From: Natronoarchaeum philippinense
GTDB lineage: Archaea > Halobacteriota > Halobacteria > Halobacteriales > Natronoarchaeaceae
Assembly: GCF_900215575.1 (NCBI RefSeq)
Contig: NZ_OBEJ01000003.1
Location: 310,001-374,000, forward strand
Direction: 5' to 3'
DNA: 64,000 nt
The notes under the pieces are model-generated. The model did not search any database and was not told where the DNA came from. It saw only the letters and a list, made by a program, of their open reading frames with translations. Both the position numbers and the translations under genes were made by a program. Positions 1 through 64,000 of this stretch are shown here, piece after piece; the stretch's first letter is position 1, and each line of letters opens with the position of its first letter.

Positions 1-546
1 CGAGCTGTGACCGGACTCGCTGGTCGCCACGTAGGTACCAGCGAGCAGGCCGCGATAGCCCAGCGTGATGCCGTTCCAGCCGCTGGGTTCGCCGTTGACG
101 ACGGCGTCCGGGCCGGAATCGCGGTCCTCGACGACGTGGCGCGAGCCCCGGGAGTCGACCTCCTCGCCGGTGACGCCGATGAAACTCACTCCCGTGCGGA
201 CGGCGGCGACGGCCATCGCGGCCAGCGGGCCGGTGGCGTCGACGCTCCCGCGGCCCCACAGCGCCTCGCCCGCGCGGATGCCCTCGTCGTACTCGCTGTC
301 GTCGATCCGGACGGGGATGTCGCCCGGGACGGTGTCGAGGTGAGAGGTCAGTAAGACTGAATCGTCGGCCGGCGCGCGCACGTTGCCGATGTCGTCGATC
401 CAGACCTCGCGGTCGTGGGCCTCGAAAAAGTCGACGAGTCGTTCGGCGACGGCGTCCTCCTCGCCGGTCGGCGAGGGGGTCTCGACGAGGTCGACCAGTA
501 GATCGCGCGCGTCGTCGGCCGAGATGGAGGCGACTGCGGCGCTCAC
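1..546 (-). CDS. argE: [LysW/ArgW]-ornithine (lysine) hydrolase, N-terminal part, cut by window edge
   Basis: M20-family zinc peptidase that releases ornithine (or lysine) from the small carrier protein at the end of the ArgW-dependent pathway. Only the first 182 codons are present; the gene runs off the left edge. Reading from a GTG at 546 gives a metal-site pattern SHLDTVPG, then WGRGSVDATGP, a GEE motif (metal ligand and general base in this family) and VNGEPS, all typical of the LysK/ArgE group. The GTG start overlaps the TGA stop of argD (GTGA), so the two are translationally coupled. Function is assigned to arginine rather than lysine because argG and argH head the same block. The exact substrate range is an inference. 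Confidence 0.9.
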   Translation of the reverse strand, partial: MSAAVASISADDARDLLVDLVETPSPTGEEDAVAERLVDFFEAHDREVWIDDIGNVRAPADDSVLLTSHLDTVPGDIPVRIDDSEYDEGIRAGEALWGRGSVDATGPLAAMAVAAVRTGVSFIGVTGEEVDSRGSRHVVEDRDSGPDAVVNGEPSGWNGITLGYRGLLAGTYVATSESGHSS

Positions 547-1679
547 GAGCCATCACCCAGTTCGTCGACCAGCGCGTCGACCACCTGATCGGCGTGCTCG
601 CGCTCGATGGTCAGCGGCGGCAGCAGTCGGAGCACCGACCGGCCCGCGGGCAGCGCGAGGATGCCGTGGTTCAGCGCGAGCTGCTTGAGTAAGCGATTCG
701 AGCCGCGCTTGACCTCGACGCCGACCATGAGCCCCTCGCCGCGAACGTCCCGCACCGTGTCGCCGAGTTCGGCCTCGATCTCCTCGCGCAGGTACGAGCC
801 GACTTCCGCGGCGTGGGCGGGGACCTCTTCGTCGACGATCGTCGAGACGGTCGCCTCGGCGGCGGCGCTGATGACGGGGCCGCCCGAGAACGTCGAGGCG
901 TGCGAGCCGTAGTTCTCGGCGATCCAGTCGCGACACAGCGTCGCACCGATCGGGAAGCCGTTGCCCAGTCCCTTCGCGCTGGTGAGGATGTCCGGGACGA
1001 CGCCGCTCTGCTCGGCGGCCCACAGCGTGCCCGTCCGGCCCATGCCGGTCTGGACCTCGTCGAAGATCAAGGCGGCGTCGTTAGCCTCGGTCTCCTCGCG
1101 AGCGGCTTCGAGGAAGGACTTCTCGGCGGGGTTGATGCCGCCTTCGCCCTGGATCGGTTCGACGATCACCGCGGCGGTGTCGGCGTCGACCGCCTCGCCC
1201 AGCGCCTCGGGATCGTTGTAGGGAACGAACTCCACGTCGCCGATCAGCGGCTCGTAGGGCTCCTTGTACTTGTTCTTCCAGGTGGTCGCCAGCGAGCCCA
1301 TCGTCCGGCCGTGGAACCCCTGCATCGTGGCGACGATCTTCGAGTCGCCCGTTGCGCTCCGGGCGAACTTCAGCGCGGCCTCGTTGGCCTCGGTGCCGGA
1401 GTTACAGAGCCACGTCTTGTCGATGCCGTCGGGCGCCGTCTCGGCCAGCAACTCGTAGATCGCCGTCCGGGACTCGACCGGGTAGGACGCCTGCACGTAG
1501 GTCAGGTCGTCCAGTTGGTCGCGCACCGCGGCGTCGACGGCGTCGTGGCTGTGTCCCAGCGGGACGCAGGCGTAACTGGCGCCCATGTCGAGGAACTCGT
1601 TGCCGCCGTCGTCGTACAGGTACGGTCCGTCGCCCGATTCGATCTGGATCGGCTTCTCGTTGAAAATGAATCCGCTCAT
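543..1679 (-). CDS. argD: Acetylornithine/[carrier]-glutamate semialdehyde aminotransferase
   Basis: PLP-dependent class III aminotransferase (378 aa) that aminates the carrier-bound glutamate semialdehyde to the ornithine derivative. Family marks are NSGTEANEAALK near residue 92, FHGRTMGSL, the FDEVQTGMGRTG motif that holds the cofactor aspartate, and SAKGLGNGFPIG with the Schiff-base lysine. Length is slightly short but normal for archaeal LysJ/ArgD. Its ATG overlaps the argB stop by four bases (ATGA) and its stop overlaps the argE start, so it sits in the middle of a tightly packed operon. It may also serve lysine synthesis, which cannot be excluded from sequence. Confidence 0.95.
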   Translation of the reverse strand: MSGFIFNEKPIQIESGDGPYLYDDGGNEFLDMGASYACVPLGHSHDAVDAAVRDQLDDLTYVQASYPVESRTAIYELLAETAPDGIDKTWLCNSGTEANEAALKFARSATGDSKIVATMQGFHGRTMGSLATTWKNKYKEPYEPLIGDVEFVPYNDPEALGEAVDADTAAVIVEPIQGEGGINPAEKSFLEAAREETEANDAALIFDEVQTGMGRTGTLWAAEQSGVVPDILTSAKGLGNGFPIGATLCRDWIAENYGSHASTFSGGPVISAAAEATVSTIVDEEVPAHAAEVGSYLREEIEAELGDTVRDVRGEGLMVGVEVKRGSNRLLKQLALNHGILALPAGRSVLRLLPPLTIEREHADQVVDALVDELGDGS

Positions 1680-2548
1680 TGTTCTGTCTCCGCTTCTGGT
1701 TCGGCGTCCGCATCGTCTGCAAGCGCGCTCGCCGCGATGTGCGTGCCGCCGCCATCGACGGCCGACAGCACCGGCTCCTCGGCGTTGGCGTCCGCGACGA
1801 CGACCTCGTCGGCACCGTCCGAGAGGGCTTCCTTGGCGGCCATGACCTTCTTGGTCATGAACCCTTCAGCGGCGTCCTCGATCAGTTCGAGCCCGGCGGG
1901 GTCGTCGGCCGTCTCGATCAGCGTCGACTCGTCCTCGGGATCTTCGAGGATGCCGGGCACGTCCGTCAGCACGACCAGCGTGGCGTCGAGCGCGCCCGCG
2001 ACGGCCGCAGCGGCGCGGTCGGCGTCGGCGTTGACGGCAGTGTACCCGCCCGACTTCTCTTCGCCGAGCATCGGCACCGTGACGACGGGGGTGTACTCGC
2101 CGGCAAGCAGCGTCTCCAGCAGATCGGCGTTGACATCGGTGATCTTGCCGGAGTGGTCGCCGCGCTTGATCTTCTTCTTGCCGTCCTCGACGACGCGCAC
2201 GGCCGACTTCCGGCGGCCCGAGAGCACCTTCCCGTCGACGCCGGAGAGCCCGACCGCGTTGACGCCCTGATTCTGCAGCGCCTCGGTGAGGTCGGTGTTG
2301 AGCTTGCCCGGCAGCACCATCTCGAACACTTCCATCGTGCGCTCGTCGGTGAACCGTCCGACGACGCCGCCCGGCGTCTCGACGTAGGTCGGCTCCTCGC
2401 CGAGTGCTTCGAGCGTGTCGTCGACGGCCGTCGAGCCGCCGTGGACGACCACCACGTCTTCGCCCTGCGATACGAGTTCCGCAACGTCGGCCAGCGCTCC
2501 CGCGGGGTCGACCGCGCGCGCGCCGCCGATCTTGAGTACCGTTGTCAT
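1676..2548 (-). CDS. argB: Acetylglutamate / [carrier]-glutamate kinase
   Basis: Amino-acid kinase family protein (290 aa) that phosphorylates the side-chain carboxylate of carrier-bound glutamate. It begins with the conserved KIGGA segment and has VVHGG (residues about 34-38) and the GLSGVDGKVL nucleotide/substrate region; the C-terminal third carries MTKKVMAAKEAL. The last 15 residues are an acidic tail, a halophilic trait. An SD-like AAGGAGAT sits just before the ATG, which matters because argC ends 85 bases upstream, the largest gap within the carrier-protein operon. Translation of argB may therefore be initiated independently. Confidence 0.94.
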   Translation of the reverse strand: MTTVLKIGGARAVDPAGALADVAELVSQGEDVVVVHGGSTAVDDTLEALGEEPTYVETPGGVVGRFTDERTMEVFEMVLPGKLNTDLTEALQNQGVNAVGLSGVDGKVLSGRRKSAVRVVEDGKKKIKRGDHSGKITDVNADLLETLLAGEYTPVVTVPMLGEEKSGGYTAVNADADRAAAAVAGALDATLVVLTDVPGILEDPEDESTLIETADDPAGLELIEDAAEGFMTKKVMAAKEALSDGADEVVVADANAEEPVLSAVDGGGTHIAASALADDADAEPEAETEQ

Positions 2549-2633
2549 GAGAATCTCCTTGTTGTACGTTGAAATCAGGCCGTCGGATTCAAAACTGACG
2601 GTTTGCGCCGGGTAACGGCCGGCGCGGGCCGAT

Positions 2634-3695
2634 CTACGGCGCGCCGACTGGGTGGAGCCCTTGGAACTCCAGCCCGGCGGTCTCCTCGATGCCGAGCGCG
2701 ACGTTGGCGGCGTGGACGGCCTGCCCGGCCGATCCCTTCATCATGTTGTCGATGGCCGAGAACACGACCACGCGCTTGTTCGAGGGGTCGAGCTCGAAGC
2801 CGACTTCGCCGTAGTTGGTGCCCGCGACGGCCTTGGGCTCGGGGTAGCGGTAGACGCCGCTCCCGCCCGCGGCCATGCGCATGAACGGCTCGTCCTCGTA
2901 GGCGCCACGGTAGGCGCTCCAGAGGTCGCCCTTCGAGACGGGCCCGTTCGGGAACACGTGTGCCGTCGCCGATGCGCCGCGGGTCATGTCGACCGCGTGG
3001 CAGGTGAACGACACGTCGAGGCCGAGGAACTGTTCGATTTCGGCCTCGTGGCGGTGGCCCGTCGGCGCGTAGGGGCGGACGACGCCCGAGCGCTCGGGAT
3101 GGCTGGAGGCGTCGCCGCCGCCGGCGCCGCCCTCCGAGGAACCGACCTTCACGTCGACGACGACCTGCTCGGAGCCGTCGAGCACGCCGTCCTCGATCAG
3201 CGGGTGCAGGCCGAGGATCGTCGCCGTGGCGTTACAGCCCCCTGATGCGATCAGTTCCGCACCTTTCAGGTTCTCGCGGTTGATCTCGGGAAGCGCGTAC
3301 TCGGCTTCCGCGAGCAGTTCGGGGCGGTCGTGGCCGTCGTACCATTCGTCGTACTGCGCTTCGGCGTCGAGTCGGAAGTCAGCCGAGAGGTCGACGACGG
3401 TGTCGGCGGCCGCTTGGAACTCGTCGATCTGGCCCATCGAGACGCCGTGTGGCGTCGCGGTAAAGAGCACGTCGACGCTCTCTAACTCCTCGGGGTCGGT
3501 AAAGCGCAGATCCGAGTGAGTGCCACGCAGGTTCGGATGGACCGATCCGACGGACTTCCCGGTGTAGGACCGGCTGGTCGCCTGCGCGATCTCGAACTCG
3601 GGATGGCCCGCGAGCAACCGTAGCAACTCGCCGCCGGTGAAGCCGCTCGCGCCGACGACGCCCGCCGTGAGCGCCGCCTCGTCGTCGGCGCTCAT
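2634..3695 (-). CDS. argC: N-acetyl-gamma-glutamyl-phosphate / [carrier]-glutamyl phosphate reductase
   Basis: NADPH-dependent reductase (353 aa) that turns the acyl phosphate made by ArgB into a semialdehyde. The Rossmann start GASGFTGGELLRLL (residues about 15-28) binds the cofactor, and SGGCNATATILGL holds the catalytic cysteine of the Asd/ArgC fold. The ATG overlaps the argX stop by four bases (ATGA). Length matches archaeal LysY/ArgC. The role in arginine rather than lysine synthesis is inferred from the adjoining argG and argH. Confidence 0.95.
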   Translation of the reverse strand: MSADDEAALTAGVVGASGFTGGELLRLLAGHPEFEIAQATSRSYTGKSVGSVHPNLRGTHSDLRFTDPEELESVDVLFTATPHGVSMGQIDEFQAAADTVVDLSADFRLDAEAQYDEWYDGHDRPELLAEAEYALPEINRENLKGAELIASGGCNATATILGLHPLIEDGVLDGSEQVVVDVKVGSSEGGAGGGDASSHPERSGVVRPYAPTGHRHEAEIEQFLGLDVSFTCHAVDMTRGASATAHVFPNGPVSKGDLWSAYRGAYEDEPFMRMAAGGSGVYRYPEPKAVAGTNYGEVGFELDPSNKRVVVFSAIDNMMKGSAGQAVHAANVALGIEETAGLEFQGLHPVGAP

Positions 3696-4591
3696 TGTGC
3701 GGTCACCTCGGTTTCGGCCTCGGCTTTCGCTTCCAGCCAGTCGACGACTTCCGCGGCGACATCGATGTCGGTGGCATCGGCGAGCGCCTTGAACTCGACG
3801 GTGTGGTTGACCTCGTGGACGGTGTAGCCGGTTGGCTCACCCTCCTCGTCGACGCCGACCTCCATCAGGTCGACGCCGAGCAGGCCGTTTCCGACCGCTT
3901 CGCTGGCCTCCTCGACCAGCCGCTTGGCCTCCTCGTCGAGTTCGAAGGCCTCGGTTTCGGCGCCCTGTGCGGCGTTGGTCAGCCAGTGGTCCGAGGAGCG
4001 AACCATCGCGGCGACGGGTTCGCCGTCGGTCGCCAGCACGCGGATGTCACGGCCGGGCTTCTCGACGAACTCTTGGACGTAGAACACCTTGTGCTCGTAG
4101 TGGCCCAGCGTCGCCTTGTGTTCGAGCACCGCTTCGGCGGCGCTGCGGGAGTCGATCTTGGCCATCAGGCGGCCCCACGACCCGACGACGGGCTTGAGGA
4201 CACAGGGGTAGCCGAACTTCTCGATCGACTGCATCGCCGACTCCTTGGTGAAGGAGACTTCGGTGTTGGGCGTCGGGACGCCCGCCTGCTCCAGCGCCAA
4301 GCTGTTTTTCACCTTGTCGGCGCAGATCTCAGCGGTCTCGGGCGCGTTGACGACCGGCACGTCGTAGGCCTCGCAGAACTGCGTGGCGTAGAGACTCCGG
4401 CTGGTCGCCAGACAGCGATCGAGCACGATGTCGACGTCCTCGAACGCTTCGGGGGCGTCGCTGAGCGAGAACTGCTGGTCGCGCACGTCGATCTTCGTGA
4501 CCTCGTGGCCACGGTCGCGCAGCTCCGAGAGCAGCAGTTTCTCGTCCTTGCGGATCCTAGAGTAGAGCAGTCCGACGTTCACGCGAACCAC
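3692..4591 (-). CDS. argX: Glutamate-[ArgW/LysW] ligase, ATP-grasp
   Basis: RimK-like ATP-grasp ligase (299 aa) that joins the alpha-amino group of glutamate to the C-terminal glutamate of the carrier protein, the protective step replacing acetylation. Visible marks are the N-terminal VGLLYSRIRKDE, the ATP-grasp segment YPCVLKPVVGSWGR (residues about 132-145), YVQEFVEKPGRDIRV and the metal-binding VHEVNHTVEFK near the C terminus. Start is a GTG at 4591; a second GTG three codons on is also possible. It follows argW by 48 bases, consistent with enzyme and carrier being co-expressed. Confidence 0.93.
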   Translation of the reverse strand: MVRVNVGLLYSRIRKDEKLLLSELRDRGHEVTKIDVRDQQFSLSDAPEAFEDVDIVLDRCLATSRSLYATQFCEAYDVPVVNAPETAEICADKVKNSLALEQAGVPTPNTEVSFTKESAMQSIEKFGYPCVLKPVVGSWGRLMAKIDSRSAAEAVLEHKATLGHYEHKVFYVQEFVEKPGRDIRVLATDGEPVAAMVRSSDHWLTNAAQGAETEAFELDEEAKRLVEEASEAVGNGLLGVDLMEVGVDEEGEPTGYTVHEVNHTVEFKALADATDIDVAAEVVDWLEAKAEAETEVTAQ

Positions 4592-4639
4592 CCCGAAGCG
4601 AGGGCGAGCTCGGAACTGCGTGCAGTTCCGGCGTACACG

Positions 4640-4804
4640 TTACTCCCCCCAGTCCTCTTCCAGCTCGGGGGCCTTCTCGAGGACTGGTGGGTTGGTGTCG
4701 GTGACCTCCAGCTCGGCGCCGCAGGTCGTACAGTCGACGATCTCTCCAACTTCGAGGTTGTCGTGCAGGGACACCTCGGCCCCGCATTCGACGCATTCTG
4801 CCAT
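4640..4804 (-). CDS. argW: Amino-group carrier protein ArgW/LysW
   Basis: Small acidic zinc protein (54 aa) on which glutamate is carried through the arginine pathway. It has two CxxC pairs (C4/C7 and C24/C27 by count) forming a zinc ribbon, and it ends in EDWGE, the signature C terminus whose last glutamate is the attachment point for the substrate. It is first in the operon argW-X-C-B-D-E and starts at ATG 4804, about 28 bases after a TATA-like element. The motif identification is firm; its small size makes it easy to miss. Confidence 0.96.
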   Translation of the reverse strand: MAECVECGAEVSLHDNLEVGEIVDCTTCGAELEVTDTNPPVLEKAPELEEDWGE

Positions 4805-4830
4805 TGTACTCCCCACTCGTACCCCTATCT

Positions 4831-4840
4831 ACTTAAATCC
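4831..4840 (-). promoter_or_regulatory. TATA box of the argW operon
   Basis: Read on the minus strand this is GGATTTAAGT, an archaeal TATA-like element centred about 30 bases before the argW ATG. The spacing predicts a leaderless or nearly leaderless transcript. It suggests the carrier-protein operon has a promoter of its own, separate from argG-argH upstream. The remaining bases up to the argH stop show no ORF. Confidence 0.6.
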
Positions 4841-5023
4841 TCCGAAAGTGTCGGCGAAAATAAACGCGCAGACTACCGTCTACGGGGTTAAGAAAGCGTC
4901 AGGGTCGCGGTTCGCGCATCCAGTATCAGTTCTGGAATATATTATCACTCCCCTCGCGGGGATCGCGCCCGTGGTCGTCGACCGACCTGCGGCGACGCTC
5001 GCCGCCGGACGGCGAACGGTCGC

Positions 5024-6493
5024 TCAGACATACTCGCTCACCTCGTCGTCGAGCAGGTCTTCGGCGTCGGCCAGCGTCGTCCGGCGTTCGTCGACCGCCG
5101 TCGCGTCGGCGTCGACGCCGTCGGTCGCTCGGTCGAGGTGACTCGCGACGGCTGCCGGCGCTGGCCCGCCGACGGAATCGCGCGAGGCGACGCTTTCGGC
5201 GGGGTCGAGCGCGGCCTCGACGGCCGCGGGATCGACGTACTCGCTCAGCGGTTCGTCGAGCACTTCCTCGGCGGCGGCCTCGACGGCCTGCAGGTCCGCG
5301 CCCTTTTCGGACGCCACCGCAACGACCTCGTGAGCCGTCCGGAACGGCAGTCCGTGGGCCGCGAGCAGGTCCGCGACGCCGGTCGCCGTCGAGAATCCTT
5401 CGCCGGCGGCGTCGGCAAGCGCGTCTTCGGGCCACTCGGCGGTGCTGATCGCCCCGCCGACCACGTCGGCCGCCTCGACGACGGCGTCGACCGTCTCCCA
5501 CGCGTACGGCGTCGCGTTCTGCAGGTCGCGGTTGTACGCGCGGGGCAGTCCCTTCAGCGTCGTGAGCAGACCGTTGACCCCCGCTGCGGCGTCGCCCGCG
5601 GTCGAGCGCACCAGTTCGAGCGTGTCGGGATTTTTTTTCTGGGGCATGATCGACGAGGTCGAGGCGTAATCGTCGTCCAGCTCGACGAAGCCGCGATTTG
5701 CGAAGAGCACCACGTCCTCGGCGATCCCCGACAGCGTCGTCGCCAGCGCGGCCAGCGCGCTCACCGACTCCAGCAGGAAGTCCCGCGTCGAGGAGGCGTC
5801 CATCGAATTGCCGACGACCGACTCGAACCCGAGCAACTCGGCGGTGCGCTCGCGGTCGATGTCGAACGTCGTGCCGGCGAACGCCGCGGCGCCGAGCGGC
5901 GAGCGGTTTACTCGGCCGTAGGCGTCGAGCAGGCGCTCGGTGTCACGAGCGATCGCCTGCTCGTACGAGCAGAGCCAGTGGGCGGCCGTCGTCGGCTGGG
6001 CGGGCTGGAGGTGCGTGTAGCCCGGCATCACGGTGTCTGTGTGCTCAGCGGCGACCTCCAGCAGCGCTTCGCGCAGCGCGACGGTCGTCTCGGCGGCGTC
6101 GAGCAGGTCCTCGCGCAGGCGATGGCGGATGCAGGTCGCCACTTCGTCGTTGCGCGAGCGGGCGGTGTGCATCTTGCCGCCGTCGGCGCCGACGCGCTCG
6201 ATCACGGCCGTCTCGATCGCCGCGTGAACGTCCTCGCCCTCGGGCAGGGCGCCGTGGCCCGCAGCTTCGATGTCGTCGAGGGCGTCGAGGATCTCGCCGG
6301 CCACGTCGGCCTCGATAATCCCCTGTTCTGCAAGCATCACCACGTGCGCGCGATCGACCGCCACGTCGGCGGCGAAGATCCGCCGATCGGCGTCCATCGA
6401 GGAGAGGAACTCCCGGGCGGGCCCGCCGCTAAAGCGGTCCCTGCGCACCACGTCGCCCGACTCTGTCTCGGAATCTGGAGTCCTCTCTGTCAT
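5024..6493 (-). CDS. argH: Argininosuccinate lyase
   Basis: Splits argininosuccinate into arginine and fumarate, the last step of arginine synthesis (489 aa). The fumarase/ASL superfamily signature SSIMPQKKNPD (residues about 273-283) contains the catalytic serine loop, and HTARSRND and YTHLQPAQPT are the other two conserved regions. The ATG lies only three bases after the argG stop, so the two are one transcription unit. Extra acidic and alanine-rich residues near the C terminus fit a haloarchaeal homologue. Confidence 0.96.
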   Translation of the reverse strand: MTERTPDSETESGDVVRRDRFSGGPAREFLSSMDADRRIFAADVAVDRAHVVMLAEQGIIEADVAGEILDALDDIEAAGHGALPEGEDVHAAIETAVIERVGADGGKMHTARSRNDEVATCIRHRLREDLLDAAETTVALREALLEVAAEHTDTVMPGYTHLQPAQPTTAAHWLCSYEQAIARDTERLLDAYGRVNRSPLGAAAFAGTTFDIDRERTAELLGFESVVGNSMDASSTRDFLLESVSALAALATTLSGIAEDVVLFANRGFVELDDDYASTSSIMPQKKNPDTLELVRSTAGDAAAGVNGLLTTLKGLPRAYNRDLQNATPYAWETVDAVVEAADVVGGAISTAEWPEDALADAAGEGFSTATGVADLLAAHGLPFRTAHEVVAVASEKGADLQAVEAAAEEVLDEPLSEYVDPAAVEAALDPAESVASRDSVGGPAPAAVASHLDRATDGVDADATAVDERRTTLADAEDLLDDEVSEYV

Positions 6494-6496
6494 CTC

Positions 6497-7744
6497 TCAG
6501 TCCTCGTCGACGCCGTCGACCACGGAGTTTGCCAAGCGACCTTGGAAGCCGTGGTACTTGGCGACGCCAGTGGCGTCCTTCTGGGTGATGCCCTGTCCTT
6601 CGACGGTTTCGGTGTTGAAGGAGGCGGCGTCCTCGGAGTACGCGGCGTACTCGCTCTCGCGGCCGACCGCGCGGGCGCTGCCGCCTTCGAGCTTGATCGT
6701 CACCGTACCGGTCACGCGGGACTGGGTCTCCTCGATGAAGCCTTCAAGCGCGCCGACGAGGGGTGCGTCGATCAGGCCCTGATAGGCCTTCTTCGACCAC
6801 TGCTGGTCGATCTGGGACTTGAACTCGCGTTCCTCTTGGGTGAGAACGAGCCCTTCGAGCGCCTCGTGGGCGTTGAGCAGCACTGTCGCGGCGGGGTGCT
6901 CGTAGTTCTCGCGGACTTTGAGGCCGAGCATACGGTCTTCCATCATGTCCGTGCGACCGACGCCGTAGGCGCCCGCCAGCTCGTTGAGATACTCGATCAG
7001 CTCGACCGGGCCCAGATCGTCGCCGTCCCCAGCCGGCGGCTGGGGGCTCGTCGGGGTTTCCCCGACGGTGTCGAGCGCGACGGGCTCGCCGTCCTCGAAC
7101 TCGATCTCGACCAGTTCGGTGCCGTCGGCGTCGCCGGGAGCGTCGGTCCACTCGTAGATATCCTCCGGCGGGACGTAGTCGGGCTTCTCTAGGTCGGCGC
7201 CCTCGACCGAGCGGCTCCAGAGGTTCGTGTCGATCGACCAGTCGCCGTCGTTACCGCTCTGGACGGGCAGATCGTGCTCCTCGGCGTACTGCATCTCCCA
7301 CTCGCGGGTAAGTTCGAGCTCGCGTACGGGCGCGATCACGTCGAGATCGGAGTCGCGCCAGACGGCCTCGAACCGGAGCTGGTCGTTGCCCTTGCCGGTA
7401 CAGCCGTGAGCGACGGCGTCGCAGTCGTTCTCGATCGCGGTCTCCAGAATCGCGTTGGCGATCACGGGACGGGCCATCGCGGTGCCCAGCGGGTAGCCCT
7501 GATAGGTCGCGTTCGCTTTCAGCGAGTCAAGGCACAGCGTGGCGAACTCCTCTCGGGCGTCGACGACGTGGGTCTCCACGTCGAGCGCTTCGGCAGTCTC
7601 TTCGGCTTCCTCGAACTCTTCTTCGGGCTGGCCGACGTCGACGGTGACGCCGATCACTTCGTCGTATCCGTACTCTTCTTCGAGCAGTCCGACACAGACG
7701 GTCGTGTCGAGGCCGCCCGAAAATGCGAGTGCCACGCGTTCCAT
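6497..7744 (-). CDS. argG: Argininosuccinate synthase
   Basis: ATP-dependent ligase joining citrulline and aspartate (415 aa). The N-terminal PP-loop AFSGGLDTTVC (residues about 7-17) binds ATP; GNDQLRFE and GLIDAP are further family marks. A haloarchaeal-style acidic and proline-containing insertion lies near residues 195-235. It is the first gene of the argG-argH pair and starts at ATG 7744, about 30 bases from a TATA box, which predicts a leaderless mRNA. Confidence 0.96.
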   Translation of the reverse strand: MERVALAFSGGLDTTVCVGLLEEEYGYDEVIGVTVDVGQPEEEFEEAEETAEALDVETHVVDAREEFATLCLDSLKANATYQGYPLGTAMARPVIANAILETAIENDCDAVAHGCTGKGNDQLRFEAVWRDSDLDVIAPVRELELTREWEMQYAEEHDLPVQSGNDGDWSIDTNLWSRSVEGADLEKPDYVPPEDIYEWTDAPGDADGTELVEIEFEDGEPVALDTVGETPTSPQPPAGDGDDLGPVELIEYLNELAGAYGVGRTDMMEDRMLGLKVRENYEHPAATVLLNAHEALEGLVLTQEEREFKSQIDQQWSKKAYQGLIDAPLVGALEGFIEETQSRVTGTVTIKLEGGSARAVGRESEYAAYSEDAASFNTETVEGQGITQKDATGVAKYHGFQGRLANSVVDGVDED

Positions 7745-7770
7745 TGGTACCTGAATCCAATCTTCGGACG

Positions 7771-7780
7771 GTATTAAGTT
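7771..7780 (-). promoter_or_regulatory. TATA box of argG-argH
   Basis: On the minus strand the sequence AACTTAATAC lies 27-36 bases before the argG ATG, the normal place for a leaderless haloarchaeal promoter. Just upstream is an AT-rich stretch (TTTCATAATC) that could hold a regulator site, although no clear palindrome is present. Confidence 0.6.
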
Positions 7781-7884
7781 CTTCCTTTTTGATTATGAAA
7801 GAAACGCGCAGAGATGTCTATAGGCAACGAAAAGAGTTCTCAGTTGTTCGCTGAAGCAACCGGGTCGTAGTGTAGAGTAGTAGT

Positions 7885-7901
7885 GGGCCTAAAAGAGGCC
7901 C
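7885..7901 (-). promoter_or_regulatory. Hairpin overlapping the stop of the Arg-rich small ORF
   Basis: Perfect 6-bp inverted repeat GGGCCT/AGGCCC with a five-base loop. The TAG stop of the 32-codon ORF lies at the stem/loop junction. No long T-run follows directly on the minus strand; a short CTTTTC occurs about 60 bases on. It could be an attenuator- or terminator-like element, or chance in GC-rich DNA. Confidence 0.3.
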
Positions 7902-7987
7902 CGTCGAAGTCGTCGTCGCAGGAAAGCGCCGGCGGACTCACGGCTCTCCCGGACGGCGAGCGTCGGGACGGTGTGAGTCGTCGCCAT
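7889..7987 (-). CDS. Candidate 32-aa Arg-rich small ORF upstream of argG
   Basis: A small ORF starts at ATG 7987 and ends at TAG 7889-7891. A good TATA box (8013-8023) lies about 31 bases before the ATG. Seven of its 32 residues are arginine, five of them clustered near the end (LRRRLRRGLF). The stop codon falls in the loop of a hairpin (7885-7901). The gene in the direction of transcription is argG, 144 bases away. It may be a leader peptide, a microprotein or chance; argG has its own TATA box, which argues against simple attenuation. I recognise no family. Confidence 0.35.
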   Translation of the reverse strand: MATTHTVPTLAVRESRESAGAFLRRRLRRGLF

Positions 7988-8012
7988 GTTAGAGGAACGT
8001 ACTTCGCTTGTG

Positions 8013-8023
8013 CTATTAAAAAC
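8013..8023 (-). promoter_or_regulatory. TATA box without an annotated large gene behind it
   Basis: Minus-strand GTTTTTAATAG is a strong TATA-like element in an otherwise GC-rich gap of 474 bases (7745-8218). It faces argG and is about 31 bases before the ATG of the 32-codon ORF. The rest of the gap (8024-8218) holds nothing I can support. Confidence 0.5.
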
Positions 8024-8218
8024 TTCCGTGTTACCGCCGGAATACGGCATCGAGAGGACTGTACGGGCAGAATTGGTGTGTGAATAGACAGCACGAACTG
8101 GCTGCGTCCGATTCGGAAGCGAGAGCCCACGCAGCCAGCGGAGGGGGTCAGCGGGGAGAGCGATGAGGGGCAGTCAGTGTGCGGTCGCGACGGTCAACAC
8201 GCTTGCGAGCGATCGCGC

Positions 8219-8926
8219 TCACCCGCGGCGACGCCGAAGCCCGATCGCGGCCGCGCCGGCGGCGCCGAGGGCGGCGGCACCGACGCCGAAGCCGGGAAGG
8301 CTATCGGCGATGCCGCCGTCGGTGGCGCTCATCGTCGCCTCGAAGCCGTCGAGCGACGTGCCGGCGTCCCACGTGGCGCTCGCCCCGTCCTGCGAATCGG
8401 GGGCTGGCGTCGCGTTCGAGAGCTCGTACCCGCCGGGTGCGACGAGCACGAACGGTCGGTCGGTATCGTAGCCGCTCGCAAACGGCTCGGACACGACCAG
8501 TTTACCGTCCTCGACGGCCGCGAGGTTCGTCCACGTCGCGCTCAGTCGGACGACGCCGACATCGCCGGTTCGTTCGAGGTCGATGCTCGCGCCCTCGACG
8601 GGCACTTCCATCTCCCTGTCGACCTCGCCGTTGGCGTTCTCCGCGACGGCGTCGAGTCGGGTCGCGTACCGCCGAGTCGCGTTCTCGCGTGCGCTCTGGT
8701 CGTTCTGGAGCGACTCGAACGCGTCCTGTTCGGCCTGCTCGGTCAGATTGTACGTCGAGACCAGCGTGACGACGGCGTCGCCGTCGTCCTGTACCTCGAC
8801 GACCATCGACGGCTCGGCGGCGCCGGACTGTTCTTGTGCGCTCGCCGCCGGAGCGACCGCCCCGACCGTTAGCGCGGCGACGAGTGCGATAGCGACGGCT
8901 CTGTGTGTCGTTGACGTCATACTCAT
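8219..8926 (-). CDS. Secreted PGF-CTERM protein with DUF7345-type domain
   Basis: A 235-aa protein with a Sec signal peptide (residues about 8-30, ending ASA), an ectodomain of about 160 residues and the tripartite C-terminal signal PGFG, hydrophobic Ala-rich helix, RRRRG that archaeosortase A recognises, so it should end up lipid-anchored at the cell surface. The ectodomain is clearly homologous to that of the membrane HTH protein at 9957-11216 (shared W-x-NLA-x-V-DG-x-L and GY motifs), but it lacks the HTH. It lies 18 bases behind the preceding gene and is probably co-transcribed. The domain number is from memory; the function is unknown. Confidence 0.75.
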   Translation of the reverse strand: MSMTSTTHRAVAIALVAALTVGAVAPAASAQEQSGAAEPSMVVEVQDDGDAVVTLVSTYNLTEQAEQDAFESLQNDQSARENATRRYATRLDAVAENANGEVDREMEVPVEGASIDLERTGDVGVVRLSATWTNLAAVEDGKLVVSEPFASGYDTDRPFVLVAPGGYELSNATPAPDSQDGASATWDAGTSLDGFEATMSATDGGIADSLPGFGVGAAALGAAGAAAIGLRRRRG

Positions 8927-8944
8927 CGAAGAGGGAGAGCTGAA

Positions 8945-9802
8945 TTACAGGCTGGCCGTGGTGTTCGTCTCGGCGTCGGCGCTGACGCCGTCGTCGACCG
9001 ACACGCTCCCGTCGGTCGTCGAGTTGGCGTCGACGCTACCGCTGTCGGCGTCGACGCTCGTGTCACTATCGATGCCGACGCTGGTCTGGTCGGCGTCCGA
9101 GTCGGACTGGTTGTCTGTGCCGGCGCTCGCGTCACCGTCGGCGTCAGCCCCGATTTCGAGGCCGGGCACGTCGACGCTGACCGAGCCGTTCGCGCTAACG
9201 TCGACCTGCGCGGTCGCGCCGACGTTCGGGCCGGCGATCGAGCGCGCGATCTCGGAGACGTTCTGGCCGCCGAGTTCGCTGGCGCGCTCGCGCAGCGTCA
9301 CGATGGCGTCGACGTCGACGCCGTTGTCGGCGAGCACGTCCTCGGGGAGCCCGCGAGCGACCGTTTCGGTGTCGGCCGTGAGGTTAGCGACGGTTCGTTT
9401 CTCGGCCGCGACGACGGCCATCTCGGCGCGGAACTCGCCTTCCGTCATCGTGCCGTTGTCACGGGCCTCTCGCAGGCGCTCGGCGCGCTGTTCGAGATCG
9501 TCGACGCGCTGGCGAACCTCTTCGAGCTGGTCGCCGACGACGTCACTTCGGGCCTCGGCGCTCGCGTTCTGGGCGATCCGGACCCCGAACGCGCGCTCTT
9601 GGACCTCGCCTTCGAACTCGGCCTCGGTGACGCCGACGACGCCGGCGAACTGCTCACCGGGAGCCACACTACTGTTTGCGCTCGCCTGTGCCTCTGCCTG
9701 CGTGCTTGCCTGAGCGGGCGACTGGCCAGTCGCGCCCACGGGAACCGCAACCGCGGACGTGACCAGCGCGACCAGCACCATCAGGGTCGTCGTTCGTCGC
9801 AT
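8945..9802 (-). CDS. Secreted coiled-coil protein, haloarchaeal, unknown function
   Basis: Starting at ATG 9802, which follows a strong AAGGAGGGG SD, the protein has a signal peptide (about 22 residues, ending VGATG), a central helical region rich in Glu/Arg/Leu heptads (about residues 75-140) that looks like a coiled coil, and a C-terminal third made almost only of Asp, Ser, Ala, Val and Thr (acidic repeats such as SVDADSG). No transmembrane anchor is visible at the C terminus, so it may be released or wall-associated. It resembles the DUF7096-type haloarchaeal proteins, but that name is from memory. It is probably the first gene of an operon with the PGF-CTERM protein. Confidence 0.7.
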   Translation of the reverse strand: MRRTTTLMVLVALVTSAVAVPVGATGQSPAQASTQAEAQASANSSVAPGEQFAGVVGVTEAEFEGEVQERAFGVRIAQNASAEARSDVVGDQLEEVRQRVDDLEQRAERLREARDNGTMTEGEFRAEMAVVAAEKRTVANLTADTETVARGLPEDVLADNGVDVDAIVTLRERASELGGQNVSEIARSIAGPNVGATAQVDVSANGSVSVDVPGLEIGADADGDASAGTDNQSDSDADQTSVGIDSDTSVDADSGSVDANSTTDGSVSVDDGVSADAETNTTASL

Positions 9803-9830
9803 TGCATCCCCTCCTTGTGGCGGGAAGTAC

Positions 9831-9839
9831 GTATAAAGG
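9831..9839 (-). promoter_or_regulatory. TATA box of the secreted-protein pair
   Basis: Minus-strand CCTTTATAC lies about 30 bases before ATG 9802. An SD-like AAGGAGGGG also sits between them, so both leaderless and led initiation are possible. Confidence 0.5.
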
Positions 9840-9956
9840 GGCGATTCTGACACCGAATCAACGTCCCTTGCGTCGAATCAACGCGGATTAAAAACCGCTC
9901 ACGTATGGCGATTATCTCGAATTAAGTCTGATGGGATGGCTAAACCGTCGGTGGTT

Positions 9957-11216
9957 TTATAAACTACTTTCGTCGTCCTCGTCGGGAAGCTTCAGGACGT
10001 TCTCGCGGCCGAGTCGGAACGACTCGATCGTCCCCGCCTCGCGCATCTCGCCGACGACCTGACTGGTCTTTGCCTCCGTCCAGCCAGTCTCTTCGACCAG
10101 TTCCTGCTGGCGCATGCGGCCGCCGTTTCGCTCCAGCGCACGCCGCACGCGCTCGTCGTTGCTCAGCAGGTCCGGCGGCGGGTCGTCCGCGGCGTCGCCG
10201 TCGGGTTCGGCGTCGGCCGCGGCCTCCTCTCCTCGTCCCGCGGCGCCGGGCTGTTCGTCGGACGCCGTATCCTCCGGTTCGTCAGCGGCATCGTGCGACG
10301 GCACAGACGCCGTCGAGTCGTCCCCGTCCTCGTCGTCCCGTCCCAGCAACGCGATACCGCCGCCGGCCAGCGCCAGCACCGCGAGCGCCAGCCCGACCCA
10401 AAGCACCGGCCCGCGAGCACCGCCGTCGGCGATCCCGCCCGTCCCGCTGTCGTCACCGGAGCTGACGATCACGCGCGGCTCGTCGCCGACGAAGTCGGTC
10501 TGCGAGCCGTACCAGAGCGCCGCCCGGTCGCGGCGCTCGTCGGCGTCCGGCCGCGACTCGACGAGGTCGTACCCGTCGGGCCACGCGACCAGCAGGCGCG
10601 TCTGGTCGTTCAGGAAGAAGCCGCTGATGGCGTCGCCGATCCGCAGCCGCTCGCCGTCGACGACTGCGAAGTTGCCCCACGTGAACGTGTAGGTCAGGAC
10701 GCCGTACTCCTGTGGGATCGTTTCTGTACGGGCGCTGACGCCGAACTCGCCGGCGCTCATCTCCCGTCCGGTGGCGTTTTCGGCGCTCGTGACCGTCTGG
10801 TTCATCCGCTGGGCGAAGCGCGCGGTGTACTCGTCGGGGTTGGCCGCGACATCCGACTGCAACTGCTCGAACGCCTCGGTCTCGTTGTCGGTCTGGAGTT
10901 CAGTCCAGTACTCGATCTGCCAGTGGGCCGTCCCGTTCGCGTCGACCTCGACGGTCAGGCGAACGCTGTCGGGGTCGATCTCCTGCTGGAACGCCGCTCC
11001 GACTGGTGGCCCGCCGGCTTGGGCGGTTGCGGCGTCGAGCTGAGCCGGGCGCTCGGCGCTCGGCGACGCCGCCGAACTCGCACCGGCGGCTGCCGCGGTG
11101 CCCGCTGTGATCCCCCCTCCGACGAGTGCGAGCACCAGTACCAGCGCGACCGCGACCGAGGCTGGTCGGCTCCCGCGTCTCTCGTCGTCCCGTTCGGCCG
11201 TCGCTCTCAACTGCAT
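9957..11216 (-). CDS. Membrane-tethered winged-HTH protein with DUF7345-type ectodomain
   Basis: A 419-aa protein with four parts: an N-terminal signal/transmembrane segment (residues about 18-45), an extracellular domain (about 75-250) homologous to the neighbouring PGF-CTERM protein, a second transmembrane helix (about 265-290, LWVGLALAVLALAGGGIALL), then a highly acidic cytoplasmic linker and a C-terminal winged helix (about 350-410; LLSNDERVRRALERNGG, TEAKTSQVVGEM). This architecture fits a one-component sensor that carries a surface signal to DNA. A TATA-like TTTTATG lies about 30 bases before the ATG. Ligand and target genes are unknown. Confidence 0.8.
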   Translation of the reverse strand: MQLRATAERDDERRGSRPASVAVALVLVLALVGGGITAGTAAAAGASSAASPSAERPAQLDAATAQAGGPPVGAAFQQEIDPDSVRLTVEVDANGTAHWQIEYWTELQTDNETEAFEQLQSDVAANPDEYTARFAQRMNQTVTSAENATGREMSAGEFGVSARTETIPQEYGVLTYTFTWGNFAVVDGERLRIGDAISGFFLNDQTRLLVAWPDGYDLVESRPDADERRDRAALWYGSQTDFVGDEPRVIVSSGDDSGTGGIADGGARGPVLWVGLALAVLALAGGGIALLGRDDEDGDDSTASVPSHDAADEPEDTASDEQPGAAGRGEEAAADAEPDGDAADDPPPDLLSNDERVRRALERNGGRMRQQELVEETGWTEAKTSQVVGEMREAGTIESFRLGRENVLKLPDEDDESSL

Positions 11217-11321
11217 ACTCGTCGGGACTGCTCGCCCGGCCGCATAAAACGTTCCGGCTCCGAACCGGACGCTACGGCGTCCGACAGGTCCGTTGACGAA
11301 CAGGTAGTCCGGAACCGGGGG

Positions 11322-12395
11322 CTACTGCGGTTCCGGATCGAACAGGTCCGGCCGTTCCTCGCCCGTCGCGTTGACCGTCGCCATACAGCCCTTCCGGCCG
11401 GTCCGGCTGAGCGCGTGGTCGACCAACTTGACCGTTCCGGGCACCGGGAACTCCATCGTGGCGACGGCGGTACTGCCCGGCGCCACCGGCTTGGTCTGGA
11501 CGTTGTGATCGGGATCGGAGCTGAGCGCGCCTTCGGCCCACAGATCGGCCCAGACGTTGCCGATCGGGTGGAAGCTGCTGGTGAGGTTCGGGCCGCCGGT
11601 GACCATGAACACGCGGGCGGTCTGGTCCGTTTCGAGTTCGGCGGCGTGGCCGTAGCCGTCGGGCGTCATCGCGTAGGCTTCGCCGTTCATCACGACGTAG
11701 GTCGGCTCCTCGGCTGCCATCGCGTCCATGTCGAACCCGTGGTGGCCCTCGGCGCCGGTCTCTTTGTCGGTGTAGAGTTCGTGCTGGCCGATGTACAGTT
11801 CCTCGTCGACCTCTGGGAGGCCCTCCTTGGGCTCGACGAGGATCATGCCGAACATGCCCGCGCTGATGTGCATGTCCATGTTCGGGACGGCGCAGTGGTA
11901 GATGAACGCGCCGGGGTACTGGGCCTCGAACTTCAGGCTCGCCGTCTCGCCCGGGGAGGTCATCGTCGCTTCGGCGCCGCCGCCCGGCCCGTAACAGGCG
12001 TGGAAGTCGACGTTGTGGGGCAGGCTGTTTTCGGCGGGGTTCTCGAAGGTAAGGTTGATCGTGTCGCCCTGTCGGACCCGGATCATCGGTCCGGGCACCT
12101 GCCCGTTGTAGGTCATGTACTCGAACGTGACGCCGTCTTCGACCTCGGCGGTCACTTCTTCCGGACGCAGCGTCACGTCGACCTCCGCGGGCTCGTTCCG
12201 CTCGATCGGACCGGGAATGTCAGTCGGATCGGCGGCGACCCGGTCGGCGTCGAGCGTCGGCGCGGTCTGCTGTGGCTGGGTGTCGGTCTCGTTGGTCGGT
12301 TCTTCTGCCGCCGGTTCGGCCGTACAGCCCGCCAGTGCGAGGCCGGACATCGCGCCCGCCCCCTGCAGCACGCGGCGTCGGTTGGTGTCGAACAT
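11322..12395 (-). CDS. nirK: Copper-containing nitrite reductase
   Basis: Reduces nitrite to nitric oxide outside the membrane. The 357-aa protein starts with a Tat motif (NRRRVLQ) and lipobox LAGC, so it is probably a Tat-exported lipoprotein with lipidated Cys24. Two cupredoxin domains follow. The copper and catalytic residues are visible: PHNVDFH (type 1 His, catalytic Asp, type 2 His), YHC (type 2 His, type 1 Cys), MHISAGM (type 1 His and Met), SSFHPIG (catalytic His) and LVDHAL (type 2 His). It lies 198 bases downstream of the nitric oxide reductase in the same direction but has its own promoter. Confidence 0.95.
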   Translation of the reverse strand: MFDTNRRRVLQGAGAMSGLALAGCTAEPAAEEPTNETDTQPQQTAPTLDADRVAADPTDIPGPIERNEPAEVDVTLRPEEVTAEVEDGVTFEYMTYNGQVPGPMIRVRQGDTINLTFENPAENSLPHNVDFHACYGPGGGAEATMTSPGETASLKFEAQYPGAFIYHCAVPNMDMHISAGMFGMILVEPKEGLPEVDEELYIGQHELYTDKETGAEGHHGFDMDAMAAEEPTYVVMNGEAYAMTPDGYGHAAELETDQTARVFMVTGGPNLTSSFHPIGNVWADLWAEGALSSDPDHNVQTKPVAPGSTAVATMEFPVPGTVKLVDHALSRTGRKGCMATVNATGEERPDLFDPEPQ

Positions 12396-12402
12396 TGGTG
12401 GG

Positions 12403-12409
12403 TCCTCCT
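12403..12409 (-). promoter_or_regulatory. Shine-Dalgarno site of nirK
   Basis: Minus-strand AGGAGGA seven bases before the nirK ATG. It confirms the start and shows that the nirK mRNA has a leader, unlike many genes in this window. Confidence 0.6.
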
Positions 12410-12473
12410 ACATGCACAGATTGGCGGTATGATCACATCAAACGGCGAAACGATTCCCATTCCTCTGGGTGAG

Positions 12474-12504
12474 AGGCGAATATGTTCTCGCCTATGGTAT
12501 AAAG
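12474..12504 (-). promoter_or_regulatory. nirK TATA box and overlapping inverted repeat
   Basis: A TATA box (minus strand CTTTATACC, 12496-12504) is followed, right where transcription should start, by a perfect inverted repeat AGGCGA-N8-TCGCCT (12474-12493). A repressor or activator bound there would overlap the start site. Haloarchaeal NarO-type regulators are known to act on palindromes in nirK promoters; this repeat is not an exact match to the published-style CGAAC-N4-GTTCG form as I remember it, so the regulator is open. Confidence 0.5.
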
Positions 12505-12593
12505 ATGCGCAGTAATAGATGACCGGTAACCAATGGCCTTCGAATGGCGGGTGGCCGAGAGACGAGGTCGCCGTGACCGACCGCGTCGGCCGG

Positions 12594-14882
12594 TCAGTCG
12601 TCGCTCTCTACCATCACGCGATCCGAGACGACCTGCTCGTCGGGGTCGGTACTACTGGACCGCACAGTCCGAAGCTTCTCGACGACATCCCAGCCGAAGA
12701 GCGCGGTGCCGACGATGATCAGCGCGTCGCCGGGCATGCGCGCCCAGAACAGCGCTTGCACGAGTGGGCGCTCGTAGAACGCCACGCTGCGGGCGACGGC
12801 GTAGCTCTCGGTGAAGGCGGCTTCCAGCTGGAGGAAGCCGACCGGTAGCACCGACACGAACACCATCAGCGCCAGCCCGACGTTCCAGCACCAGAACGCC
12901 GCCCGGAGCCGCCGAGCCGACCAGTTCGCGCTCTCGGTCGTGATCCGCAGGATGTAGGTTGCCATCCCCAGCGCGAGGAAGCCGAAGGCGCCGAACATCG
13001 CGGCGTGGGCGTGGCCCACCGTGAGGTAGGTGCCGTGCTCGTAGTAGTTGATCAGCGGCAGGTTGATGAAGAAGCCGAGCACGCCGGCGCCGACGAAGTT
13101 CCAGACGCCGCTTGCGACGATGAACGCGAAGGGCAACTTGTAGGGGAACGACTCCCCGGCGTCGGCCATCGCGCGGTACTCGCCGATGGCTTCGAACAGG
13201 ATGAACATGAGCGGGATCAGCTCCAGCGTGGAGAACACGCTGCCCAGCGGGATCCACACGTCGGGCTGGCCGATCCACCAGTAGTGATGCGAGACGCCGA
13301 TGACGCCGCTGCCCATCACCAGCAGCGCTTCGAGGCCGACGGCCTTCTCCGCCGAGCGTTTCGAGAGCAGGTTCATCGAGACCAGCGTCAGCCCGACGAT
13401 GGCGACGATGAAGAACTCGAAGGCGCCCTCGACCCACATGTGGACGACCCACCAGCGCCAGAACTCGGTGGTGACGATGTTGGTGTCGGGGGTGTAGAAC
13501 ATCCCGGCCATAAACAGCAGGCCGATCGACCCGCCCGCGTACAGGATCATGTGCGCGAGGCCAAAGCGGGGCTCACGATCCAGCAGCGGCTTGAACCCGC
13601 GGGCGACCAGTACCGCCCAGATGCCGAAGCCGGCGAGTAGCCCGACCTGCCAGACGCGGCCGACTTCGAGGTACTCCAGCCCCTCGTTGCCGAGTAGCCA
13701 CCACAGGTTCTCGGGGAGGTAGCCGTTGGCGCCCAACCAGATGCCGGTCATGCCGCCGACCGTGACGACGACGAGCGCGCCGAGCAGTCCGTAGACGTAC
13801 CGTTTCTGGTTCTTCGGCTCGTGGCCGGTCAGCAGCGGGCCCAAAAAGAGCCCGGCGCCGAGCCACAGCGTGGCGATCCAGAGCACCCCGAGGTCGATGT
13901 GCCACGTCTTGGCCATCGCAAAGGGAACCCACTGGAGAATGTTGAACCCGAGCAGCTCGCCCAGTCCGAAGAAGGCGTCGCGCTCGATGTAGAAGTGTGC
14001 GAGCAGCCCGCCGAGCAACACCTGCGCCAAGAACAGCAGCGCAGACACCGCGACGAAGCCGAGCGCCGCGATCTGGCTCGGCGTCAGGTCGATGTCGTCG
14101 GGGTGGGGTACGTCGATCCCCTCGGCACTCGGCTCGGCTAGGTCGATCGACCGGTAGAGGTAGACGCCAGCGCCGGCGCCTGCGACCAGCAACACCATGC
14201 TGATGACGCTCCACGTCAGCGTCGCGCCGGTCGGGACGTTGCCGGCGTCGGGGACGTAGGGCCACTCGTTGGTGTAGCTGTGGTCGGTGCCCGGCCGGTC
14301 GGCGTGGGCGATCCACGCGGTCCACATCGCAAAGTCGGCGAAGTCACGGGCTTCCGACTCGGATTCGATCATCCCCTCGGGGACGCCGCGCTCGGCCGAG
14401 CCCTCGTGATACCGCTGGACGTACTCCTCGCGGACCTGCTGGTGGGCGTACAGCTCGGCCGCGGAGTACTGGATCGTCCCGCTCGACCCGGTCGTCTGCA
14501 GTTCGTCCTTGACAGCGGCGTCGATCGACGCTTGCTCGCCGGCGTCGAGCGCCTCGTACTCGGCGCCGTGGCGCTCGTCGGCGTAGTACGCCTTCATGTA
14601 CTGGGTCTTGAGCTCCAGCGCATCTGCGGTGTAGTCCTCACCGTAGTACGCGCCGTTGCCCAGAATCGACCCGTGGTTCATCAGCCCGTTCGACTGGAAC
14701 GTCTTCTTGCCGTCCTGTACCTGTTCGGCGGTGACGACCGTCTGCCCGTCCGGCCCGACGACCGTCTCGGGGATCGGCGGCTCCTGCTGGTAGGCCAGCG
14801 CCGCGCCGGCCCCCATGACGATCAGATTGGCGACGAAGACGACGACGAGCGCCTTCGCCAAGGTCTGTCTCGTGACTTGCAT
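12594..14882 (-). CDS. norZ: Quinol-dependent nitric oxide reductase (qNor)
   Basis: Membrane enzyme that reduces NO to N2O with electrons from the quinol pool; 762 aa from ATG 14882. An N-terminal transmembrane helix and a periplasm-side domain of about 200 residues precede a 12-helix heme-copper-oxidase-like core, the fused layout of qNor that needs no separate cytochrome c subunit. Conserved ligand segments are HMWVEGAFEF, GVSHHYWWIG and TVGHAHAAMFGAFGF (heme b/b3 and FeB histidines, with the NOR-specific glutamates). Longer upstream in-frame starts give a low-complexity, Ser/Arg-rich extension and are rejected. It removes the NO made by NirK, encoded just downstream. Confidence 0.94.
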   Translation of the reverse strand: MQVTRQTLAKALVVVFVANLIVMGAGAALAYQQEPPIPETVVGPDGQTVVTAEQVQDGKKTFQSNGLMNHGSILGNGAYYGEDYTADALELKTQYMKAYYADERHGAEYEALDAGEQASIDAAVKDELQTTGSSGTIQYSAAELYAHQQVREEYVQRYHEGSAERGVPEGMIESESEARDFADFAMWTAWIAHADRPGTDHSYTNEWPYVPDAGNVPTGATLTWSVISMVLLVAGAGAGVYLYRSIDLAEPSAEGIDVPHPDDIDLTPSQIAALGFVAVSALLFLAQVLLGGLLAHFYIERDAFFGLGELLGFNILQWVPFAMAKTWHIDLGVLWIATLWLGAGLFLGPLLTGHEPKNQKRYVYGLLGALVVVTVGGMTGIWLGANGYLPENLWWLLGNEGLEYLEVGRVWQVGLLAGFGIWAVLVARGFKPLLDREPRFGLAHMILYAGGSIGLLFMAGMFYTPDTNIVTTEFWRWWVVHMWVEGAFEFFIVAIVGLTLVSMNLLSKRSAEKAVGLEALLVMGSGVIGVSHHYWWIGQPDVWIPLGSVFSTLELIPLMFILFEAIGEYRAMADAGESFPYKLPFAFIVASGVWNFVGAGVLGFFINLPLINYYEHGTYLTVGHAHAAMFGAFGFLALGMATYILRITTESANWSARRLRAAFWCWNVGLALMVFVSVLPVGFLQLEAAFTESYAVARSVAFYERPLVQALFWARMPGDALIIVGTALFGWDVVEKLRTVRSSSTDPDEQVVSDRVMVESDD

Positions 14883-15060
14883 CGCCCGACAGTTCGGCGT
14901 CCCGGTTTTTCTACGCCGCTCCGGTTCCCGTCGGGCGAAACCCCGCCCGAACGTGTTCGACCCGACCCGGTCGTTCCAGCCGGTCTGTGCCGTCTTTCGG
15001 ACGACGCCGCCGATCGAACCGGCCGATGTCTTTTTGTCGCCACCGGGGAAACGGTGGGCC

Positions 15061-15255
15061 ATGATGAACACACGCGGGGACATGGACGTCGACGGACTGC
15101 TCCGGATCGTGCTCGTGCTCGTGATCTTGCTCCTCGTCTTGGAGATCGTCGGCGAGGTGTTCGGCCTGCTGCTCGGCGTTCTTGGGTTCCTGCAGCCGCT
15201 GGTTCTGCTGGGACTTCTCGTGTTGCTCGTGCTGTGGCTCACCGACCGGCTGTAA
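15061..15255 (+). CDS. Small hydrophobic membrane protein
   Basis: A 64-aa protein with a short polar N terminus and two long leucine/valine-rich membrane segments (residues about 13-40 and 43-60). Start is ATG 15061 or the next codon, also ATG. It is divergent from the nitric oxide reductase and shares the 178-base promoter region with it, so common control is possible. Similar tiny two-helix proteins are widespread in haloarchaea. Function is unknown. Confidence 0.65.
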   Translation: MMNTRGDMDVDGLLRIVLVLVILLLVLEIVGEVFGLLLGVLGFLQPLVLLGLLVLLVLWLTDRL

Positions 15256-15321
15256 GCACCGCCACGGCGGCGTCGCGCCGATAATCGCTACGCTCTTTTC
15301 GGCCCACCCGCTACACCGACC

Positions 15322-15831
15322 GTGTTCAGCCTGAACGCTCCCGTTCCCGGACAGGTGTCCGCACTCGCCTCGCGGCTCCACCCCGAGCTGGTCGGCTTCG
15401 ACTCGATCCGGGATCGCCACTCGATTCTCGTCAAGCGTCTCGGCGACGGCGACGATGTCGGCGGCTTCTATCCCCTCGCAGAGCAGGCCCGCCGGTCGCT
15501 CGCCGGCGCACCCGCTGTCGAGGCTCGGATCTCCGAGATCGACATCTTCGAGGACCCGCCCAACGGCGCCGCGCCGGTCGTGTATCTCGCCGTCGAGAGT
15601 CCCGGACTCGATCGGATCCACCGCACGCTCGTCGACGATCTGGGCGCGATCAAGGGGTTGGAGGGCCCCGACTACACGATGCACGTCACGCTGGCGCGGG
15701 GCGGGAATCTGGAGGCGGCGCGGCGTCTCGCCGAGCGGGAGATCGAGCCGATCGAGTGGACGGTTTCAGAACTGGAGTTCTGGGATGCGAGCCGGGCGGA
15801 AGTGGTGCGGACGGTGTCGCTGCCGGCGTAG
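15322..15831 (+). CDS. 2'-5' RNA ligase family / LigT-like phosphoesterase
   Basis: A 169-aa protein of the 2H phosphoesterase superfamily. The two H-x-S/T-x motifs that define the family are visible as HSILVK (residues about 33-38) and HVTLAR (about 120-125), the expected spacing for the twofold-symmetric active site. Members act on 2'-5' or cyclic phosphate ends of RNA; the physiological substrate in haloarchaea is not known. Start is GTG 15322. It stands alone between a small membrane protein and a toxin-antitoxin pair. Confidence 0.8.
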   Translation: MFSLNAPVPGQVSALASRLHPELVGFDSIRDRHSILVKRLGDGDDVGGFYPLAEQARRSLAGAPAVEARISEIDIFEDPPNGAAPVVYLAVESPGLDRIHRTLVDDLGAIKGLEGPDYTMHVTLARGGNLEAARRLAEREIEPIEWTVSELEFWDASRAEVVRTVSLPA

Positions 15832-15880
15832 AATACTGGTCACCAGCAGATTTTTGCGAACTGCCCAACAACGTCATTCT

Positions 15881-16033
15881 ATGAGCCTCACGACTGATGA
15901 CTTCGCCGAGTTCATGGGAGAAGATCCAGAAGACGACGAGGATGTCCCGCTCGGTGATGCCCTCGACGAGCTAGCTGTCGATGTCGAAGTGGATGCAGTC
16001 GAGGCCGTACGGGATGTCCGCGAGCGATTATGA
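15881..16033 (+). CDS. Putative antitoxin of a VapBC-type pair
   Basis: A 50-aa, very acidic protein directly before a PIN-domain gene; its TGA stop overlaps the toxin ATG (ATGA). The order, the overlap and the size are typical of antitoxins. Unlike most VapB proteins there is no visible ribbon-helix-helix or AbrB fold: the sequence is an acidic stretch (DDFAEFMGEDPEDDED) followed by a predicted helix. It may only mask the toxin and not bind DNA. The start follows no clear SD. Confidence 0.65.
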   Translation: MSLTTDDFAEFMGEDPEDDEDVPLGDALDELAVDVEVDAVEAVRDVRERL

Positions 16034-16419
16034 AGGTCCTTCTGGACACAAACGTTCTCGTTGCGGCGGTCACTCGTGACACGGACCGTTCTGTCGATGC
16101 TATCGAATTGCTCAACAGCGCTGACGAGACGTACGTCTCCGTACTGAACCTGATGGAACTGCGAAGCGTGTTGACGAAAAAGAAACAGTTCGAGCGGGAT
16201 CGGATCGAACAAATCGAGGACCGGATCACGTCCCGTGCTACAGTCACATTTCCCGACGCCTCGGATGTCGTTGCGGCTAATCGCCTGCAGTCCGAGACGC
16301 TCCTGTATCCGATGGACGCGCTCGTACTCGCTGCTGCTGATGCCATCGACGCGACGCTCGTCTCGTTCGATGTTGAACTCGTCGACCAAGGTGCAAAACT
16401 CCCAAGCAACGTGCTCTGA
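16030..16419 (+). CDS. PIN-domain ribonuclease toxin, VapC-like
   Basis: A 129-aa PIN domain covering the whole protein. The acidic metal-binding residues are all in place: D6 in LLDTNVLVAA, E43 in LMELRS, D96 in YPMDALVL and D114 in VSFDVEL. Such proteins cut tRNA or rRNA and are blocked by a partner antitoxin, here the overlapping 50-aa gene. The chromosomal location among housekeeping genes suggests a stable module, not a plasmid remnant. Confidence 0.85.
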   Translation: MKVLLDTNVLVAAVTRDTDRSVDAIELLNSADETYVSVLNLMELRSVLTKKKQFERDRIEQIEDRITSRATVTFPDASDVVAANRLQSETLLYPMDALVLAAADAIDATLVSFDVELVDQGAKLPSNVL

Positions 16420-16526
16420 TAGAGGGTCGTATCACTGGAGTTCCTCCGCCGGGCATTGGGCAAAAAATCGTCTCGCTTCCGGCTTAGTGATGCCGATCCT
16501 GCAATCAATCCCGCCGTGTCGGCGTC

Positions 16527-18707
16527 CTACGGCCGCGGCGGCTCGCCGTCGTACTTTTGGTGGTCGTTGTAGAAGTTCAGCATCGCAAACTTGAGTTTCT
16601 CGGGATCGACATCGAGCATTTCGTCGCGCTCCTCGGGCGGGAACGCGTCGCGGACGCTGTATTTCCCGAGTTCGCGTTCTTTCTCCTCGGTATACCGAGC
16701 GTCCAGCAGCGCGCGGACGCCGACATCTTCCGGCGAACGCAGCACCCGCCCGAGCGCCTGTCGCGTCTTGCGGATCGTCGGAATCTCGACGGCGTAGCGC
16801 CACCCGGCGTCCGAGACGCCCGCTCGGTCCCCGAAGGAGGCGTCGTAGGCGTCCTGCACGGCGTCGGCCCGGTCGTCGAGATGGGGGTAGGGGACACCGA
16901 CCACGAGGACCGTGTTCGCGTCGTCGCCGTCGAAGCTCACGCCCTCAGCGAGCGTGCCCCACAGCGAGGTCAGCAGGACGCCGTCGTCGCCCTCGGTGAA
17001 CGTCTCGCGTAGCTCCTCGGCGCTTTGGCCCGGTTCGTCGAGATAGCGCGTCGCGTCGATTCCCTGCAGGTGACTGTGGTACCGCTCGGCTTCGCTGTAA
17101 CTCGGGAAGAAGGCGAGCACGTTGCCCGGCGTGAAGCGCACGGCGTCACGGAGCACGTCCGCGACGGCCTGCTGGACCTCGGGATCGCTCCGATCGCTGG
17201 CGAACAGCGGCGGCGTCCCGACGGCGTAGGTCCGCCGATTTTCCTCGGGGAACTGCAGGCCGTAGGCCAGTGTCACCGGATTCGAGAGGCCGAGCACGTC
17301 GGAAAACACGTCGAACGGGCGCAGCGTCGCGCTCATCAGCACGCTGGCGTGGACCTGGTCGAACAGCGTCTCGGTCACCTCGCGGGGGATGCAGTTGTAC
17401 AGTTCGGCGCGGCCGTACACGTCGCCCGTTCCGGCGTCCCGGCGCACCGAGACGACGGGGTACTGTCCGAGCTCGGTCCCCTCGGACATCCACGCGTCCA
17501 GAAACGCGGCGGCCTGTAGCGTCTGGCACTCCTGTCGGGTGCTCGACTCGCCGTTCTTGTAGGCCTCCTCGTAGCGCTCGTCGAGCGTTCGGCCGAGCTT
17601 CTGGGCGGCCTCGATGTCGCCGTCGATCCCCTGCCCGGAGTAGGCCTGCAGGAACGTTCTGGTGAGGTCGTCCCGACCCTCTTCGTTGGCGATCGCAACG
17701 TCCTCCCAGTTTTCGTCGATCTGCTCGCGCCCGCCGAACTGGAAGGAATCGTCGTAGGTCTCGACCAGCGCGTCCCGGAACGCCCCGATCACGTTCTGTG
17801 CGCGCTCTGCGCGAGGCTCGTCCGAATCACGCAACTCGTCGACGGCGGCGTCGAGCGTGTTTTCGGTGAGCGTACGGGTGGCGTGATCGCGGGCAGCACC
17901 CTCAACGTTGTGAGCCTCGTCGAAGACGGTGATCACGTCCTCGGGATCCCGACCGAGCCACCGGAAGAACTGCTCGCGGATCATCGGATCCAGTAGGTGG
18001 TGGTAGTTACAGACGACCAGATCGACGCCCTCGATGCCGTCTTTGAGCAGTTCGTACCCGCAAAAGCCCTGCTCGTGGGCGTGTTCGTAGATCTCCTCGG
18101 GCCGCCGGATGTCCTCGAACAGCCAGTCGTAGAAGGCGTCGGTGTCGCCGGTGAGATTCTTGTAGTAGTAGTCGCAGGTGTTGTTGTCCTCCAAGGCTTC
18201 GACCTGCTCCTCGACGGCGTCGAGTTCGTCCATCACCGCGCTGCGGGCCTCGGCGGCCTGCTCGTCGCCTTCCTGACTGGCTTCCAGCAGTTCCTGCTGA
18301 CGCTTTTCTAACTGCTTTTCGTCGCGTTCGGCGTCGACCAGTTCGTAGGTGTTGTCCCGCAGCACCTGACACTCCTCGTAGTCCACGTCGATGTGGCACA
18401 TCGACCCCTTGCCCTTGAACACGACTGCCCGGATCGGCTCCTGTCGAGTGATCGCACGCGCCTCCCGGACGAACTGGCGCATCTGCTGGTGGACGTTGGT
18501 CGTGATGACGACCGTCTTGTCCTCCTCGCGGGCGTACTCCAGTGCCGGCACCAGCGCCGACAGCGTCTTCCCCGTCCCGCAGGCCCCCTCGAACAGCACG
18601 TCCTGATCGCGCGCGAGGGCGTTGTGGATGCGGTCCATCGCCTCCCGCTGGTTCTCGTAGGGCTCGTCGTAGGGGAAAAACCGCATGTACCCGTTGGTTT
18701 CGGCCAC
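16527..18707 (-). CDS. XPD/Rad3-type ATP-dependent DNA helicase
   Basis: Superfamily 2 helicase (726 aa) of the XPD/DinG group, unwinding DNA in repair. Walker A is GACGTGKT (residues 41-48) and the Walker B box is DEAH. Cysteines for the 4Fe-4S cluster occur at SMCHID, EECQVL, NNTCDYY and GFCGYEL, as in XPD. C-terminal motifs include SATLRPFD, LLTSLWGTLAEGVSF and the motif VI segment RQALGRVLRSPEDVG. The start at ATG 18707 gives the usual QREAMDRI N-terminal Q-like region. It is convergent with the vapC gene. Confidence 0.9.
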   Translation of the reverse strand: MAETNGYMRFFPYDEPYENQREAMDRIHNALARDQDVLFEGACGTGKTLSALVPALEYAREEDKTVVITTNVHQQMRQFVREARAITRQEPIRAVVFKGKGSMCHIDVDYEECQVLRDNTYELVDAERDEKQLEKRQQELLEASQEGDEQAAEARSAVMDELDAVEEQVEALEDNNTCDYYYKNLTGDTDAFYDWLFEDIRRPEEIYEHAHEQGFCGYELLKDGIEGVDLVVCNYHHLLDPMIREQFFRWLGRDPEDVITVFDEAHNVEGAARDHATRTLTENTLDAAVDELRDSDEPRAERAQNVIGAFRDALVETYDDSFQFGGREQIDENWEDVAIANEEGRDDLTRTFLQAYSGQGIDGDIEAAQKLGRTLDERYEEAYKNGESSTRQECQTLQAAAFLDAWMSEGTELGQYPVVSVRRDAGTGDVYGRAELYNCIPREVTETLFDQVHASVLMSATLRPFDVFSDVLGLSNPVTLAYGLQFPEENRRTYAVGTPPLFASDRSDPEVQQAVADVLRDAVRFTPGNVLAFFPSYSEAERYHSHLQGIDATRYLDEPGQSAEELRETFTEGDDGVLLTSLWGTLAEGVSFDGDDANTVLVVGVPYPHLDDRADAVQDAYDASFGDRAGVSDAGWRYAVEIPTIRKTRQALGRVLRSPEDVGVRALLDARYTEEKERELGKYSVRDAFPPEERDEMLDVDPEKLKFAMLNFYNDHQKYDGEPPRP

Positions 18708-18838
18708 GACAGGTTCGTGGGTCCCGATCTACCAAAAGGGTTCGGCTGGGGGCGCTCGCGAACGCTCGACGCCGCCCTCTCGCGGACGACGCCGCGGCGT
18801 CACGCCGCTATTAGTCCCCGGCGTCCGTACGCTCGCCC

Positions 18839-19111
18839 GTGACAGAACGCGTTCGGCTCGACGACTGGGACGAGGTGTGCGACGCGTTGCGCCGGTTCGG
18901 CGAACCCGGCGACGTGACCGTCGGCGACGACCGACTCCGGATCGAGTTCGGATCCGCACGCGTCGAGGTATCTCGGGACGGGCGCGTGAAGACGGGAATG
19001 GCGCTCCACGACTTCGAGCGGGAGGGCGCGGCGGAACTCGTCGTGGACCACGACGCCGGGACGCTCACGCTCGACGCCGACGACGTGAGCTACACGTTCA
19101 GGCGCCCGTAG
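18839..19111 (+). CDS. Conserved haloarchaeal hypothetical protein
   Basis: A 90-aa protein from GTG 18839, divergent from the XPD-like helicase. It has one N-terminal helix (DDWDEVCDALRRFG) followed by several short beta strands with alternating charged residues (DRLRIEFGSARVEVSRDG), suggesting a small alpha/beta fold. No signal peptide, metal site or known motif is visible. Codon use matches its neighbours. The function is unknown. Confidence 0.6.
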   Translation: MTERVRLDDWDEVCDALRRFGEPGDVTVGDDRLRIEFGSARVEVSRDGRVKTGMALHDFEREGAAELVVDHDAGTLTLDADDVSYTFRRP

Positions 19112-19142
19112 CTTTACCCTGCCCCTCGCGCTACTGGAGGAT

Positions 19143-20606
19143 ATGCGTAACAGGCTGCTGAACCGCTTTCGCGGGGGCGTCCGGTGGCTTCGCCGACGCC
19201 TCGGCCGAGCGATCCGCGGAGGACGCCTCCGTCTCGAGGAGACCACCACTCTCGTACACGTCTCCATCCTGCTGTTTGTCCCGGTTGTCGTCGGGCTGCT
19301 CACCTACCTCTCGACGCAACTGGACTACCTTTCTTTCTTCCTGTTCCCGCCGCTGGCCGCCGGTACGTACGCGCTGTTTGCGAATCCCGAGCACGAAGCC
19401 GCCTCGCCGGTCCGGTTCGTCGCGGGGCTGACCGCGGGCGCCGTTTGCGCGTGGATCGCGGTCGGGGTGGCCGTCGTCGTCATCTACCCGGACCAGCCGG
19501 CCGCAGCGATCGAAGTCGACGCCCCGGGCGCCGCCTTCGCGGTCTTTCTCACGGGCGTCGTCACGTGGGCGCTGGACATAGAGGAGGCCGCCGCGTTCTC
19601 GACGGCGCTGCTCGGCCTGCTGGTCGACCCCGTCAGACAGGCCTCCTTTGTCGCAAGCGTCTTCGTGAGCTCGACCCTCGTCGCCACCGTCTTCGCCGTC
19701 TGGCGCCAGCGGTTCTACAAACAGCGCGCCCGCTACCTCTATGCTTCCACCACGGGCGCCGACAACGTGCTCGTCCCGATCCGCGGCGATCCCGTCGAGG
19801 CGACGACCATGATCGCGGGGCGGATCGCCGCCGCCCACGACGCCGGGAAGGTCGTCCTGCTGGACGTGGTCGAGGAGGACTCGGTTGCGACTGCAGAGCG
19901 GGCACTGCTCGGGAACGGCGCCGACACCGAGACGGCCGTCGACGCCGACGCTGACGCGGGCGGAGGCGGGGCGGCGCCGGCGCTCGAAGCGACGGTCGCA
20001 GACTTAGAGCAGTTAGCCGACCGGGTCGAGACCGTCCTCGACGTTCCCTGCGAGGTGATCGTCGCCCCGAGCGGCGGGTCGCCGGCGACGACGGTACGGC
20101 GGGTCGCCGACGAGGCCAACTGCGATCTGATCGCCGCGCCCTACGAGACCGAGGACGGCGAGGTGACGCCGTACGTCGAGCGCTTGCTGGCGGCGCGGAT
20201 GGACGTTCTCGTCCACCGGTCCTGCGACGGGCGAACGGACTGGCGGCGGATCACGGTCCCCGTCAGGCGTGCCGGTGACACCGCACATGCCATGATCGAC
20301 TTCGCCTGCCGACTTGCCGGAGACATCGGCCGCGTGAGCGTCGCCCACTGCATCGACGCCGAGGCCCAGCGGCGCACGGCCGACGAGATGCTGGCGAACC
20401 TCGCCGAAACGCCGGACTGCGACATCGAGACGCGCGTTCCGAAGGCGTCGATCGAGCGCTTCCTCCGCCAAGTCGCGCCGGCGACTGATCTCGTCGTCGT
20501 CGGTGCGAGCCGCGATCGCAGTACCGCCTCCCGGTTGGTGTCGCCGCCGACGTTCGAGCGCATCGACGATCTCGATACCGATCTCGCAATCGTGGCCCAC
20601 CGGTGA
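19143..20606 (+). CDS. HPP membrane domain fused to tandem universal stress (Usp) domains
   Basis: A 487-aa protein. The N-terminal part has four or five membrane helices (residues about 40-185) with the HPP-family segment FFLFPPLAAGTYALFANPEHEAASP; the rest is two UspA-like domains (about 205-345 and 355-487). The second retains DLVVVGASRDRSTASRL, close to the nucleotide-loop pattern G-x2-G/S-x9-G/S. Between them lies a linker rich in Ala, Asp and Gly. HPP proteins have been linked to nitrite transport in plant plastids, but the substrate here is unknown. It starts 31 bases after the preceding gene. Confidence 0.8.
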   Translation: MRNRLLNRFRGGVRWLRRRLGRAIRGGRLRLEETTTLVHVSILLFVPVVVGLLTYLSTQLDYLSFFLFPPLAAGTYALFANPEHEAASPVRFVAGLTAGAVCAWIAVGVAVVVIYPDQPAAAIEVDAPGAAFAVFLTGVVTWALDIEEAAAFSTALLGLLVDPVRQASFVASVFVSSTLVATVFAVWRQRFYKQRARYLYASTTGADNVLVPIRGDPVEATTMIAGRIAAAHDAGKVVLLDVVEEDSVATAERALLGNGADTETAVDADADAGGGGAAPALEATVADLEQLADRVETVLDVPCEVIVAPSGGSPATTVRRVADEANCDLIAAPYETEDGEVTPYVERLLAARMDVLVHRSCDGRTDWRRITVPVRRAGDTAHAMIDFACRLAGDIGRVSVAHCIDAEAQRRTADEMLANLAETPDCDIETRVPKASIERFLRQVAPATDLVVVGASRDRSTASRLVSPPTFERIDDLDTDLAIVAHR

Positions 20607-20711
20607 GCGACCTTGACTCGTCCGCTCCCGTGACTCTGTCGTCGGAGCGTTCTTCGCGATCGACCGCGCCGCGTTCGACTCCTATATCCGTGCCGTCGCG
20701 TACCGTCGGCT

Positions 20712-21398
20712 ATGGGACTCGTGGCGGAGTTCGACATCCACTGTGAACACCTTCCGGCCGTCGACGCCGCGGCGTCGGTTCCGCCGGCGACGATGGTGCT
20801 CGAACTGCAGTTCAACCACGGGAACCGCCCGGTGTTTCTGCTCACCGTCACCGGCGGTTCGCGAGACGAGATCGAGGCGGCTATCGCCGGTGCCGACGAC
20901 CTGACCGACTGCACGCTGGTCGGGCGGGCCGGCGACACCCGCCGCTACCAGACGCTGCCGGTGTACAGTCTCGAAGAACAGCTCGGCCCGTATCTCGACG
21001 ACCTCTCGGGGTTGAAAGCGCTCGCCACGGCCGACGCCATCATCGAACGCATAGAGGTCACGCCGGACGGCTGGACCCAGACCGGCTGGTTCGCCGACCG
21101 GGAGACGTTCGACGAGTTCCGAACCTTCTGGCAGCGCAACTCCGGCTTCCGTCTGCGACGGCTCACTCGGGACGGAACGCCCGAGCCACCCGGCGACGGG
21201 CTGACCGACCGACAGGACGAGGCGCTACGGACGGCCTACGAGTTGGGCTACTTCGACATCCCACGAGGTGCCTCTCTAGAGGACGTTGCCGCGGAACTCG
21301 ACATCTCGGCGTCGTCGGTCTCCGAACGCCTGCGCCGCGCTCAGACCCGGCTCGTCGAGGAGACGGTCGCCCCGACGTGGCCGCCGCTGCTCGACTGA
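20712..21398 (+). CDS. Bat-type HTH transcriptional regulator
   Basis: A 228-aa haloarchaeal regulator. The first 150 residues form the variable sensor part usual in bacterio-opsin-activator relatives, and the C terminus carries the HTH_10 domain (about 165-220) with the diagnostic LTDRQDEALRTAYELGYFD start and the helix-turn-helix ASLEDVAAELDISASSVSERLRRA. Targets are unknown; the downstream alpha/beta hydrolase in the same direction is a candidate. Confidence 0.85.
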   Translation: MGLVAEFDIHCEHLPAVDAAASVPPATMVLELQFNHGNRPVFLLTVTGGSRDEIEAAIAGADDLTDCTLVGRAGDTRRYQTLPVYSLEEQLGPYLDDLSGLKALATADAIIERIEVTPDGWTQTGWFADRETFDEFRTFWQRNSGFRLRRLTRDGTPEPPGDGLTDRQDEALRTAYELGYFDIPRGASLEDVAAELDISASSVSERLRRAQTRLVEETVAPTWPPLLD

Positions 21399-21488
21399 TT
21401 CGATCGTCCGGCCGCGGTGCTCACTTAAAACGCCGGACGATTGAGAGACAGCCCTACCCGAGTCTGCGACCAATCAGCGTACCCAGCG

Positions 21489-22286
21489 ATGCAGACAACG
21501 ACCACTGACGACGGAACGAGCATCGAGTACGAACGACGCGGCGACGGACGCCCGCTAATCTTGCTCCACGGCGGGATGGCGCCCCGGCAGTACTGGGAGC
21601 CGGTCGTTCCTCACTTCGAGGAGTACGCCGCCGTGATCCCGCAGCGTCCCGGCTTCGGGACTTGCCTCGACGACCCAGCGGAGACGAGCGCGGCCGACAT
21701 CGTCGACCGCGAGGCCGAGTACGTTCGCGCGCTCGTCGACGCCGTCGAGGGGCAGCCGATCCTGCTGGGTCACTCGTTCGGCGCGCTCACCGCGTTCGAG
21801 GCCGCGACGGACGCGCCGATCGAAGCCGTCGTCGGCTACGAACCCGCCGTTCTCCCCGAGGACTATCGCGGGCAGGCAGACCTAGCCGACCGGATGCAAG
21901 CACTTCTCGACGAGGGCGACCGCCGCGAAGCGATCAAACGCTACGTCGAGCAGGTTCTCCACCCGGACGGAATCGACGACCTCGACGCGTGGCTCGCCGA
22001 GTGGCCGGTCTGGCCGGAGTGTGTCGACCTCGCCGAGGAGGTCGTCCGGATGAACCGCGCTGTCGAGCGCTACCGGCTTCCCGATCGGCTGGATGTCGAG
22101 GCGTCGGCGCTCGTCCTGACCGGCACGGACGGTCCGGCGTTCCTCCGCGAGAGCGCCCGCGCCGTCCACGAGGCACTCCCCCACAGCCGCTTCGTCGAGT
22201 TCGACGGCGTCAGTCACAGCGGCCCAGCCGAAGCGCCGGCAACGGTTGCAGCAGCGGTCGAATCGTTCCTCGCCACCCGACGGTAG
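21489..22286 (+). CDS. Alpha/beta hydrolase
   Basis: A 265-aa single-domain hydrolase from ATG 21489. The oxyanion segment LLHGGMAPRQYW (about 27-38), the nucleophile elbow GHSFGA (serine near residue 98), the aspartate region LVLTGTDGP and the C-terminal histidine GVSHSGPAEAP make a complete catalytic triad. The substrate cannot be predicted. A TATA-like CACTTAAAAC lies about 60 bases upstream, indicating its own promoter. An in-frame upstream start would add 16 atypical residues and is not preferred. Confidence 0.85.
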   Translation: MQTTTTDDGTSIEYERRGDGRPLILLHGGMAPRQYWEPVVPHFEEYAAVIPQRPGFGTCLDDPAETSAADIVDREAEYVRALVDAVEGQPILLGHSFGALTAFEAATDAPIEAVVGYEPAVLPEDYRGQADLADRMQALLDEGDRREAIKRYVEQVLHPDGIDDLDAWLAEWPVWPECVDLAEEVVRMNRAVERYRLPDRLDVEASALVLTGTDGPAFLRESARAVHEALPHSRFVEFDGVSHSGPAEAPATVAAAVESFLATRR

Positions 22287-22346
22287 GCGTTCGGTCGCCG
22301 CCGCGCCGCCCAAACTGCTACGACCGTCGCGGCCCATACTCTACGT

Positions 22347-22856
22347 ATGAGCCACACCGAACAGACGGGGCGCTTCGGCCTCTCTGATCTCGACGCACGC
22401 AACCTGCTCGCCCTCGCGGGATTCATCGTCGGCGTCAACGCGGTCGGCGCGGCGCCGTCGGTCGTCGCCGGCGCCGACACCTCGTGGATCGAAGAACCGT
22501 GGTTCTTCCCGCCGACGATCGCCTTTCCGATCGTCTGGACGCTGCTGTTTACCCTCATGGGCGTCGCGCTCTTTCTGGTCTGGCGCCGCGGCACGGACCG
22601 ACGCGCCGTCAAGATCGCGCTGGGCGCCTTCGGCGTCCAGATGGCGCTGAACGTCGCGTGGACGCCGGCGTTTTTCGGCCTACAGATGCCGGGACTCGGG
22701 CTGGCGATCATCGCCGCGCTCTGGGTCGCCATCGTCGGGACGATCGCGGCGTTTGATCGGGTGGACCGGCGCGCAGCGGCGCTGCTGGTGCCCTATCTGG
22801 CGTGGGTGACGTTCGCGGCGGTGCTGAACTACGCGGTCTGGCAGGGGAGCGCGTGA
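22347..22856 (+). CDS. tspO: TspO/MBR family tryptophan-rich sensory protein
   Basis: A 169-aa five-helix membrane protein. Family marks are EEPWFFPPTIAFPIVWTLLF (loop 1 and helix 2), ALNVAWTPAFF, and LVPYLAWVTFAAVLNYAVW at the end. Relatives bind tetrapyrroles or sterols and respond to oxygen or stress; in haloarchaea their role is not settled. It follows the hydrolase by 60 bases in the same direction. Confidence 0.9.
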   Translation: MSHTEQTGRFGLSDLDARNLLALAGFIVGVNAVGAAPSVVAGADTSWIEEPWFFPPTIAFPIVWTLLFTLMGVALFLVWRRGTDRRAVKIALGAFGVQMALNVAWTPAFFGLQMPGLGLAIIAALWVAIVGTIAAFDRVDRRAAALLVPYLAWVTFAAVLNYAVWQGSA

Positions 22857-22934
22857 GTGTCGCGTCGGCGTTTTTCGCTAAGTGTCGTGCGCACGACTGA
22901 GGCGTCGTCTACCTTCTGGGACCGCAGACTTTTG

Positions 22935-22967
22935 AGTAAGGAGGATGTAGTTCACGTAAGGAGGATT
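22935..22967 (+). repeat. Duplicated GTAAGGAGGAT element before the antitoxin gene
   Basis: The 11-base sequence GTAAGGAGGAT occurs twice, about 21 bases apart; the second copy is the SD of the AbrB-type gene with ideal spacing to ATG 22973. The first copy may be a duplication by slippage or half of a binding site for the antitoxin. Confidence 0.45.
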
Positions 22968-22972
22968 TGAAA

Positions 22973-23224
22973 ATGTCTTACGAGGCGACCGTCACGAGCA
23001 AGGGCCAGATCACGATCCCGAAGGAGGTTCGTGAACGGATGGGACTCCATCGCGGCGAGAAAGTCCTGTTCCGGTTCGACGAGGACGGCAGCGTGCGGAT
23101 CGTCGGCGTTCCGAGCGATCCGATGGACCGTCTGGACGAGGCCCAACAGCGCGCGGCACCGTACGACCTCGACGCCCAAGAGCTGATCGAGCGCGAGCGC
23201 GAGCAGTGGAGCCGGTTACGGTGA
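22973..23224 (+). CDS. AbrB/MazE-type antitoxin
   Basis: An 83-aa protein with a swapped-hairpin AbrB DNA-binding domain at its N terminus: EATVTSKGQITIPKEVRERMGL followed by GEKVLFRFDEDGSVRI, the classic pattern. The C-terminal half (EAQQRAAPYDLDAQELI) should bind and block the toxin. ATG 22973 is chosen because of the strong GGAGGAT SD seven bases before it. The stop overlaps the toxin GTG (GTGA). Such antitoxins normally repress their own operon. Confidence 0.88.
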   Translation: MSYEATVTSKGQITIPKEVRERMGLHRGEKVLFRFDEDGSVRIVGVPSDPMDRLDEAQQRAAPYDLDAQELIEREREQWSRLR

Positions 23225-23628
23225 TCTATCTGGACTCGTGGGTCTGGTTGGAGTACGGATTCCGCGGTGAGTCGTGGGAACGAGCGCGCGACGCCATCGA
23301 GGAGGCCCGATCGAACGGCGGCGTCGTTTCGGCGATCGCACTCGCCGAGGTCGACTACATCCTCGCCCGCGATGTCGACCGAGAGGCGGCGGATCTCGTC
23401 ACCGGGGCGATCGAGGGCTTCGACGCCATCGATGTCGTCCCCGTCTCGTCGGAAGTCGCGCTGTACGCCTCGCAGCTGCGATCGAAGTACTATCAGCGCC
23501 GCGAGCGGGAACTCTCCTACGCGGACGCGATCCATCTGGCGACGGCCGCGCTACTGGACTGTACCGTACTCTACACTGGCGACTCGGACTTTGAGGATGT
23601 CGAGGAAGTGGACGCCGTCGTCTACTGA
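23221..23628 (+). CDS. PIN-domain ribonuclease toxin, VapC-like
   Basis: A 135-aa PIN domain beginning at GTG 23221, overlapping the antitoxin stop. Acidic residues of the active site are D5 (IYLDSWVW), E43 (ALAEVDY), D102 ([11 protein letters not shown]) and D121/D123 ([10 protein letters not shown]). It belongs to a different PIN subgroup from the toxin at 16030, so the window has two unrelated pairs. Its end overlaps the convergent rfcS gene by seven bases. Confidence 0.87.
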
Positions 23629-24620
23629 TCGCCCGCTTCGAGCGCGAGCGACGCCAGCATCGCCTCTAGCTGGACGCGCTCGTTGGCGCCCTCGGTGATG
23701 CGGTAGTCGGCCTCGCCGACGCGGTCCATCAGGCGCACCGCGGCGTCGTCGTCGATGTCGAGATCCCACACCGACCGGTGGAGTTGGTCGATCACGTCGC
23801 CGCCGGCGATCCCCTTGTCGACGAGCAACTCGCGGAGCTTCGAGCGCGCTGCGACGAAGTCGCCGTCGATAGCGGTCTGGATCATCGTCTCGACTTCCTC
23901 CGGGCGGGCCGTCGAGGTGATCTTAAACACCGTCTCCTCGTCGACGGTCTCGCCCATCACCGCGGCGGCCTGCAGGGCGTTGATCGCCTTGCGCATGTCG
24001 CCGTCGGCGGCGTAGGCCAGCGCGTCGACGCCGTCCTGAGTCAGATCGATCTCCTCCTCTGCGGCGACTTTTCGGACCTGTTTCTCGACGGCGTCGTCGG
24101 CAAGCGGCGCGAACCGAAAGACGGCACAGCGCGACTGGATCGGATCGATGATCTGGCTGGAGTAGTTACACGAGAGGATAAAGCGCGTGCTGTTCGAGAA
24201 CTGCTCCATCGTCCGGCGCAGCGCCGACTGGGCGTCGCTGGTCAGCGCGTCGGCCTCGTCCAAGAAGATGATGCGGTAGCTGTAGCCCTGCACCTCGCCG
24301 CCGAAGCTCGATCGCGCGAAGTCCTTGATCCGACCGCGAACCACGTCGATCCCGCGCTCGTCGGAGGCGTTGAGTTCGAGGAAGTTCTGCTCCCAGTCGT
24401 CGCCGTAGATCTCGCGGGCGATGGCCGTGGCCGCAGTGGTTTTCCCGATCCCCGCCTCGCCGGCAAACAAGAGGTTGGGCAGGTCGTCGCGCTCGATGTA
24501 GCTCTGGAGGCGCTCGGTGATCCCGTCCTGCCCGACGATCTCGTCGAGGGTCTGGGGTCGATACTTCTCGGTCCAGACGTCCTGTCGCCCACCCGCCGGC
24601 GCTCCCTCGGCGTCGCTCAT
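23622..24620 (-). CDS. rfcS: Replication factor C small subunit
   Basis: AAA+ clamp-loader subunit (332 aa) that loads the PCNA ring at primer ends. Walker A is GEAGIGKT (residues about 50-57), Walker B is [10 protein letters not shown], the SRC motif with the arginine finger is [10 protein letters not shown], and the N-terminal [14 protein letters not shown] is the RFC box. ATG 24620 gives the standard length; a longer upstream frame is low-complexity and rejected. It is divergent from a small membrane protein. Confidence 0.95.
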
Positions 24621-24725
24621 ACCACGTCCCAGTCCCCTCACGGCTATAAAATCCCCGAGAGCGATCCCGCAGCGCCGACCGTTTCGCCGCCCACGCTTTT
24701 GGCCCGACTCGTCGTACGCTTTGCT

Positions 24726-25220
24726 ATGGGTCCCGCGAGCTGGCTTCCTGCTCCGATCGCCGGCGCCGCGACGGCAGCCGCGGCGTACTACCTCGTCGGC
24801 GCGCTCGCGCTGACGCTGTGGCCGGAGTTTTCCGCGACGGCGTCCCGGACGGTCGTCAGGCGACCGGGTCGTGCGCTCGTCTCGGGGGCGTTCGTGATGC
24901 TGCTGGTCTCGGGACTGGCGGTGCTCGCTTTCACCGCCCTGTGGATCGCCGGCCCCTTCGTCGTGTTCGCGCTGGTCTGGCTCCCGCTTGCGCTGCTCGC
25001 ACTGGTGTATGTCACGCTCGGCGTATTCGGCGGCGTCCTCTCGCTGGTCGGCGTCGACAGCCCGTATCCTGCGCTCGCGATCGGCGGCGTCGTTCCGGCG
25101 ACGATCTCGTGGCTCCCCCGCGACGCCGTGATCGACGTGCTCTTTTTGGGTATCCTGACGCTCGGCAGCGGGGCGATGCTGTGGTCGCTCTGGCACCGCC
25201 GACGATCGGTTCCGGAGTAG
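24726..25220 (+). CDS. Predicted four-helix membrane protein
   Basis: A 164-aa protein with four long hydrophobic segments (about residues 10-30, 50-75, 78-110 and 125-155) separated by short polar turns and ending in WHRRRSVPE, so the C terminus is probably cytoplasmic. No catalytic motif is visible. Similar membrane domains occur in archaeal relatives of polymer-forming (bactofilin-like) proteins, but this copy has no soluble domain. Function is unknown. Confidence 0.65.
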
Positions 25221-25286
25221 CTGCTCCGACGGCTCGCCCGCCCGAGACGCGACACGCTCAAGCCCGTCCCGCCGCTACGCCGATCC

Positions 25287-25484
25287 ATGCAGGTTATCGT
25301 GGACGTCAAGGGCGAGGACACCCACGAGGTCGATCTCTCGGAACCGACCTACGCCGACCTCCTGTCGGCGGTCGATCTGAGTCCGCACGAGGCGTCGGTA
25401 CTGGTCGACGGGAGTCCGGTGCCCGAGGACCAGCCCGTCGAGAGCGACCGGGTGACTGTTCTGCGGCTCATCAAGGGCGGATAG
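25287..25484 (+). CDS. samp2: Ubiquitin-like small archaeal modifier protein (SAMP2-type)
   Basis: A 65-aa beta-grasp protein ending in Gly-Gly, the feature that lets an E1 enzyme (UbaA) adenylate it for attachment to lysines or for sulfur transfer in tRNA thiolation. The body shows ubiquitin-fold strands (MQVIVDVKG, HEVDL, VTVLRLI). Size and sequence resemble SAMP2 of Haloferax, which is also encoded close to an RfcS gene there, as far as I recall. It is convergent with the RIO1 kinase, six bases away. Confidence 0.85.
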   Translation: MQVIVDVKGEDTHEVDLSEPTYADLLSAVDLSPHEASVLVDGSPVPEDQPVESDRVTVLRLIKGG

Positions 25485-25490
25485 CTACGA

Positions 25491-26375
25491 CTACTTGTTC
25501 GGGTCGGCGTTCTCGTGGACCCACTCGTACAACTCGGCGCCGTCGGCGTCGACGCCCTGTCGGCGGAAAAAGGAAGCGACGTTCTCGCAGTCCCGTTCGA
25601 GGAACTCCTCGGCGTTGGGGTGGTGGATCGTGACCGCCTGTCCGATGTCGATGATCACCAGCTGACCCTCGTAGAACAACACGTTGTACTCGCTCAGGTC
25701 GCCGTGTACGAGTCCGGCGGCGTACAGCCGGCGGACGTACTCCCGGACGACGCCGTAGGCCGTCTCGGGATTTTCGATGGATACCTCGTCGAGGCGGCGC
25801 GCGCGCTGGCCCTCGGTGGCGACGAACTCCATCACCAGCACGTTGCGCTGGGCGGCGATCGGGGTCGGAACGCGGACGCCGGCTTTGCGCGCGCGTTCGA
25901 GGTTCGATAGCTCCTTGCGGGTCCACGCCAGCACGATCTCTTTTTTGTCGCCAAGCTCCTCGAAGCGGGGGTCGCCGACGAGATACTCGCGCATGTCCCG
26001 GAAGTTGGTCGCCCGCGTTCGGTACACCTTGATGGCGACCTGTTCGGCGCCGTCGGCGAGTTCTTTCAAGGAGCGTTCGCCGCCCAGCGCCTCGTAGACG
26101 TTTGCCTCCTTGCCAGTCGACACGGGGCCGCCCAGCGCGTCGACGTAGCCGTCCTGTACGAGTTTGTACAGCGCGGCGAACGTGGCGTCGTCGAACGCCG
26201 ACTCTTGGACTTTGAACCGCTCTGAGTTTTTGATGCGCTTTCGCCACTGGTCGAACTCGCGGTCGCGTTCGCGCGCGATCCGGTCGGCCTCCGTGTCGCT
26301 GACGTCGATCTCCTCGAACTCGTCGCCGGGCGCCTCGGCTTCGTCGGTGTCGAGGAGGCCGTACTCGCCGTTCAT
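25491..26375 (-). CDS. rio1: RIO1-type serine/threonine protein kinase
   Basis: A 294-aa RIO1 kinase, linked to late small-subunit ribosome maturation. Visible kinase elements are the flexible P-loop ISTGKEANVYEA (here VSTGKEANVYEA), the lysine in QVAIKVYRT, the catalytic loop LVHGDLSEYNVL and the metal-binding LVIIDIGQAV. The N terminus is acidic and charged. It lies downstream of a zinc ribbon protein and aIF1A in the same direction, a grouping of translation genes common in haloarchaea. Confidence 0.93.
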   Translation of the reverse strand: MNGEYGLLDTDEAEAPGDEFEEIDVSDTEADRIARERDREFDQWRKRIKNSERFKVQESAFDDATFAALYKLVQDGYVDALGGPVSTGKEANVYEALGGERSLKELADGAEQVAIKVYRTRATNFRDMREYLVGDPRFEELGDKKEIVLAWTRKELSNLERARKAGVRVPTPIAAQRNVLVMEFVATEGQRARRLDEVSIENPETAYGVVREYVRRLYAAGLVHGDLSEYNVLFYEGQLVIIDIGQAVTIHHPNAEEFLERDCENVASFFRRQGVDADGAELYEWVHENADPNK

Positions 26376-26421
26376 CTACGACGGGCTAGGCGAGCCAGCC
26401 CTAAAAGGGTGCGTTCATTGC

Positions 26422-26619
26422 TCACTCGTCGACATCGGCGTAGACCCGAACCAACCCACACTCCGGGCAGACGACGGCGTCGACATCGAGTTGCTCCTTG
26501 GCGCCGACCTTCCCAAGCAGTCCGTCCCGTTGCTCATCGAGCACGAACCGCTCGGCGCTTCCGAGCCGTCCCGACTCCATGCCGACGCCGCAGTCGGGAC
26601 AGCGCGGCTCGGTCGCCAT
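26422..26619 (-). CDS. Small zinc-ribbon protein
   Basis: A 65-aa protein with two CxxC pairs (CPDCG at the start and CPECG near residue 52) that should bind one zinc. Its ATG overlaps the aIF1A stop by one base (TAATG), so translation is coupled to the initiation factor. Haloarchaea encode many such small CPxCG proteins, most with unknown roles; the neighbours hint at translation or ribosome biogenesis. Confidence 0.78.
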   Translation of the reverse strand: MATEPRCPDCGVGMESGRLGSAERFVLDEQRDGLLGKVGAKEQLDVDAVVCPECGLVRVYADVDE

Positions 26620-26897
26620 TACTGGATGTGTCCTTCGTCGCGCAGCTGGTCGGCGTCCTGTTTGTCGTAGCGCCACGTGATGTCGGCCTTCTCGTCCTGC
26701 CAGTCCCACGGCTCGACGAGCACGACGTCGTCTTCCCGGATCCAGATGCGTTTTTGCATCTTGCCGGGGATCCGTGCGGTGCGTTCGGTGCCGTCGGCGC
26801 AGCGTACCTTGACGCGATTCGCTCCGAGCATGTTCGTGACCTCGGCGAACACCTCGTCTCCCTCTGGCATCCGGAGGTCGTTGCGGCCGTCGCTCAT
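26619..26897 (-). CDS. eif1a: Translation initiation factor aIF1A
   Basis: A 92-aa OB-fold protein that binds the A site of the small subunit and helps scan for the start codon. Diagnostic segments are [54 protein letters not shown] and DKQDADQL, spread over the full family length. It leads a set with the zinc ribbon and the RIO1 kinase. The upstream 147 bases are shared with a divergent small membrane protein. Confidence 0.95.
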
Positions 26898-27044
26898 GTG
26901 CGCCCATTGGTGGCGGACGTTTTTAAAAACGCGGGATCGGGCTCACGGCCCGTGGAGACGCCGTCGCGTGGGCGCACTCGGCCGTCTGGTCCTCTCGCCC
27001 GCGCAAACGAAAACCATTAACTGTTGTTCGGGACTCCCGAGCGT

Positions 27045-27233
27045 ATGCTCAAACGACTCGGTGCGACCGGTATCGTCGGCCTGCTTGCGATCCTCGGCGG
27101 TATCGCGCTCATCGCCTCCGAAAGTCTCGTCGTCGCCGGCGGCATCGCGCTGGTGCTCGCTGGGATCGGACTGATCGTTCGCGCGCTCGTCACCAGCCTC
27201 ATCAACTCGATGGGTATGGGTGGCATGTTCTGA
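27045..27233 (+). CDS. Small membrane protein, DUF7470-like
   Basis: A 62-aa protein from ATG 27045 with two hydrophobic helices (about 8-25 and 30-50) and a Met/Gly-rich end (SMGMGGMF). A longer frame adds seven residues but the shorter start is favoured by the promoter-like AAACCATTAACTG upstream. Similar 60-residue proteins are common in haloarchaea; the domain name is from memory. Function is unknown. Confidence 0.6.
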   Translation: MLKRLGATGIVGLLAILGGIALIASESLVVAGGIALVLAGIGLIVRALVTSLINSMGMGGMF

Positions 27234-27366
27234 TCCCCCGGTAGCTACCGATATCGCCCGGTCTAACTCTCTGACAGCCGTCCCGACCAGCGGCGTCGCC
27301 GTCGCTAGCCATAGAGCGGCGCCGCCGTCGCTAGCTCTCGCGTGGCGTCGCTTCGAATCTCCTGCG

Positions 27367-27373
27367 CAAAAAA
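27367..27373 (-). terminator. T-run terminator behind the amylase-family gene
   Basis: Minus-strand GATTTTTTGC, 32 bases after the stop of the 1316-aa gene. Archaeal terminators are often simple T-runs of this kind. The 170-base gap around it also holds a 12-base direct repeat GCCGTCGCTAGC (27298 and 27324). Confidence 0.45.
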
Positions 27374-27404
27374 TCAGCGTCGAATCGGAACCGCTCGATT
27401 GCGG

Positions 27405-30400
27405 TTACTCTTCGTCGTCGTCTTCGGTGTCGGACATGCGGCGTGCCGCCTCGGCGGCGCCGGCCACGCCGGCCGCACCAGCCGCGACGCCGAAGCCGGG
27501 CAGCCCGTCGCTGCTGCCGTCGTCGCTGCTGGAACTGTTACCGCCGCTGTCACTGCTGGAGCCGCTGCCGTCGTCGCTGTTACCGTCGTCGTTGTTACCG
27601 CCGCTACCGCTGCCACCGCTGTAGTTGCCCACCGTGACGAAGGGCAGGGAGACGGTGCTGTCGGCGGAGTAGTTGCTCAGCACGGACGCCTGATCGGTGC
27701 CTTCGGGCGTCAGGATGTCCATCGCGGCCGGGTCGTTGGTACCCGTGCCGCCGCCGATGGCGTGCTGACCGTTGGACTCGGCGATTCCGCGGACGCCCTT
27801 GGTGCCGTAGCCGTCGTAGGGGACGGTGACCGGCTGGATCGCCATGCCGGTCTCCTCGTGGGACCAGCTGAGCGCGCCGCGGGGCACGTCGATGGAGACG
27901 GTCTTCCCGTCGGTTTGGGTGTTCACGTCCGTCGAGATAGCCTCGCCGGCTGCGTTCTCGACGGCCATGGTGCCCTCGCCGTGGACGACCACGCGGTAGT
28001 GGTACGGCTGGGCGAAGCCGAGATTCGTCCCGCCGCGGCCTTCGGTTCCGCTGGGGCCGCCAGCGTTGGGCGCAGCCACGTAGATCTGGAACATCTGGTG
28101 GCTGAAGCCGGGGCCGAAGCTCCACGGGTTCTGGATCTCCTCGGCCATCGTGTAGTTGAACCGGACGCGGCTACGAGAGGCCTCGACGCTGAAGGACTCG
28201 ATGTCCCACGCGTTCTCGTAGTAGGCGTCGGCGGTCGGCAGAGTGTACTGGCCCGATGCCATCCCGTCGCCGACCGGGTCGGAGAAGCTTGCGACCTCCT
28301 TGAACTCGGTCGTGACCAGCACGTACGAGAGCTGGGCGAGCTCGCCCTCGGAGTACGACAGCGCCTTGGGCTGGGTCGTGTTGTCGCTGGTCACCATGTC
28401 GATGATGTTCGGCGCGCTGTCGTTCTCGGCGCCGCCGAAGGCGTTCGCGGCGGCCTCCGACTCGACGGGCATGACGTTGCCGTCGGCCGAGCCGTCGTAG
28501 CCGAGCATCAGGGGCGCGAGCTGCATCGTCTCGGGCGAGACGTCGAGCTGGCGCTTGGGGATCTCGGTGATAATCTCGTACACCGCGTTGTTGATCTTGA
28601 CGTTGCCGGTGGCGACCTCGTTGCCGTCGGCGTCTTCGAGGCGCGCGCCGTTCTCGCCGTCGGTGACCACGCGGTAGTGGTACGGCTCGGAGAATTCGGC
28701 GTTGACGCCCGTCCGGGCCGCCGTCGACCCGCCGTCGCCGCTACTGTCGCGCACGTAGACTTGGAGGTGCTGGTTGGAGAACCCGTGCTCCAGATCGTCG
28801 GGGTTGGTGACCTCCGTGTCGACGCCGTAGATGAACTGGTAGTGGTCGTCGGTCTCGTGGACGCGGAACGTGTCGATGTCGAACGTCCCGTCGGCGTAGC
28901 CGTCGCCGGTGGGGTAGGTGTACGGCGTCGTGCCGTCCTCGGTGTCGGGCTGGCCCGGACCGATGTCGTCGCCGGTCTGGTCGCCCGTCTCGAAGACGGT
29001 CTCGCCGACCGGCAGCAGCGTCGGCGTCTCGTAGACGGCGATCGTGTCGACCTCGGTGACGCTCGCTGCCGCGCCGCTCGGGATCGAGAGATCCTCGCCG
29101 CTGATCACGTCGGTCGTGCTCACGTCCGGTCGGAGGTTGACCTGTGCCGGCTCCTCCTCGAAGTTGACGACGACGACGGCCTTCTCGGGGCCGCTGACAT
29201 CGTCGAGGTGGCTCGCGTCGCGTCCGAACACGAGAAGGTTGGGTTCGGCCTTGAACGCAGTCGTGAACCACTCGGCGGACATATCTGCGTCCGGTTTGAG
29301 CACGTCCAGATCGTGGTACGCGCTGATCAGGTCCTTGTAGAACTGGAGGTGGTCCTCGTCGTACTCGTCCCAGTTCATGAACGCCCGCTTTTTGCCGCCG
29401 GGGAAGACGTCCCCGTCCCGCGGGTCGTCCTCGCCCATGTGGCGGCCCTCGCCGTACTGGCTGATAGCGCGTTCCTGACCGTAGTAGACGAAGGGGACGC
29501 CGGGCAGCGCGACGCCGGCCGCCCAGCAGGCGCGCTGGGCCTTCTTGGGGTTGTCGCGGGTGCCGCCCTCCATGATCTGGTTGAGAAGGCGTTCCTCGTC
29601 GTGGTTCTCGGTCGTGTTGAGGACCAAGCTGTGCTCCGGGAATCCCTCCGTCTTCCGCTTCTGGACGGCGTTCATCAGTTCGACGGCGGGAGCGTTGTCG
29701 CGGCCGACGCCGCGGGCGGTGTTCATGAAGTCCGCCGTGTCGAAGTGCATGTCGAACTCGTTCTCGCTGAACTGAGGATCGTTCGGGATCGTCTCGTTCA
29801 GCATCATGAACTCGCTGTTGTTCTCCCGGACGACTTCGCGCACCTCCTTCCACATGCTGTGGGGAACGCCCCACGCGATGTCGCAGCGGAAGCCGTCGAC
29901 GCCGATCTGGCCAGACCAGAAGTCGGCGACGGCGAGCATGTGCTCGCGCAACGCGATGTTGTCGAAGTTCCAGTTGGGCATCACGCGCAGTCCCCAGAAG
30001 CCGGTGTTGGCCGGCTGGGGGTCGACAACGTCGCCCGAAGGCCCGGTGATCGGGGCGTCCATCCGGTCGAACCAGTCGAAGCGCTTGGAGTCTTTCTTCC
30101 AGCTCTTGAGCGGCGGGTACTCCCATCCTTCGGGCGCTGCCTCGCCGGTGGTGCCGGTGTGCGTGCTCGTGAAGAACTCGTGGTTGCGACCGCCGTGGTT
30201 GATCACGAGGTCGAACACGACGTGGATGTCGCGCTCGTGACAGGCGTCGACGAACGCCTGATAGTCTTCCATCGTCCCAAGGTCGGGCGCGATGGCCATG
30301 TAGTCGTTGGCGTCGTAGCCGTGGGGGCCGCCGCCCGCCATCTCCTTGCGGGAACTCTCGGAGGGGACGACCGGCGTCAGCCAGACCGCGTCGATACCTA

Positions 30401-31355
30401 GTTCTTCTAGATAATCGACATTGTCGGCGAGGTACTGCATGTCGGTCGCGCCGCGCTCGCCGGCAAACGACCGCGTGAAGATTTCGTACATCACGCCGTC
30501 TTTCATCCACTCTGGCGGTCGGTTCGGGTGGTGGGTCTCGCCGTCGGCATCGAGCACGACGCTGTCGGTGATGCCGTGAACCTCGCCGTCGAACGGCGCG
30601 GCGTGTACGCGTGCCGCTTCGCCGTCGATCGCGCTCTGGGGGACGCGCGCCGTGGTCCCCTCGACCGTGATGTCCTCAGTCGCCAGCGCGTCGCGGTCGT
30701 CGGCGAGGAACTCGACGACGAGGTCGTCGCGCGACGCGTTGCTGTTGGGCGCGAGATTGGCATTGGACTCGATGACGAACTCGCCGGCGCCGCCGTCGAA
30801 CGATGCATCGAGCGAGATGCGCGGCGGGCCGCCGGCGTCACCGGGAGCCGCCGGGAACGCGTGGATCGTCTGCTGGTGGGTTCCGTCGGGCGCCTCCAGC
30901 TCTAGAACGTACGTACCAGCGGTGTCGGCGGTGAACTCGGCGGCGTTCTCCTTGCCGTTCGACCATCGAGGCTTTTCGGAGTCGTGTGTCTGTTCGAACT
31001 TCAGCTCGGCGTTCGAGCCATCGGGCTGCTCGGCGATCGACCACGTGAAGTCGTCGGCCGAGTAGTTCTCGGGATCGGCCTGGAAGTCCGGGACGCGAGG
31101 TGCGAGGTTGTCGCGCGCGTCGTAGAAGCCGTTCCCGACGTGGATCGGGTTGCTCAACTGCTCGCCGACAGCCACGAACCGGGGGTGGCCGGGGTGGTGG
31201 GAATTCGCTCCGCTCGCGGATGTTTGCTGCTGAAGCGCCGGCTGCGTCTCCGCGCTACCATAACCGGATGACAGCGAGAGTGCGCCGAGCCCGGCGATGC
31301 CGCCGAGCACGCTTCGTCGATCCATTTCGGGGGTGAGATTGTCGTTGTTGCTCAT
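27405..31355 (-). CDS. Secreted, surface-anchored GH13 alpha-amylase family protein with two glucodextranase-type C-terminal domains
   Basis: A 1316-aa exported glycosidase. The Tat motif DRRSVLGG (residues 12-19) is followed by Ig-like N-terminal domains (about 50-270) and a GH13 barrel (about 280-800) with the four conserved regions: DLVINH (382-387), GFRCDIAW with nucleophile D492, MLNETI with acid/base E521, and TENHD with D586. Two homologous C-terminal domains (about 845-1010 and 1060-1230), sharing PTxDxYxxxxxDIxxF and FSxQxxQxYV patterns, resemble the glucodextranase C-terminal module. A Ser/Gly/Asp spacer and the PGFG-helix-RR signal (PGF-CTERM) end the protein. It probably degrades starch-like glucans at the cell surface; exact specificity is unknown. 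Confidence 0.9.
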   Translation of the reverse strand: MSNNDNLTPEMDRRSVLGGIAGLGALSLSSGYGSAETQPALQQQTSASGANSHHPGHPRFVAVGEQLSNPIHVGNGFYDARDNLAPRVPDFQADPENYSADDFTWSIAEQPDGSNAELKFEQTHDSEKPRWSNGKENAAEFTADTAGTYVLELEAPDGTHQQTIHAFPAAPGDAGGPPRISLDASFDGGAGEFVIESNANLAPNSNASRDDLVVEFLADDRDALATEDITVEGTTARVPQSAIDGEAARVHAAPFDGEVHGITDSVVLDADGETHHPNRPPEWMKDGVMYEIFTRSFAGERGATDMQYLADNVDYLEELGIDAVWLTPVVPSESSRKEMAGGGPHGYDANDYMAIAPDLGTMEDYQAFVDACHERDIHVVFDLVINHGGRNHEFFTSTHTGTTGEAAPEGWEYPPLKSWKKDSKRFDWFDRMDAPITGPSGDVVDPQPANTGFWGLRVMPNWNFDNIALREHMLAVADFWSGQIGVDGFRCDIAWGVPHSMWKEVREVVRENNSEFMMLNETIPNDPQFSENEFDMHFDTADFMNTARGVGRDNAPAVELMNAVQKRKTEGFPEHSLVLNTTENHDEERLLNQIMEGGTRDNPKKAQRACWAAGVALPGVPFVYYGQERAISQYGEGRHMGEDDPRDGDVFPGGKKRAFMNWDEYDEDHLQFYKDLISAYHDLDVLKPDADMSAEWFTTAFKAEPNLLVFGRDASHLDDVSGPEKAVVVVNFEEEPAQVNLRPDVSTTDVISGEDLSIPSGAAASVTEVDTIAVYETPTLLPVGETVFETGDQTGDDIGPGQPDTEDGTTPYTYPTGDGYADGTFDIDTFRVHETDDHYQFIYGVDTEVTNPDDLEHGFSNQHLQVYVRDSSGDGGSTAARTGVNAEFSEPYHYRVVTDGENGARLEDADGNEVATGNVKINNAVYEIITEIPKRQLDVSPETMQLAPLMLGYDGSADGNVMPVESEAAANAFGGAENDSAPNIIDMVTSDNTTQPKALSYSEGELAQLSYVLVTTEFKEVASFSDPVGDGMASGQYTLPTADAYYENAWDIESFSVEASRSRVRFNYTMAEEIQNPWSFGPGFSHQMFQIYVAAPNAGGPSGTEGRGGTNLGFAQPYHYRVVVHGEGTMAVENAAGEAISTDVNTQTDGKTVSIDVPRGALSWSHEETGMAIQPVTVPYDGYGTKGVRGIAESNGQHAIGGGTGTNDPAAMDILTPEGTDQASVLSNYSADSTVSLPFVTVGNYSGGSGSGGNNDDGNSDDGSGSSSDSGGNSSSSDDGSSDGLPGFGVAAGAAGVAGAAEAARRMSDTEDDDEE

Positions 31356-31731
31356 GAGTTACTTCGGAATCCGACGTAGTCGGTTACAGAACTGGAACGT
31401 CGCAGTCGGGCCGGCCGGGACGCCGATCCGACTCCGTGGGACCCCAGCGACCGTTCACCGTGGCGTGAACACGGCGCCAAACGGGCACGGCGCGTCGCCA
31501 CATCGCCGTTTGACGGACCGATCGCTACGTTGGGTCGTCGCAAATCGTACCAGCACCTCCTCGACACGGGACGATGTAATGTTTCTTCATGCTTAATACT
31601 CCGTCTGTGATTAACATTTGCCTGTTGTAATGGAATTACGTAATTAAGTACATAATGAACAACCCCACTACGTACTCGTGTTTGCCCGTTCGTACCGCAA
31701 TAGAGCACCTCGATCCGTGCCCCGCTGGTGC
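31356..31731 (-). other. Intergenic leader of the amylase-family gene with AT-rich promoter region
   Basis: No convincing long ORF lies in this 376-base gap. On the minus strand there are TATA-like elements at about 31643-31652 (TACTTAATTA) and 31594-31601 (GTATTAAG), followed by 200 or more bases before the amylase ATG at 31355. The leader holds inverted repeats GTTCAC/GTGAAC (31453-31458, 31465-31470) and CAAACGG/CCGTTTG (31478-31484, 31506-31512). A 21-codon ORF just after the second TATA box is probably chance. A perfect 12-base palindrome AATTACGTAATT occurs at 31634-31645. Confidence 0.5.
31634..31645. promoter_or_regulatory. Palindrome AATTACGTAATT in the amylase promoter region
   Basis: Perfect 12-base palindrome in an AT-rich island, overlapping or adjoining the distal TATA-like element. 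Good position for a regulator site, for example of a sugar-responsive TrmB-like protein, but no regulator is encoded nearby. Confidence 0.35.
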
Positions 31732-32262
31732 TCAGGCGAACTCGACGCGAAGCGTACAGTGATCGTCGCCGTCTTTCGTGCAGGTGCGCTCGTTGATCGT
31801 CACCTCGTCGTCGTACTTCTCGGCTACGCCGAGGACGATCCCTTCGGCCACCGCACAGAGTTCACGCTCGGACCGGTAGGTCACGACGATGTCGCCGCCG
31901 TCGGCTTCGGTCGCCACGTCGGGGAGCGTCGACTCCTCGTCTTGGGCCGCAACCCGCTCGTAGACCACCTCGAGTGCCAACAGCAACTCTTGGGTGCCCC
32001 AGTCGTCCCGGACGTGTGCTTTGAACGTATTCAGCAGTTCCGGTGCGAGGGTCCGTCCGAACGCCGTCTGATGGGCAGCCTCGTTCTCGTCGGTCGACGC
32101 CGCCAGCGCAGCAAAGACGGCATCGACTTCCTCGTCGGGATACCGACTCACTGGCAGGTACAGTTTCGGATCTAGCCCAGCTCGATCGGCAACGTCGTCC
32201 CACTCGGCGGCGTCGATCCCCTCGACGTACTCCTTGAGCGTCTTGTGAACGATTCCGTGCAT
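31732..32262 (-). CDS. H-NOX-like (heme NO-binding family) protein lacking the proximal histidine
   Basis: A 176-aa stand-alone protein matching the heme-nitric-oxide/oxygen-binding fold over its whole length: start MHGIVHKTLKEYV, SRYPDEEVDAVF, AFGRTLAPELL, the Y-x-S-x-R heme-propionate motif as Y129-R-S131-E-R133, and the C-terminal GDDHCTLRVEF. The proximal histidine that ligates heme in known members should fall near residue 101; here the aligned segment reads ALEVVYERV, with Tyr101 in its place. So heme may be bound through tyrosine or not at all. No kinase or cyclase domain is fused or adjacent. A role in NO sensing alongside nirK/norZ is speculative. Confidence 0.78.
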   Translation of the reverse strand: MHGIVHKTLKEYVEGIDAAEWDDVADRAGLDPKLYLPVSRYPDEEVDAVFAALAASTDENEAAHQTAFGRTLAPELLNTFKAHVRDDWGTQELLLALEVVYERVAAQDEESTLPDVATEADGGDIVVTYRSERELCAVAEGIVLGVAEKYDDEVTINERTCTKDGDDHCTLRVEFA

Positions 32263-32356
32263 GCTTTACCGTCTCTCGTTCGATCGCGCGTCGCTGCTCA
32301 TACGTTACCTTCACGCAACCATCGCGTAAGTATTCCGGCGTTCCGGCGAGCCTGCT

Positions 32357-33211
32357 TCAGTTCTCCACGGCTCGCGCAATCGCCGGCGCAGCGCTGACCT
32401 CGCTGACCGGTCGTTCGATTGTGTCGGTGCCGTAGATCGCGTCCACGCCAGCCCGCGAGAGCTTCGTGACCGCGTTGCTGGCCAGCAGCGGATGGACGCA
32501 GGTGACGTAGACGCCGTCGGCACCCCGTTCGTCGAGCACGCCGACGGCCTCGCTCATCGTCGATCCTGTGGCGATGATGTCGTCGACGACGACCACGTCT
32601 CGCCCCTCTACATCGGCGTCGCTCGGTGTGATTTCGACCTCGCTGCCCGAGCGGCGCGTCTTCTCGAAGTAGTCGACCTCGCCCTCGCCCGCGGCCGAGC
32701 GGACGGTTTCGGCCAGTTCGATCGCGCCCGCGTCGGGCGAGAGAAAGAGCGGATCGGTCAAGTCATCCGGAAGCGGTTCAGCAAGCCGGTCGGCCGCGGT
32801 GACGGCGGTCGCCGAGGGCTCGAAAAAGTCACAGACCGCCCCCTCGTGGGGATCGACGGTGACGACCCGATCGGCGCCGGTACTGATCGCTCGTGCGACG
32901 GCCCGTGCCGAAACCGGCTCACCGTCCTCGAAGGCTCGGTCCTGTCGAGCGTAGCCCATGTACGGCAGCACCGTCACGACCTCCTCGAAGCCGGCCTCGC
33001 GGGCGGCGTCTTGCAACTGGAGCAGTTCCAGGTGGGCGTCGCCGGTCGGCGTCGACGCGACCACGACGGCACGATCCCCCTCGACCGCCCCGATCTGGGC
33101 CATCACTTCCCCGTCCGGAAACCGGTCGAACTCCACGGGTGCGAGCGGTTCGTCCAGTTCACGGGCCACCTCGGCGGCGAGCGACTGCGAGTGGCGTCCG
33201 CTGAGTATCAT
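32357..33211 (-). CDS. prs: Ribose-phosphate pyrophosphokinase
   Basis: Makes PRPP from ribose 5-phosphate and ATP (284 aa), feeding nucleotide, histidine and, in archaea, other pathways. ATG 33211 gives the normal N terminus ILSGRHSQSLA; the catalytic flexible loop region (GYARQDRAF), the metal-binding TVDPHEGAV and the PRPP loop VVVVDDIIATGSTM are intact. Longer upstream frames are Arg-rich and rejected. It is in the same direction as the beta-propeller gene upstream and is functionally close to rpiA at 36034. Confidence 0.94.
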   Translation of the reverse strand: MILSGRHSQSLAAEVARELDEPLAPVEFDRFPDGEVMAQIGAVEGDRAVVVASTPTGDAHLELLQLQDAAREAGFEEVVTVLPYMGYARQDRAFEDGEPVSARAVARAISTGADRVVTVDPHEGAVCDFFEPSATAVTAADRLAEPLPDDLTDPLFLSPDAGAIELAETVRSAAGEGEVDYFEKTRRSGSEVEITPSDADVEGRDVVVVDDIIATGSTMSEAVGVLDERGADGVYVTCVHPLLASNAVTKLSRAGVDAIYGTDTIERPVSEVSAAPAIARAVEN

Positions 33212-33264
33212 ACTCGTGGCCACTCCGGCGAGCGATAAACCCGTTTTCGTTCGGACCGACGCCG

Positions 33265-34104
33265 TCATTCGGCGACCGCACAGCCGACGACCGGACGCAG
33301 GCCGAGGTGCTGGTGTCGCCAGCCGTCGCCGGCGTCCACGAGGAAGTGCCCATCGGCGGTCACGACGTACGTCGCCGGTCCGTAGCTCACTCCGACCGGT
33401 TCGCCCTCGATCGGTAACGAAATCCGTGACCACGCGTCCGCGCCCGGTGCCGATGCCGCTTCGGCGTCTCGCGTACGCGCGTAGAAATCACTGGCGACGA
33501 CAGCGTGCGCTCGTCCGTCGCCTCCGGCCGCGACCATCGTCGCCTCGCCCTCGACAACTTGCTTCCAGCCAGCTTCATACCGGTAGACACCGTCGTCGGT
33601 CGCAGCGAGTTCGACATCGCCGGATGCCACGTCGGCCGCGGCGCCGAGGCCGGTTCGTTCGAGGGTGGTGGCTGCCCCGTCACCGTCTTCCTCGACGAGT
33701 CGGTAGACGCCGTCGCTCGCCGCGACGAGGTCGCCGTCGATCGCCTGCACCGACCCCCCGACCGTTCCCGCGTCGACCCATTCACCGGGATCGGTCGCCG
33801 TCGCTACCCTTCCTTCCCCGTCCCCCGCGACGACGGCGCCCCGTCGAAAGCCGACGGCGGTCGCCGAGCCGAATCCCAGTTCGAGCGGCTCCTCGCCCAA
33901 CAAGACGATGTCTTCGTCGGTGGCGACGGCGATCTGGCCGGGCTGTCCCGCAATGTCGACTGTCTCGGTCCGATACTCGACGCCGAACTCGCCGACCAGA
34001 TCCGCCGATACCGACACCGCGGCGACGCCGACGCCCGACCCGACGAACACGCGCGTCCGACCGGACTTTTCGGCGAAGATACGCTTTTCCTCGATCGTCG
34101 TCAT
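33265..34104 (-). CDS. Haloarchaeal beta-propeller-like protein (HVO_0234 type)
   Basis: A 279-aa protein from ATG 34104 with repeated short units of the type xxGVYRYExGW, DGVYRLVEEDG and GHFLVDAGDGWR, spaced 40-50 residues apart, which suggests a beta-propeller of about six blades. No signal peptide is present, so it should be cytoplasmic. Haloferax carries a similar protein (HVO_0234) near prs, as far as I recall. Function is unknown. It sits 53 bases before prs and may share its transcript. Confidence 0.7.
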   Translation of the reverse strand: MTTIEEKRIFAEKSGRTRVFVGSGVGVAAVSVSADLVGEFGVEYRTETVDIAGQPGQIAVATDEDIVLLGEEPLELGFGSATAVGFRRGAVVAGDGEGRVATATDPGEWVDAGTVGGSVQAIDGDLVAASDGVYRLVEEDGDGAATTLERTGLGAAADVASGDVELAATDDGVYRYEAGWKQVVEGEATMVAAGGDGRAHAVVASDFYARTRDAEAASAPGADAWSRISLPIEGEPVGVSYGPATYVVTADGHFLVDAGDGWRHQHLGLRPVVGCAVAE

Positions 34105-34185
34105 GTGCGCCGAGAGGGCAGCGGCGGCCGAAAGCGTTCCGACGTGACGCCAAGCTTGACGCCGGAGGACCGCGAACGTTCTCCC

Positions 34186-34467
34186 GTGACAGACGTTTCC
34201 GAACTGGCCGCCGACCTCCACGAGCAGTTGCGAGCGACCGAGCAACGCCCTGTCGATCGGACCGCCAGCCGCTGGATCGGGGAGGCCCAAGCCGTCGCCG
34301 CCGACGTTGCCGAGGGCGATCCGCCCGAGTCGGTCGTCCGCGAGCGAATCGGCCACGTCGATCGGTTGCTCTCGGAGGTCGAAACCGTCGGCGACGAGCA
34401 GGCCAAAGCGCACGTCGAACGAGCCGACGAACTAGCCGATGAGATCCTCGACCGACTGGAAATGTGA
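34186..34467 (+). CDS. Conserved haloarchaeal hypothetical protein, helical
   Basis: A 93-aa acidic protein starting at GTG 34186, predicted to be almost all helix (SELAADLHEQLRATEQ, RWIGEAQAVAADVAEG, VRERIGHVDRLLSEVETV, AHVERADELADEILDRL), with heptad-like spacing of leucines, so it may form a helical bundle. It is divergent from the beta-propeller gene. An in-frame upstream start would add a short Arg/Ser-rich stretch and is not preferred. Function is unknown. Confidence 0.65.
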   Translation: MTDVSELAADLHEQLRATEQRPVDRTASRWIGEAQAVAADVAEGDPPESVVRERIGHVDRLLSEVETVGDEQAKAHVERADELADEILDRLEM

Positions 34468-34493
34468 CGCCGGTCGGTCGTCGGCGTCCGGAC

Positions 34494-34502
34494 GTTTATA
34501 TC
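34494..34502 (+). promoter_or_regulatory. Orphan TATA box, possible ncRNA promoter
   Basis: GTTTATATC is among the best TATA matches in the window but no ORF follows: the first ATG is closed after two codons. Transcription would begin near 34525 and run into the end of the convergent glmM-like gene. The region downstream contains hairpins GCGG-CCCG-CCGC and GCGG-N9-CCGC. A small non-coding RNA or an antisense RNA is possible. Confidence 0.4.
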
Positions 34503-34623
34503 CGATCGAGCGGCGAGCGCCGGCATGATCTGAGAACGGTCCCGGCGCGGTCGAGCGGTTGTGCGGCCCGCCGCGTCGGACGATGCGGTTCCCAGTGCCG
34601 CCTGCACGCCCCTCTCGCCCGCT

Positions 34624-35937
34624 TCAGGCGCGAGCGTCCGCGAGGATACCCATCGCTTCCTCCAGCACTGCGTCGGCCGCATCTGGCTCCCGGGCTTCGG
34701 CAGTTACCCGAACGAGCGGCTGCGTTCCGCTCGCGCGCACGAGGAACCAGCCCTCGTCCATATCCACGCGGACGCCGTCCAGCGTCTCGACGCCGTCGTA
34801 GCGGTCCGCAACGAGCCCCTCGACACGCTCCATAACCCTCCCTTTCTCGTCGGTCTCGACGTTCTCCCGTCGGATCGGATACGTTTCGACGCCGTCGGCC
34901 AACTCCGCGAGCGGGCCGCGGCGGGCGACCAGCGCGGCCAGCCGGCACGCCGCCAGCGGGCCGTCGGGACACAGCGTCTCCTCTGGCCAGATCCACGCCC
35001 CGCTCGGCTCGCCGCCGAAGGCGACCCCCGACTCGCTCGCTCGTTCGGCGACGTACACGTCCCCGACCGGCGTGCGCGTCGTCTCGGCGCCGACCGAGGC
35101 CAGCGCGTCGGCCACCGCGAGGCTGGTGTCGACCGGCACCGCGACGCGGTCGCCCGACGCCGCGGCTTCGCGGCCGAACAGCGCGAGCAGCACGTCGCCC
35201 GAGAGAAAGGTACCGTCGCCCGCCACTGCTCGCATCCGGTCGGCGTCGCCGTCGTGGGCGATCCCCAGATCGGCGTCCGTCGCGGCGACCGTCGCCGCGA
35301 GGGTCCCGCAGTGCTCCGGGGTCGGCTCGCTCGGCCGGCCCGGGAAACTGCCGTCGGGCTGTGCGTTGAGCGTCTCGACCGAACAGCACAGTTCCGCCAG
35401 CGCGTCGGCGGTGACGCCGCCGGCGCCGTTGCCCACGTCGACGACGACCGACAGCGACTCGTCGATCGAGACGGCCTCGGTAAGCGCTTCGACGTGGCGC
35501 TCGCGGGCGCCGTCCCAGTGCGAGCGCTCGCCCTGTCCGGTCCAGTCGGCCAAATCCCACGCCTCCTCGCGGACGCGGCGCTCGATCGTTGTCCGGCGCT
35601 CCTCGTCGAACGCCTGTCCGCTCGGCGTCCAGAGCTTGATGCCGTTGTCCGGCGCCGGATTGTGCGAGGCGGTGATCGATACCCCGGCGTCGGCGTCGCG
35701 CCAGCCGACCGCTCGCGCGACCGTCGGCGTCGCGGCCAGCCCGAGGTCGATCACGTCCGCGCCACACTCCCGCGCTCCCGCCGCGAGCGCGTCGGTCAGC
35801 ACGCGCCCGCTCTCGCGGGGGTCCCGTCCCACCACGATCCGATCGGCGTCGATACCGACGGCTCGCCCCACCGACAGCGCGAGTTCGGCGGTGACCGTCT
35901 CGCCGACCGGCCCGCGGATACCGCTCGTTCCGAACAT
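34624..35937 (-). CDS. glmM: Phosphohexomutase, GlmM-like
   Basis: A 437-aa alpha-D-phosphohexomutase of four domains. The phosphoserine loop is TASHNPAPDNG (residues about 89-99), the magnesium loop HDGDADR and the sugar-binding loop GGEPSGA; the C-terminal phosphate-binding loop is VRASGTQPLVRV. The start FGTSGIRGPVG is typical of the archaeal GlmM/phosphomannomutase group. GEPSGA differs from the GEQSGH of bacterial GlmM, so the sugar (glucosamine, mannose or glucose phosphate) is not fixed by sequence. A paralogue lies 2.7 kb away. Confidence 0.85.
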   Translation of the reverse strand: MFGTSGIRGPVGETVTAELALSVGRAVGIDADRIVVGRDPRESGRVLTDALAAGARECGADVIDLGLAATPTVARAVGWRDADAGVSITASHNPAPDNGIKLWTPSGQAFDEERRTTIERRVREEAWDLADWTGQGERSHWDGARERHVEALTEAVSIDESLSVVVDVGNGAGGVTADALAELCCSVETLNAQPDGSFPGRPSEPTPEHCGTLAATVAATDADLGIAHDGDADRMRAVAGDGTFLSGDVLLALFGREAAASGDRVAVPVDTSLAVADALASVGAETTRTPVGDVYVAERASESGVAFGGEPSGAWIWPEETLCPDGPLAACRLAALVARRGPLAELADGVETYPIRRENVETDEKGRVMERVEGLVADRYDGVETLDGVRVDMDEGWFLVRASGTQPLVRVTAEAREPDAADAVLEEAMGILADARA

Positions 35938-36033
35938 ATCCTATACGGGAGCGGGGTGCGACAAAAAGAGCGGGTATCGCCCTCGCCGTTCGCGCTCGTC
36001 AACCTTTTTGGGCCGCCCCGACCACTGACAGGC

Positions 36034-36720
36034 ATGAAATCGAGCGGCGGATCGACGGCGGCGAAGCGCCGTGCAGGCCAGAGCGCGGCCGAAGCGGTCG
36101 AGGATGGGATGGTCGTCGGACTCGGAACCGGCAGCACGGCAGCTCACGCCATCCGAGCGATCGGCGACATGGTCGCCGACGGGCTGGACATCCGAGGCGT
36201 CCCGACCTCGTTTCAGTCACGGCAACTGGCGATCGAAGCAGGAATTCCCCTTGCTGACCTTGACGAAGTCGACGGTGTCGACGTAGCGATCGACGGCGCC
36301 GATCAGGTCGCCGGCGGTCAGTTGATCAAGGGCGGCGGCGCGGCCCACGCCCGGGAAAAGATCGTCGACGCCGCGGCCGACGAACTGCTGATCGTCGTCG
36401 ATCCCGGAAAGCTCGCCGACCGACTCGACCACCCCGTTCCCGTGGAGGTACTGCCGGCCGCGCGGCCGGTCGCCACCGAGCAGATCGTCGCGCTGGACGG
36501 CGAGTCGGCGCTTCGGTCGGCCGAGCGCAAGGACGGCCCGGTCGTCACCGACAACGGCAACGTCGTGCTCGACTGCGAATTTGGCGTCGTTGAGGACCCC
36601 GCGAATCTGGCCGCTGAGTTGTCGGCCATCCCCGGCGTTGTCGAGCACGGCCTGTTCGTCGATCTGGCCGACGAGATCCACGTCGGCCGCGAGGACGGCG
36701 TCGACATCAGGACGCCGTAG
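36034..36720 (+). CDS. rpiA: Ribose-5-phosphate isomerase A
   Basis: Interconverts ribulose 5-phosphate and ribose 5-phosphate (228 aa). The GLGTGSTAAHAI loop (about 29-40), VAIDGADQV and IKGGGAAHAREKIV (with the catalytic residues) and TDNGNVVLDC are conserved. ATG 36034 gives the normal N terminus. The gene is divergent from glmM and, with prs at 32357, provides the route from pentose phosphates to PRPP. Confidence 0.95.
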   Translation: MKSSGGSTAAKRRAGQSAAEAVEDGMVVGLGTGSTAAHAIRAIGDMVADGLDIRGVPTSFQSRQLAIEAGIPLADLDEVDGVDVAIDGADQVAGGQLIKGGGAAHAREKIVDAAADELLIVVDPGKLADRLDHPVPVEVLPAARPVATEQIVALDGESALRSAERKDGPVVTDNGNVVLDCEFGVVEDPANLAAELSAIPGVVEHGLFVDLADEIHVGREDGVDIRTP

Positions 36721-36821
36721 CGCGGCTCGTTGACGCCGCTGCTTGGCTCGCGTGCGTGGATCGGTCGACCGTTCGGTCGATGTGTCGCAGGATAGCGCTA
36801 CCGCTCGTCGATCGGCGTCGA

Positions 36822-36832
36822 TAAAAAATGTA
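36822..36832 (-). terminator. T-run terminator of the histone-fold gene
   Basis: Minus-strand ACATTTTTTATC about 15 bases after the stop codon at 36847, a simple archaeal-type terminator between two convergent genes. Confidence 0.5.
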
Positions 36833-36846
36833 GCAGAGGGACCTGC

Positions 36847-37014
36847 TTACAGGTCGCGCGGCTGGACCGTCTTCCGGTCGTTGGCCTCGGCGCGGCGGGC
36901 GGCGTCCTCGAGCAGCTCGTCGACCTCTTCGTCGAGGGCGTCGTAGAAATCCGATGCGACGTTCTTGTCGTCGAGCGCTTCCTTCACGGCGGCTTTGACA
37001 ATGAGGTCTGCCAT
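36847..37014 (-). CDS. DUF1931-type histone-fold miniprotein
   Basis: A 55-aa protein from ATG 37014, matching the short archaeal histone-like DUF1931 family: LIVKAAVKEALDD, then DFYDALDEEVDELLEDAARRAEAN and the end RKTVQPRDL, which looks like the loop 2 (K-T-V-x-P) to helix 3 region of a histone fold. DNA or partner binding is inferred, not shown. A strong TATA box 28 bases before the ATG predicts a leaderless, well-expressed transcript. Confidence 0.8.
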   Translation of the reverse strand: MADLIVKAAVKEALDDKNVASDFYDALDEEVDELLEDAARRAEANDRKTVQPRDL

Positions 37015-37037
37015 ACGACCTGACATTGAAAACCACC

Positions 37038-37047
37038 GTTTATAAAC
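37038..37047 (-). promoter_or_regulatory. TATA box of the histone-fold gene
   Basis: GTTTATAAAC, a symmetric TATA box 24-33 bases before ATG 37014; one of the strongest promoter matches in the window. Confidence 0.65.
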
Positions 37048-37215
37048 GTTCCCAAATCGTCCGGAGAGCGGGCCTGTATCCGGCATCCTGTCGCCCGTTG
37101 CCGGACGGATGACAGTATTCGACACACCCGGTGGTCGGCGTTCTTTAGTACTAGTCGACCGCTCGATTGCGTCCCGAAACGACATCTAGGAGTAGATCGA
37201 GCTAGGACTGGCTGT

Positions 37216-37974
37216 ATGCGCGAACTACTGGAAGCGGTCGCAAGCGGCGAGCTAACCCCCGCAGAGGCGGAGGCGCAACTCGCCGGCTACACGACCACCG
37301 AAGCGGGACGGTTCGACGCGGCCCGCCAACAGCGCCGCGGCGTCCCCGAGGCAGTGTACGCTGAGGGCAAGACTGCTGGAGAGGTCGTAGATCTGTTGCT
37401 GGCGTCGCTCAAGACGACCGGGCGGGCCATCGCAACGCGGGCGAGCGACGAGCAGGTCGAGGCCGTGCGAGCCGCACTCGACGACGCCGACCTCGACGCC
37501 AGTGTTCGGTGGCGAGATCGGGCCGGCGTGCTCCTCGTCCACGGACCGGACTACGAGCCGCCGGATGTCGACGCCACGGTCCGAGTCGTCACCGGCGGGA
37601 CCGTCGACCGCGGGCCGGCCGGCGAGGCGCGTGCGATCGCCGCCGAGATGGGTGCAACGGTCGATCTAGTCGAAGATGTCGGCGTCGCTGGCATCGCCCG
37701 CCTGCTCGATCATCTCGACGATCTGCGCGAGGCCGACGTGCTCGTCGTCGCGGCCGGTCGGGAAGGCGCGCTCCCGACCGTCGTCGCCGGCCTCGTCGAT
37801 ACACCGGTGATCGGCCTGCCGACCGCGAACGGCTACGGCCACGGCGGCGACGGCGAGGCGGCGCTGGCTGGGATGCTACAGTCCTGTACCGTCCTCTCGA
37901 CGGTCAACGTCAACGCAGGATTCGTCGCCGGCGCACAGGCGGGGCTGATCGCTCGGGCCATCGGCGACGAGTGA
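37216..37974 (+). CDS. larB: LarB-type pyridinium-3,5-biscarboxylic acid mononucleotide synthase
   Basis: A 252-aa protein related to the PurE class. In LarB the reaction makes the first intermediate of the nickel-pincer cofactor from nicotinic acid adenine dinucleotide. The C-terminal half shows the PurE-like core: VTGGTVDRGPAGEARAIAAEMG, LVVAAGREGALPTVVAGLVDTPVIGLPTANGYG and TVNVNAGFVAG. No larA, larC or larE is present in this window, so the link to the cofactor rests on homology alone. Confidence 0.87.
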   Translation: MRELLEAVASGELTPAEAEAQLAGYTTTEAGRFDAARQQRRGVPEAVYAEGKTAGEVVDLLLASLKTTGRAIATRASDEQVEAVRAALDDADLDASVRWRDRAGVLLVHGPDYEPPDVDATVRVVTGGTVDRGPAGEARAIAAEMGATVDLVEDVGVAGIARLLDHLDDLREADVLVVAAGREGALPTVVAGLVDTPVIGLPTANGYGHGGDGEAALAGMLQSCTVLSTVNVNAGFVAGAQAGLIARAIGDE

Positions 37975-38078
37975 CGGCGAGTCCCGTCTGTCCCGGTAGC
38001 AGCTCTCCGCCAAACTTGTCTTTTTGAATCGCAAACTCCAGTTTCCCTCTGCGGAAATATGAGGGGGTTTTCAGAAGG

Positions 38079-38087
38079 ATATTTATT
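38079..38087 (+). promoter_or_regulatory. TATA box of the small zinc-finger gene
   Basis: ATATTTATT about 52-60 bases before ATG 38139. Between the two lies an inverted repeat GTACG-N8-CGTAC (38104-38121) that could be an operator or a 5' hairpin. Confidence 0.45.
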
Positions 38088-38138
38088 GTATGAGCACATA
38101 GCTGTACGTGCCGGCGCGTACCGTGCCGGATGTACCCA

Positions 38139-38282
38139 ATGCCCACGTGTGACCACTGCGACGCGCACGTTTCCGACCGGTTCGAACGAGTGTTCGCCGA
38201 CAAGCACGGCCGCATCTTCGCGTGTCCGAGCTGTTCGGCGAACGCAGGTATCGCCGAGGCAGCGCGACAGCGAGCCCGCTGA
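38139..38282 (+). CDS. 47-aa zinc-finger microprotein (DUF7563-like)
   Basis: Start ATG 38139, stop TGA 38280-38282. Two CxxC pairs (CDHC near residue 4 and CPSC near residue 29) should bind one zinc ion; the segment between them (VSDRFERVFADKHGRIFAC) and the helical Ala/Arg tail match a common haloarchaeal family of zinc microproteins. A TATA box 55 bases upstream supports expression. The partner and role are unknown. Confidence 0.72.
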   Translation: MPTCDHCDAHVSDRFERVFADKHGRIFACPSCSANAGIAEAARQRAR

Positions 38283-38360
38283 GTGTCGGACCGCTCGGCC
38301 TGCGCCGCTGAGTGATCACCACGCGAAGCCTTTCTGTGCCCCCGCCCCGACCGACAATCC

Positions 38361-38609
38361 GTGAGTGACCACTACGTCTACGTGCTGGAGTGTGCCGATG
38401 GGACCTTCTACACCGGCTACACCACCGATGTCGAGCGCCGCGTCGCCGAGCACGACGCCGGAGAGGGGGCCAAGTACACGCGCGGTCGCACGCCGGTCGA
38501 ACTCGTCCACACCGAACGCTTCGACTCGCGGTCGGCCGCGATGTCCCGGGAGTACGAACTCAAACAGCTCTCCCGTCCCGCCAAAGAGCGCCTCGTCGAC
38601 GCCGAGTGA
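38361..38609 (+). CDS. GIY-YIG nuclease family protein
   Basis: An 82-aa single GIY-YIG domain from GTG 38361. The two-strand signature appears as YVYVLEC...YTGYT (residues about 5-20), followed by the helix [12 protein letters not shown] with the family arginine, [12 protein letters not shown] and the conserved glutamate in [11 protein letters not shown]. It matches the UPF0213/YhbQ group. DNA structure-specific cleavage is suspected for this group. Confidence 0.85.
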
Positions 38610-38657
38610 TCGGCGCGCCACCACCGTCTTTTTCGCACCGGCTCTCGAAGCGAGCGT

Positions 38658-40037
38658 ATGGACACGGCGATATCGTTCGGGACCGACGGCTGGCGAGCGA
38701 CCCTAGAGGAGTTCACGGCGCCCCGCGTCCGAATGGTCGGACAGGCGGTCGTCGACTACCTCGACGCGGTTGGGCGCGGCGACGAACCGATCGTCGTCGG
38801 CTACGACGCCCGCGAGACCTCTGAGGGGTTCGCCAAGGAACTGGCTCGGGTGCTCGCGGCCGGCGGCCACGACGTCTTGGTCCCCGAGCGCGACCGGCCG
38901 ACGCCGCTGGTCGCGTGGGCGATCGTCGACCGCGATCTGGCGGGCGGGCTGATGGTGACGGCCTCGCACAACCCGCCGGAGTACAACGGCGTCAAGTTCA
39001 TCCCCGAGGACGGCGCGCCGGCGCTGCCGGAGGTCACCGACCGGATCATGGACAACCTCCGGGAACCCGATCCGTTACCCGAGTCCGATCACGGGAGCGT
39101 CCGCCGGGTCGATCTGGTCGAATCCCACGCCGAACAGGTGCTCGATCTGGTCGACGCCGATCTCTCCGAGGTGACAGTCGCCTACGACGCGATGCACGGC
39201 AGCGGCCGCGGGACGACCGACGCCCTGCTCGAACGGGCCGGTGCGACCGTCCAGCGGCGTCGCTGCGAGCGCGACCCCGACTTCGGCGGCGTCTCGCCCG
39301 AGCCGAGCGCCGAACATCTCGACGGACTCGTCGACGCCGTCGCGTCGGGCGACGCCGATCTCGGGATCGCCAACGACGGCGATTCCGACCGCGTCGCCGT
39401 CGTGACGCCCGAGCGAGGCTTTCTCGACGAGAACCTGCTCTTTGCTGCGCTGTACGACTACTTACTGGAAGCCCAGTCCGGCCCGGCGGTCCGGTCGGTC
39501 TCGACGACGTTCCTGATCGACGAGGTGGCCCAGTCCCACGGCGAGGATGTCGTCGAGACGCCCGTCGGCTTCAAGTGGGTCGCCCGAGCGATGGCCGAGC
39601 ACGACGCCCTGATCGGCGGCGAGGAGAGCGGCGGCTTCACCGTCCGCGGGCACGTGCGCGAGAAAGACGGTGTGCTGGCGGCCCTGCTCGCCGCGGCCGC
39701 CGAGGCCGAGGAGTCGCTCGACGAGCGAGTCGACCGCCTGCTCGCCGAGCACGGCGACATCGTCCCGGGGAAGGTAAGCGTCGACTGTCCCGACGACCGC
39801 AAACCCGGCGCGATGGCGGCGGTCGAGAATAATCTGCCCGACGAGGTCGCCGGCCGCGCCGTCGCCGACACCAGTACCGTCGACGGCGTCAAGCTCCTGC
39901 TGGAGGACGGCTCGTGGGTGCTCGTCCGACCGAGTGGCACCGAGCCGAAGCTCCGGGTGTACGCCGAGGCCGGGAGCGTCGACGCCGTCGACGCCCTGCT
40001 CGCAGACGGGCGCGAACTGGTCGAATCGGCCGTCTAA
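38658..40037 (+). CDS. Phosphoglucomutase/phosphomannomutase
   Basis: A 459-aa phosphohexomutase. Domain motifs in order: ISFGTDGWRA start, catalytic serine loop TASHNPPEYNGVKF (about 100-113), magnesium loop NDGDSDR, sugar loop GGEESGGF and phosphate loop VRPSGTEPKLRV. The GEESGG loop fits the PGM/PMM type and differs from GEPSGA in the paralogue at 34624, so the two probably use different sugars. It lies 48 bases behind the GIY-YIG gene. Confidence 0.87.
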   Translation: MDTAISFGTDGWRATLEEFTAPRVRMVGQAVVDYLDAVGRGDEPIVVGYDARETSEGFAKELARVLAAGGHDVLVPERDRPTPLVAWAIVDRDLAGGLMVTASHNPPEYNGVKFIPEDGAPALPEVTDRIMDNLREPDPLPESDHGSVRRVDLVESHAEQVLDLVDADLSEVTVAYDAMHGSGRGTTDALLERAGATVQRRRCERDPDFGGVSPEPSAEHLDGLVDAVASGDADLGIANDGDSDRVAVVTPERGFLDENLLFAALYDYLLEAQSGPAVRSVSTTFLIDEVAQSHGEDVVETPVGFKWVARAMAEHDALIGGEESGGFTVRGHVREKDGVLAALLAAAAEAEESLDERVDRLLAEHGDIVPGKVSVDCPDDRKPGAMAAVENNLPDEVAGRAVADTSTVDGVKLLLEDGSWVLVRPSGTEPKLRVYAEAGSVDAVDALLADGRELVESAV

Positions 40038-40049
40038 GCCGTCTGTCGC

Positions 40050-40445
40050 TCACTCCAGAACGCCTTCGAATCGCTCGCTTTCCTCCGCAATCGGCTCGAT
40101 GGCAAAGCCCAGCGACTCGTAGAACGACCGAACGTCGGCGTCGAACGCGGCCGTCAGCGGGCCGTACTTCGTGCGGGCGTACTCGATCAGCGCCGTCCCG
40201 ACGCCCCGGCCGCGGCGTCGACGCCGGACTGCGATCGCGTCGATGTGTGCGCCGTCCGACCGTGGGTCGAGCACGGCGACGCCGACGACGCGTCCGTCGA
40301 CGACGGCGACCAGCACGTCGCCGGCGTCGAGCCGTTCGTCGACACGTTCGACAGCCAGCACGGCGGCGTCGAGCAGGCGCCGGACGGCGAGTCGATCCTC
40401 GTCGGTCGCCGGGCGGACATCGCTGTCGAGGCCGTGTCTGTCCAC
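40050..40445 (-). CDS. GNAT-family N-acetyltransferase
   Basis: A 131-aa acyl-CoA-dependent acetyltransferase. The acetyl-CoA binding motif A is IDAIAVRRRRRGRGVGTALIEYA (Q/R-x2-G-x-G/A type, residues about 68-90), and the C-terminal SFYESLGF is motif B. The substrate is unknown. It is convergent with the phosphomutase. Confidence 0.85.
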   Translation of the reverse strand: MDRHGLDSDVRPATDEDRLAVRRLLDAAVLAVERVDERLDAGDVLVAVVDGRVVGVAVLDPRSDGAHIDAIAVRRRRRGRGVGTALIEYARTKYGPLTAAFDADVRSFYESLGFAIEPIAEESERFEGVLE

Positions 40446-40605
40446 GTCAGTCCGGGCGGCGGCGTCGAACTTGGTCGTTACGACGGCGACTTGACGCCGC
40501 GGGGCGACCGATAATTCACCCGCACACCGGTCCGAGAGGCCGTCTCACGGGAGCTACCCGCAACGCTCGGGAAGGCTTTTACAGTCTGAGCCACTACCGC
40601 GATGT

Positions 40606-41154
40606 ATGCAGCACGTGAAGATTCCGCAGGACCGAATCGGGGTGTTGATCGGTGAGGGTGGTGCGACGCTGCGCGAGATCGAGCAGCGAGCCGAAGTCCG
40701 TCTCGACGTCGATTCCGAGAACGGCTCGGTCGGCATCGAGAAGACGGGCGATCCCGTCACGGCGCTCAAAGGGCCCGACATCGTCCGCGCGATCGGCCGC
40801 GGGTTCGCGCCCGAGGACGCCATGTCTCTACTCGACGACGAGATGATGATGTTCGATCTCATCGACGTCGACGCCGCCGCGCGCAACAAGAACGACCTCA
40901 AGCGCAAGAAGGGCCGGCTCATCGGCGAGAACGGCCGCACCCGCGAACTGATGGAGGAACTGACCGGCGCGTCGGTCGTCATCTACGGCACGACGCTGGG
41001 GACGATCGGCGGCCCTCAGCAGGTCGAGGCCGTCCGCGAAGCCGCTGAGATGATCCTCGACGGCGCCCCCCACGGCGCGGTGTACTCGTTCCTCGAACGC
41101 AAGCACAACGAGCTGAAACGCCAAGGGATGGAGTACCACCAGTTCACCGGCTGA
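40606..41154 (+). CDS. KH-domain RNA-binding protein (Dim2/Pno1-like)
   Basis: A 182-aa protein with two KH domains: the first has the GxxG loop in RIGVLIGEGGATL (about 10-22), the second in KGRLIGENGRTREL (about 102-115). This is the archaeal Dim2/Krr1 family that acts in 3'-end maturation of 16S rRNA with RIO kinases and aIF1A, both encoded 14 kb upstream. MSLLDDEMMMFDLID between the domains is typical. It has a normal length. Confidence 0.9.
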   Translation: MQHVKIPQDRIGVLIGEGGATLREIEQRAEVRLDVDSENGSVGIEKTGDPVTALKGPDIVRAIGRGFAPEDAMSLLDDEMMMFDLIDVDAAARNKNDLKRKKGRLIGENGRTRELMEELTGASVVIYGTTLGTIGGPQQVEAVREAAEMILDGAPHGAVYSFLERKHNELKRQGMEYHQFTG

Positions 41155-41210
41155 CAGGCCTTTCTCCCCGACACAACGGTCTTTTCCGTCGCTGGCGCCT
41201 ATCACCGGCG

Positions 41211-41684
41211 ATGACCGACGATTTCTCGACCGGCCGACGCAAACTCCTCCAGAGCGCCGGCGCCGGCGGCACGGCGCTGCTCGCCGGCTGTAGCGAGCGG
41301 CTCGGACTCGCACAGAACGACAGCGACGGCGACGGCCAGCGCGAGGTCGGCGTCGTCGTCGCCGCCGACCAGCAGGCGCTCTTGGAGGCCCAGAGCGAGG
41401 CCCAGCAGGGCGTCCAGTCGGGCAACCTCACCCAGCAGGAGGCCACCGAACAGTATCGACAGCGCCAGCGTGAGTTGCTCGAACAGGCGATCGAGTCGCT
41501 GACCGAGTCGCTTTCGTCCTCGGTCACCGTCGAACAGCGCTACTCGCAACTCGGCGCCGTCGTCATCTCGGGGCCCGCAGACGCCCTGCTCGATACGCTC
41601 GAACTCGAGAGCACCCAGTCGCTGGTGCTCGCCAGTCGGATCGAGGCCGCGGCGTCGTCATCGACCTCGGCGAACTCCTCGTAG
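41211..41684 (+). CDS. Predicted Tat lipoprotein, coiled-coil, unknown function
   Basis: A 157-aa protein with a Tat motif GRRKLLQ (residues 8-14) and lipobox LLAGC (Cys27), so it is probably exported folded and lipid-anchored. The mature part is rich in Gln and Glu (about 45-105), with a predicted long helix AQSEAQQGVQSG...QYRQRQRELLEQAIESL, and ends in a Ser/Ala tail. No enzymatic motif. It precedes the thermosome gene but is separated by 157 bases and has no obvious link to it. Confidence 0.72.
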   Translation: MTDDFSTGRRKLLQSAGAGGTALLAGCSERLGLAQNDSDGDGQREVGVVVAADQQALLEAQSEAQQGVQSGNLTQQEATEQYRQRQRELLEQAIESLTESLSSSVTVEQRYSQLGAVVISGPADALLDTLELESTQSLVLASRIEAAASSSTSANSS

Positions 41685-41807
41685 CGCGGTCTGGAGTCTG
41701 GTTTTCGCGGTGGCTTGGGATATTGCCTTATGAATGGGCGTCTCGGCAGCGCCTGTCGACCGCTACGTCTACCGTGTTACTCGTCTACACACCGCTTGGA
41801 ACAAAGG

Positions 41808-41817
41808 ATTTATATAG
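41808..41817 (+). promoter_or_regulatory. TATA box of the thermosome gene
   Basis: ATTTATATAG, 25-34 bases before ATG 41842, preceded by the purine-rich ACAAAGG in the BRE position. This matches strong, heat-inducible haloarchaeal chaperonin promoters in layout. Confidence 0.65.
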
Positions 41818-41841
41818 AATGGCAATCAATCGTCTACCGAC

Positions 41842-43533
41842 ATGGCACAGCAGATGGGCAATCAGCCGATGATCGTACTTTCCGAGGACAGTCAGCGCAC
41901 CTCCGGAAAGGACGCACAGTCGATGAACATCACGGCCGGCAAGGCCGTTGCCGAGGCCGTTCGGACCACACTCGGTCCGAAAGGCATGGACAAGATGCTC
42001 GTCGACTCGACGGGCAACGTCGTCGTCACGAACGACGGCGTCACCATCCTCAAGGAGATGGAGATCGAGCACCCGGCGGCCAACATGATCGTCGAAGTCG
42101 CCGAGACCCAAGAGGACGAGGTCGGCGACGGTACCACCTCCGCCGTCGTCGTCTCCGGCGAACTCCTCGGCGAGGCCGAGGACCTGCTCGATCAGGACAT
42201 CCACGCCACCACCCTCGCGCAGGGGTATCGACAGGCAGCCGAAGAAGCCAAAGACATTCTCGAGGACATCGCCATCGAGGTCGACGCCGACGACACCGAG
42301 ATCCTCGAGGAGATCGCCGCCACCGCGATGACGGGCAAGGGCGCCGAGAACGCCAAGGACCTGCTCGCCGAGCTCGTCGTCAACGCCGTCACGAGCGTCG
42401 CCGACGACGGCGACGTCGACACTGACAACATCAAGGTCGAGAAGATCGTCGGCTCGACCGTCGAGAACTCCGAGCTCGTCGAGGGCGTCCTCGTCGACAA
42501 GGAGCGCGTCCACGAGAACATGCCCTACCTCGTCGAGGACGCCGACGTTGCGGTGCTCGACGACGCGCTCGAAGTCCAAGAGACCGAGATCGACGCCGAG
42601 GTCAACGTCACCGACCCCGACCAGCTCCAGGACTTCCTCGATCAGGAAGAAGAGCAGCTCAAGGAGATGGTCGACCAGATCGTCGACGCCGGCGCGGACG
42701 TCGTGTTCGCCCAGGACGGCATCGACGACATGGCCCAGCACTACCTCGCCGAAGAGGGCGTGCTCGCGGCCCGCCGCGTCAAATCCGACGACGCCACGAA
42801 GCTCGCCCGCGCGACGGGCGCTCGCGTCGTGAGCAACGTCAACGACATCGAGTCCGACGACCTCGGCTTCGCCGGCTCCGTCTCCCAGCAGGACGTGGGT
42901 GGCAGCCAGCAGATCCTCGTCGAGGACGTCGAGAACGCAAAGTCCGTCACGCTCCTGCTCCGCGGCGGCACCGAGCACGTCGTCGACGAGCTCGAGCGCG
43001 CCATCGAGGACAGCCTCGGCGTCGTCAGCGTCACGCTGGAGGACGGCAAGGTCCTGCCCGGCGGCGGCGCCCCCGAGACCGAACTCGCCCTCGAACTGCG
43101 CCAGTTCGCCGACTCCGTCGGCGGCCGCGAGCAGCTCGCCGTCGAGGCCTTCGCCGACGCGCTCGAAGTCGGCCCGCGCACCCTCGCCGAGAACGCCGGG
43201 CTGGACTCGATCGACTCGCTCGTCGAGCTCCGTAGCGAGCACGACAGCGGCAACGAGGCCGCCGGCCTCGACGCCTACACGGGCGACGTCATCGACATGG
43301 AAGAGGAAGGCGTCGTCGAGCCGCTCCGCGTCAAGACGCAGGCCATCGAGTCCGCCACCGAGGCGGCCGTGATGATCCTGCGCATCGACGACGTCATCGC
43401 CGCAGGCGACCTGAAGGGCGGCGAAGTCGGCAACGACGACGACGACGCTGGCGGCCCGCCCGCGGGCGGCCCCGGCGGCGCGCCCGGCGGCATGGGCGGC
43501 GGTATGGGCGGCGGCATGGGCGGCATGATGTAA
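41842..43533 (+). CDS. Thermosome (group II chaperonin) subunit
   Basis: A 563-aa ATP-driven protein-folding chamber subunit. The nucleotide-binding segments [16 protein letters not shown] (in [13 protein letters not shown]) and the [10 protein letters not shown] motif are conserved; the apical region lies in the middle. The C terminus ends in a Gly/Met-rich repeat (GGMGGGMGG), as usual for CCT-like subunits. A strong TATA box close upstream suggests high, stress-regulated expression. Other subunits, usual in haloarchaea, are not in this window. Confidence 0.95.
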
Positions 43534-43668
43534 GCTCGGCCCATCTGCCAGTAGCTTCATCGACACGCCGACCGCACCGCCCGTCGAACGACTCGCGCCT
43601 TTCTTTCGCGCTCGCCCGGTTAGCGGCGGCGCTGGCGTTGGAGCGGCGTTCGGACCGCACAGCGGCGT

Positions 43669-43743
43669 CACGACGCCATCGCCCGGCAGCGTCACGACGC
43701 CGCCGATCGGCGATGCAATATCACATTCCGGTACCACGACGCC
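43669..43743 (+). repeat. Short repeats CACGACGCC before the cyclodeaminase-like gene
   Basis: CACGACGCC occurs three times (43669, 43693, 43735). The first copy is part of a near-palindrome GGCGTC-AC-GACGCC. They lie upstream of the TATA box at 43755 and might be regulator sites, or may simply reflect GC-rich drift in the 255-base gap after the thermosome gene. Confidence 0.35.
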
Positions 43744-43753
43744 GTTCGGCAGC

Positions 43754-43764
43754 ACATATTAAGT
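43754..43764 (+). promoter_or_regulatory. TATA box of the cyclodeaminase-like gene
   Basis: CATATTAAGTA, about 25-35 bases before ATG 43789; predicts a leaderless transcript. Confidence 0.55.
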
Positions 43765-43788
43765 ACGATCCCGCAAAATTTGCCACGC

Positions 43789-44778
43789 ATGGAGACGCTG
43801 TTGCTAAACGGGGAGGACGTCGACGCAAACGCCGAGATCGGTGCCGTGATCGACGCCGTCGAACGGGCGTTCACAGCCTACGAACGCGGCGACGTACAGA
43901 TGCCCGCCAAGTCCTACATCGAGTTGCCACAGTACAACGGCGATTTCCGGTCGATGCCGGCGTACGTCGAGACCGACGCGTGGGACGCTGCCGGCGTCAA
44001 GTGGGTCAACGTCCACCCAGACAACCCCGAGGAGTACGACCTGCCGACCGTGATGGGGACGCTGATCTACTCCGATCCCGAGACGGCCTACCCCCGCTCG
44101 GTCATGGACGGGACGGAACTGACGATGAAGCGAACGGGCGCCGCGGCGGCCGTGGCGACCGACCAGCTCGCCGTCGAGGATGCGACGAGTCTCGGCCTCG
44201 TCGGCGCCGGCGTCCAGTCGTACACCCAGCTGAACGCCATCGCGGAGGTGCGCCCGATCGAGGAGGTCGTCGTCGCGGATCAGGACGCCGAACGCGTCGC
44301 CGACTTCGTCGACGCTTTCGAGGACCGCTTCGACGTACGGGGCGGGTCGATCTCGGAAGCCGGTCACTGCGACGTGCTCTCGACGGTGACGCCGGTGCGC
44401 GAGCCGATCGTCGGTGTCGACGACCTCGGCGAGCGCACGCACGTCAACGCCATCGGCGCCGACGCCGCCGGCAAACACGAGATCGAGGACGCGGTGCTGA
44501 CCGGGGCGAAACTCGTCATCGACGACCACGAGCAGTGTACCCACTCCGGCGAGATCAACGTGCCCTGGAGCGAGGGCGTGCTGGGCGAGGGCGACATCCA
44601 CGCCGAACTCGGCGCGATCGTCGCCGGGAACGCGGAGGGGCGTACCGCTGTGGACGGCCGCACTGTCTTCGACTCGACGGGGCTGGCAATTCAGGACGTT
44701 GCTGCGGCCCACGTCGTCTACGAGAACGCCCGCGAGAACGGCGACGGCTACCCCTTCGAGATGGTCAATCTCGACTGA
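43789..44778 (+). CDS. Ornithine cyclodeaminase / archaeal alanine dehydrogenase family protein
   Basis: A 329-aa NAD-dependent enzyme of the OCD/mu-crystallin family. Marks are the substrate-binding KSYIELP and VKWVNVHPDNP, then MKRTGAAAAVAT and the Rossmann segment LGLVGAGVQSYTQLNAI (about 138-154), and the segment NAIGADAAGKHEI. Members include ornithine cyclodeaminase and archaeal alanine dehydrogenase, which cannot be told apart here. Start ATG 43789 is chosen for its TATA spacing. The name is left open. Confidence 0.85.
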   Translation: METLLLNGEDVDANAEIGAVIDAVERAFTAYERGDVQMPAKSYIELPQYNGDFRSMPAYVETDAWDAAGVKWVNVHPDNPEEYDLPTVMGTLIYSDPETAYPRSVMDGTELTMKRTGAAAAVATDQLAVEDATSLGLVGAGVQSYTQLNAIAEVRPIEEVVVADQDAERVADFVDAFEDRFDVRGGSISEAGHCDVLSTVTPVREPIVGVDDLGERTHVNAIGADAAGKHEIEDAVLTGAKLVIDDHEQCTHSGEINVPWSEGVLGEGDIHAELGAIVAGNAEGRTAVDGRTVFDSTGLAIQDVAAAHVVYENARENGDGYPFEMVNLD

Positions 44779-44804
44779 GCGGGCCGCTGCTTGTCGATAT
44801 CGTG

Positions 44805-45017
44805 CTACTCCTCGCCGCTGCTGACCGCATCGAGGAGTTTCGTGATCAGCCAGACGATCAGGATAAAGGGCAACAGCGGTATCAGCAAGATCAGCAGTCC
44901 GAGCAACAGCCCCCAGCCGATCACGTCCATCTCGGCGTCCTTGCGCCCGTGCGTCCCCGGCGTCACCGTTCGATACGCCTTCTCGGGCAACGACGGCTCC
45001 TCGTCCGCGTCGCTCAT
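44805..45017 (-). CDS. Small membrane protein, DUF7535-like
   Basis: A 70-aa protein with a charged N terminus (about 30 residues, ending GRKDAEMDV) and one long hydrophobic region (about 32-62) that could form one or two helices, then a short acidic tail. It belongs to a set of small haloarchaeal membrane proteins; the domain name is from memory. It lies between a sugar porter and the cyclodeaminase-like gene. Function is unknown. Confidence 0.6.
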   Translation of the reverse strand: MSDADEEPSLPEKAYRTVTPGTHGRKDAEMDVIGWGLLLGLLILLIPLLPFILIVWLITKLLDAVSSGEE

Positions 45018-45070
45018 GGGCTAGATCCAACGAACTGACGCATAAATGGCGGGCGCGAGTGCAGCCGCTC

Positions 45071-46552
45071 TCAGTCGTCGTCGGCGCCGACGGCGCCGTC
45101 GATCCGCGACTCGCCGCCGAGCGCGGTTTCGCGCAGGTCATCTTCGATCTCTTCGAGCGACCGGCCCGTCGTCTCGGGGACGAAGGCGTAGGCGAAGGCG
45201 AATGCGGCGACGCTCAGCGCCGCGAACGTCCAGAACGTGCCGGCCTCGCCGATCCGGGCGACGAGGACGGGGAACGACTGGGCGACCGCGAGGTTCGCAG
45301 CCCAGTTGACGACCGTCGTGACGCCGACCGCGGTGCCACGAACCTTCAGCGGATATATCTCGGAGTTGAGCAGCCAGAACACCGGTCCGAGGCCGATGGC
45401 GAAGAACGCGACGTACAGCATCAGGCTGGCCACCGCGATCAGACCGACCGCGCCCGAGAGGCCGGGCAGGAAGTACGCGGCGCCGAGCCCGGTCAGCGTC
45501 ACGGTCATCCCGACGAGTCCGACCAGCAACAGCGGCCGACGGCCGACACGGTCGATCAACAGTAGGGCGACCAGCGTCATCGTCACGTTGACGACGCCGA
45601 TGACCACCGTCGCCAGCAGCGAGCCGCTGGCGCCGAAGCCGGTCGATTCGAGAATCGACGGACCATAGTACATCACGGTGTTGATGCCGGTCAACTGCTG
45701 GAACGCCGCCAGCCCGACGCCGACGACCAGCATCGGCCGGACCCACGGAGCGAGCAGGTCACGCAGGCTCGCGTCCTCGACCTCGGCTTTTTCTTTGATT
45801 TCGCGGAGTTCCGAGTCGACCTGATCGCCCGTCCGGACCGACGCGAGCACGTCCCGTGCCTCCTCGACTCTCCCCTGCTCGAACAGCCAGCGCGGACTTT
45901 CGGGCATGAACAGCATGCCGACGAACAGGGCGGCGGCGGGAACCGTCCCCGCACCGAGCATCCAGCGCCAGACGGCGGCGCCCTCGAACGCGAGGTTCGT
46001 CACCGCCGTCACGAGCAGGTCCTCGGCGAACGCGTAGTTCACCAGATACGAGGTCAGCAGGCCGAACGTGACGGCGAACTGGAACAGCGTCACCATGCCG
46101 CCGCGGATGTCGGCCGGCGAGATCTCGGAGATGTACAGGGGGCCGATCATCGACGCCAGCCCGACGGCGACGCCGTCGACGACGCGGCCGACGAACAGCC
46201 ACTCGATCGTCGGCGCGACGGCCATGATCGCCGAGCCGACGAAGAACACGACTGCGGCGACGAGGATCACGTTTCGGCGTCCGATCCGGTCGGCGAGGCG
46301 TCCGCCGACGGCGGCGCCGACGATCGCCCCGACCAGCGCGCCGCTCACGACGAAGCCCTCGACGAGCGACTCGTCCATCGAGATGCCGAACAACGACGTC
46401 ATGGCGAAGGTGTCGGGGATGAAAAGCAGCGCCCCTGAGATGACGCCGGTGTCGAAGCCAAAGAGAAGCCCGGTCAGCGCCGCCAGCGCTCCGATGACGT
46501 AGACGAACGGATTTCGTTCGTTCGTCGACGGTCCTGTGAGTGTCGTTGACAT
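45071..46552 (-). CDS. Sugar porter family MFS transporter
   Basis: A 493-aa secondary transporter with 12 predicted helices. Sugar-porter signatures are visible: GFDTGVISGAL in helix 1, RxGRR-like DRIGRRNV after helix 2, GPLYISEISPADIRG, PESPRWL after helix 6, QQLTGINTVMYY in helix 7, DRVGRRPL after helix 8 and PETTGRSLEEIE at the C terminus. Import of a hexose or disaccharide with protons or sodium is likely; the sugar is unknown. It is divergent from leuS, with an inverted repeat in the shared region. Confidence 0.9.
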   Translation of the reverse strand: MSTTLTGPSTNERNPFVYVIGALAALTGLLFGFDTGVISGALLFIPDTFAMTSLFGISMDESLVEGFVVSGALVGAIVGAAVGGRLADRIGRRNVILVAAVVFFVGSAIMAVAPTIEWLFVGRVVDGVAVGLASMIGPLYISEISPADIRGGMVTLFQFAVTFGLLTSYLVNYAFAEDLLVTAVTNLAFEGAAVWRWMLGAGTVPAAALFVGMLFMPESPRWLFEQGRVEEARDVLASVRTGDQVDSELREIKEKAEVEDASLRDLLAPWVRPMLVVGVGLAAFQQLTGINTVMYYGPSILESTGFGASGSLLATVVIGVVNVTMTLVALLLIDRVGRRPLLLVGLVGMTVTLTGLGAAYFLPGLSGAVGLIAVASLMLYVAFFAIGLGPVFWLLNSEIYPLKVRGTAVGVTTVVNWAANLAVAQSFPVLVARIGEAGTFWTFAALSVAAFAFAYAFVPETTGRSLEEIEDDLRETALGGESRIDGAVGADDD

Positions 46553-46622
46553 AAGTATCGGTTACAGCCCGTCAGTTCCAAACGCTCATTAACAAATACG
46601 TCGATTTTTCTAAAAGTAAAGA

Positions 46623-46634
46623 CCGTTAAAACGG
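46623..46634 (-). promoter_or_regulatory. Inverted repeat CCGTT-AA-AACGG upstream of the sugar porter
   Basis: Short perfect inverted repeat next to an AT-rich, TATA-like stretch (minus strand TTTACTTTTAG) about 50-60 bases before the sugar-porter ATG. A plausible operator for sugar control; no regulator lies beside it. Confidence 0.35.
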
Positions 46635-46777
46635 ATATTCATCTCATTGTTTGTTTTTGAACGCGACTAGGGATGATCTGGAGGAATCGTTCAGCCACCT
46701 CTAGTGGCCCACCGAACAGGCTCGGAAGTCGGATGGAAAGGTATAGGGCGCCCACCCGTCGATTCACGTGTAAGCTG

Positions 46778-49426
46778 ATGAGCAAGGAGAGCTACGACCA
46801 CGCCGCCGTCGAGGCCCGCTGGCAGGAGGCGTGGGACGACGCGGACGTGCATCGGACGCCCGACGAGGTCGAGGACCCGACGTACGTCCTCGGAATGTAC
46901 CCCTACCCCTCCGGCAAACTCCACATGGGCCACGTCCGAAACTACACGATTACGGACGCATACGCCCGCTACCGTCGGATGCTCGGGGACGATGTCCTCC
47001 ACCCGATGGGCTGGGACTCCTTCGGCCTGCCCGCCGAGAACGCCGCCAAGGAACGGGACACCAACCCGCGGGACTGGACGTTCGACTGCATCGACACGAT
47101 GCGCGACCAGATGGAGTCGATGGGCTTTGGCTACGACTGGGAGCGCGAGATCACCACCTGCAAGCCCGAGTACTACCGGTGGAACCAGTGGCTGTTCCGC
47201 CGGTTCGTCGAGGAGGGGCTGGCCGAGCGCCGGGACGCCGACGTGAACTGGTGTCCCGACTGTGAGACGGTGCTCGCCGACGAGCAGGTCGAGGGCGACG
47301 ACGAACTCTGCTGGCGCTGTGGCCACCCCGTCGAGGAGCGCGAACTCGAACAGTGGTTCCTGCAGATCACCGAGTACGCCGACGAGTTGCTCGAGGATAT
47401 CGACGATCTGGAGGGCTGGCCGGACTCGGTCCGCCAGATGCAGCGCAACTGGATCGGCCGCCAGCACGGGACGGAACTCGACTTCGAGGTCGAGGGCCAC
47501 GGCTCTGTCACCGCCTTCACCACCCGCGCGGACACGATTCACGGCGCGACGTTCTTCGCGCTGGCGCCGGATCACCCGATCGCCGAGGAACTGGCCGAGC
47601 AGGACGACGCGGTCCACGAGTTCGTCGAGCACGAGGCCGACCCCGACGGCGACGAGCCAAACGGCGTCGAGACCGACCTCGTGGCGACCAACCCCGTCAC
47701 CGGCGACGAGATCCCCGTCTACGTCGCCGACTTCGTCCTCTCGGACGTGGGGACCGGCGCGCTGATGGCCGTCCCCGCCCACGACGAGCGCGACCACGCC
47801 TTCGCCGAGAAGATGGGCATCGACATCCAGCCTGTCATCGCACCCGAACCGGACGAGGGCGAGGAGCCGGAAGCGCCCGACGTCTCCGAGGAGGCCTACA
47901 CCGACGACGGCGTCCTCGTCAACTCCGGCGACTACTCCGGACTCGATAGTGAGACCGCCCGACAGCAGATCACCGACGACACCGAGGGCGCCGAGCACGC
48001 CACCCAGTACCGCCTGCGCGACTGGGGCATCTCCCGCCAGCGCTACTGGGGGACGCCGATTCCGGTCGTCCACTGCGACGACTGTGGCCCTGTCTTGGTT
48101 CCCGAGGAGGACCTGCCGGTCGAACTGCCCGAGTTCGTCAACACCACCGGGAATCCGCTCGACGCCGCGGAGGAGTGGAAACAGACCACGTGTCCCGACT
48201 GCGGCGCCGACGCCACCCGCGAGACGGACACGATGGACACGTTCTTCGACTCCTCGTGGTACTTCCTGCGGTACGTCTCGCCCGACCTGTCGGACGCACC
48301 CTTCGATCTGGAGCGGGCCAACGACTGGATGCCCGTCGACCAGTACGTCGGCGGCATCGAGCACGCCGTGATGCATCTGCTGTACTCCCGCTTTTTCACG
48401 AAGGTGCTGGCCGACAACGAGGGCCTAGAGCACCGCGAGCCGTTCAGCAACCTGCTCGCGCAGGGGATGGTCCAGTTGGAGGGCGAGAAGATGTCCAAGT
48501 CCAAGGGCAACGTCGTCTCGCCCCAGCGCATCGTCGAGGAGTACGGCGCCGACACCGCCCGCCTGTTCATGATGCAGGCCGCCCAGCCCGAGCGTGACTT
48601 CGACTGGAGCGAGGAGGGCGTCAAGTCGACCTACCGGTTCCTGACGCGCCTGAAAGACACCGTCGAGACGTTCGACGCCGAGGCCGCGGACGGCGACCAC
48701 GACGCGGTCGCCAGCTACGTCGCCGACGAGATCGACGCCGCGGTCGCCGTGGCGTCCGACGAGTACGACGAGTTGACCTTCAACGAGGCGCTGCGAGAGG
48801 CCCAGTCGCTCGTTCGGACGCTCCGCCAGTACCGCGAGCGCGGCGCCGTCCACGCCGAGACGTTCGAACGCGGCCTCTCGGTTGCCGTTCGTCTGCTGGC
48901 GCCGGTCGCGCCCCACCTCGCTGAGGAACTCTGGTCGGAACTAGGCAACGACGGCTTCGTCGCCGAGGCCCAGTGGCCCGCGGCCGACGCCGACCGCCAG
49001 ACCGTCGAACGCCGTCGCAACCTCGTCGAGAACACCCGCGAGGACGTTCGACAGATCATCGATGTCGCCGGGATCGAGGACCCCGAGCGTATCGATGTCG
49101 TCGTGACGCCCGAGTGGAAATACGACGCGCTCGGCATCGCCATCGAGTCCGACGCCGACAACCTGATCTCGGAACTGATGCAGAACGGCGACATCCGCGA
49201 ACAGGGCGACGCCGCCGCGAGCTACGGGCAGGACCTCCAACAAGAGCGCGAGGCGCTCACGATGACGCTCGATCCCGACGCCGAATACGAGGCGCTGGAA
49301 GCCGCTGCGTGGCTGGTCGAGCGCGAGTTCGAGGCTCCTGTCGATGTCGTCCGCGCCGAGGCGGCCGACGACAGCGTGGCGAACAAGGCCGAGCCCGGCC
49401 GGCCCGCGATCGATATCGAGGAGTAA
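46778..49426 (+). CDS. leuS: Leucyl-tRNA synthetase, bacterial-type
   Basis: An 882-aa class I synthetase from ATG 46778. HMGH in YPYPSGKLHMGHVRNYT is the HIGH motif, and KMSKSKGN is the second signature. A zinc-binding insert (CPDC near residue 158, CWRC near 179) and a CP1 editing domain (TTRADTIHGATF, VPAHDERDHAFA) are present. Sequence and layout are closer to bacterial than archaeal LeuRS, as already known for haloarchaea. A longer upstream frame adds 35 Ser/Arg-rich residues and is not preferred. Confidence 0.95.
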   Translation: MSKESYDHAAVEARWQEAWDDADVHRTPDEVEDPTYVLGMYPYPSGKLHMGHVRNYTITDAYARYRRMLGDDVLHPMGWDSFGLPAENAAKERDTNPRDWTFDCIDTMRDQMESMGFGYDWEREITTCKPEYYRWNQWLFRRFVEEGLAERRDADVNWCPDCETVLADEQVEGDDELCWRCGHPVEERELEQWFLQITEYADELLEDIDDLEGWPDSVRQMQRNWIGRQHGTELDFEVEGHGSVTAFTTRADTIHGATFFALAPDHPIAEELAEQDDAVHEFVEHEADPDGDEPNGVETDLVATNPVTGDEIPVYVADFVLSDVGTGALMAVPAHDERDHAFAEKMGIDIQPVIAPEPDEGEEPEAPDVSEEAYTDDGVLVNSGDYSGLDSETARQQITDDTEGAEHATQYRLRDWGISRQRYWGTPIPVVHCDDCGPVLVPEEDLPVELPEFVNTTGNPLDAAEEWKQTTCPDCGADATRETDTMDTFFDSSWYFLRYVSPDLSDAPFDLERANDWMPVDQYVGGIEHAVMHLLYSRFFTKVLADNEGLEHREPFSNLLAQGMVQLEGEKMSKSKGNVVSPQRIVEEYGADTARLFMMQAAQPERDFDWSEEGVKSTYRFLTRLKDTVETFDAEAADGDHDAVASYVADEIDAAVAVASDEYDELTFNEALREAQSLVRTLRQYRERGAVHAETFERGLSVAVRLLAPVAPHLAEELWSELGNDGFVAEAQWPAADADRQTVERRRNLVENTREDVRQIIDVAGIEDPERIDVVVTPEWKYDALGIAIESDADNLISELMQNGDIREQGDAAASYGQDLQQEREALTMTLDPDAEYEALEAAAWLVEREFEAPVDVVRAEAADDSVANKAEPGRPAIDIEE

Positions 49427-49516
49427 GGACTTCACCGCGTTTTTCTCGGCGCCCAAAACCGGAAAAAGCGGCTGCTATCCGCAGCCTGACACTCCCGAGC
49501 TGCCCACGTCGAGCTC

Positions 49517-50017
49517 GTGGGCGAGTTCGCCGAGGCCGTCCAGGACCGGTTCCGCGAGACCCTCGCAGAGCGCCGGCCATTCTTCGACTGGCAGACGGAG
49601 TATCGCGTCGGTCCGACGCCGGTCGACGTTGCGGGGGTCGACAACGGCGTCACTGCGGAATCAGGAACCTCTGGCACGCTCGCGCTGATCGAACTGGAGT
49701 GGCGTCGCGCCGATCCCGCCGACAACTCCGCGAAACTGTTCAGACATCTCGCCGACGGCGCGCTCGACGAGCACGATCGGATCGTCGTCTGTCAGGTGTT
49801 CACCGGCTACTACGACCTCGCTCGCGGCGGCGTCTCCTCGAAGCGGGAGAACGCCGAGTTCGTCGGCCGGGTCGCCGCCGACGCGTTCGATAGAGTGTCT
49901 TACTCTCCGGTCGACTTCGACCTCGACCCGCCGAAACGGGGCGGTGAATGGCCCGACGACTGGAAACGGCGCGCCGACGAGTGCGCTCGGCGGATCGACG
50001 CCGCGCTCGACGAGTAG
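49517..50017 (+). CDS. Hypothetical protein, possible PD-(D/E)XK nuclease-like fold
   Basis: A 166-aa protein from GTG 49517, 90 bases behind leuS. The segment PVDVAGVDNG...ALIELEWRRADPADNSAKLF (about residues 35-74) has an acidic residue, then E-x-E and basic residues at the start of a helix, as in some restriction-nuclease-like families. The evidence is weak. It has no signal peptide and no zinc motif. The function is unknown; a role beside leuS is not implied. Confidence 0.5.
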   Translation: MGEFAEAVQDRFRETLAERRPFFDWQTEYRVGPTPVDVAGVDNGVTAESGTSGTLALIELEWRRADPADNSAKLFRHLADGALDEHDRIVVCQVFTGYYDLARGGVSSKRENAEFVGRVAADAFDRVSYSPVDFDLDPPKRGGEWPDDWKRRADECARRIDAALDE

Positions 50018-50049
50018 GTCGCGCCCGCGCCACGCTCGGTGTCGGCACC

Positions 50050-50478
50050 TCACTCGATGTCGATCTCGTGGCCGTCGCCGTCGACGTGTTGCTTCGGCAG
50101 CGTCACCGTCAGGACGCCGTTGTTGTACGACGCCGACACGTCGGTCTCGTCGACGGGGTCGGGCAGCGTCACCGATCGGCTGACTGTCTGTCGGCGCCGC
50201 TCCCGGCGGATGTACTGCTCGTCCTCGTCGTCCTCTTCTGTCGATTCCTCGCGCTCGGCCTCGATTCGGACCGTGTCGTTGGTCAGCGTCAGGTCGATGT
50301 CGTCGGTTTCGTAGCCCGGCAGGTCGACCGTGACGACGAACTCCTCGTCGTGGTCGGCCACGTCGACCGACGCCGAGGAGACGCCCGTCCGCATTTCGAG
50401 GTCGCCCTCGAACTGGCCGAGTTGCCGGTTCATCCGCTCTAGCATCCTCTCGAACTCCTCGAACGGGTTCCCTCGCAT
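50050..50478 (-). CDS. Hsp20-family small heat shock protein
   Basis: A 142-aa chaperone with an alpha-crystallin domain (about 50-140). The N-terminal arm RMLERMNRQLGQFEG is followed by the conserved FVVTVDLPGYETDDIDLTL start of the domain and the GVLTVTLPK motif near the C terminus. A TATA-like ATTTTATG lies about 50 bases before the ATG. Heat and salt stress induction is expected for the family. Confidence 0.9.
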   Translation of the reverse strand: MRGNPFEEFERMLERMNRQLGQFEGDLEMRTGVSSASVDVADHDEEFVVTVDLPGYETDDIDLTLTNDTVRIEAEREESTEEDDEDEQYIRRERRRQTVSRSVTLPDPVDETDVSASYNNGVLTVTLPKQHVDGDGHEIDIE

Positions 50479-50580
50479 ACTGGATCTGGGGTGGAGTGCC
50501 CGTGGAAAACTTCGACGCTATCGCTCATAAAATCGGGCCTCCGAAAAGATCGAGACTGCTGACGGAACGATTGCCGGCGC

Positions 50581-51384
50581 TCACACGACGTGTTCGGAGT
50601 CGTAGGAGCCGAGGCGTCGCACCCAGCCGTCTTCGGCGATGTGCTCGATCTCGGTCAGCGCCTGTGCGGTCCGGTCTTCGTACAGACCCGCCGCCACGTC
50701 GATGTGGAACACGTAGTCGCCCAGTCGCTCCCCGCTGGGACGGGACTCGACGCGCGTGAGGTTGATGTCCCGGTCGGCGAAGGGTTCGAGCAGGTCGAGC
50801 AGCAGGCCGGGGTAGTCGGCGTTCGGGTAGACGACGAAGGTCGACTTGCCGCCGGCGGGCGAGCGGTCCTCGGTCGGCGCCAGCACGAAAAAGCGCGTCG
50901 CGTTCGAGGTCCGGTCCTGAATGTCCTCGGCGAGCACCTCGAGGTCGCCCCCGCCGTTGTCGGGGTGGGCGATGCCGGCGACGGCGGGGTCCTCGCGGGC
51001 GAGTTCGACGCCGCGAGCCGTGCTGGCGACGGCTTCGAGATCGGCGTCTGGGTACCGTTCGTCGAGGTAGCCCCGACACTGCGCGAGCGCCTGCGTGTGG
51101 CTGGCGATGCGGTCGAACTCCTCGTTTTGGGCGAGCAGTGCGTGACGGATCGGCGTCACGACTTCCTTGACGACGGCGACCTCGTACTCCGCCAGTGCGT
51201 CTAAGCTCTCGGTGACGCTGCCCTCGATACTGTTCTCGATGGCGACGACGCCGCGGTCGTACTCGCCGTCGGCGACGGCGTTGACGATCGCCGTCACCGA
51301 TTCGCGGAAGTCGACCGTATCGGAAATCGACTGGGCCGCGCGGTGTGAGTAGGTTCCTTCGGGCCCCAGCGTGACTACGTTCAT
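50581..51384 (-). CDS. pheA: Prephenate dehydratase
   Basis: Converts prephenate to phenylpyruvate for phenylalanine synthesis (267 aa). It has the catalytic TRF motif within NATRFFVLAP (about residues 164-173), the start LGPEGTYSHRAAQS, and a C-terminal ACT domain (about 180-265) with GxLLDLLEPFADRDINLTRVESRPS, the phenylalanine-binding part, so feedback inhibition is expected. It is a stand-alone dehydratase, not fused to chorismate mutase. Confidence 0.93.
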   Translation of the reverse strand: MNVVTLGPEGTYSHRAAQSISDTVDFRESVTAIVNAVADGEYDRGVVAIENSIEGSVTESLDALAEYEVAVVKEVVTPIRHALLAQNEEFDRIASHTQALAQCRGYLDERYPDADLEAVASTARGVELAREDPAVAGIAHPDNGGGDLEVLAEDIQDRTSNATRFFVLAPTEDRSPAGGKSTFVVYPNADYPGLLLDLLEPFADRDINLTRVESRPSGERLGDYVFHIDVAAGLYEDRTAQALTEIEHIAEDGWVRRLGSYDSEHVV

Positions 51385-51443
51385 TGACAGAAGCTACTGG
51401 TTTCGGGGTGAAAAACGCCGCGGTCGTCGCGGGTTCGGACTGG

Positions 51444-51695
51444 CTACGCCACGAGCAGTACGTCGAGTACGAGTGACGCCGCTACCACAGCGATGACCGC
51501 TTTCCACACGCTACTCGCTGATCGACTCGGATTCATTCGGATAAACCCGCTCGCAAGCATAAACGTGGCCACGTACGCTCCGACTGCCAGCAGACCGCCT
51601 CCAGCGGAGAACGGGTCGGTAACGGTCCCAAGGAGCAAGCTTGTGAGCACCGACAGCGCTATGAACGCGCTTACAACTTCCCCGGTCTCGCTCAT
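51444..51695 (-). CDS. Small membrane protein, unknown
   Basis: An 83-aa protein from ATG 51695 with three hydrophobic segments (about 8-22, 30-48 and 62-80). No motif is recognised. Upstream lies the perfect palindrome GAAAATATTTTC (51724-51735), which could be both TATA element and operator. Codon use is somewhat less GC-biased than the neighbouring genes, so recent acquisition is possible but not shown. Confidence 0.55.
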   Translation of the reverse strand: MSETGEVVSAFIALSVLTSLLLGTVTDPFSAGGGLLAVGAYVATFMLASGFIRMNPSRSASSVWKAVIAVVAASLVLDVLLVA

Positions 51696-51762
51696 CAGCA
51701 CCTCTTTGCACTCAACACGGGGAGAAAATATTTTCGCTCGATAGCTTCACGCGGCGTCGGCG

Positions 51763-51942
51763 TCAGTCCTCGATACCGACCCACCAGATGCAGTCACAAT
51801 CCGGGTTTTCGCACTCGTAGAACTCCGCGAGCACGCGGCCGTCGAGATCCGTTTTCTCGCCGTCCCAGAGCCCCACAGATCCACACGCCGGGCAGACCTC
51901 TTTCTGTTCCACCTCTTCGTGAGGAAACTCGACTGTTCTCAT
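51763..51942 (-). CDS. Small zinc-ribbon protein
   Basis: A 59-aa protein from ATG 51942 with CPACG near residue 16 and the cluster CENPDCDC near residue 47, enough ligands for a zinc ribbon. The remaining sequence is acidic (FPHEEVEQKEV). A longer upstream start adds nine residues and lacks support. Such small zinc proteins are common in haloarchaea. No role can be assigned. Confidence 0.7.
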   Translation of the reverse strand: MRTVEFPHEEVEQKEVCPACGSVGLWDGEKTDLDGRVLAEFYECENPDCDCIWWVGIED

Positions 51943-52054
51943 GGGCGCTAGTACGACTGGACTGCTCAAAGACGTACGTTCCAGATACTCCCGCGACCGC
52001 CGTCGCGGGGCGTCGCGTCGCTACGGAGTCGGGCTGTTGGCCAGCGGGCTCCGC

Positions 52055-53488
52055 CTACCGATTCAGCGTGTGGATGGCGTGGCCCAGCGCGTTTTCGGCG
52101 GCCTCCATCACGGCTTCGGATAGCGTTGGGTGGGTGTGGACCGTCGCGGCGATGTCTTCGACCGTGGCGCCCATCTCGACGGCCAGTCCGATCTCGGCGA
52201 TCAACTCGGAGGCCTCCGGGCCGACGACCTGCCCGCCGAGGACGAGCCCCGATTCCTCGTCGGCGACGAGCCTGACGAACCCGTCGGAGTCGCCGGTCGT
52301 GAGCGCTCGGCCGCTGGCACGGAACGGGAACTCCCCGACCATCGGCTCGAAGCCCTCGTCTTCGGCGTCCTCCGCTGTGAGCCCGACGGTGCCGATCTCG
52401 GGGTCGGTGAAGACCGCCGCGGGGATCGACTGATAATCCAGCGCTGCGGGCTCGCCGGCGATCACCTCGGCGGCGACCTGCCCCTCCTTACTGCCCTTGT
52501 GAGCCAGCATCGGTTCGCCGGCCACGTCGCCGACGGCGAAGATGTGCTCTACGTCGGTCCGGGCTTCCTCGTCGGTCTCCAAGAAGCCGCCGTCGTTCGG
52601 TTCGAGCCCCGCGGCGTCGAGGTTCACCGTGTCGGTGACGGGCTGGCGTCCCACCGCGACGAGCACCTTCTCGGCGGTGAGTTCGAGCCCGTCGTCGGCG
52701 TCGTCAGCCGGCTCGGTTTCGACCGTCACGACGCCGTCGTCGCCGCGGCGCCAGTCGCTCGCGCTCTGGCCGAAGTGGAACTCGACGCCCAACTCCTCGG
52801 CGCGTTTCTTGACGGGGCGAGCGAGGTCGTCCTCGTAGGTCGGCAGCGCTCGGTCGAGCATCTCGATGACGGTAACGTCGGTGCCGAGTTTGGCGAACAC
52901 GCCCGCCAGTTCCATGCCGATGTAGCCCGCGCCGACGACAACCAGCGAGTCCGGCACCGACTCCAGCGCGAGCGCCTGCCGGGAGTCGAGAATGGGCTCG
53001 TCGTCGTAGGCGAAGCCGGGGATCTCGATCGGGCGCGAGCCCGTCGCCACGACCGCGTGCTCGAACTCGATCGTCTCGGCGCCTTGGCCATCACCGCCGT
53101 GGACGACGCGGGCCTCGTGCTCGCCGGCGAACTCCGCGCGCCCCTCGACCAGATTGACTTGATTGGCTTTGCAGAGCTTCTCGACGCCGCCGGTGAGTTG
53201 GTCGACGACGCCGCCTTTCCAGTCTTGCATCCCGCCGAGGTCGATCTCGGGGTCGGCCTCGATCCCCATCTCCTCGGCGTGGGCGGCGTCGTGGGCCACG
53301 TCGGTCGCCGAGATGAGCGCCTTCGAGGGGATACAGCCGTGGTTGAGGCAGGTGCCCCCGACGGCGTCGTCCTCGACGAGCGTCACGTCCAGATCGAGCT
53401 GTCCGGCCCGGATCGCGGCGACGTAGCCGCCCGGTCCGCCGCCGATCACCAGTACGTCCGTTCCTGTTGCGATGTCTCCGACGACCAT
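52055..53488 (-). CDS. lpdA: Dihydrolipoyl dehydrogenase (E3)
   Basis: FAD enzyme (477 aa) that re-oxidises lipoyl groups of the E2 subunit. N-terminal FAD motif GGGPGGYVAAIRA (about 17-29), redox-active disulfide GGTCLNHGCIPSKAL (Cys pair four residues apart), NAD-binding GAGYIGMELAGVF and the C-terminal His-Glu pair HTHPTLSE are all present. It is the last gene of the E1-E2-E3 operon, 40 bases behind E2. Confidence 0.95.
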   Translation of the reverse strand: MVVGDIATGTDVLVIGGGPGGYVAAIRAGQLDLDVTLVEDDAVGGTCLNHGCIPSKALISATDVAHDAAHAEEMGIEADPEIDLGGMQDWKGGVVDQLTGGVEKLCKANQVNLVEGRAEFAGEHEARVVHGGDGQGAETIEFEHAVVATGSRPIEIPGFAYDDEPILDSRQALALESVPDSLVVVGAGYIGMELAGVFAKLGTDVTVIEMLDRALPTYEDDLARPVKKRAEELGVEFHFGQSASDWRRGDDGVVTVETEPADDADDGLELTAEKVLVAVGRQPVTDTVNLDAAGLEPNDGGFLETDEEARTDVEHIFAVGDVAGEPMLAHKGSKEGQVAAEVIAGEPAALDYQSIPAAVFTDPEIGTVGLTAEDAEDEGFEPMVGEFPFRASGRALTTGDSDGFVRLVADEESGLVLGGQVVGPEASELIAEIGLAVEMGATVEDIAATVHTHPTLSEAVMEAAENALGHAIHTLNR

Positions 53489-53528
53489 TGATGAGTGCTT
53501 GTATCGGGAGGTAAGTAGTTGGTAGGGT

Positions 53529-55127
53529 CTATTCCAGCAGCAACAGCGACGGTTCTTCGAGATACTCCATCAGGGTGTTCGTAAATCGGGCGGCATCGGC
53601 GCCGTCGACGACCCGGTGGTCGATCGACAGCGACAGCGGCAGCGTGTGGCGGGCGACGACCTCGCCGTCTTCGACCACCGGCCGCTGCTCGATCGCCCCG
53701 AGCGCGAGGATGGCGACCTGCGGCCGGTTGATGATCGGCGTGGCGTACTCGCCGCCGATCGCGCCGACGTTCGTGATCGTGAACGTGCCGCCGCGCAGCT
53801 CGCTCGGCTCGATCGAGCGCTCGCGGGCCTTCTGGACGAGTTCGTTCGTCTCGGAGGCGACCTGCAGGAGTCCCTTCCCGTCGACGTCATCGACGACCGG
53901 CACCATCAGCCCCGCCTCGGTGTCGGCGGCGACGCCGACGTTGTAGTAGCGCTTCTCGACGATCTCCTCGGCGTCCTCGTCGAGTTGTGCGTTCACGATC
54001 GGGTGCTGTTTCAACGCGGCGACGACGGCTTTCATCACGAGCGGCGTGTAGGTCAGCCGGATGCCGCGCTCGTCGGCTTCGGGGGCGAGTCGCTCGCGCA
54101 ACTCGACCAGTTCGGTCGCGTCGGCCGTGTCGTGGTGGGTGACGTGGGGCGCGCTGAACTTCGCGTCGCTCATGCGCTCGCCGATCGTCCGCCGGACGCC
54201 GCGGTAGGGGCGGCGTCGCTCGCGCTCTCCCGCAACTGCGGTGTCGGCCGCCGCTCCGGTGTCGGCCTGCAGGGACGCTGTCTCGGCCGTCTGTGCCTCG
54301 CGCTGGGTGGCGGCGTACTCCCGGACCGCCTGCTCGGTGACGAACGCCTCGCCGTCGCGCTCCTCTGTCGCCGGGACCGCGTCGAGATCGACGCCTTCCT
54401 CGCGGGCGACCCGCCGCGTCGCCGGCGCGGCCAGCGTCCGGTCGCGGTCGGCGGCGTCCGCGGCGTCGGTCCGCGCCGTCTCTCTGCCAGTCTCCGCAAC
54501 CGGTGTCGCTTCCTGCGACGGCGCTTCGGCGCCGCCCGTCGATTCCTGCGATTGCATTTCGGCATCGACCGCCGCCTCGGCGTCGGGGGCGGTCGACGAC
54601 GCCGCGGCGTCCGCCCGAGCATCTGCGCCGCCGCTTGCGGCTGCTCCGGCATCCCCGCTCGCGGCAGCGTCCACGTCGCCGGCCGTGATGCGTCCGCCCG
54701 GCCCGGTGCCCTCGATCGCTCCGAGATCGACGCCCTCCTCGCGTGCCAACCGCCGGACGCTCGGCGGCGCGAACACGCGGCCAGATGCCGCCGTGTCCGC
54801 GTCGGAGGCTGTCTCTGCTTCGGCGTCCGCCGCTGTCTCAGCGTCGGCGTCCGTCTCCATCTGGGCATCGGATTCGGGTTCGCCCTCCTCGTCGGTGTCG
54901 AACGTGACGATCACGTCGCCGACGGGGACGATCTCGCCCTCCTCGGCGAGCAGTTCTTTGACTGTGCCGTCGACCGGCGCGGGCACGTCGACGACGGCCT
55001 TGTCGGTCTCGACTTCGGCGACGGGCTGGTCCTCGGTGACGGCGTCGCCGGGTTCGACGGCCCAGCGCACGATCTCGCCCTCGGCGACGCCTTCGCCCAC
55101 GTCGGGCAGTTTGAACTCTCGGACCAT
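53529..55127 (-). CDS. 2-oxoacid dehydrogenase E2, dihydrolipoyl acyltransferase
   Basis: A 532-aa core subunit. In order: one lipoyl domain (1-78) with lipoyl-lysine K43 in VETDKAVVD, an acidic Ala/Asp linker, a peripheral-subunit-binding domain (about 118-155, PPSVRRLAREEGVDL), a second linker, a second similar binding domain (about 231-272, AAPATRRVAREEGVDL), and the acyltransferase domain with the active-site histidine in DHRVVDGADAARF. The two binding domains in tandem are notable. The acyl group carried (pyruvate-, branched-chain- or other 2-oxoacid-derived) is not set by sequence. Confidence 0.92.
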   Translation of the reverse strand: MVREFKLPDVGEGVAEGEIVRWAVEPGDAVTEDQPVAEVETDKAVVDVPAPVDGTVKELLAEEGEIVPVGDVIVTFDTDEEGEPESDAQMETDADAETAADAEAETASDADTAASGRVFAPPSVRRLAREEGVDLGAIEGTGPGGRITAGDVDAAASGDAGAAASGGADARADAAASSTAPDAEAAVDAEMQSQESTGGAEAPSQEATPVAETGRETARTDAADAADRDRTLAAPATRRVAREEGVDLDAVPATEERDGEAFVTEQAVREYAATQREAQTAETASLQADTGAAADTAVAGERERRRPYRGVRRTIGERMSDAKFSAPHVTHHDTADATELVELRERLAPEADERGIRLTYTPLVMKAVVAALKQHPIVNAQLDEDAEEIVEKRYYNVGVAADTEAGLMVPVVDDVDGKGLLQVASETNELVQKARERSIEPSELRGGTFTITNVGAIGGEYATPIINRPQVAILALGAIEQRPVVEDGEVVARHTLPLSLSIDHRVVDGADAARFTNTLMEYLEEPSLLLLE

Positions 55128-55128
55128 C

Positions 55129-56154
55129 TCAGAACTCCACCGCCTCCCTGATTCCGTCCTCGATGCGCGTCGGTTCGGGCAGGTAGAAGTCCTCGGTGGC
55201 GTACAGCGGGAACGGCGTGTCGAAGCCGGTGACGCGCTCGACCGGCGCCTCCTGATACAGCAGGGCCTCCTCTTGGAGGATCGACGTGATCTCGCCGGCC
55301 AGCCCGCCGGTGCGGGGCGCCTCGTGAACGACGACGGCGCGGCCGGTCTTCTCGAAGGAGTCGACGATCGTCTCGCGGTCCAGCGGCGACAGCGAGCGCA
55401 GGTCGACCACCTCCACGTCGATCTCGCTGTCGAGGTTCTCGGCGGCTTCGGTCGTCCGGTGGGCCATCGCGCCCCACGCGTAGGCCGTCACGTCCGATCC
55501 CTCGCGTCGGACGGTGGCCTCGCCCAGCGGCACCTCGTAGTCCTCTCGGGGCACGTCGCCCCGGAACGCCCGGTAGATCAGCTTCGGTTCGAGAAAGAGG
55601 ACGGGATCTGGATCGCGGATCGCGCTGAGTAACATCCCCTTGGCGTCGTAGGGCGTCGAGGGGACCGCGACCTTGAGGCCGGGCTGGTGGGCGAAGAAGG
55701 CCTCCGTCGACTCGGAGTGGTGCTCGGGCGCGCGGATGCCGCCGCCGTAGGGCGCCCGGACGACCATCGGGGCGGTGAACCGGCCGCGCGAGCGCGTTCG
55801 CAGGCGCGCGGCGTGGGAGACGAGTTGGTCGAACGCGGGGTAAATAAAGCCCATAAACTGGACTTCGGCGACCGGCTTGAGGCCGTAGGCGGCCATCCCG
55901 ACGGCCGTGCCGACGATGCCCGATTCCGCCAACGGGGTGTCGATCACGCGGTCTTCCCCGAACTCCTCGTACAGCCCGTCGGTGGCGCGGAACACGCCGC
56001 CGTTCGCTCCTACGTCCTCACCCATCACCAGCACGTCGTCGTCGCGGGCCAGTTCCGTCGCCATTGCCTCTCGAACCGCCTCGACCAGCGTCAACGAGTC
56101 AGTCTCGACCGCGCTCGGGTCCGGCGTCTCGGTGGGGTGTTGTTTGCTCGCCAT
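55129..56154 (-). CDS. 2-oxoacid dehydrogenase E1 beta subunit
   Basis: A 341-aa transketolase-like subunit that completes the thiamine diphosphate site with E1 alpha. Family marks are the N-terminal LVEAVREAMATELARDDDVLVMGEDVG, the DTPLAESGIVGTAVGMAAYGLKPVAEVQFMGF region and the C-terminal HEAPRTGGLAGEI. It lies two bases behind E1 alpha and its stop is one base from the E2 start. Both haloarchaeal and bacterial complexes share this order. Confidence 0.93.
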   Translation of the reverse strand: MASKQHPTETPDPSAVETDSLTLVEAVREAMATELARDDDVLVMGEDVGANGGVFRATDGLYEEFGEDRVIDTPLAESGIVGTAVGMAAYGLKPVAEVQFMGFIYPAFDQLVSHAARLRTRSRGRFTAPMVVRAPYGGGIRAPEHHSESTEAFFAHQPGLKVAVPSTPYDAKGMLLSAIRDPDPVLFLEPKLIYRAFRGDVPREDYEVPLGEATVRREGSDVTAYAWGAMAHRTTEAAENLDSEIDVEVVDLRSLSPLDRETIVDSFEKTGRAVVVHEAPRTGGLAGEITSILQEEALLYQEAPVERVTGFDTPFPLYATEDFYLPEPTRIEDGIREAVEF

Positions 56155-56156
56155 GG

Positions 56157-57266
56157 TCAGTCCTCCAGTAGGGCGTCGTCGCCGTGCGTTTCGCGGAGCC
56201 GGCGGAGGTACTCCAGTTGCTGTTCGAGCCGGTCGGGCATGTTCTGATAGACGTGTCGGAACATTTCCTCGGGGTCGGGACGCTCGGTGGATTCGGCCGT
56301 CTCGACGGCGTCGGCGACGCGTTCCTCGACCTCCGTCTCGATGGCGCCGACCTGCTCGTCGTCGAGTCGCCCCGTCGAGCGCAGGAACGTCTCCAGTCGC
56401 GGGATCGGGTCTTTTTGCTTCCAGCGCTCGACTTCGGCTTCCTCCCGATAGACGCTGGGATCGTCGGCGGTCGTGTGGGCGCCGAAGCGATACTGGACGG
56501 CCTCGATCAACGTCGGGCGCAACTCGCCGTCGTCGGGGTCTTTGGCCTTCTCGACGGCCTCGCGCGTGACTTTGTACACTGCGAGTGGATCCATCCCGTC
56601 GACTTGCACGCCCTCGAAGCCGTAGGCTTCGGCCTTCTGAGCCAGCGTCTCGCTTGCGGTCTGGCGCTCACGGGGCACCGAGATCGCCCACTGGTTGTTG
56701 TTACACAGAAAGACCGCAGGCACGTCGAACACGCCGGCGAAGTTCAGCCCCTCGTGGAAGTCGCCCTCGCTGGTCGCGCCGTCGCCGAAGTAACACAGGA
56801 ACGCCCGATCTTCGCCCTTGAGCTTCGATGCCCACGCCGCGCCGGTCGCGTGGGGAATCTGGGTGGCGATCGGCACGGCCGGTGTGAACACGTTCACGCC
56901 CTCGGGCGGCTTGGCCCCTGCCTCGCTGCCCATCCAGTACAACACCGTCTGCTCGATGGGCATTCCCCGTACTGTCACCGCGGCGTGCTCCCGATAGCTC
57001 GGGAACAGCCAGTCTTCCTCGGCGAGCGCGTGGGCGCTACCGACCTGCGCGCCCTCCTGCCCCGACATCGGGGGGTAGGTACCCAGCCTGCCCTGTCGCT
57101 GCAGGCTCACCGCCCGCTGGTCGAGGTGCCGGGCCAGTCGCATGTCCCGGTACATCTCGACCAGCGTCTCGTCGTCGATGTCGGGCACTTCGGCGCACTC
57201 TCGTATCCGTCCCGCGTCGTCGAGCACCTGTACCCGCTCGTCAGGGTCGCGCTGTATCGTACTCAT
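56157..57266 (-). CDS. 2-oxoacid dehydrogenase E1 alpha subunit
   Basis: A 369-aa thiamine-diphosphate subunit that decarboxylates the 2-oxoacid. The ThDP motif [12 protein letters not shown]...NNNQWAIS (about 162-195) and the [11 protein letters not shown] loop, with the residues phosphorylated in mitochondrial homologues, are visible. First gene of the operon E1 alpha, E1 beta, E2, E3, with an SD GGAGGATT and a TATA-like box upstream. In haloarchaea pyruvate and 2-oxoglutarate are oxidised by ferredoxin oxidoreductases, so the substrate here may be a branched-chain or other oxoacid (inference). Confidence 0.93.
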
Positions 57267-57307
57267 GAGAGAATCCTCCGGCGCATACCTACATGATCGT
57301 TCGCTCG

Positions 57308-57316
57308 GGTTATAGG
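57308..57316 (-). promoter_or_regulatory. TATA box of the 2-oxoacid dehydrogenase operon
   Basis: Minus-strand CCTATAACC, about 45 bases before the E1 alpha ATG, with an SD GGAGGATT between. This marks the operon promoter in the 232-base gap after lipA. Confidence 0.5.
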
Positions 57317-57498
57317 ATTTTCGTAGATAGTTTTACTATCGGGTCGCTCACTGCTAGTTACTCGCAAACACGTCCAGTTACGAGCCGTGAATCAAAACGA
57401 AATCTGTATTCTTGCGGGCAAAATATCTGTCTCGTCGGTCGGGGTGCTATCTGCGACGATCTTCTGCACGAACGCCCAATTACGGCGTGCTGATACGC

Positions 57499-58449
57499 TT
57501 AGTCGCTCGCCCGCGCTTCGGCTCTGGCGTCCTCGACGCTCTTGCCTTCCCGGAGCACGGCGTCGACGAACAGCTCGCCCGCTTTGTAGGACGATCGCAC
57601 CATCGGGCCCGACGCGCAGTACAGGAAGTCGAGTTCCTCCTCGGCGACGCGACGCCACGTCTCGTACTTATCGGGGTGATCGTAGGATTCGACCGGGAGG
57701 TGTTCTCGGGAGGGACGAAGATACTGGCCCAGCGTCACCACGTCGACCTCGGCTTCCCGCAGGTCCGCGAGCGTCTGGTAGACCTCGTGGTCGTACTCGC
57801 CGTGGCCGAGCATGATCGAGGTCTTGGTGTAGATGTCCGACTCGCGGCTGGCCTGTTCGAGTACCGAGAGGCTCTGTTCGTAGCCAGCGCGGGGGTCTCT
57901 GACTTTGCCCTGCAGGCGCTCGACGGTTTCGACGTTGTGTGCCAGCACGTCCGGCTCGGCGTCGATGATCTTCCGGACGAGTTCGGGCTCGCCTTGGAAA
58001 TCGGGAATCAGCACCTCGACGAGGACACCGGGATGCCGACGCTTGATCTCGCGGATCGTCTCGGCGAAGTGGGCCGCGCCCTGCTCGGGAAGGTCGTCCC
58101 GGTCGACCGAGGTCAGGACGACGTAGTCCAGCCCGATCTCGGCGACGGCGCTGGCGACGTTTTCGGGCTCGTCGGGATCGAGCGGTTCGCCGCCGCCGGT
58201 CTCGACATCACAGAAGCCACACGAGCGCGTACATTTGTGGCCCATCAGCATGAACGTCGCCGTCCCGCCGGCGTCGCCGCCCGCCGATCCGTCAGTTCGA
58301 CCGCTCCAGCACTCGCCCAGATTCGGGCAGTTGGCCTCCTCGCAGACGGTGTTGAGGTCGTGCTCGCGGAGCGTCTGCTTGATCTCGGTGAACTCGCGCC
58401 CGGACGGCGGTTGCACGGCCAGCCAGTCGGGCTTGCGCGAGCGACTCAT
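57499..58449 (-). CDS. lipA: Lipoyl synthase
   Basis: Radical SAM enzyme (316 aa) that inserts two sulfurs into octanoyl chains on the E2 lipoyl domain. Two Fe-S cluster sets are visible: CEEANCPNLGEC (auxiliary cluster) and the radical SAM CTRSCGFC; the C-terminal R-S-S-Y (VRSSYKAGE) that binds the auxiliary cluster is also present. ATG 58449 gives the typical MSRSRKPDWL start. It lies 232 bases upstream of the E1 alpha operon, fitting cofactor supply to E2. Confidence 0.95.
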   Translation of the reverse strand: MSRSRKPDWLAVQPPSGREFTEIKQTLREHDLNTVCEEANCPNLGECWSGRTDGSAGGDAGGTATFMLMGHKCTRSCGFCDVETGGGEPLDPDEPENVASAVAEIGLDYVVLTSVDRDDLPEQGAAHFAETIREIKRRHPGVLVEVLIPDFQGEPELVRKIIDAEPDVLAHNVETVERLQGKVRDPRAGYEQSLSVLEQASRESDIYTKTSIMLGHGEYDHEVYQTLADLREAEVDVVTLGQYLRPSREHLPVESYDHPDKYETWRRVAEEELDFLYCASGPMVRSSYKAGELFVDAVLREGKSVEDARAEARASD

Positions 58450-58512
58450 GCCTGACGTTCCGGGCTCCCCCAGCAAAAGGTTGCGGGATCACCGTTCTGT
58501 CCCCCGACGCGC

Positions 58513-58863
58513 TCAGCTCTCATCCGGATCTGTTCGACCGACTTCGGGGGGCACCCGCCCCGCTGCGACCGACCCGACGACCCGCTCGTCCCGACAGTAC
58601 ACGGTCCCGCCGTCACTATCGAACTCGACGATCCCTGCCCCGTCGAGTTTCGGGAGATGTACGTGATGCAACTCGACGACGAGCGTTTCTGCGTGCTTCG
58701 AGATGGACCTCGTCGTGCTGTCCTCCTCGCGGGTTGCTAGCCGGTGTGCGATCCGGTCGACGCCCAGCGCCGTGCGATCAGTGTTTGCGAGCACTTTGCA
58801 TATTCGCCGCCGCCGTTCGTTCGCCAAGGCTTCGAGAATCAGATCGTCGGCTGTCTTAGTCAT
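58513..58863 (-). CDS. HTH regulator, DUF7344-like
   Basis: A 116-aa protein from ATG 58863, where the frame upstream adds a Pro-rich stretch that is not preferred. The winged-helix part (LILEALANERRRRICKVLANTD) resembles ArsR-like haloarchaeal domains of the DUF7344 type, with VELHHVHLPKLDGAGIVEFD as helix and wing. No metal-binding cysteines are evident. It is likely a DNA-binding regulator; its target is unknown. Confidence 0.7.
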   Translation of the reverse strand: MTKTADDLILEALANERRRRICKVLANTDRTALGVDRIAHRLATREEDSTTRSISKHAETLVVELHHVHLPKLDGAGIVEFDSDGGTVYCRDERVVGSVAAGRVPPEVGRTDPDES

Positions 58864-58982
58864 TGTTTGAGCCAGTGGTTGCTCGGCAAGACACGGTGTG
58901 CGCAGGTTCGGTAGATTCGGGTATAACCGTTCACCATGGACTGTAATGCCGGCCGGCGATTCCACGCGGGCGCCCTACCACG

Positions 58983-59648
58983 TCAGTCCGCGGCGGTCGC
59001 GTTGGTCTGGGCGAACACGGTGTTTTCCGCGAGCGCCGAGATGCCACGCCGCAGTCGCTCGGTCAGCGCCTGATCGGAGATGCCCAGTTCCGAGGCTACT
59101 TCGACGGTCGTACAGCGCCGCGGCACGTCGTAGTACCCCATCTCGACGGCCAGCGTCAGCGCCTCGTGCTGGTGCTCGGTCAGCCCGAACCGCGCTCTGG
59201 CGTCCGGTCCGGTCGGATGGTACACGCGCGCGACCGTGATCGTCGCCCCGGCGTCCTCGCAGCGGCGTCGAAACGTCGACATCGCGTCGTGGTCCGGAAA
59301 TCTGAGCTCGAACCGCCACTCCTCGCCGCTGCCGGTCGCACGGACGATCTGGCCGCACTGGTCCCGAATCGTCGTGAGGAGCAGATCGTCGGCGGCGTTC
59401 CAGTCGAGTCCGTACAGCGCCTGTGAGTCGAACGCCTCGACGATCTCGATCTCCTCGACGCTGGGCTCTGCATCCAGTCGCGCCGCGAACGCCTCGGTGT
59501 CGACGCCGTACACCCACAAAAACGGCACCGCACGCTCGCCGGCAGGCACGAGTGTTTCCAACTCGACACTGGCACCATTTGACAGATTGAGAATACGCCC
59601 AAGCTCGAAGTCGGTGGCGGGAATTCTGAGCTCTGCGATGACACTCAT
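58983..59648 (-). CDS. Bat-type HTH transcriptional regulator
   Basis: A 221-aa protein from ATG 59648. The N-terminal domain is the usual variable Bat-like sensor region (about 1-150), and the C-terminal HTH_10 (about 155-215) has LTEHQHEALTLAVEMGYYDVPR and the helix-turn-helix TTVEVASELGISDQALTERLRRG. A second copy of this class lies at 20712. The AT-rich region before the ATG has CTAGT and ACTAG repeats flanking the TATA area. It may control the DoxX gene upstream of it. Confidence 0.82.
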   Translation of the reverse strand: MSVIAELRIPATDFELGRILNLSNGASVELETLVPAGERAVPFLWVYGVDTEAFAARLDAEPSVEEIEIVEAFDSQALYGLDWNAADDLLLTTIRDQCGQIVRATGSGEEWRFELRFPDHDAMSTFRRRCEDAGATITVARVYHPTGPDARARFGLTEHQHEALTLAVEMGYYDVPRRCTTVEVASELGISDQALTERLRRGISALAENTVFAQTNATAAD

Positions 59649-59649
59649 G

Positions 59650-59678
59650 CTAGTTACTTTGATATTATTATTGACTAG
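59650..59678 (-). promoter_or_regulatory. AT-rich promoter flanked by CTAGT/ACTAG
   Basis: CTAGT (59650-59654) and ACTAG (59674-59678) form an inverted repeat around an AT-rich core (TACTTTGATATTATTATTG), the likely TATA region of the HTH gene. Possible autoregulation site. Confidence 0.4.
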
Positions 59679-59805
59679 TCGTTTATCGGGACGGCTTGGT
59701 ATATCATGGTATACATATCTTATACCCATCGCTCTTAGTAATGAACGATGGGTTTAGGTTGTGTATGATAGATATTGGCATGAAAAGAGATACCTATCGA
59801 CTCAC

Positions 59806-60363
59806 TCAGCCCAGCACGTATCGAAGCGCGGGGTAGCGCTCGATCAGCGCCTCGCCGCCGACCTCGACCTGTTCGAGCCGACGGTCGACACCGAGGATTC
59901 GGCCCGCGCCGAAGGCGGCGACGGCGAGGAACACGACGCCGTAGATCAGCGTCGAGTCGAACAGGGCGAGCCAGTCGCCGGTCCACCCGCCGAGGTAGAA
60001 CAGCGCCATCTGCATGGCACCGCCCAGCGCGGCCAGTCGGACGAACGCGCCGGCGATCAGCGCGACGCCGATCAGGAGTTGGGTCACCGGGACGACGACG
60101 TTGACGACCTCCATCAGCGCCGCGTTGCCGGCCATGGCCGCGTACAGGCCGCTCACCGGGCTGGCCGGGTCGACGCCGTAGGCGAGGTAGCCGGCGGCGT
60201 CGAACGGCCATTCGGAGACTTTGCCGAGGCCGGCAAAGAGGATCATTCCGCCGATGACGACACGTAGGGCGACGACGAACCACGCTGACAGCGCGTGGGG
60301 CCGGCCTTCGAGTGCGATTCCGCCGTACTGGCTTTCGAGTCTGTTTTCGGTCTTGGTGGACAT
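59806..60363 (-). CDS. DoxX-family membrane protein
   Basis: A 185-aa protein with four predicted helices. DoxX-like features are VVALRVVIGGMILFAGLGKV in helix 1 and PVTQLLIGVALIAGAFVRLAALGGAMQMALFY in helices 2 and 3. Members are linked to quinone redox and oxidative stress but are not well characterised in archaea. A TATA box and an inverted repeat lie upstream of the ATG. The neighbouring HTH gene may regulate it. Confidence 0.82.
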   Translation of the reverse strand: MSTKTENRLESQYGGIALEGRPHALSAWFVVALRVVIGGMILFAGLGKVSEWPFDAAGYLAYGVDPASPVSGLYAAMAGNAALMEVVNVVVPVTQLLIGVALIAGAFVRLAALGGAMQMALFYLGGWTGDWLALFDSTLIYGVVFLAVAAFGAGRILGVDRRLEQVEVGGEALIERYPALRYVLG

Positions 60364-60402
60364 CGTTGTTCTCCCTCTTACAGTTCTTACTACACACGTT
60401 CA

Positions 60403-60429
60403 CGTATTAACTGGAAGACTTGATTTCCA
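60403..60429 (-). promoter_or_regulatory. DoxX promoter: TATA and inverted repeat TGGAA-N8-TTCCA
   Basis: Minus-strand CAGTTAATACG (about 60403-60413) is a TATA-like element some 40 bases before the ATG. It abuts an inverted repeat TGGAA-N8-TTCCA (60412-60429) on its upstream side, the position where an activator or the BRE would sit. Confidence 0.45.
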
Positions 60430-60573
60430 AATATAGAGAATAGTGTCACGCAAACGCATGTTTGGTTATCTCACGGCGGCGTCTCTCCGCTTTCCCGCCG
60501 ACCGCTTGGCTCCCATCGCGGCTGGACTCGCCAACGGAAACGCATATGACGCCCGGCCCCACCCATTTGGACG

Positions 60574-62940
60574 ATGGAGGTCGCCGAGGTTCTCCCCGAT
60601 TTCGCGGACGCATTCGCCTTCGAGGAGTTCAACGAGATGCAGCGCGAGGCGTACCGTCCGATTCTCGACACCGACGAGAACGTCGTCGCCAGCGCACCGA
60701 CGGGCAGCGGCAAGACCGCACTGGCCGAGCTTGCGATCTGCAAGGCGCTGTCCGACGGCGGCACCGCGCTGTTTATCGCTCCCCTGCGCGCGCTGACCAA
60801 CGAGAAGGAGTCCGACTGGGAGCGCTTCGAGCAACTGGATTTTTCGGTGTACGTCGTCACCGGCGAGCGCGACCTGAACCCCCGCCGCGCCGAACGTGCC
60901 GACATCCTCGTGATGACGCCCGAGAAGGCCGACTCGGCGACCCGCAAGCACGACACGCGGCGGTACTCGTTTATCACCGACATCGACGTTTGCGTGATCG
61001 ACGAGGTCCACCTGCTGGACTCCGAAAAGCGCGGCAGCGTCCTCGAAGTAACGATTTCGCGGCTTCGGCGGCTCTGTGATCCTCGCGTCGTCGCGCTCTC
61101 AGCGACGATGCCGAACGTCGACGACGTGGCGGCGTGGCTCGACGCCCCCGAGGAGACGACGTTCCAGTTCGGCGACGAGTACCGCCCGGTCGACTTACAC
61201 GCCGACGTGCGCACCTACACCCACGGCGAGAACTCCTTTGCCGACAAGTATCGGCGCCTCTATCGGGCGCTCGACCTCGCCGAACCCCACATCGACGACG
61301 GCGGACAGGCGCTCGTGTTCGTCTCCTCGCGCCAAGACACCGTTCAAGCGGCGAAGAAGGCCCGCGACGAGATTGCAGAGCGCGACCTCTCGATGGGCGC
61401 CCGTGGGGACTACGACTACCACACCGAGACTCAGCAACTCGAAAACGACACGCTCCGGAAGTCGGCGCTCGACGGCGTCGCCTTCCACCACGCCGGGCTC
61501 TCGAAGAACGACCGGGACCTGATCGAGCAGTGGTTCAAGGAGGGCCAGATCCAACTCCTGTTCTCCACGTCGACGCTCGCGTGGGGGGTCAATCTCCCGG
61601 CGCGCTGTGTCGTGATCCGGGACACGAAGTATCACGACCCGCTGGAGGGCGAGGTCGACATGAGCCCGCTGGACGTGCTCCAGATGCTCGGGCGCGCTGG
61701 ACGGCCCGGCTACGACGACGTGGGCTACGGCTGGATCGTCTGCGATCGCTCGGACGCCGACAAGTACCGCCGACTCCTGACGGAGGGCAAAGAGATCGAG
61801 TCCCGCCTCGCCGAGGACGTAGAGTCCCACCTCAACGCCGAAATCGCAATGGGCACCGTCGAGCACCTCGACGACGTGGTCGAGTGGATCGAGACGACGT
61901 TTTACTACCGGCGTGCCCAGTCGGTTCCCGACCAGTACGGCTTCGGCGACCTCGACGACGCGGCGTTCGACGACGCCCTCCGCGAGCAGGTCAGCGACGC
62001 CCTCGCGGGCCTCGAAGCGCGCGGCTTCGTCGAGACCGAGGGGTTGCGCGTCGACTCCACCGCACTCGGAACGCTGGCCTCGAAGTACTACCTTCGCCTC
62101 GACACTGCCAAACGATTTCACGACGTTGCCACCGGCGAGGAAATCGATGTCGACGCCGTCCTCGAAGCGGTGGCGACCGCCAGCGAGTTCGACTCGGTCA
62201 ACGCCCGTTCCGCCGAGCGCGACGCCATCTCGGCGGTGCTGTCGGGCCAGACGGTCGGCGATGTCGACGCCGGCCAGCGCAAGGTGCTGGCGATCTTGCA
62301 CTCCTCGATGACCGGCTCGACGCCGGCCGACCTCTCCAGCGACGCGTGGGTGATCCGCCAGAACGCGGTTCGGCTGCTCTCTTCGCTACAGGCCTTCTTC
62401 GAGCGCTTCGCAGAGCCACGGGCAGCCAACCTCGCCCGGCGCGTCGAGGCGCGCCTCGAAAACGGCGTCAGCGACGACGCCGTCGGGCTGACCGCGGTCG
62501 ATGGCATCGGCTCGGGCCGGGCGAGCAAACTGGCCTCCGAGGGACTGACGACGCCGGCGGACGTTCAGTCGGCCGGCGTGGATGGGTTAGTGGCCGCGGG
62601 CCTCTCGGACGGCGTCGCCGAGCGCGTCGTCGACGCCGCCGGCGAGCTTCCCGTGGTCGGCATCGACTGGGGCGCCTTCCCCGACTCGATCGCGCAGGGC
62701 GACAACGAGATGTGTGAAGTCACTGTGACCAACGCCGGCGAGGGCGCGCAGGCGGGCGTGCGCGTGACGGTCAACGGCGTCGAAATGACCGCCACCGAAG
62801 CGTATCTCTCCCAGCCCGTCGAGGTGCCGGTCGGCGTCTTCGGCGGGTCGGAAAGCCCGATGGAGTTCACGGTCGAGGTCTGTTTCCCGGATCTGCCGCT
62901 GTTGCCGGTGCGGGACTCGCGGACGGTGCGGGTGGAGTAG
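60574..62940 (+). CDS. Ski2-type DEAD/DEAH-box helicase (Hel308-related)
   Basis: A 788-aa superfamily 2 helicase. Motifs in order: Q-like FNEMQREAY, Walker A APTGSGKT (about 41-48), Ia PLRALTNEK, II DEVH, III SATMPN, IV-VI including the QMLGRAGRPGYD signature, then a Sec63-like region (about 430-600), a helix-hairpin-helix (GIGSGRASKL, about 645) and a C-terminal beta-rich domain (about 700-788). This layout is that of Ski2/Mer3-type archaeal helicases; substrate may be DNA or RNA. It is a second type beside classical Hel308, which begins differently. ATG 60574. Confidence 0.9.
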   Translation: MEVAEVLPDFADAFAFEEFNEMQREAYRPILDTDENVVASAPTGSGKTALAELAICKALSDGGTALFIAPLRALTNEKESDWERFEQLDFSVYVVTGERDLNPRRAERADILVMTPEKADSATRKHDTRRYSFITDIDVCVIDEVHLLDSEKRGSVLEVTISRLRRLCDPRVVALSATMPNVDDVAAWLDAPEETTFQFGDEYRPVDLHADVRTYTHGENSFADKYRRLYRALDLAEPHIDDGGQALVFVSSRQDTVQAAKKARDEIAERDLSMGARGDYDYHTETQQLENDTLRKSALDGVAFHHAGLSKNDRDLIEQWFKEGQIQLLFSTSTLAWGVNLPARCVVIRDTKYHDPLEGEVDMSPLDVLQMLGRAGRPGYDDVGYGWIVCDRSDADKYRRLLTEGKEIESRLAEDVESHLNAEIAMGTVEHLDDVVEWIETTFYYRRAQSVPDQYGFGDLDDAAFDDALREQVSDALAGLEARGFVETEGLRVDSTALGTLASKYYLRLDTAKRFHDVATGEEIDVDAVLEAVATASEFDSVNARSAERDAISAVLSGQTVGDVDAGQRKVLAILHSSMTGSTPADLSSDAWVIRQNAVRLLSSLQAFFERFAEPRAANLARRVEARLENGVSDDAVGLTAVDGIGSGRASKLASEGLTTPADVQSAGVDGLVAAGLSDGVAERVVDAAGELPVVGIDWGAFPDSIAQGDNEMCEVTVTNAGEGAQAGVRVTVNGVEMTATEAYLSQPVEVPVGVFGGSESPMEFTVEVCFPDLPLLPVRDSRTVRVE

Positions 62941-63597
62941 TCAGCTCGTCAGCTCCAACAACAGGCCGCGCAACTCCTGTGGGCCGTCTGCGACGTGATC
63001 GGCCGTCGAGAGATCCATCCCCTGATTGATCTCGGTCCGGTAACCGACGCTGGTCATTCCCGCGCGGTTCGCGGCTTCGACGCCGTTTTCGGAATCTTCG
63101 ACGGCGATGCACTCGCTCGGGTCGACGCCGACCTCCGCGGCTCCGATCTCGTACACTTCGGGTTCGGGCTTGCTCGGCCCGTCGATCTCGTTGCCGCTGA
63201 CGACGGCGTCGAAGTGCTCGTCGATGCCGAACCGGTCGACGACGATGCCGATCCAGTCCAGCGGCGACGAGGAGACGACGGCCGTTCGGACGCCGCGGTC
63301 GCGCAGGTCGTCGGCCAGCGCCTCGAACCCCTCCAGCAACTCGGCGTGCTCGTGGTACAGCTCCTCGGCGGCGTCCTCGTAGTAGGCCTCGAACTCCTCG
63401 CGACCCATATCGAGGTGTTCGCCGTAGTGTTCCTCGAGGTAGCCGTGGATCTCGCGGTAGTTCATCCCCGTGATCTCCTCGTCGTCGACGACGCCCTCGC
63501 CGACGGCCTCGGGCAGGACCTGCTCCTCTTCGAGTTCGACCCAGTACTCTTCGGAGTCGACCAGCACGCCGTCCATGTCGAACAACACTGCGTCCAT
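62941..63597 (-). CDS. HAD-family phosphatase (beta-phosphoglucomutase-like)
   Basis: A 218-aa hydrolase. The nucleophile motif LFDMDGVLVDSEE (Asp near residue 6), the second motif VVSSS, the lysine region KPEPEVYEIGA and the metal-binding VAEDSENG-like segment AVEDSENGVEAA mark the HAD superfamily with a helical cap. Substrate may be a sugar phosphate. ATG 63597 is chosen since the upstream frame adds non-conserved residues. It is convergent and directly adjacent to the helicase gene (no gap). Confidence 0.87.
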   Translation of the reverse strand: MDAVLFDMDGVLVDSEEYWVELEEEQVLPEAVGEGVVDDEEITGMNYREIHGYLEEHYGEHLDMGREEFEAYYEDAAEELYHEHAELLEGFEALADDLRDRGVRTAVVSSSPLDWIGIVVDRFGIDEHFDAVVSGNEIDGPSKPEPEVYEIGAAEVGVDPSECIAVEDSENGVEAANRAGMTSVGYRTEINQGMDLSTADHVADGPQELRGLLLELTS

Positions 63598-63705
63598 TGT
63601 CGGGCAGTTCGTGACCGGGCGAGAAATACGCCTGAGAATCGGCAGGCTAGGCGGGGTTTCTGGCACCGCTACGACGCCGCAGAACGGGTAGCCCCCGAAT
63701 GGCCG

Positions 63706-64000
63706 TCAGGCCGGCTCTTCTTCGTACTCGGTGCGCTCTTTGAGCAGGTCGCGGAACTCGTCGGGGTTGTCGATCGACTCGGCCTCCTCGCGCTCGATGA
63801 GTGCGGTGCCGTCGACCGAGTCGCGCTTGGCGCTGTCGACGAAGTAGACCGAGCGGGTGCCGACGACCTCCCCGAGCGAGCCCATGATCCGGGCGCGTTT
63901 CTCGGCGGCGCGCGTGAACTTCGAGTGGCCCGTCAGGACGGTGCCCTCGACCGGCTGGGTGTCTTCGGCGTCCTCGCTGACGGCCTTGAACGGCGCTCGA
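63706..64000 (-). CDS. Conserved haloarchaeal protein, C-terminal part, cut by window edge
   Basis: An open frame of 98 codons enters from the right edge and ends at TGA 63706-63708. The visible part ends in a very acidic tail (LLKERTEYEEEPA) and contains VLTGHSKFTRAAEKRAR and IMGSLGEVVGTRSVYFVD. GC-rich third positions and an open frame support a real gene. I do not recognise the family. Upstream of the edge the start is unknown. Confidence 0.6.
   Translation of the reverse strand, partial: RAPFKAVSEDAEDTQPVEGTVLTGHSKFTRAAEKRARIMGSLGEVVGTRSVYFVDSAKRDSVDGTALIEREEAESIDNPDEFRDLLKERTEYEEEPA

Follow-up and report, generated by a model that had tools for sequence, protein, structure and literature searches.

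H-NOX proteins are defined by an axial histidine, and the locus described here raises the question of what use is made of the H-NOX fold once that histidine is gone. The locus lies in a 64,000-nucleotide stretch of Natronoarchaeum philippinense DNA (contig NZ_OBEJ01000003.1, positions 310,001 to 374,000), which as a whole is called the window below. For the protein in question an earlier note had offered three readings: heme bound by tyrosine, an altered redox or gas behaviour, or a heme-free use of the fold. The gene is as follows.

31732..32262, minus strand: H-NOX-fold (HNOB) protein without the proximal His, 176 amino acids (assigned by Pfam, PDB, AlphaFold2 and Foldseek)

The open reading frame is intact, begins with ATG and encodes 176 amino acids, of which residues 2-157 match positions 1-162 of the 163 in the Pfam HNOB profile (PF07700; E = 2.2e-20, 73.6 bits against a curated cut-off of 25.5), so that the end-to-end homology previously claimed is confirmed over 162/163 profile positions. 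The N-terminus, MHGI, falls at profile position 1 and is thus the usual Met1-x-Gly3 start without an extension. When searched against the PDB with phmmer the top match was the Shewanella oneidensis (So) H-NOX (2kii; E = 8.5e-11), whilst an AlphaFold2 model built from an alignment of 52 relatives (mean pLDDT 88.5, pTM 0.86) retrieved in Foldseek only H-NOX structures among the first 45 PDB matches, including the H-NOX domain of the soluble guanylate cyclase (sGC) beta subunit, the closest solved match being 4u9b, again So H-NOX (TM 0.87, rmsd 2.6). These E-values, together with the persistence of the substitution across a clade (see below), exclude a chance likeness, and a pseudogene was rejected given the intact reading frame and the conservation of the clade in more than 65 genomes. 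One non-His copy elsewhere does appear to be decaying, with its HNOB match spread over more than one reading frame (L112; G111:C1:1671694-1672108).

The residue at the heme-ligand column is encoded here.

31960..31962, minus strand: Tyr101 codon (gta on the plus strand, TAC on the minus strand), aligned by phmmer and MAFFT with the proximal His that ligates heme (So H103)

Tyr101 stood opposite So His103 in three alignments, one from phmmer and two from MAFFT (the query with 117 others, 118 sequences in all, and then with 143 others, 144 sequences in all). The protein therefore has Tyr101 instead of the axial proximal His of an H-NOX heme gas sensor, as the earlier note had read from the sequence. 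That note had named His64 and His83 as the residues that might prove to be the ligand after all; the structural comparison it proposed returned the H-NOX fold (Foldseek with the AlphaFold2 model), and neither residue falls at the ligand column in the phmmer or MAFFT alignments, so both were rejected. His83 aligns with So V84 and is also found in 26/39 His-type haloarchaeal H-NOX proteins.

In order to place the substitution we searched 394 Halobacteriales genomes with the PF07700 profile and found HNOB proteins in 91 of them. By their residue at the ligand column these proteins fall into those with His (the His type) and those without it (the non-His type), the latter forming one side of a single branch in a maximum-likelihood tree (SH-aLRT 97); a second tree, with columns 6, 80 and 101 masked and named genomes added, gave the same split (SH-aLRT 93) with 65 non-redundant non-His proteins, both trees being quick searches with SH-aLRT as the only support measure. 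The non-His proteins form one clade, with a single loss of the His. Named members include Halostella pelagica, Haloarchaeobius iranensis, Halorubellus salinus and many Natrinema, Natronorubrum and Halopiger species, and outside the Halobacteriales the full-length matches inspected in a sample of the wider phylum (L178-L181) carry the normal His. Among the His-type proteins, tandem H-NOX gene pairs from two different tree branches were seen at L013, L015, L018, L028 and L039 (families f17 and f4).

Across the haloarchaeal homologues of this clade the substitution is conserved only as a loss of His; Tyr itself occurs in 33/65 of the non-redundant members, the other 32 having Ala, Thr, Val, Ser, Ile, Arg or Phe, and at least 17 changes at position 101 can be counted on the tree within the clade. 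Tyr is the commonest residue at this position and probably an early state, and L082, which branches off most basally, carries Phe both here and at position 6. Because of these many changes, and because about half of the members are non-Tyr, a Tyr-heme mode conserved across the family appears unlikely from the sequences, although it may hold in the all-Tyr branches near the window. Heme proteins of other kinds are known to use Tyr as a ligand, and its exact placement at the ligand column and its standing as the commonest and probably early residue would fit, for the Tyr members at any rate, an Fe(III)-tyrosinate axial ligand and a heme protein that is tuned for redox and does not respond to gas. 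The repeated replacement of Tyr, with no extra decay of the heme motif in its wake, makes this reading very unlikely in our judgement, and of the three readings offered at the outset it is the heme-free fold that seems best supported whilst Tyr-bound heme loses ground.

Whether the pocket itself persists was assessed by counting conservation in the 65 non-redundant non-His clade proteins and in 39 His-type haloarchaeal H-NOX proteins, using the following positions.

31864..31878, minus strand: YxSxR heme-propionate/carboxylate motif, Y129-R-S131-E-R133 (clade conservation given below)
31921..31923, minus strand: Pro114, the heme-contacting proximal Pro (So P116), in 61/65 of the clade and 39/39 of the His type
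32056..32058, minus strand: Gly69, by alignment the first H-NOX hinge Gly, in 65/65 of the clade and 39/39 of the His type
31828..31830, minus strand: Gly145, by alignment the second H-NOX hinge Gly, in 64/65 of the clade and 39/39 of the His type
32245..32247, minus strand: His6 on helix A, specific to the non-His clade (62/65, against 0/39 of the His type, which have Leu, Met or Phe)
32023..32025, minus strand: Phe80, fixed in the clade (65/65), where all His-type haloarchaeal H-NOX proteins have Tyr (39/39)

The Y-x-S-x-R motif noted earlier is indeed kept, with Tyr or Phe at 129 in 65/65 clade proteins, Ser or Thr at 131 in 64/65 and Arg at 133 in 59/65. Natrinema and its allies (L056, L064, L071, L099 and relatives) are derived non-His members in which Thr replaces Ser in the motif and two residues are inserted between the YxTxR Arg and the first cysteine of the triad described below. 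Retention of the motif, of Pro114 and of the Gly hinges did not differ significantly between Tyr and non-Tyr members. A Tyr-heme site predicts faster loss of the motif where Tyr is absent, but the trend for Arg133 was reversed and non-significant (31/32 non-Tyr against 28/33 Tyr members keep it; p = 0.20), which again counts against a Tyr ligand. Against a heme-free use of the fold, YxS/TxR, Pro114 and a hydrophobic pocket are kept even without the Tyr, as though the pocket were still occupied, perhaps by heme or by a carboxylate ligand of another kind, and a missing His is by itself no proof of missing heme.

Retention of the motif thus keeps two alternatives alive, another anionic ligand, to which we return, and heme bound through some other residue. 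Besides position 101 the clade is defined by two exchanges, His6 and Phe80, and heme could still be bound through another clade-specific residue, above all His6, or through water or an exogenous ligand. The near-fixation of His6 in the clade and its absence from the His type speak for this, as do the retained propionate motif and Pro114 and the fact that position 5, adjoining His6, is a known H-NOX heme contact (Ile5 in Tt H-NOX). The basal L082, however, lacks both His101 and His6, and on an ideal helix, where positions 5 and 9 face the heme, position 6 would point away from them; overall we hold such an alternative ligand to be unlikely. Slightly more doubtful is a ligand swap in which His6 took over the coordination of heme or of another metal after the proximal His was lost, the pocket being read from its other face; the exchanges at 6 (Leu/Met/Phe to His), 80 (Tyr to Phe) and 101 (His to Tyr) would then be one rebuilt site.

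A second candidate site lies in the C-terminal part of the protein.

31855..31857, minus strand: Cys136, aligned with So C139 of the zinc/thiol triad (So and Vibrio cholerae [Vc] zinc site, PMC7108781)
31780..31782, minus strand: Cys161, aligned with So C164 of the same triad
31756..31758, minus strand: Cys169, aligned with So C172 of the same triad; spacing 25 + 8, as in So and Vc

The triad residues fall at 139/164/172 in So and at 149/174/182 in Vc, both with the 25 + 8 spacing, and in the heme-free V. cholerae H-NOX this zinc/Cys site gives a reversible response to oxidation in vitro (PMC7108781). In Caulobacter it is likewise Cys oxidation, and not NO, through which H-NOX governs its kinase in vitro (PMC12329717), and in the archaeal redox regulator MsvR a V4R-domain triad, C206/C232/C240 (spacing 26 + 8), has been implicated in a redox switch (PMC3729527). 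Within the clade C136, C161 and C169 are present in 33/33, 32/33 and 33/33 of the Tyr members and in 24/32, 24/32 and 27/32 of the non-Tyr members; since part of the latter lack at least one triad Cys, a thiol switch cannot be common to all clade members. Zinc binding is also unsure because the fourth ligand position (So 161) is occupied by Glu158 and not by His or Gln; Glu at this position is the rule in haloarchaeal His-type proteins as well.

The proximal His was present in all of 598 H-NOX homologues surveyed previously (PMC7108781), and because it is so universal, its absence from this clade signals another mode. The reading that we favour is of a natural prokaryotic pseudo-H-NOX, which retains the full fold, lost its axial His once, is most likely heme-free as far as that site is concerned and is putatively a thiol/zinc regulator, to which we would give roughly even odds (a probability of about 0.5). 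It is favoured because the triad is kept in the Tyr members with the spacing seen in Vc and So, and because the Gly hinges are intact. On this reading heme would most likely no longer be bound through the vacated site, and Tyr101 would simply fill the emptied proximal pocket. The protein would act as a cytosolic single-domain regulator for which oxidation or metal occupancy of C136/C161/C169, rather than gas binding to heme, may be the signal, and this signal could shift one subdomain against the other at the Gly hinge, altering how the protein binds a partner. Such a regulatory role, independent of heme and responding to redox state or metal, is proposed here by analogy with the Vc and Caulobacter H-NOX proteins and with MsvR.

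The cysteines and Tyr101 would be secondary if, instead, the fold has been kept for a non-heme carboxylate, phosphate or hydrophobic ligand held by YxS/TxR, the protein being a ligand sensor or binding protein. We regard this as possible, if rather unlikely: YxS/TxR and Pro114 are kept in Tyr and non-Tyr members alike, and the C-terminal part of the protein resembles the V4R profile (29.4 bits, E = 8.5e-7), a family described as serving purposes as different as hydrocarbon binding and bacteriochlorophyll synthesis (PMC3729527), but the match is under the cut-off of 31 and common to His-type proteins, and the YxS/TxR motif may be structural. Membership of the V4R family was rejected for this score under the cut-off; the MsvR profile gave 21.6 bits against a cut-off of 220.

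The surroundings of the gene were then compared across loci. Two features lie directly upstream.

32357..33268, minus strand: prs, PRPP synthetase, directly upstream of the HNOB gene (Pfam Pribosyltran_N, E = 2.8e-25)
32320..32348, minus strand: promoter-like stretch CGCCGGAACGCCGGAATACTTACGCGATG ahead of the start codon, shared unchanged with the congener G008 (L050) and putatively directing transcription

The prs gene is on the same strand as the HNOB gene in 68/70 clade loci and was measured upstream in 66, in 65 of those at no more than 540 bp; the gap has a median of 120 bp over 68 measured distances (negative values at L062 and L090 reflect the picking of start codons) and is 94 bp in the window and 1,011 bp at L050. 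No prs was found in the 10-kb stretch at L083 and L107, which belong to one genus of the window's family, and none was found beside the His-type HNOB at the nine loci checked (0/9). Other recurrent neighbours at clade loci are an HVO_0234-like propeller, a phosphoglucomutase-type gene and IleRS. These genes also commonly accompany prs in the ten genomes without HNOB that were compared, and in several of those IleRS comes straight after prs; because the prs surroundings are shared with genomes that lack HNOB, the site is old and the adjacency perhaps inherited rather than functional, and we do not claim a functional prs operon. TTTTAAG/TTTATA occurs at a similar place upstream of HNOB in many relatives, and such TATA-like boxes before the start codon suggest that the gene has its own promoter. 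Directly downstream in the window (27405-31355, minus strand) is a 1316-amino-acid alpha-amylase with a glucodextranase C-terminal module, the place of which is taken in most relatives by another gene on the opposite strand.

The earlier description of a stand-alone sensor is accurate as to its standing alone, but the conserved neighbour is prs and not a sensor partner: no MCP, kinase or cyclase is fused to the protein or lies beside it, its neighbours in the window being prs and the alpha-amylase. An arrangement beside an MCP is usual for H-NOX, and exactly this is found in the same genome for another HNOB gene, which encodes the normal proximal His (G000:C3:453674-454147, locus L001; about 4905-5480 of L116, minus strand) and immediately precedes the gene of an MCP signalling protein (PF00015, E = 5e-32). 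With a canonical His-type H-NOX and an MCP in the same genome, an NO/O2 role is open to the paralogue. An ORF resembling an IS200/IS605-type TnpB, identified by eye, lies beside this paralogue (L116:6204-7646).

A link to denitrification had been drawn from two genes that are indeed present in the window, at 16.5-20 kb from the HNOB gene.

11322-12395: Cu-NirK (TIGR02376, 432 bits)
12594-15242: qNor-type NorB (the norZ of the earlier note)

Order-wide, nirK over the cut-off was found in 48/72 genomes with the clade, 24/72 having none, against 149/322 without it (p = 0.0025), these counts having been transcribed from search tables with over-cut-off status read from E-values so that they may be off by a few. 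Within family f7, where genomes with any multicopper match were counted, no association was seen (40/53 against 16/24; p = 0.42), and since the order-wide association is gone there, shared taxonomy is its best explanation. The nirK spacing of about 20 kb recurs only in the window's genus (congener G008), whereas in the other nirK-bearing members of the family the gene lies some 600 kb off or on a separate contig. The proposed link was thus not borne out. That the protein is an ordinary denitrification-linked NO sensor whose ligand has merely changed has the proximity of nirK and norZ (16-20 kb) in its favour, but given the clade genomes lacking nirK, the absence of an association within f7 and a linkage not conserved outside the genus, we consider it extremely unlikely.

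The protein can be set beside four known systems. With the zinc-cysteine H-NOX proteins of So, Vc and Caulobacter it shares the fold (TM 0.87), YxSxR, the Pro, the Gly hinge and three identically spaced cysteines; it differs in lacking the proximal His, in having Glu as fourth zinc ligand where theirs is His or Gln, and in having no adjoining histidine kinase, diguanylate cyclase or MCP. Like the pseudo-H-NOX of human sGC alpha, which carries no heme, it has an H-NOX fold without the heme-ligating His, but it is free of the N-terminal extension that blocks the pocket in sGC alpha (PMC8196705) and stands alone rather than in a large heterodimer. The MsvR/V4R proteins of methanogens are likewise archaeal with a C-terminal Cys triad (spacing 26 and 8, against 25 and 8 here); MsvR lacks the H-NOX N-terminal half, whereas our protein has no HTH and scores below the V4R cut-off. 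The canonical haloarchaeal His-type H-NOX proteins, such as the paralogue, are of the same family and have the Cys triad, the Glu158-equivalent and YxSxR; the paralogue differs in its proximal His, Tyr80, a hydrophobic residue 6 and the MCP neighbour.

Heme-free H-NOX domains are already known in sGC alpha and in apo Vc H-NOX. In the literature searched, mostly non-subscription, we found no description of a haloarchaeal HNOB without the His, and a free-standing prokaryotic clade lacking the ligand His is apparently undescribed there, in contrast to the survey of 598 homologues. For haloarchaea it follows that a 'heme NO-binding' annotation is unsafe as proof of an NO or O2 sensor. For the family, a large, vertically inherited His-less clade is a natural experiment on the H-NOX fold without its heme ligand, and makes directly testable the proposal that H-NOX proteins can signal through the zinc/cysteine site on its own, in a mode that needs no heme.
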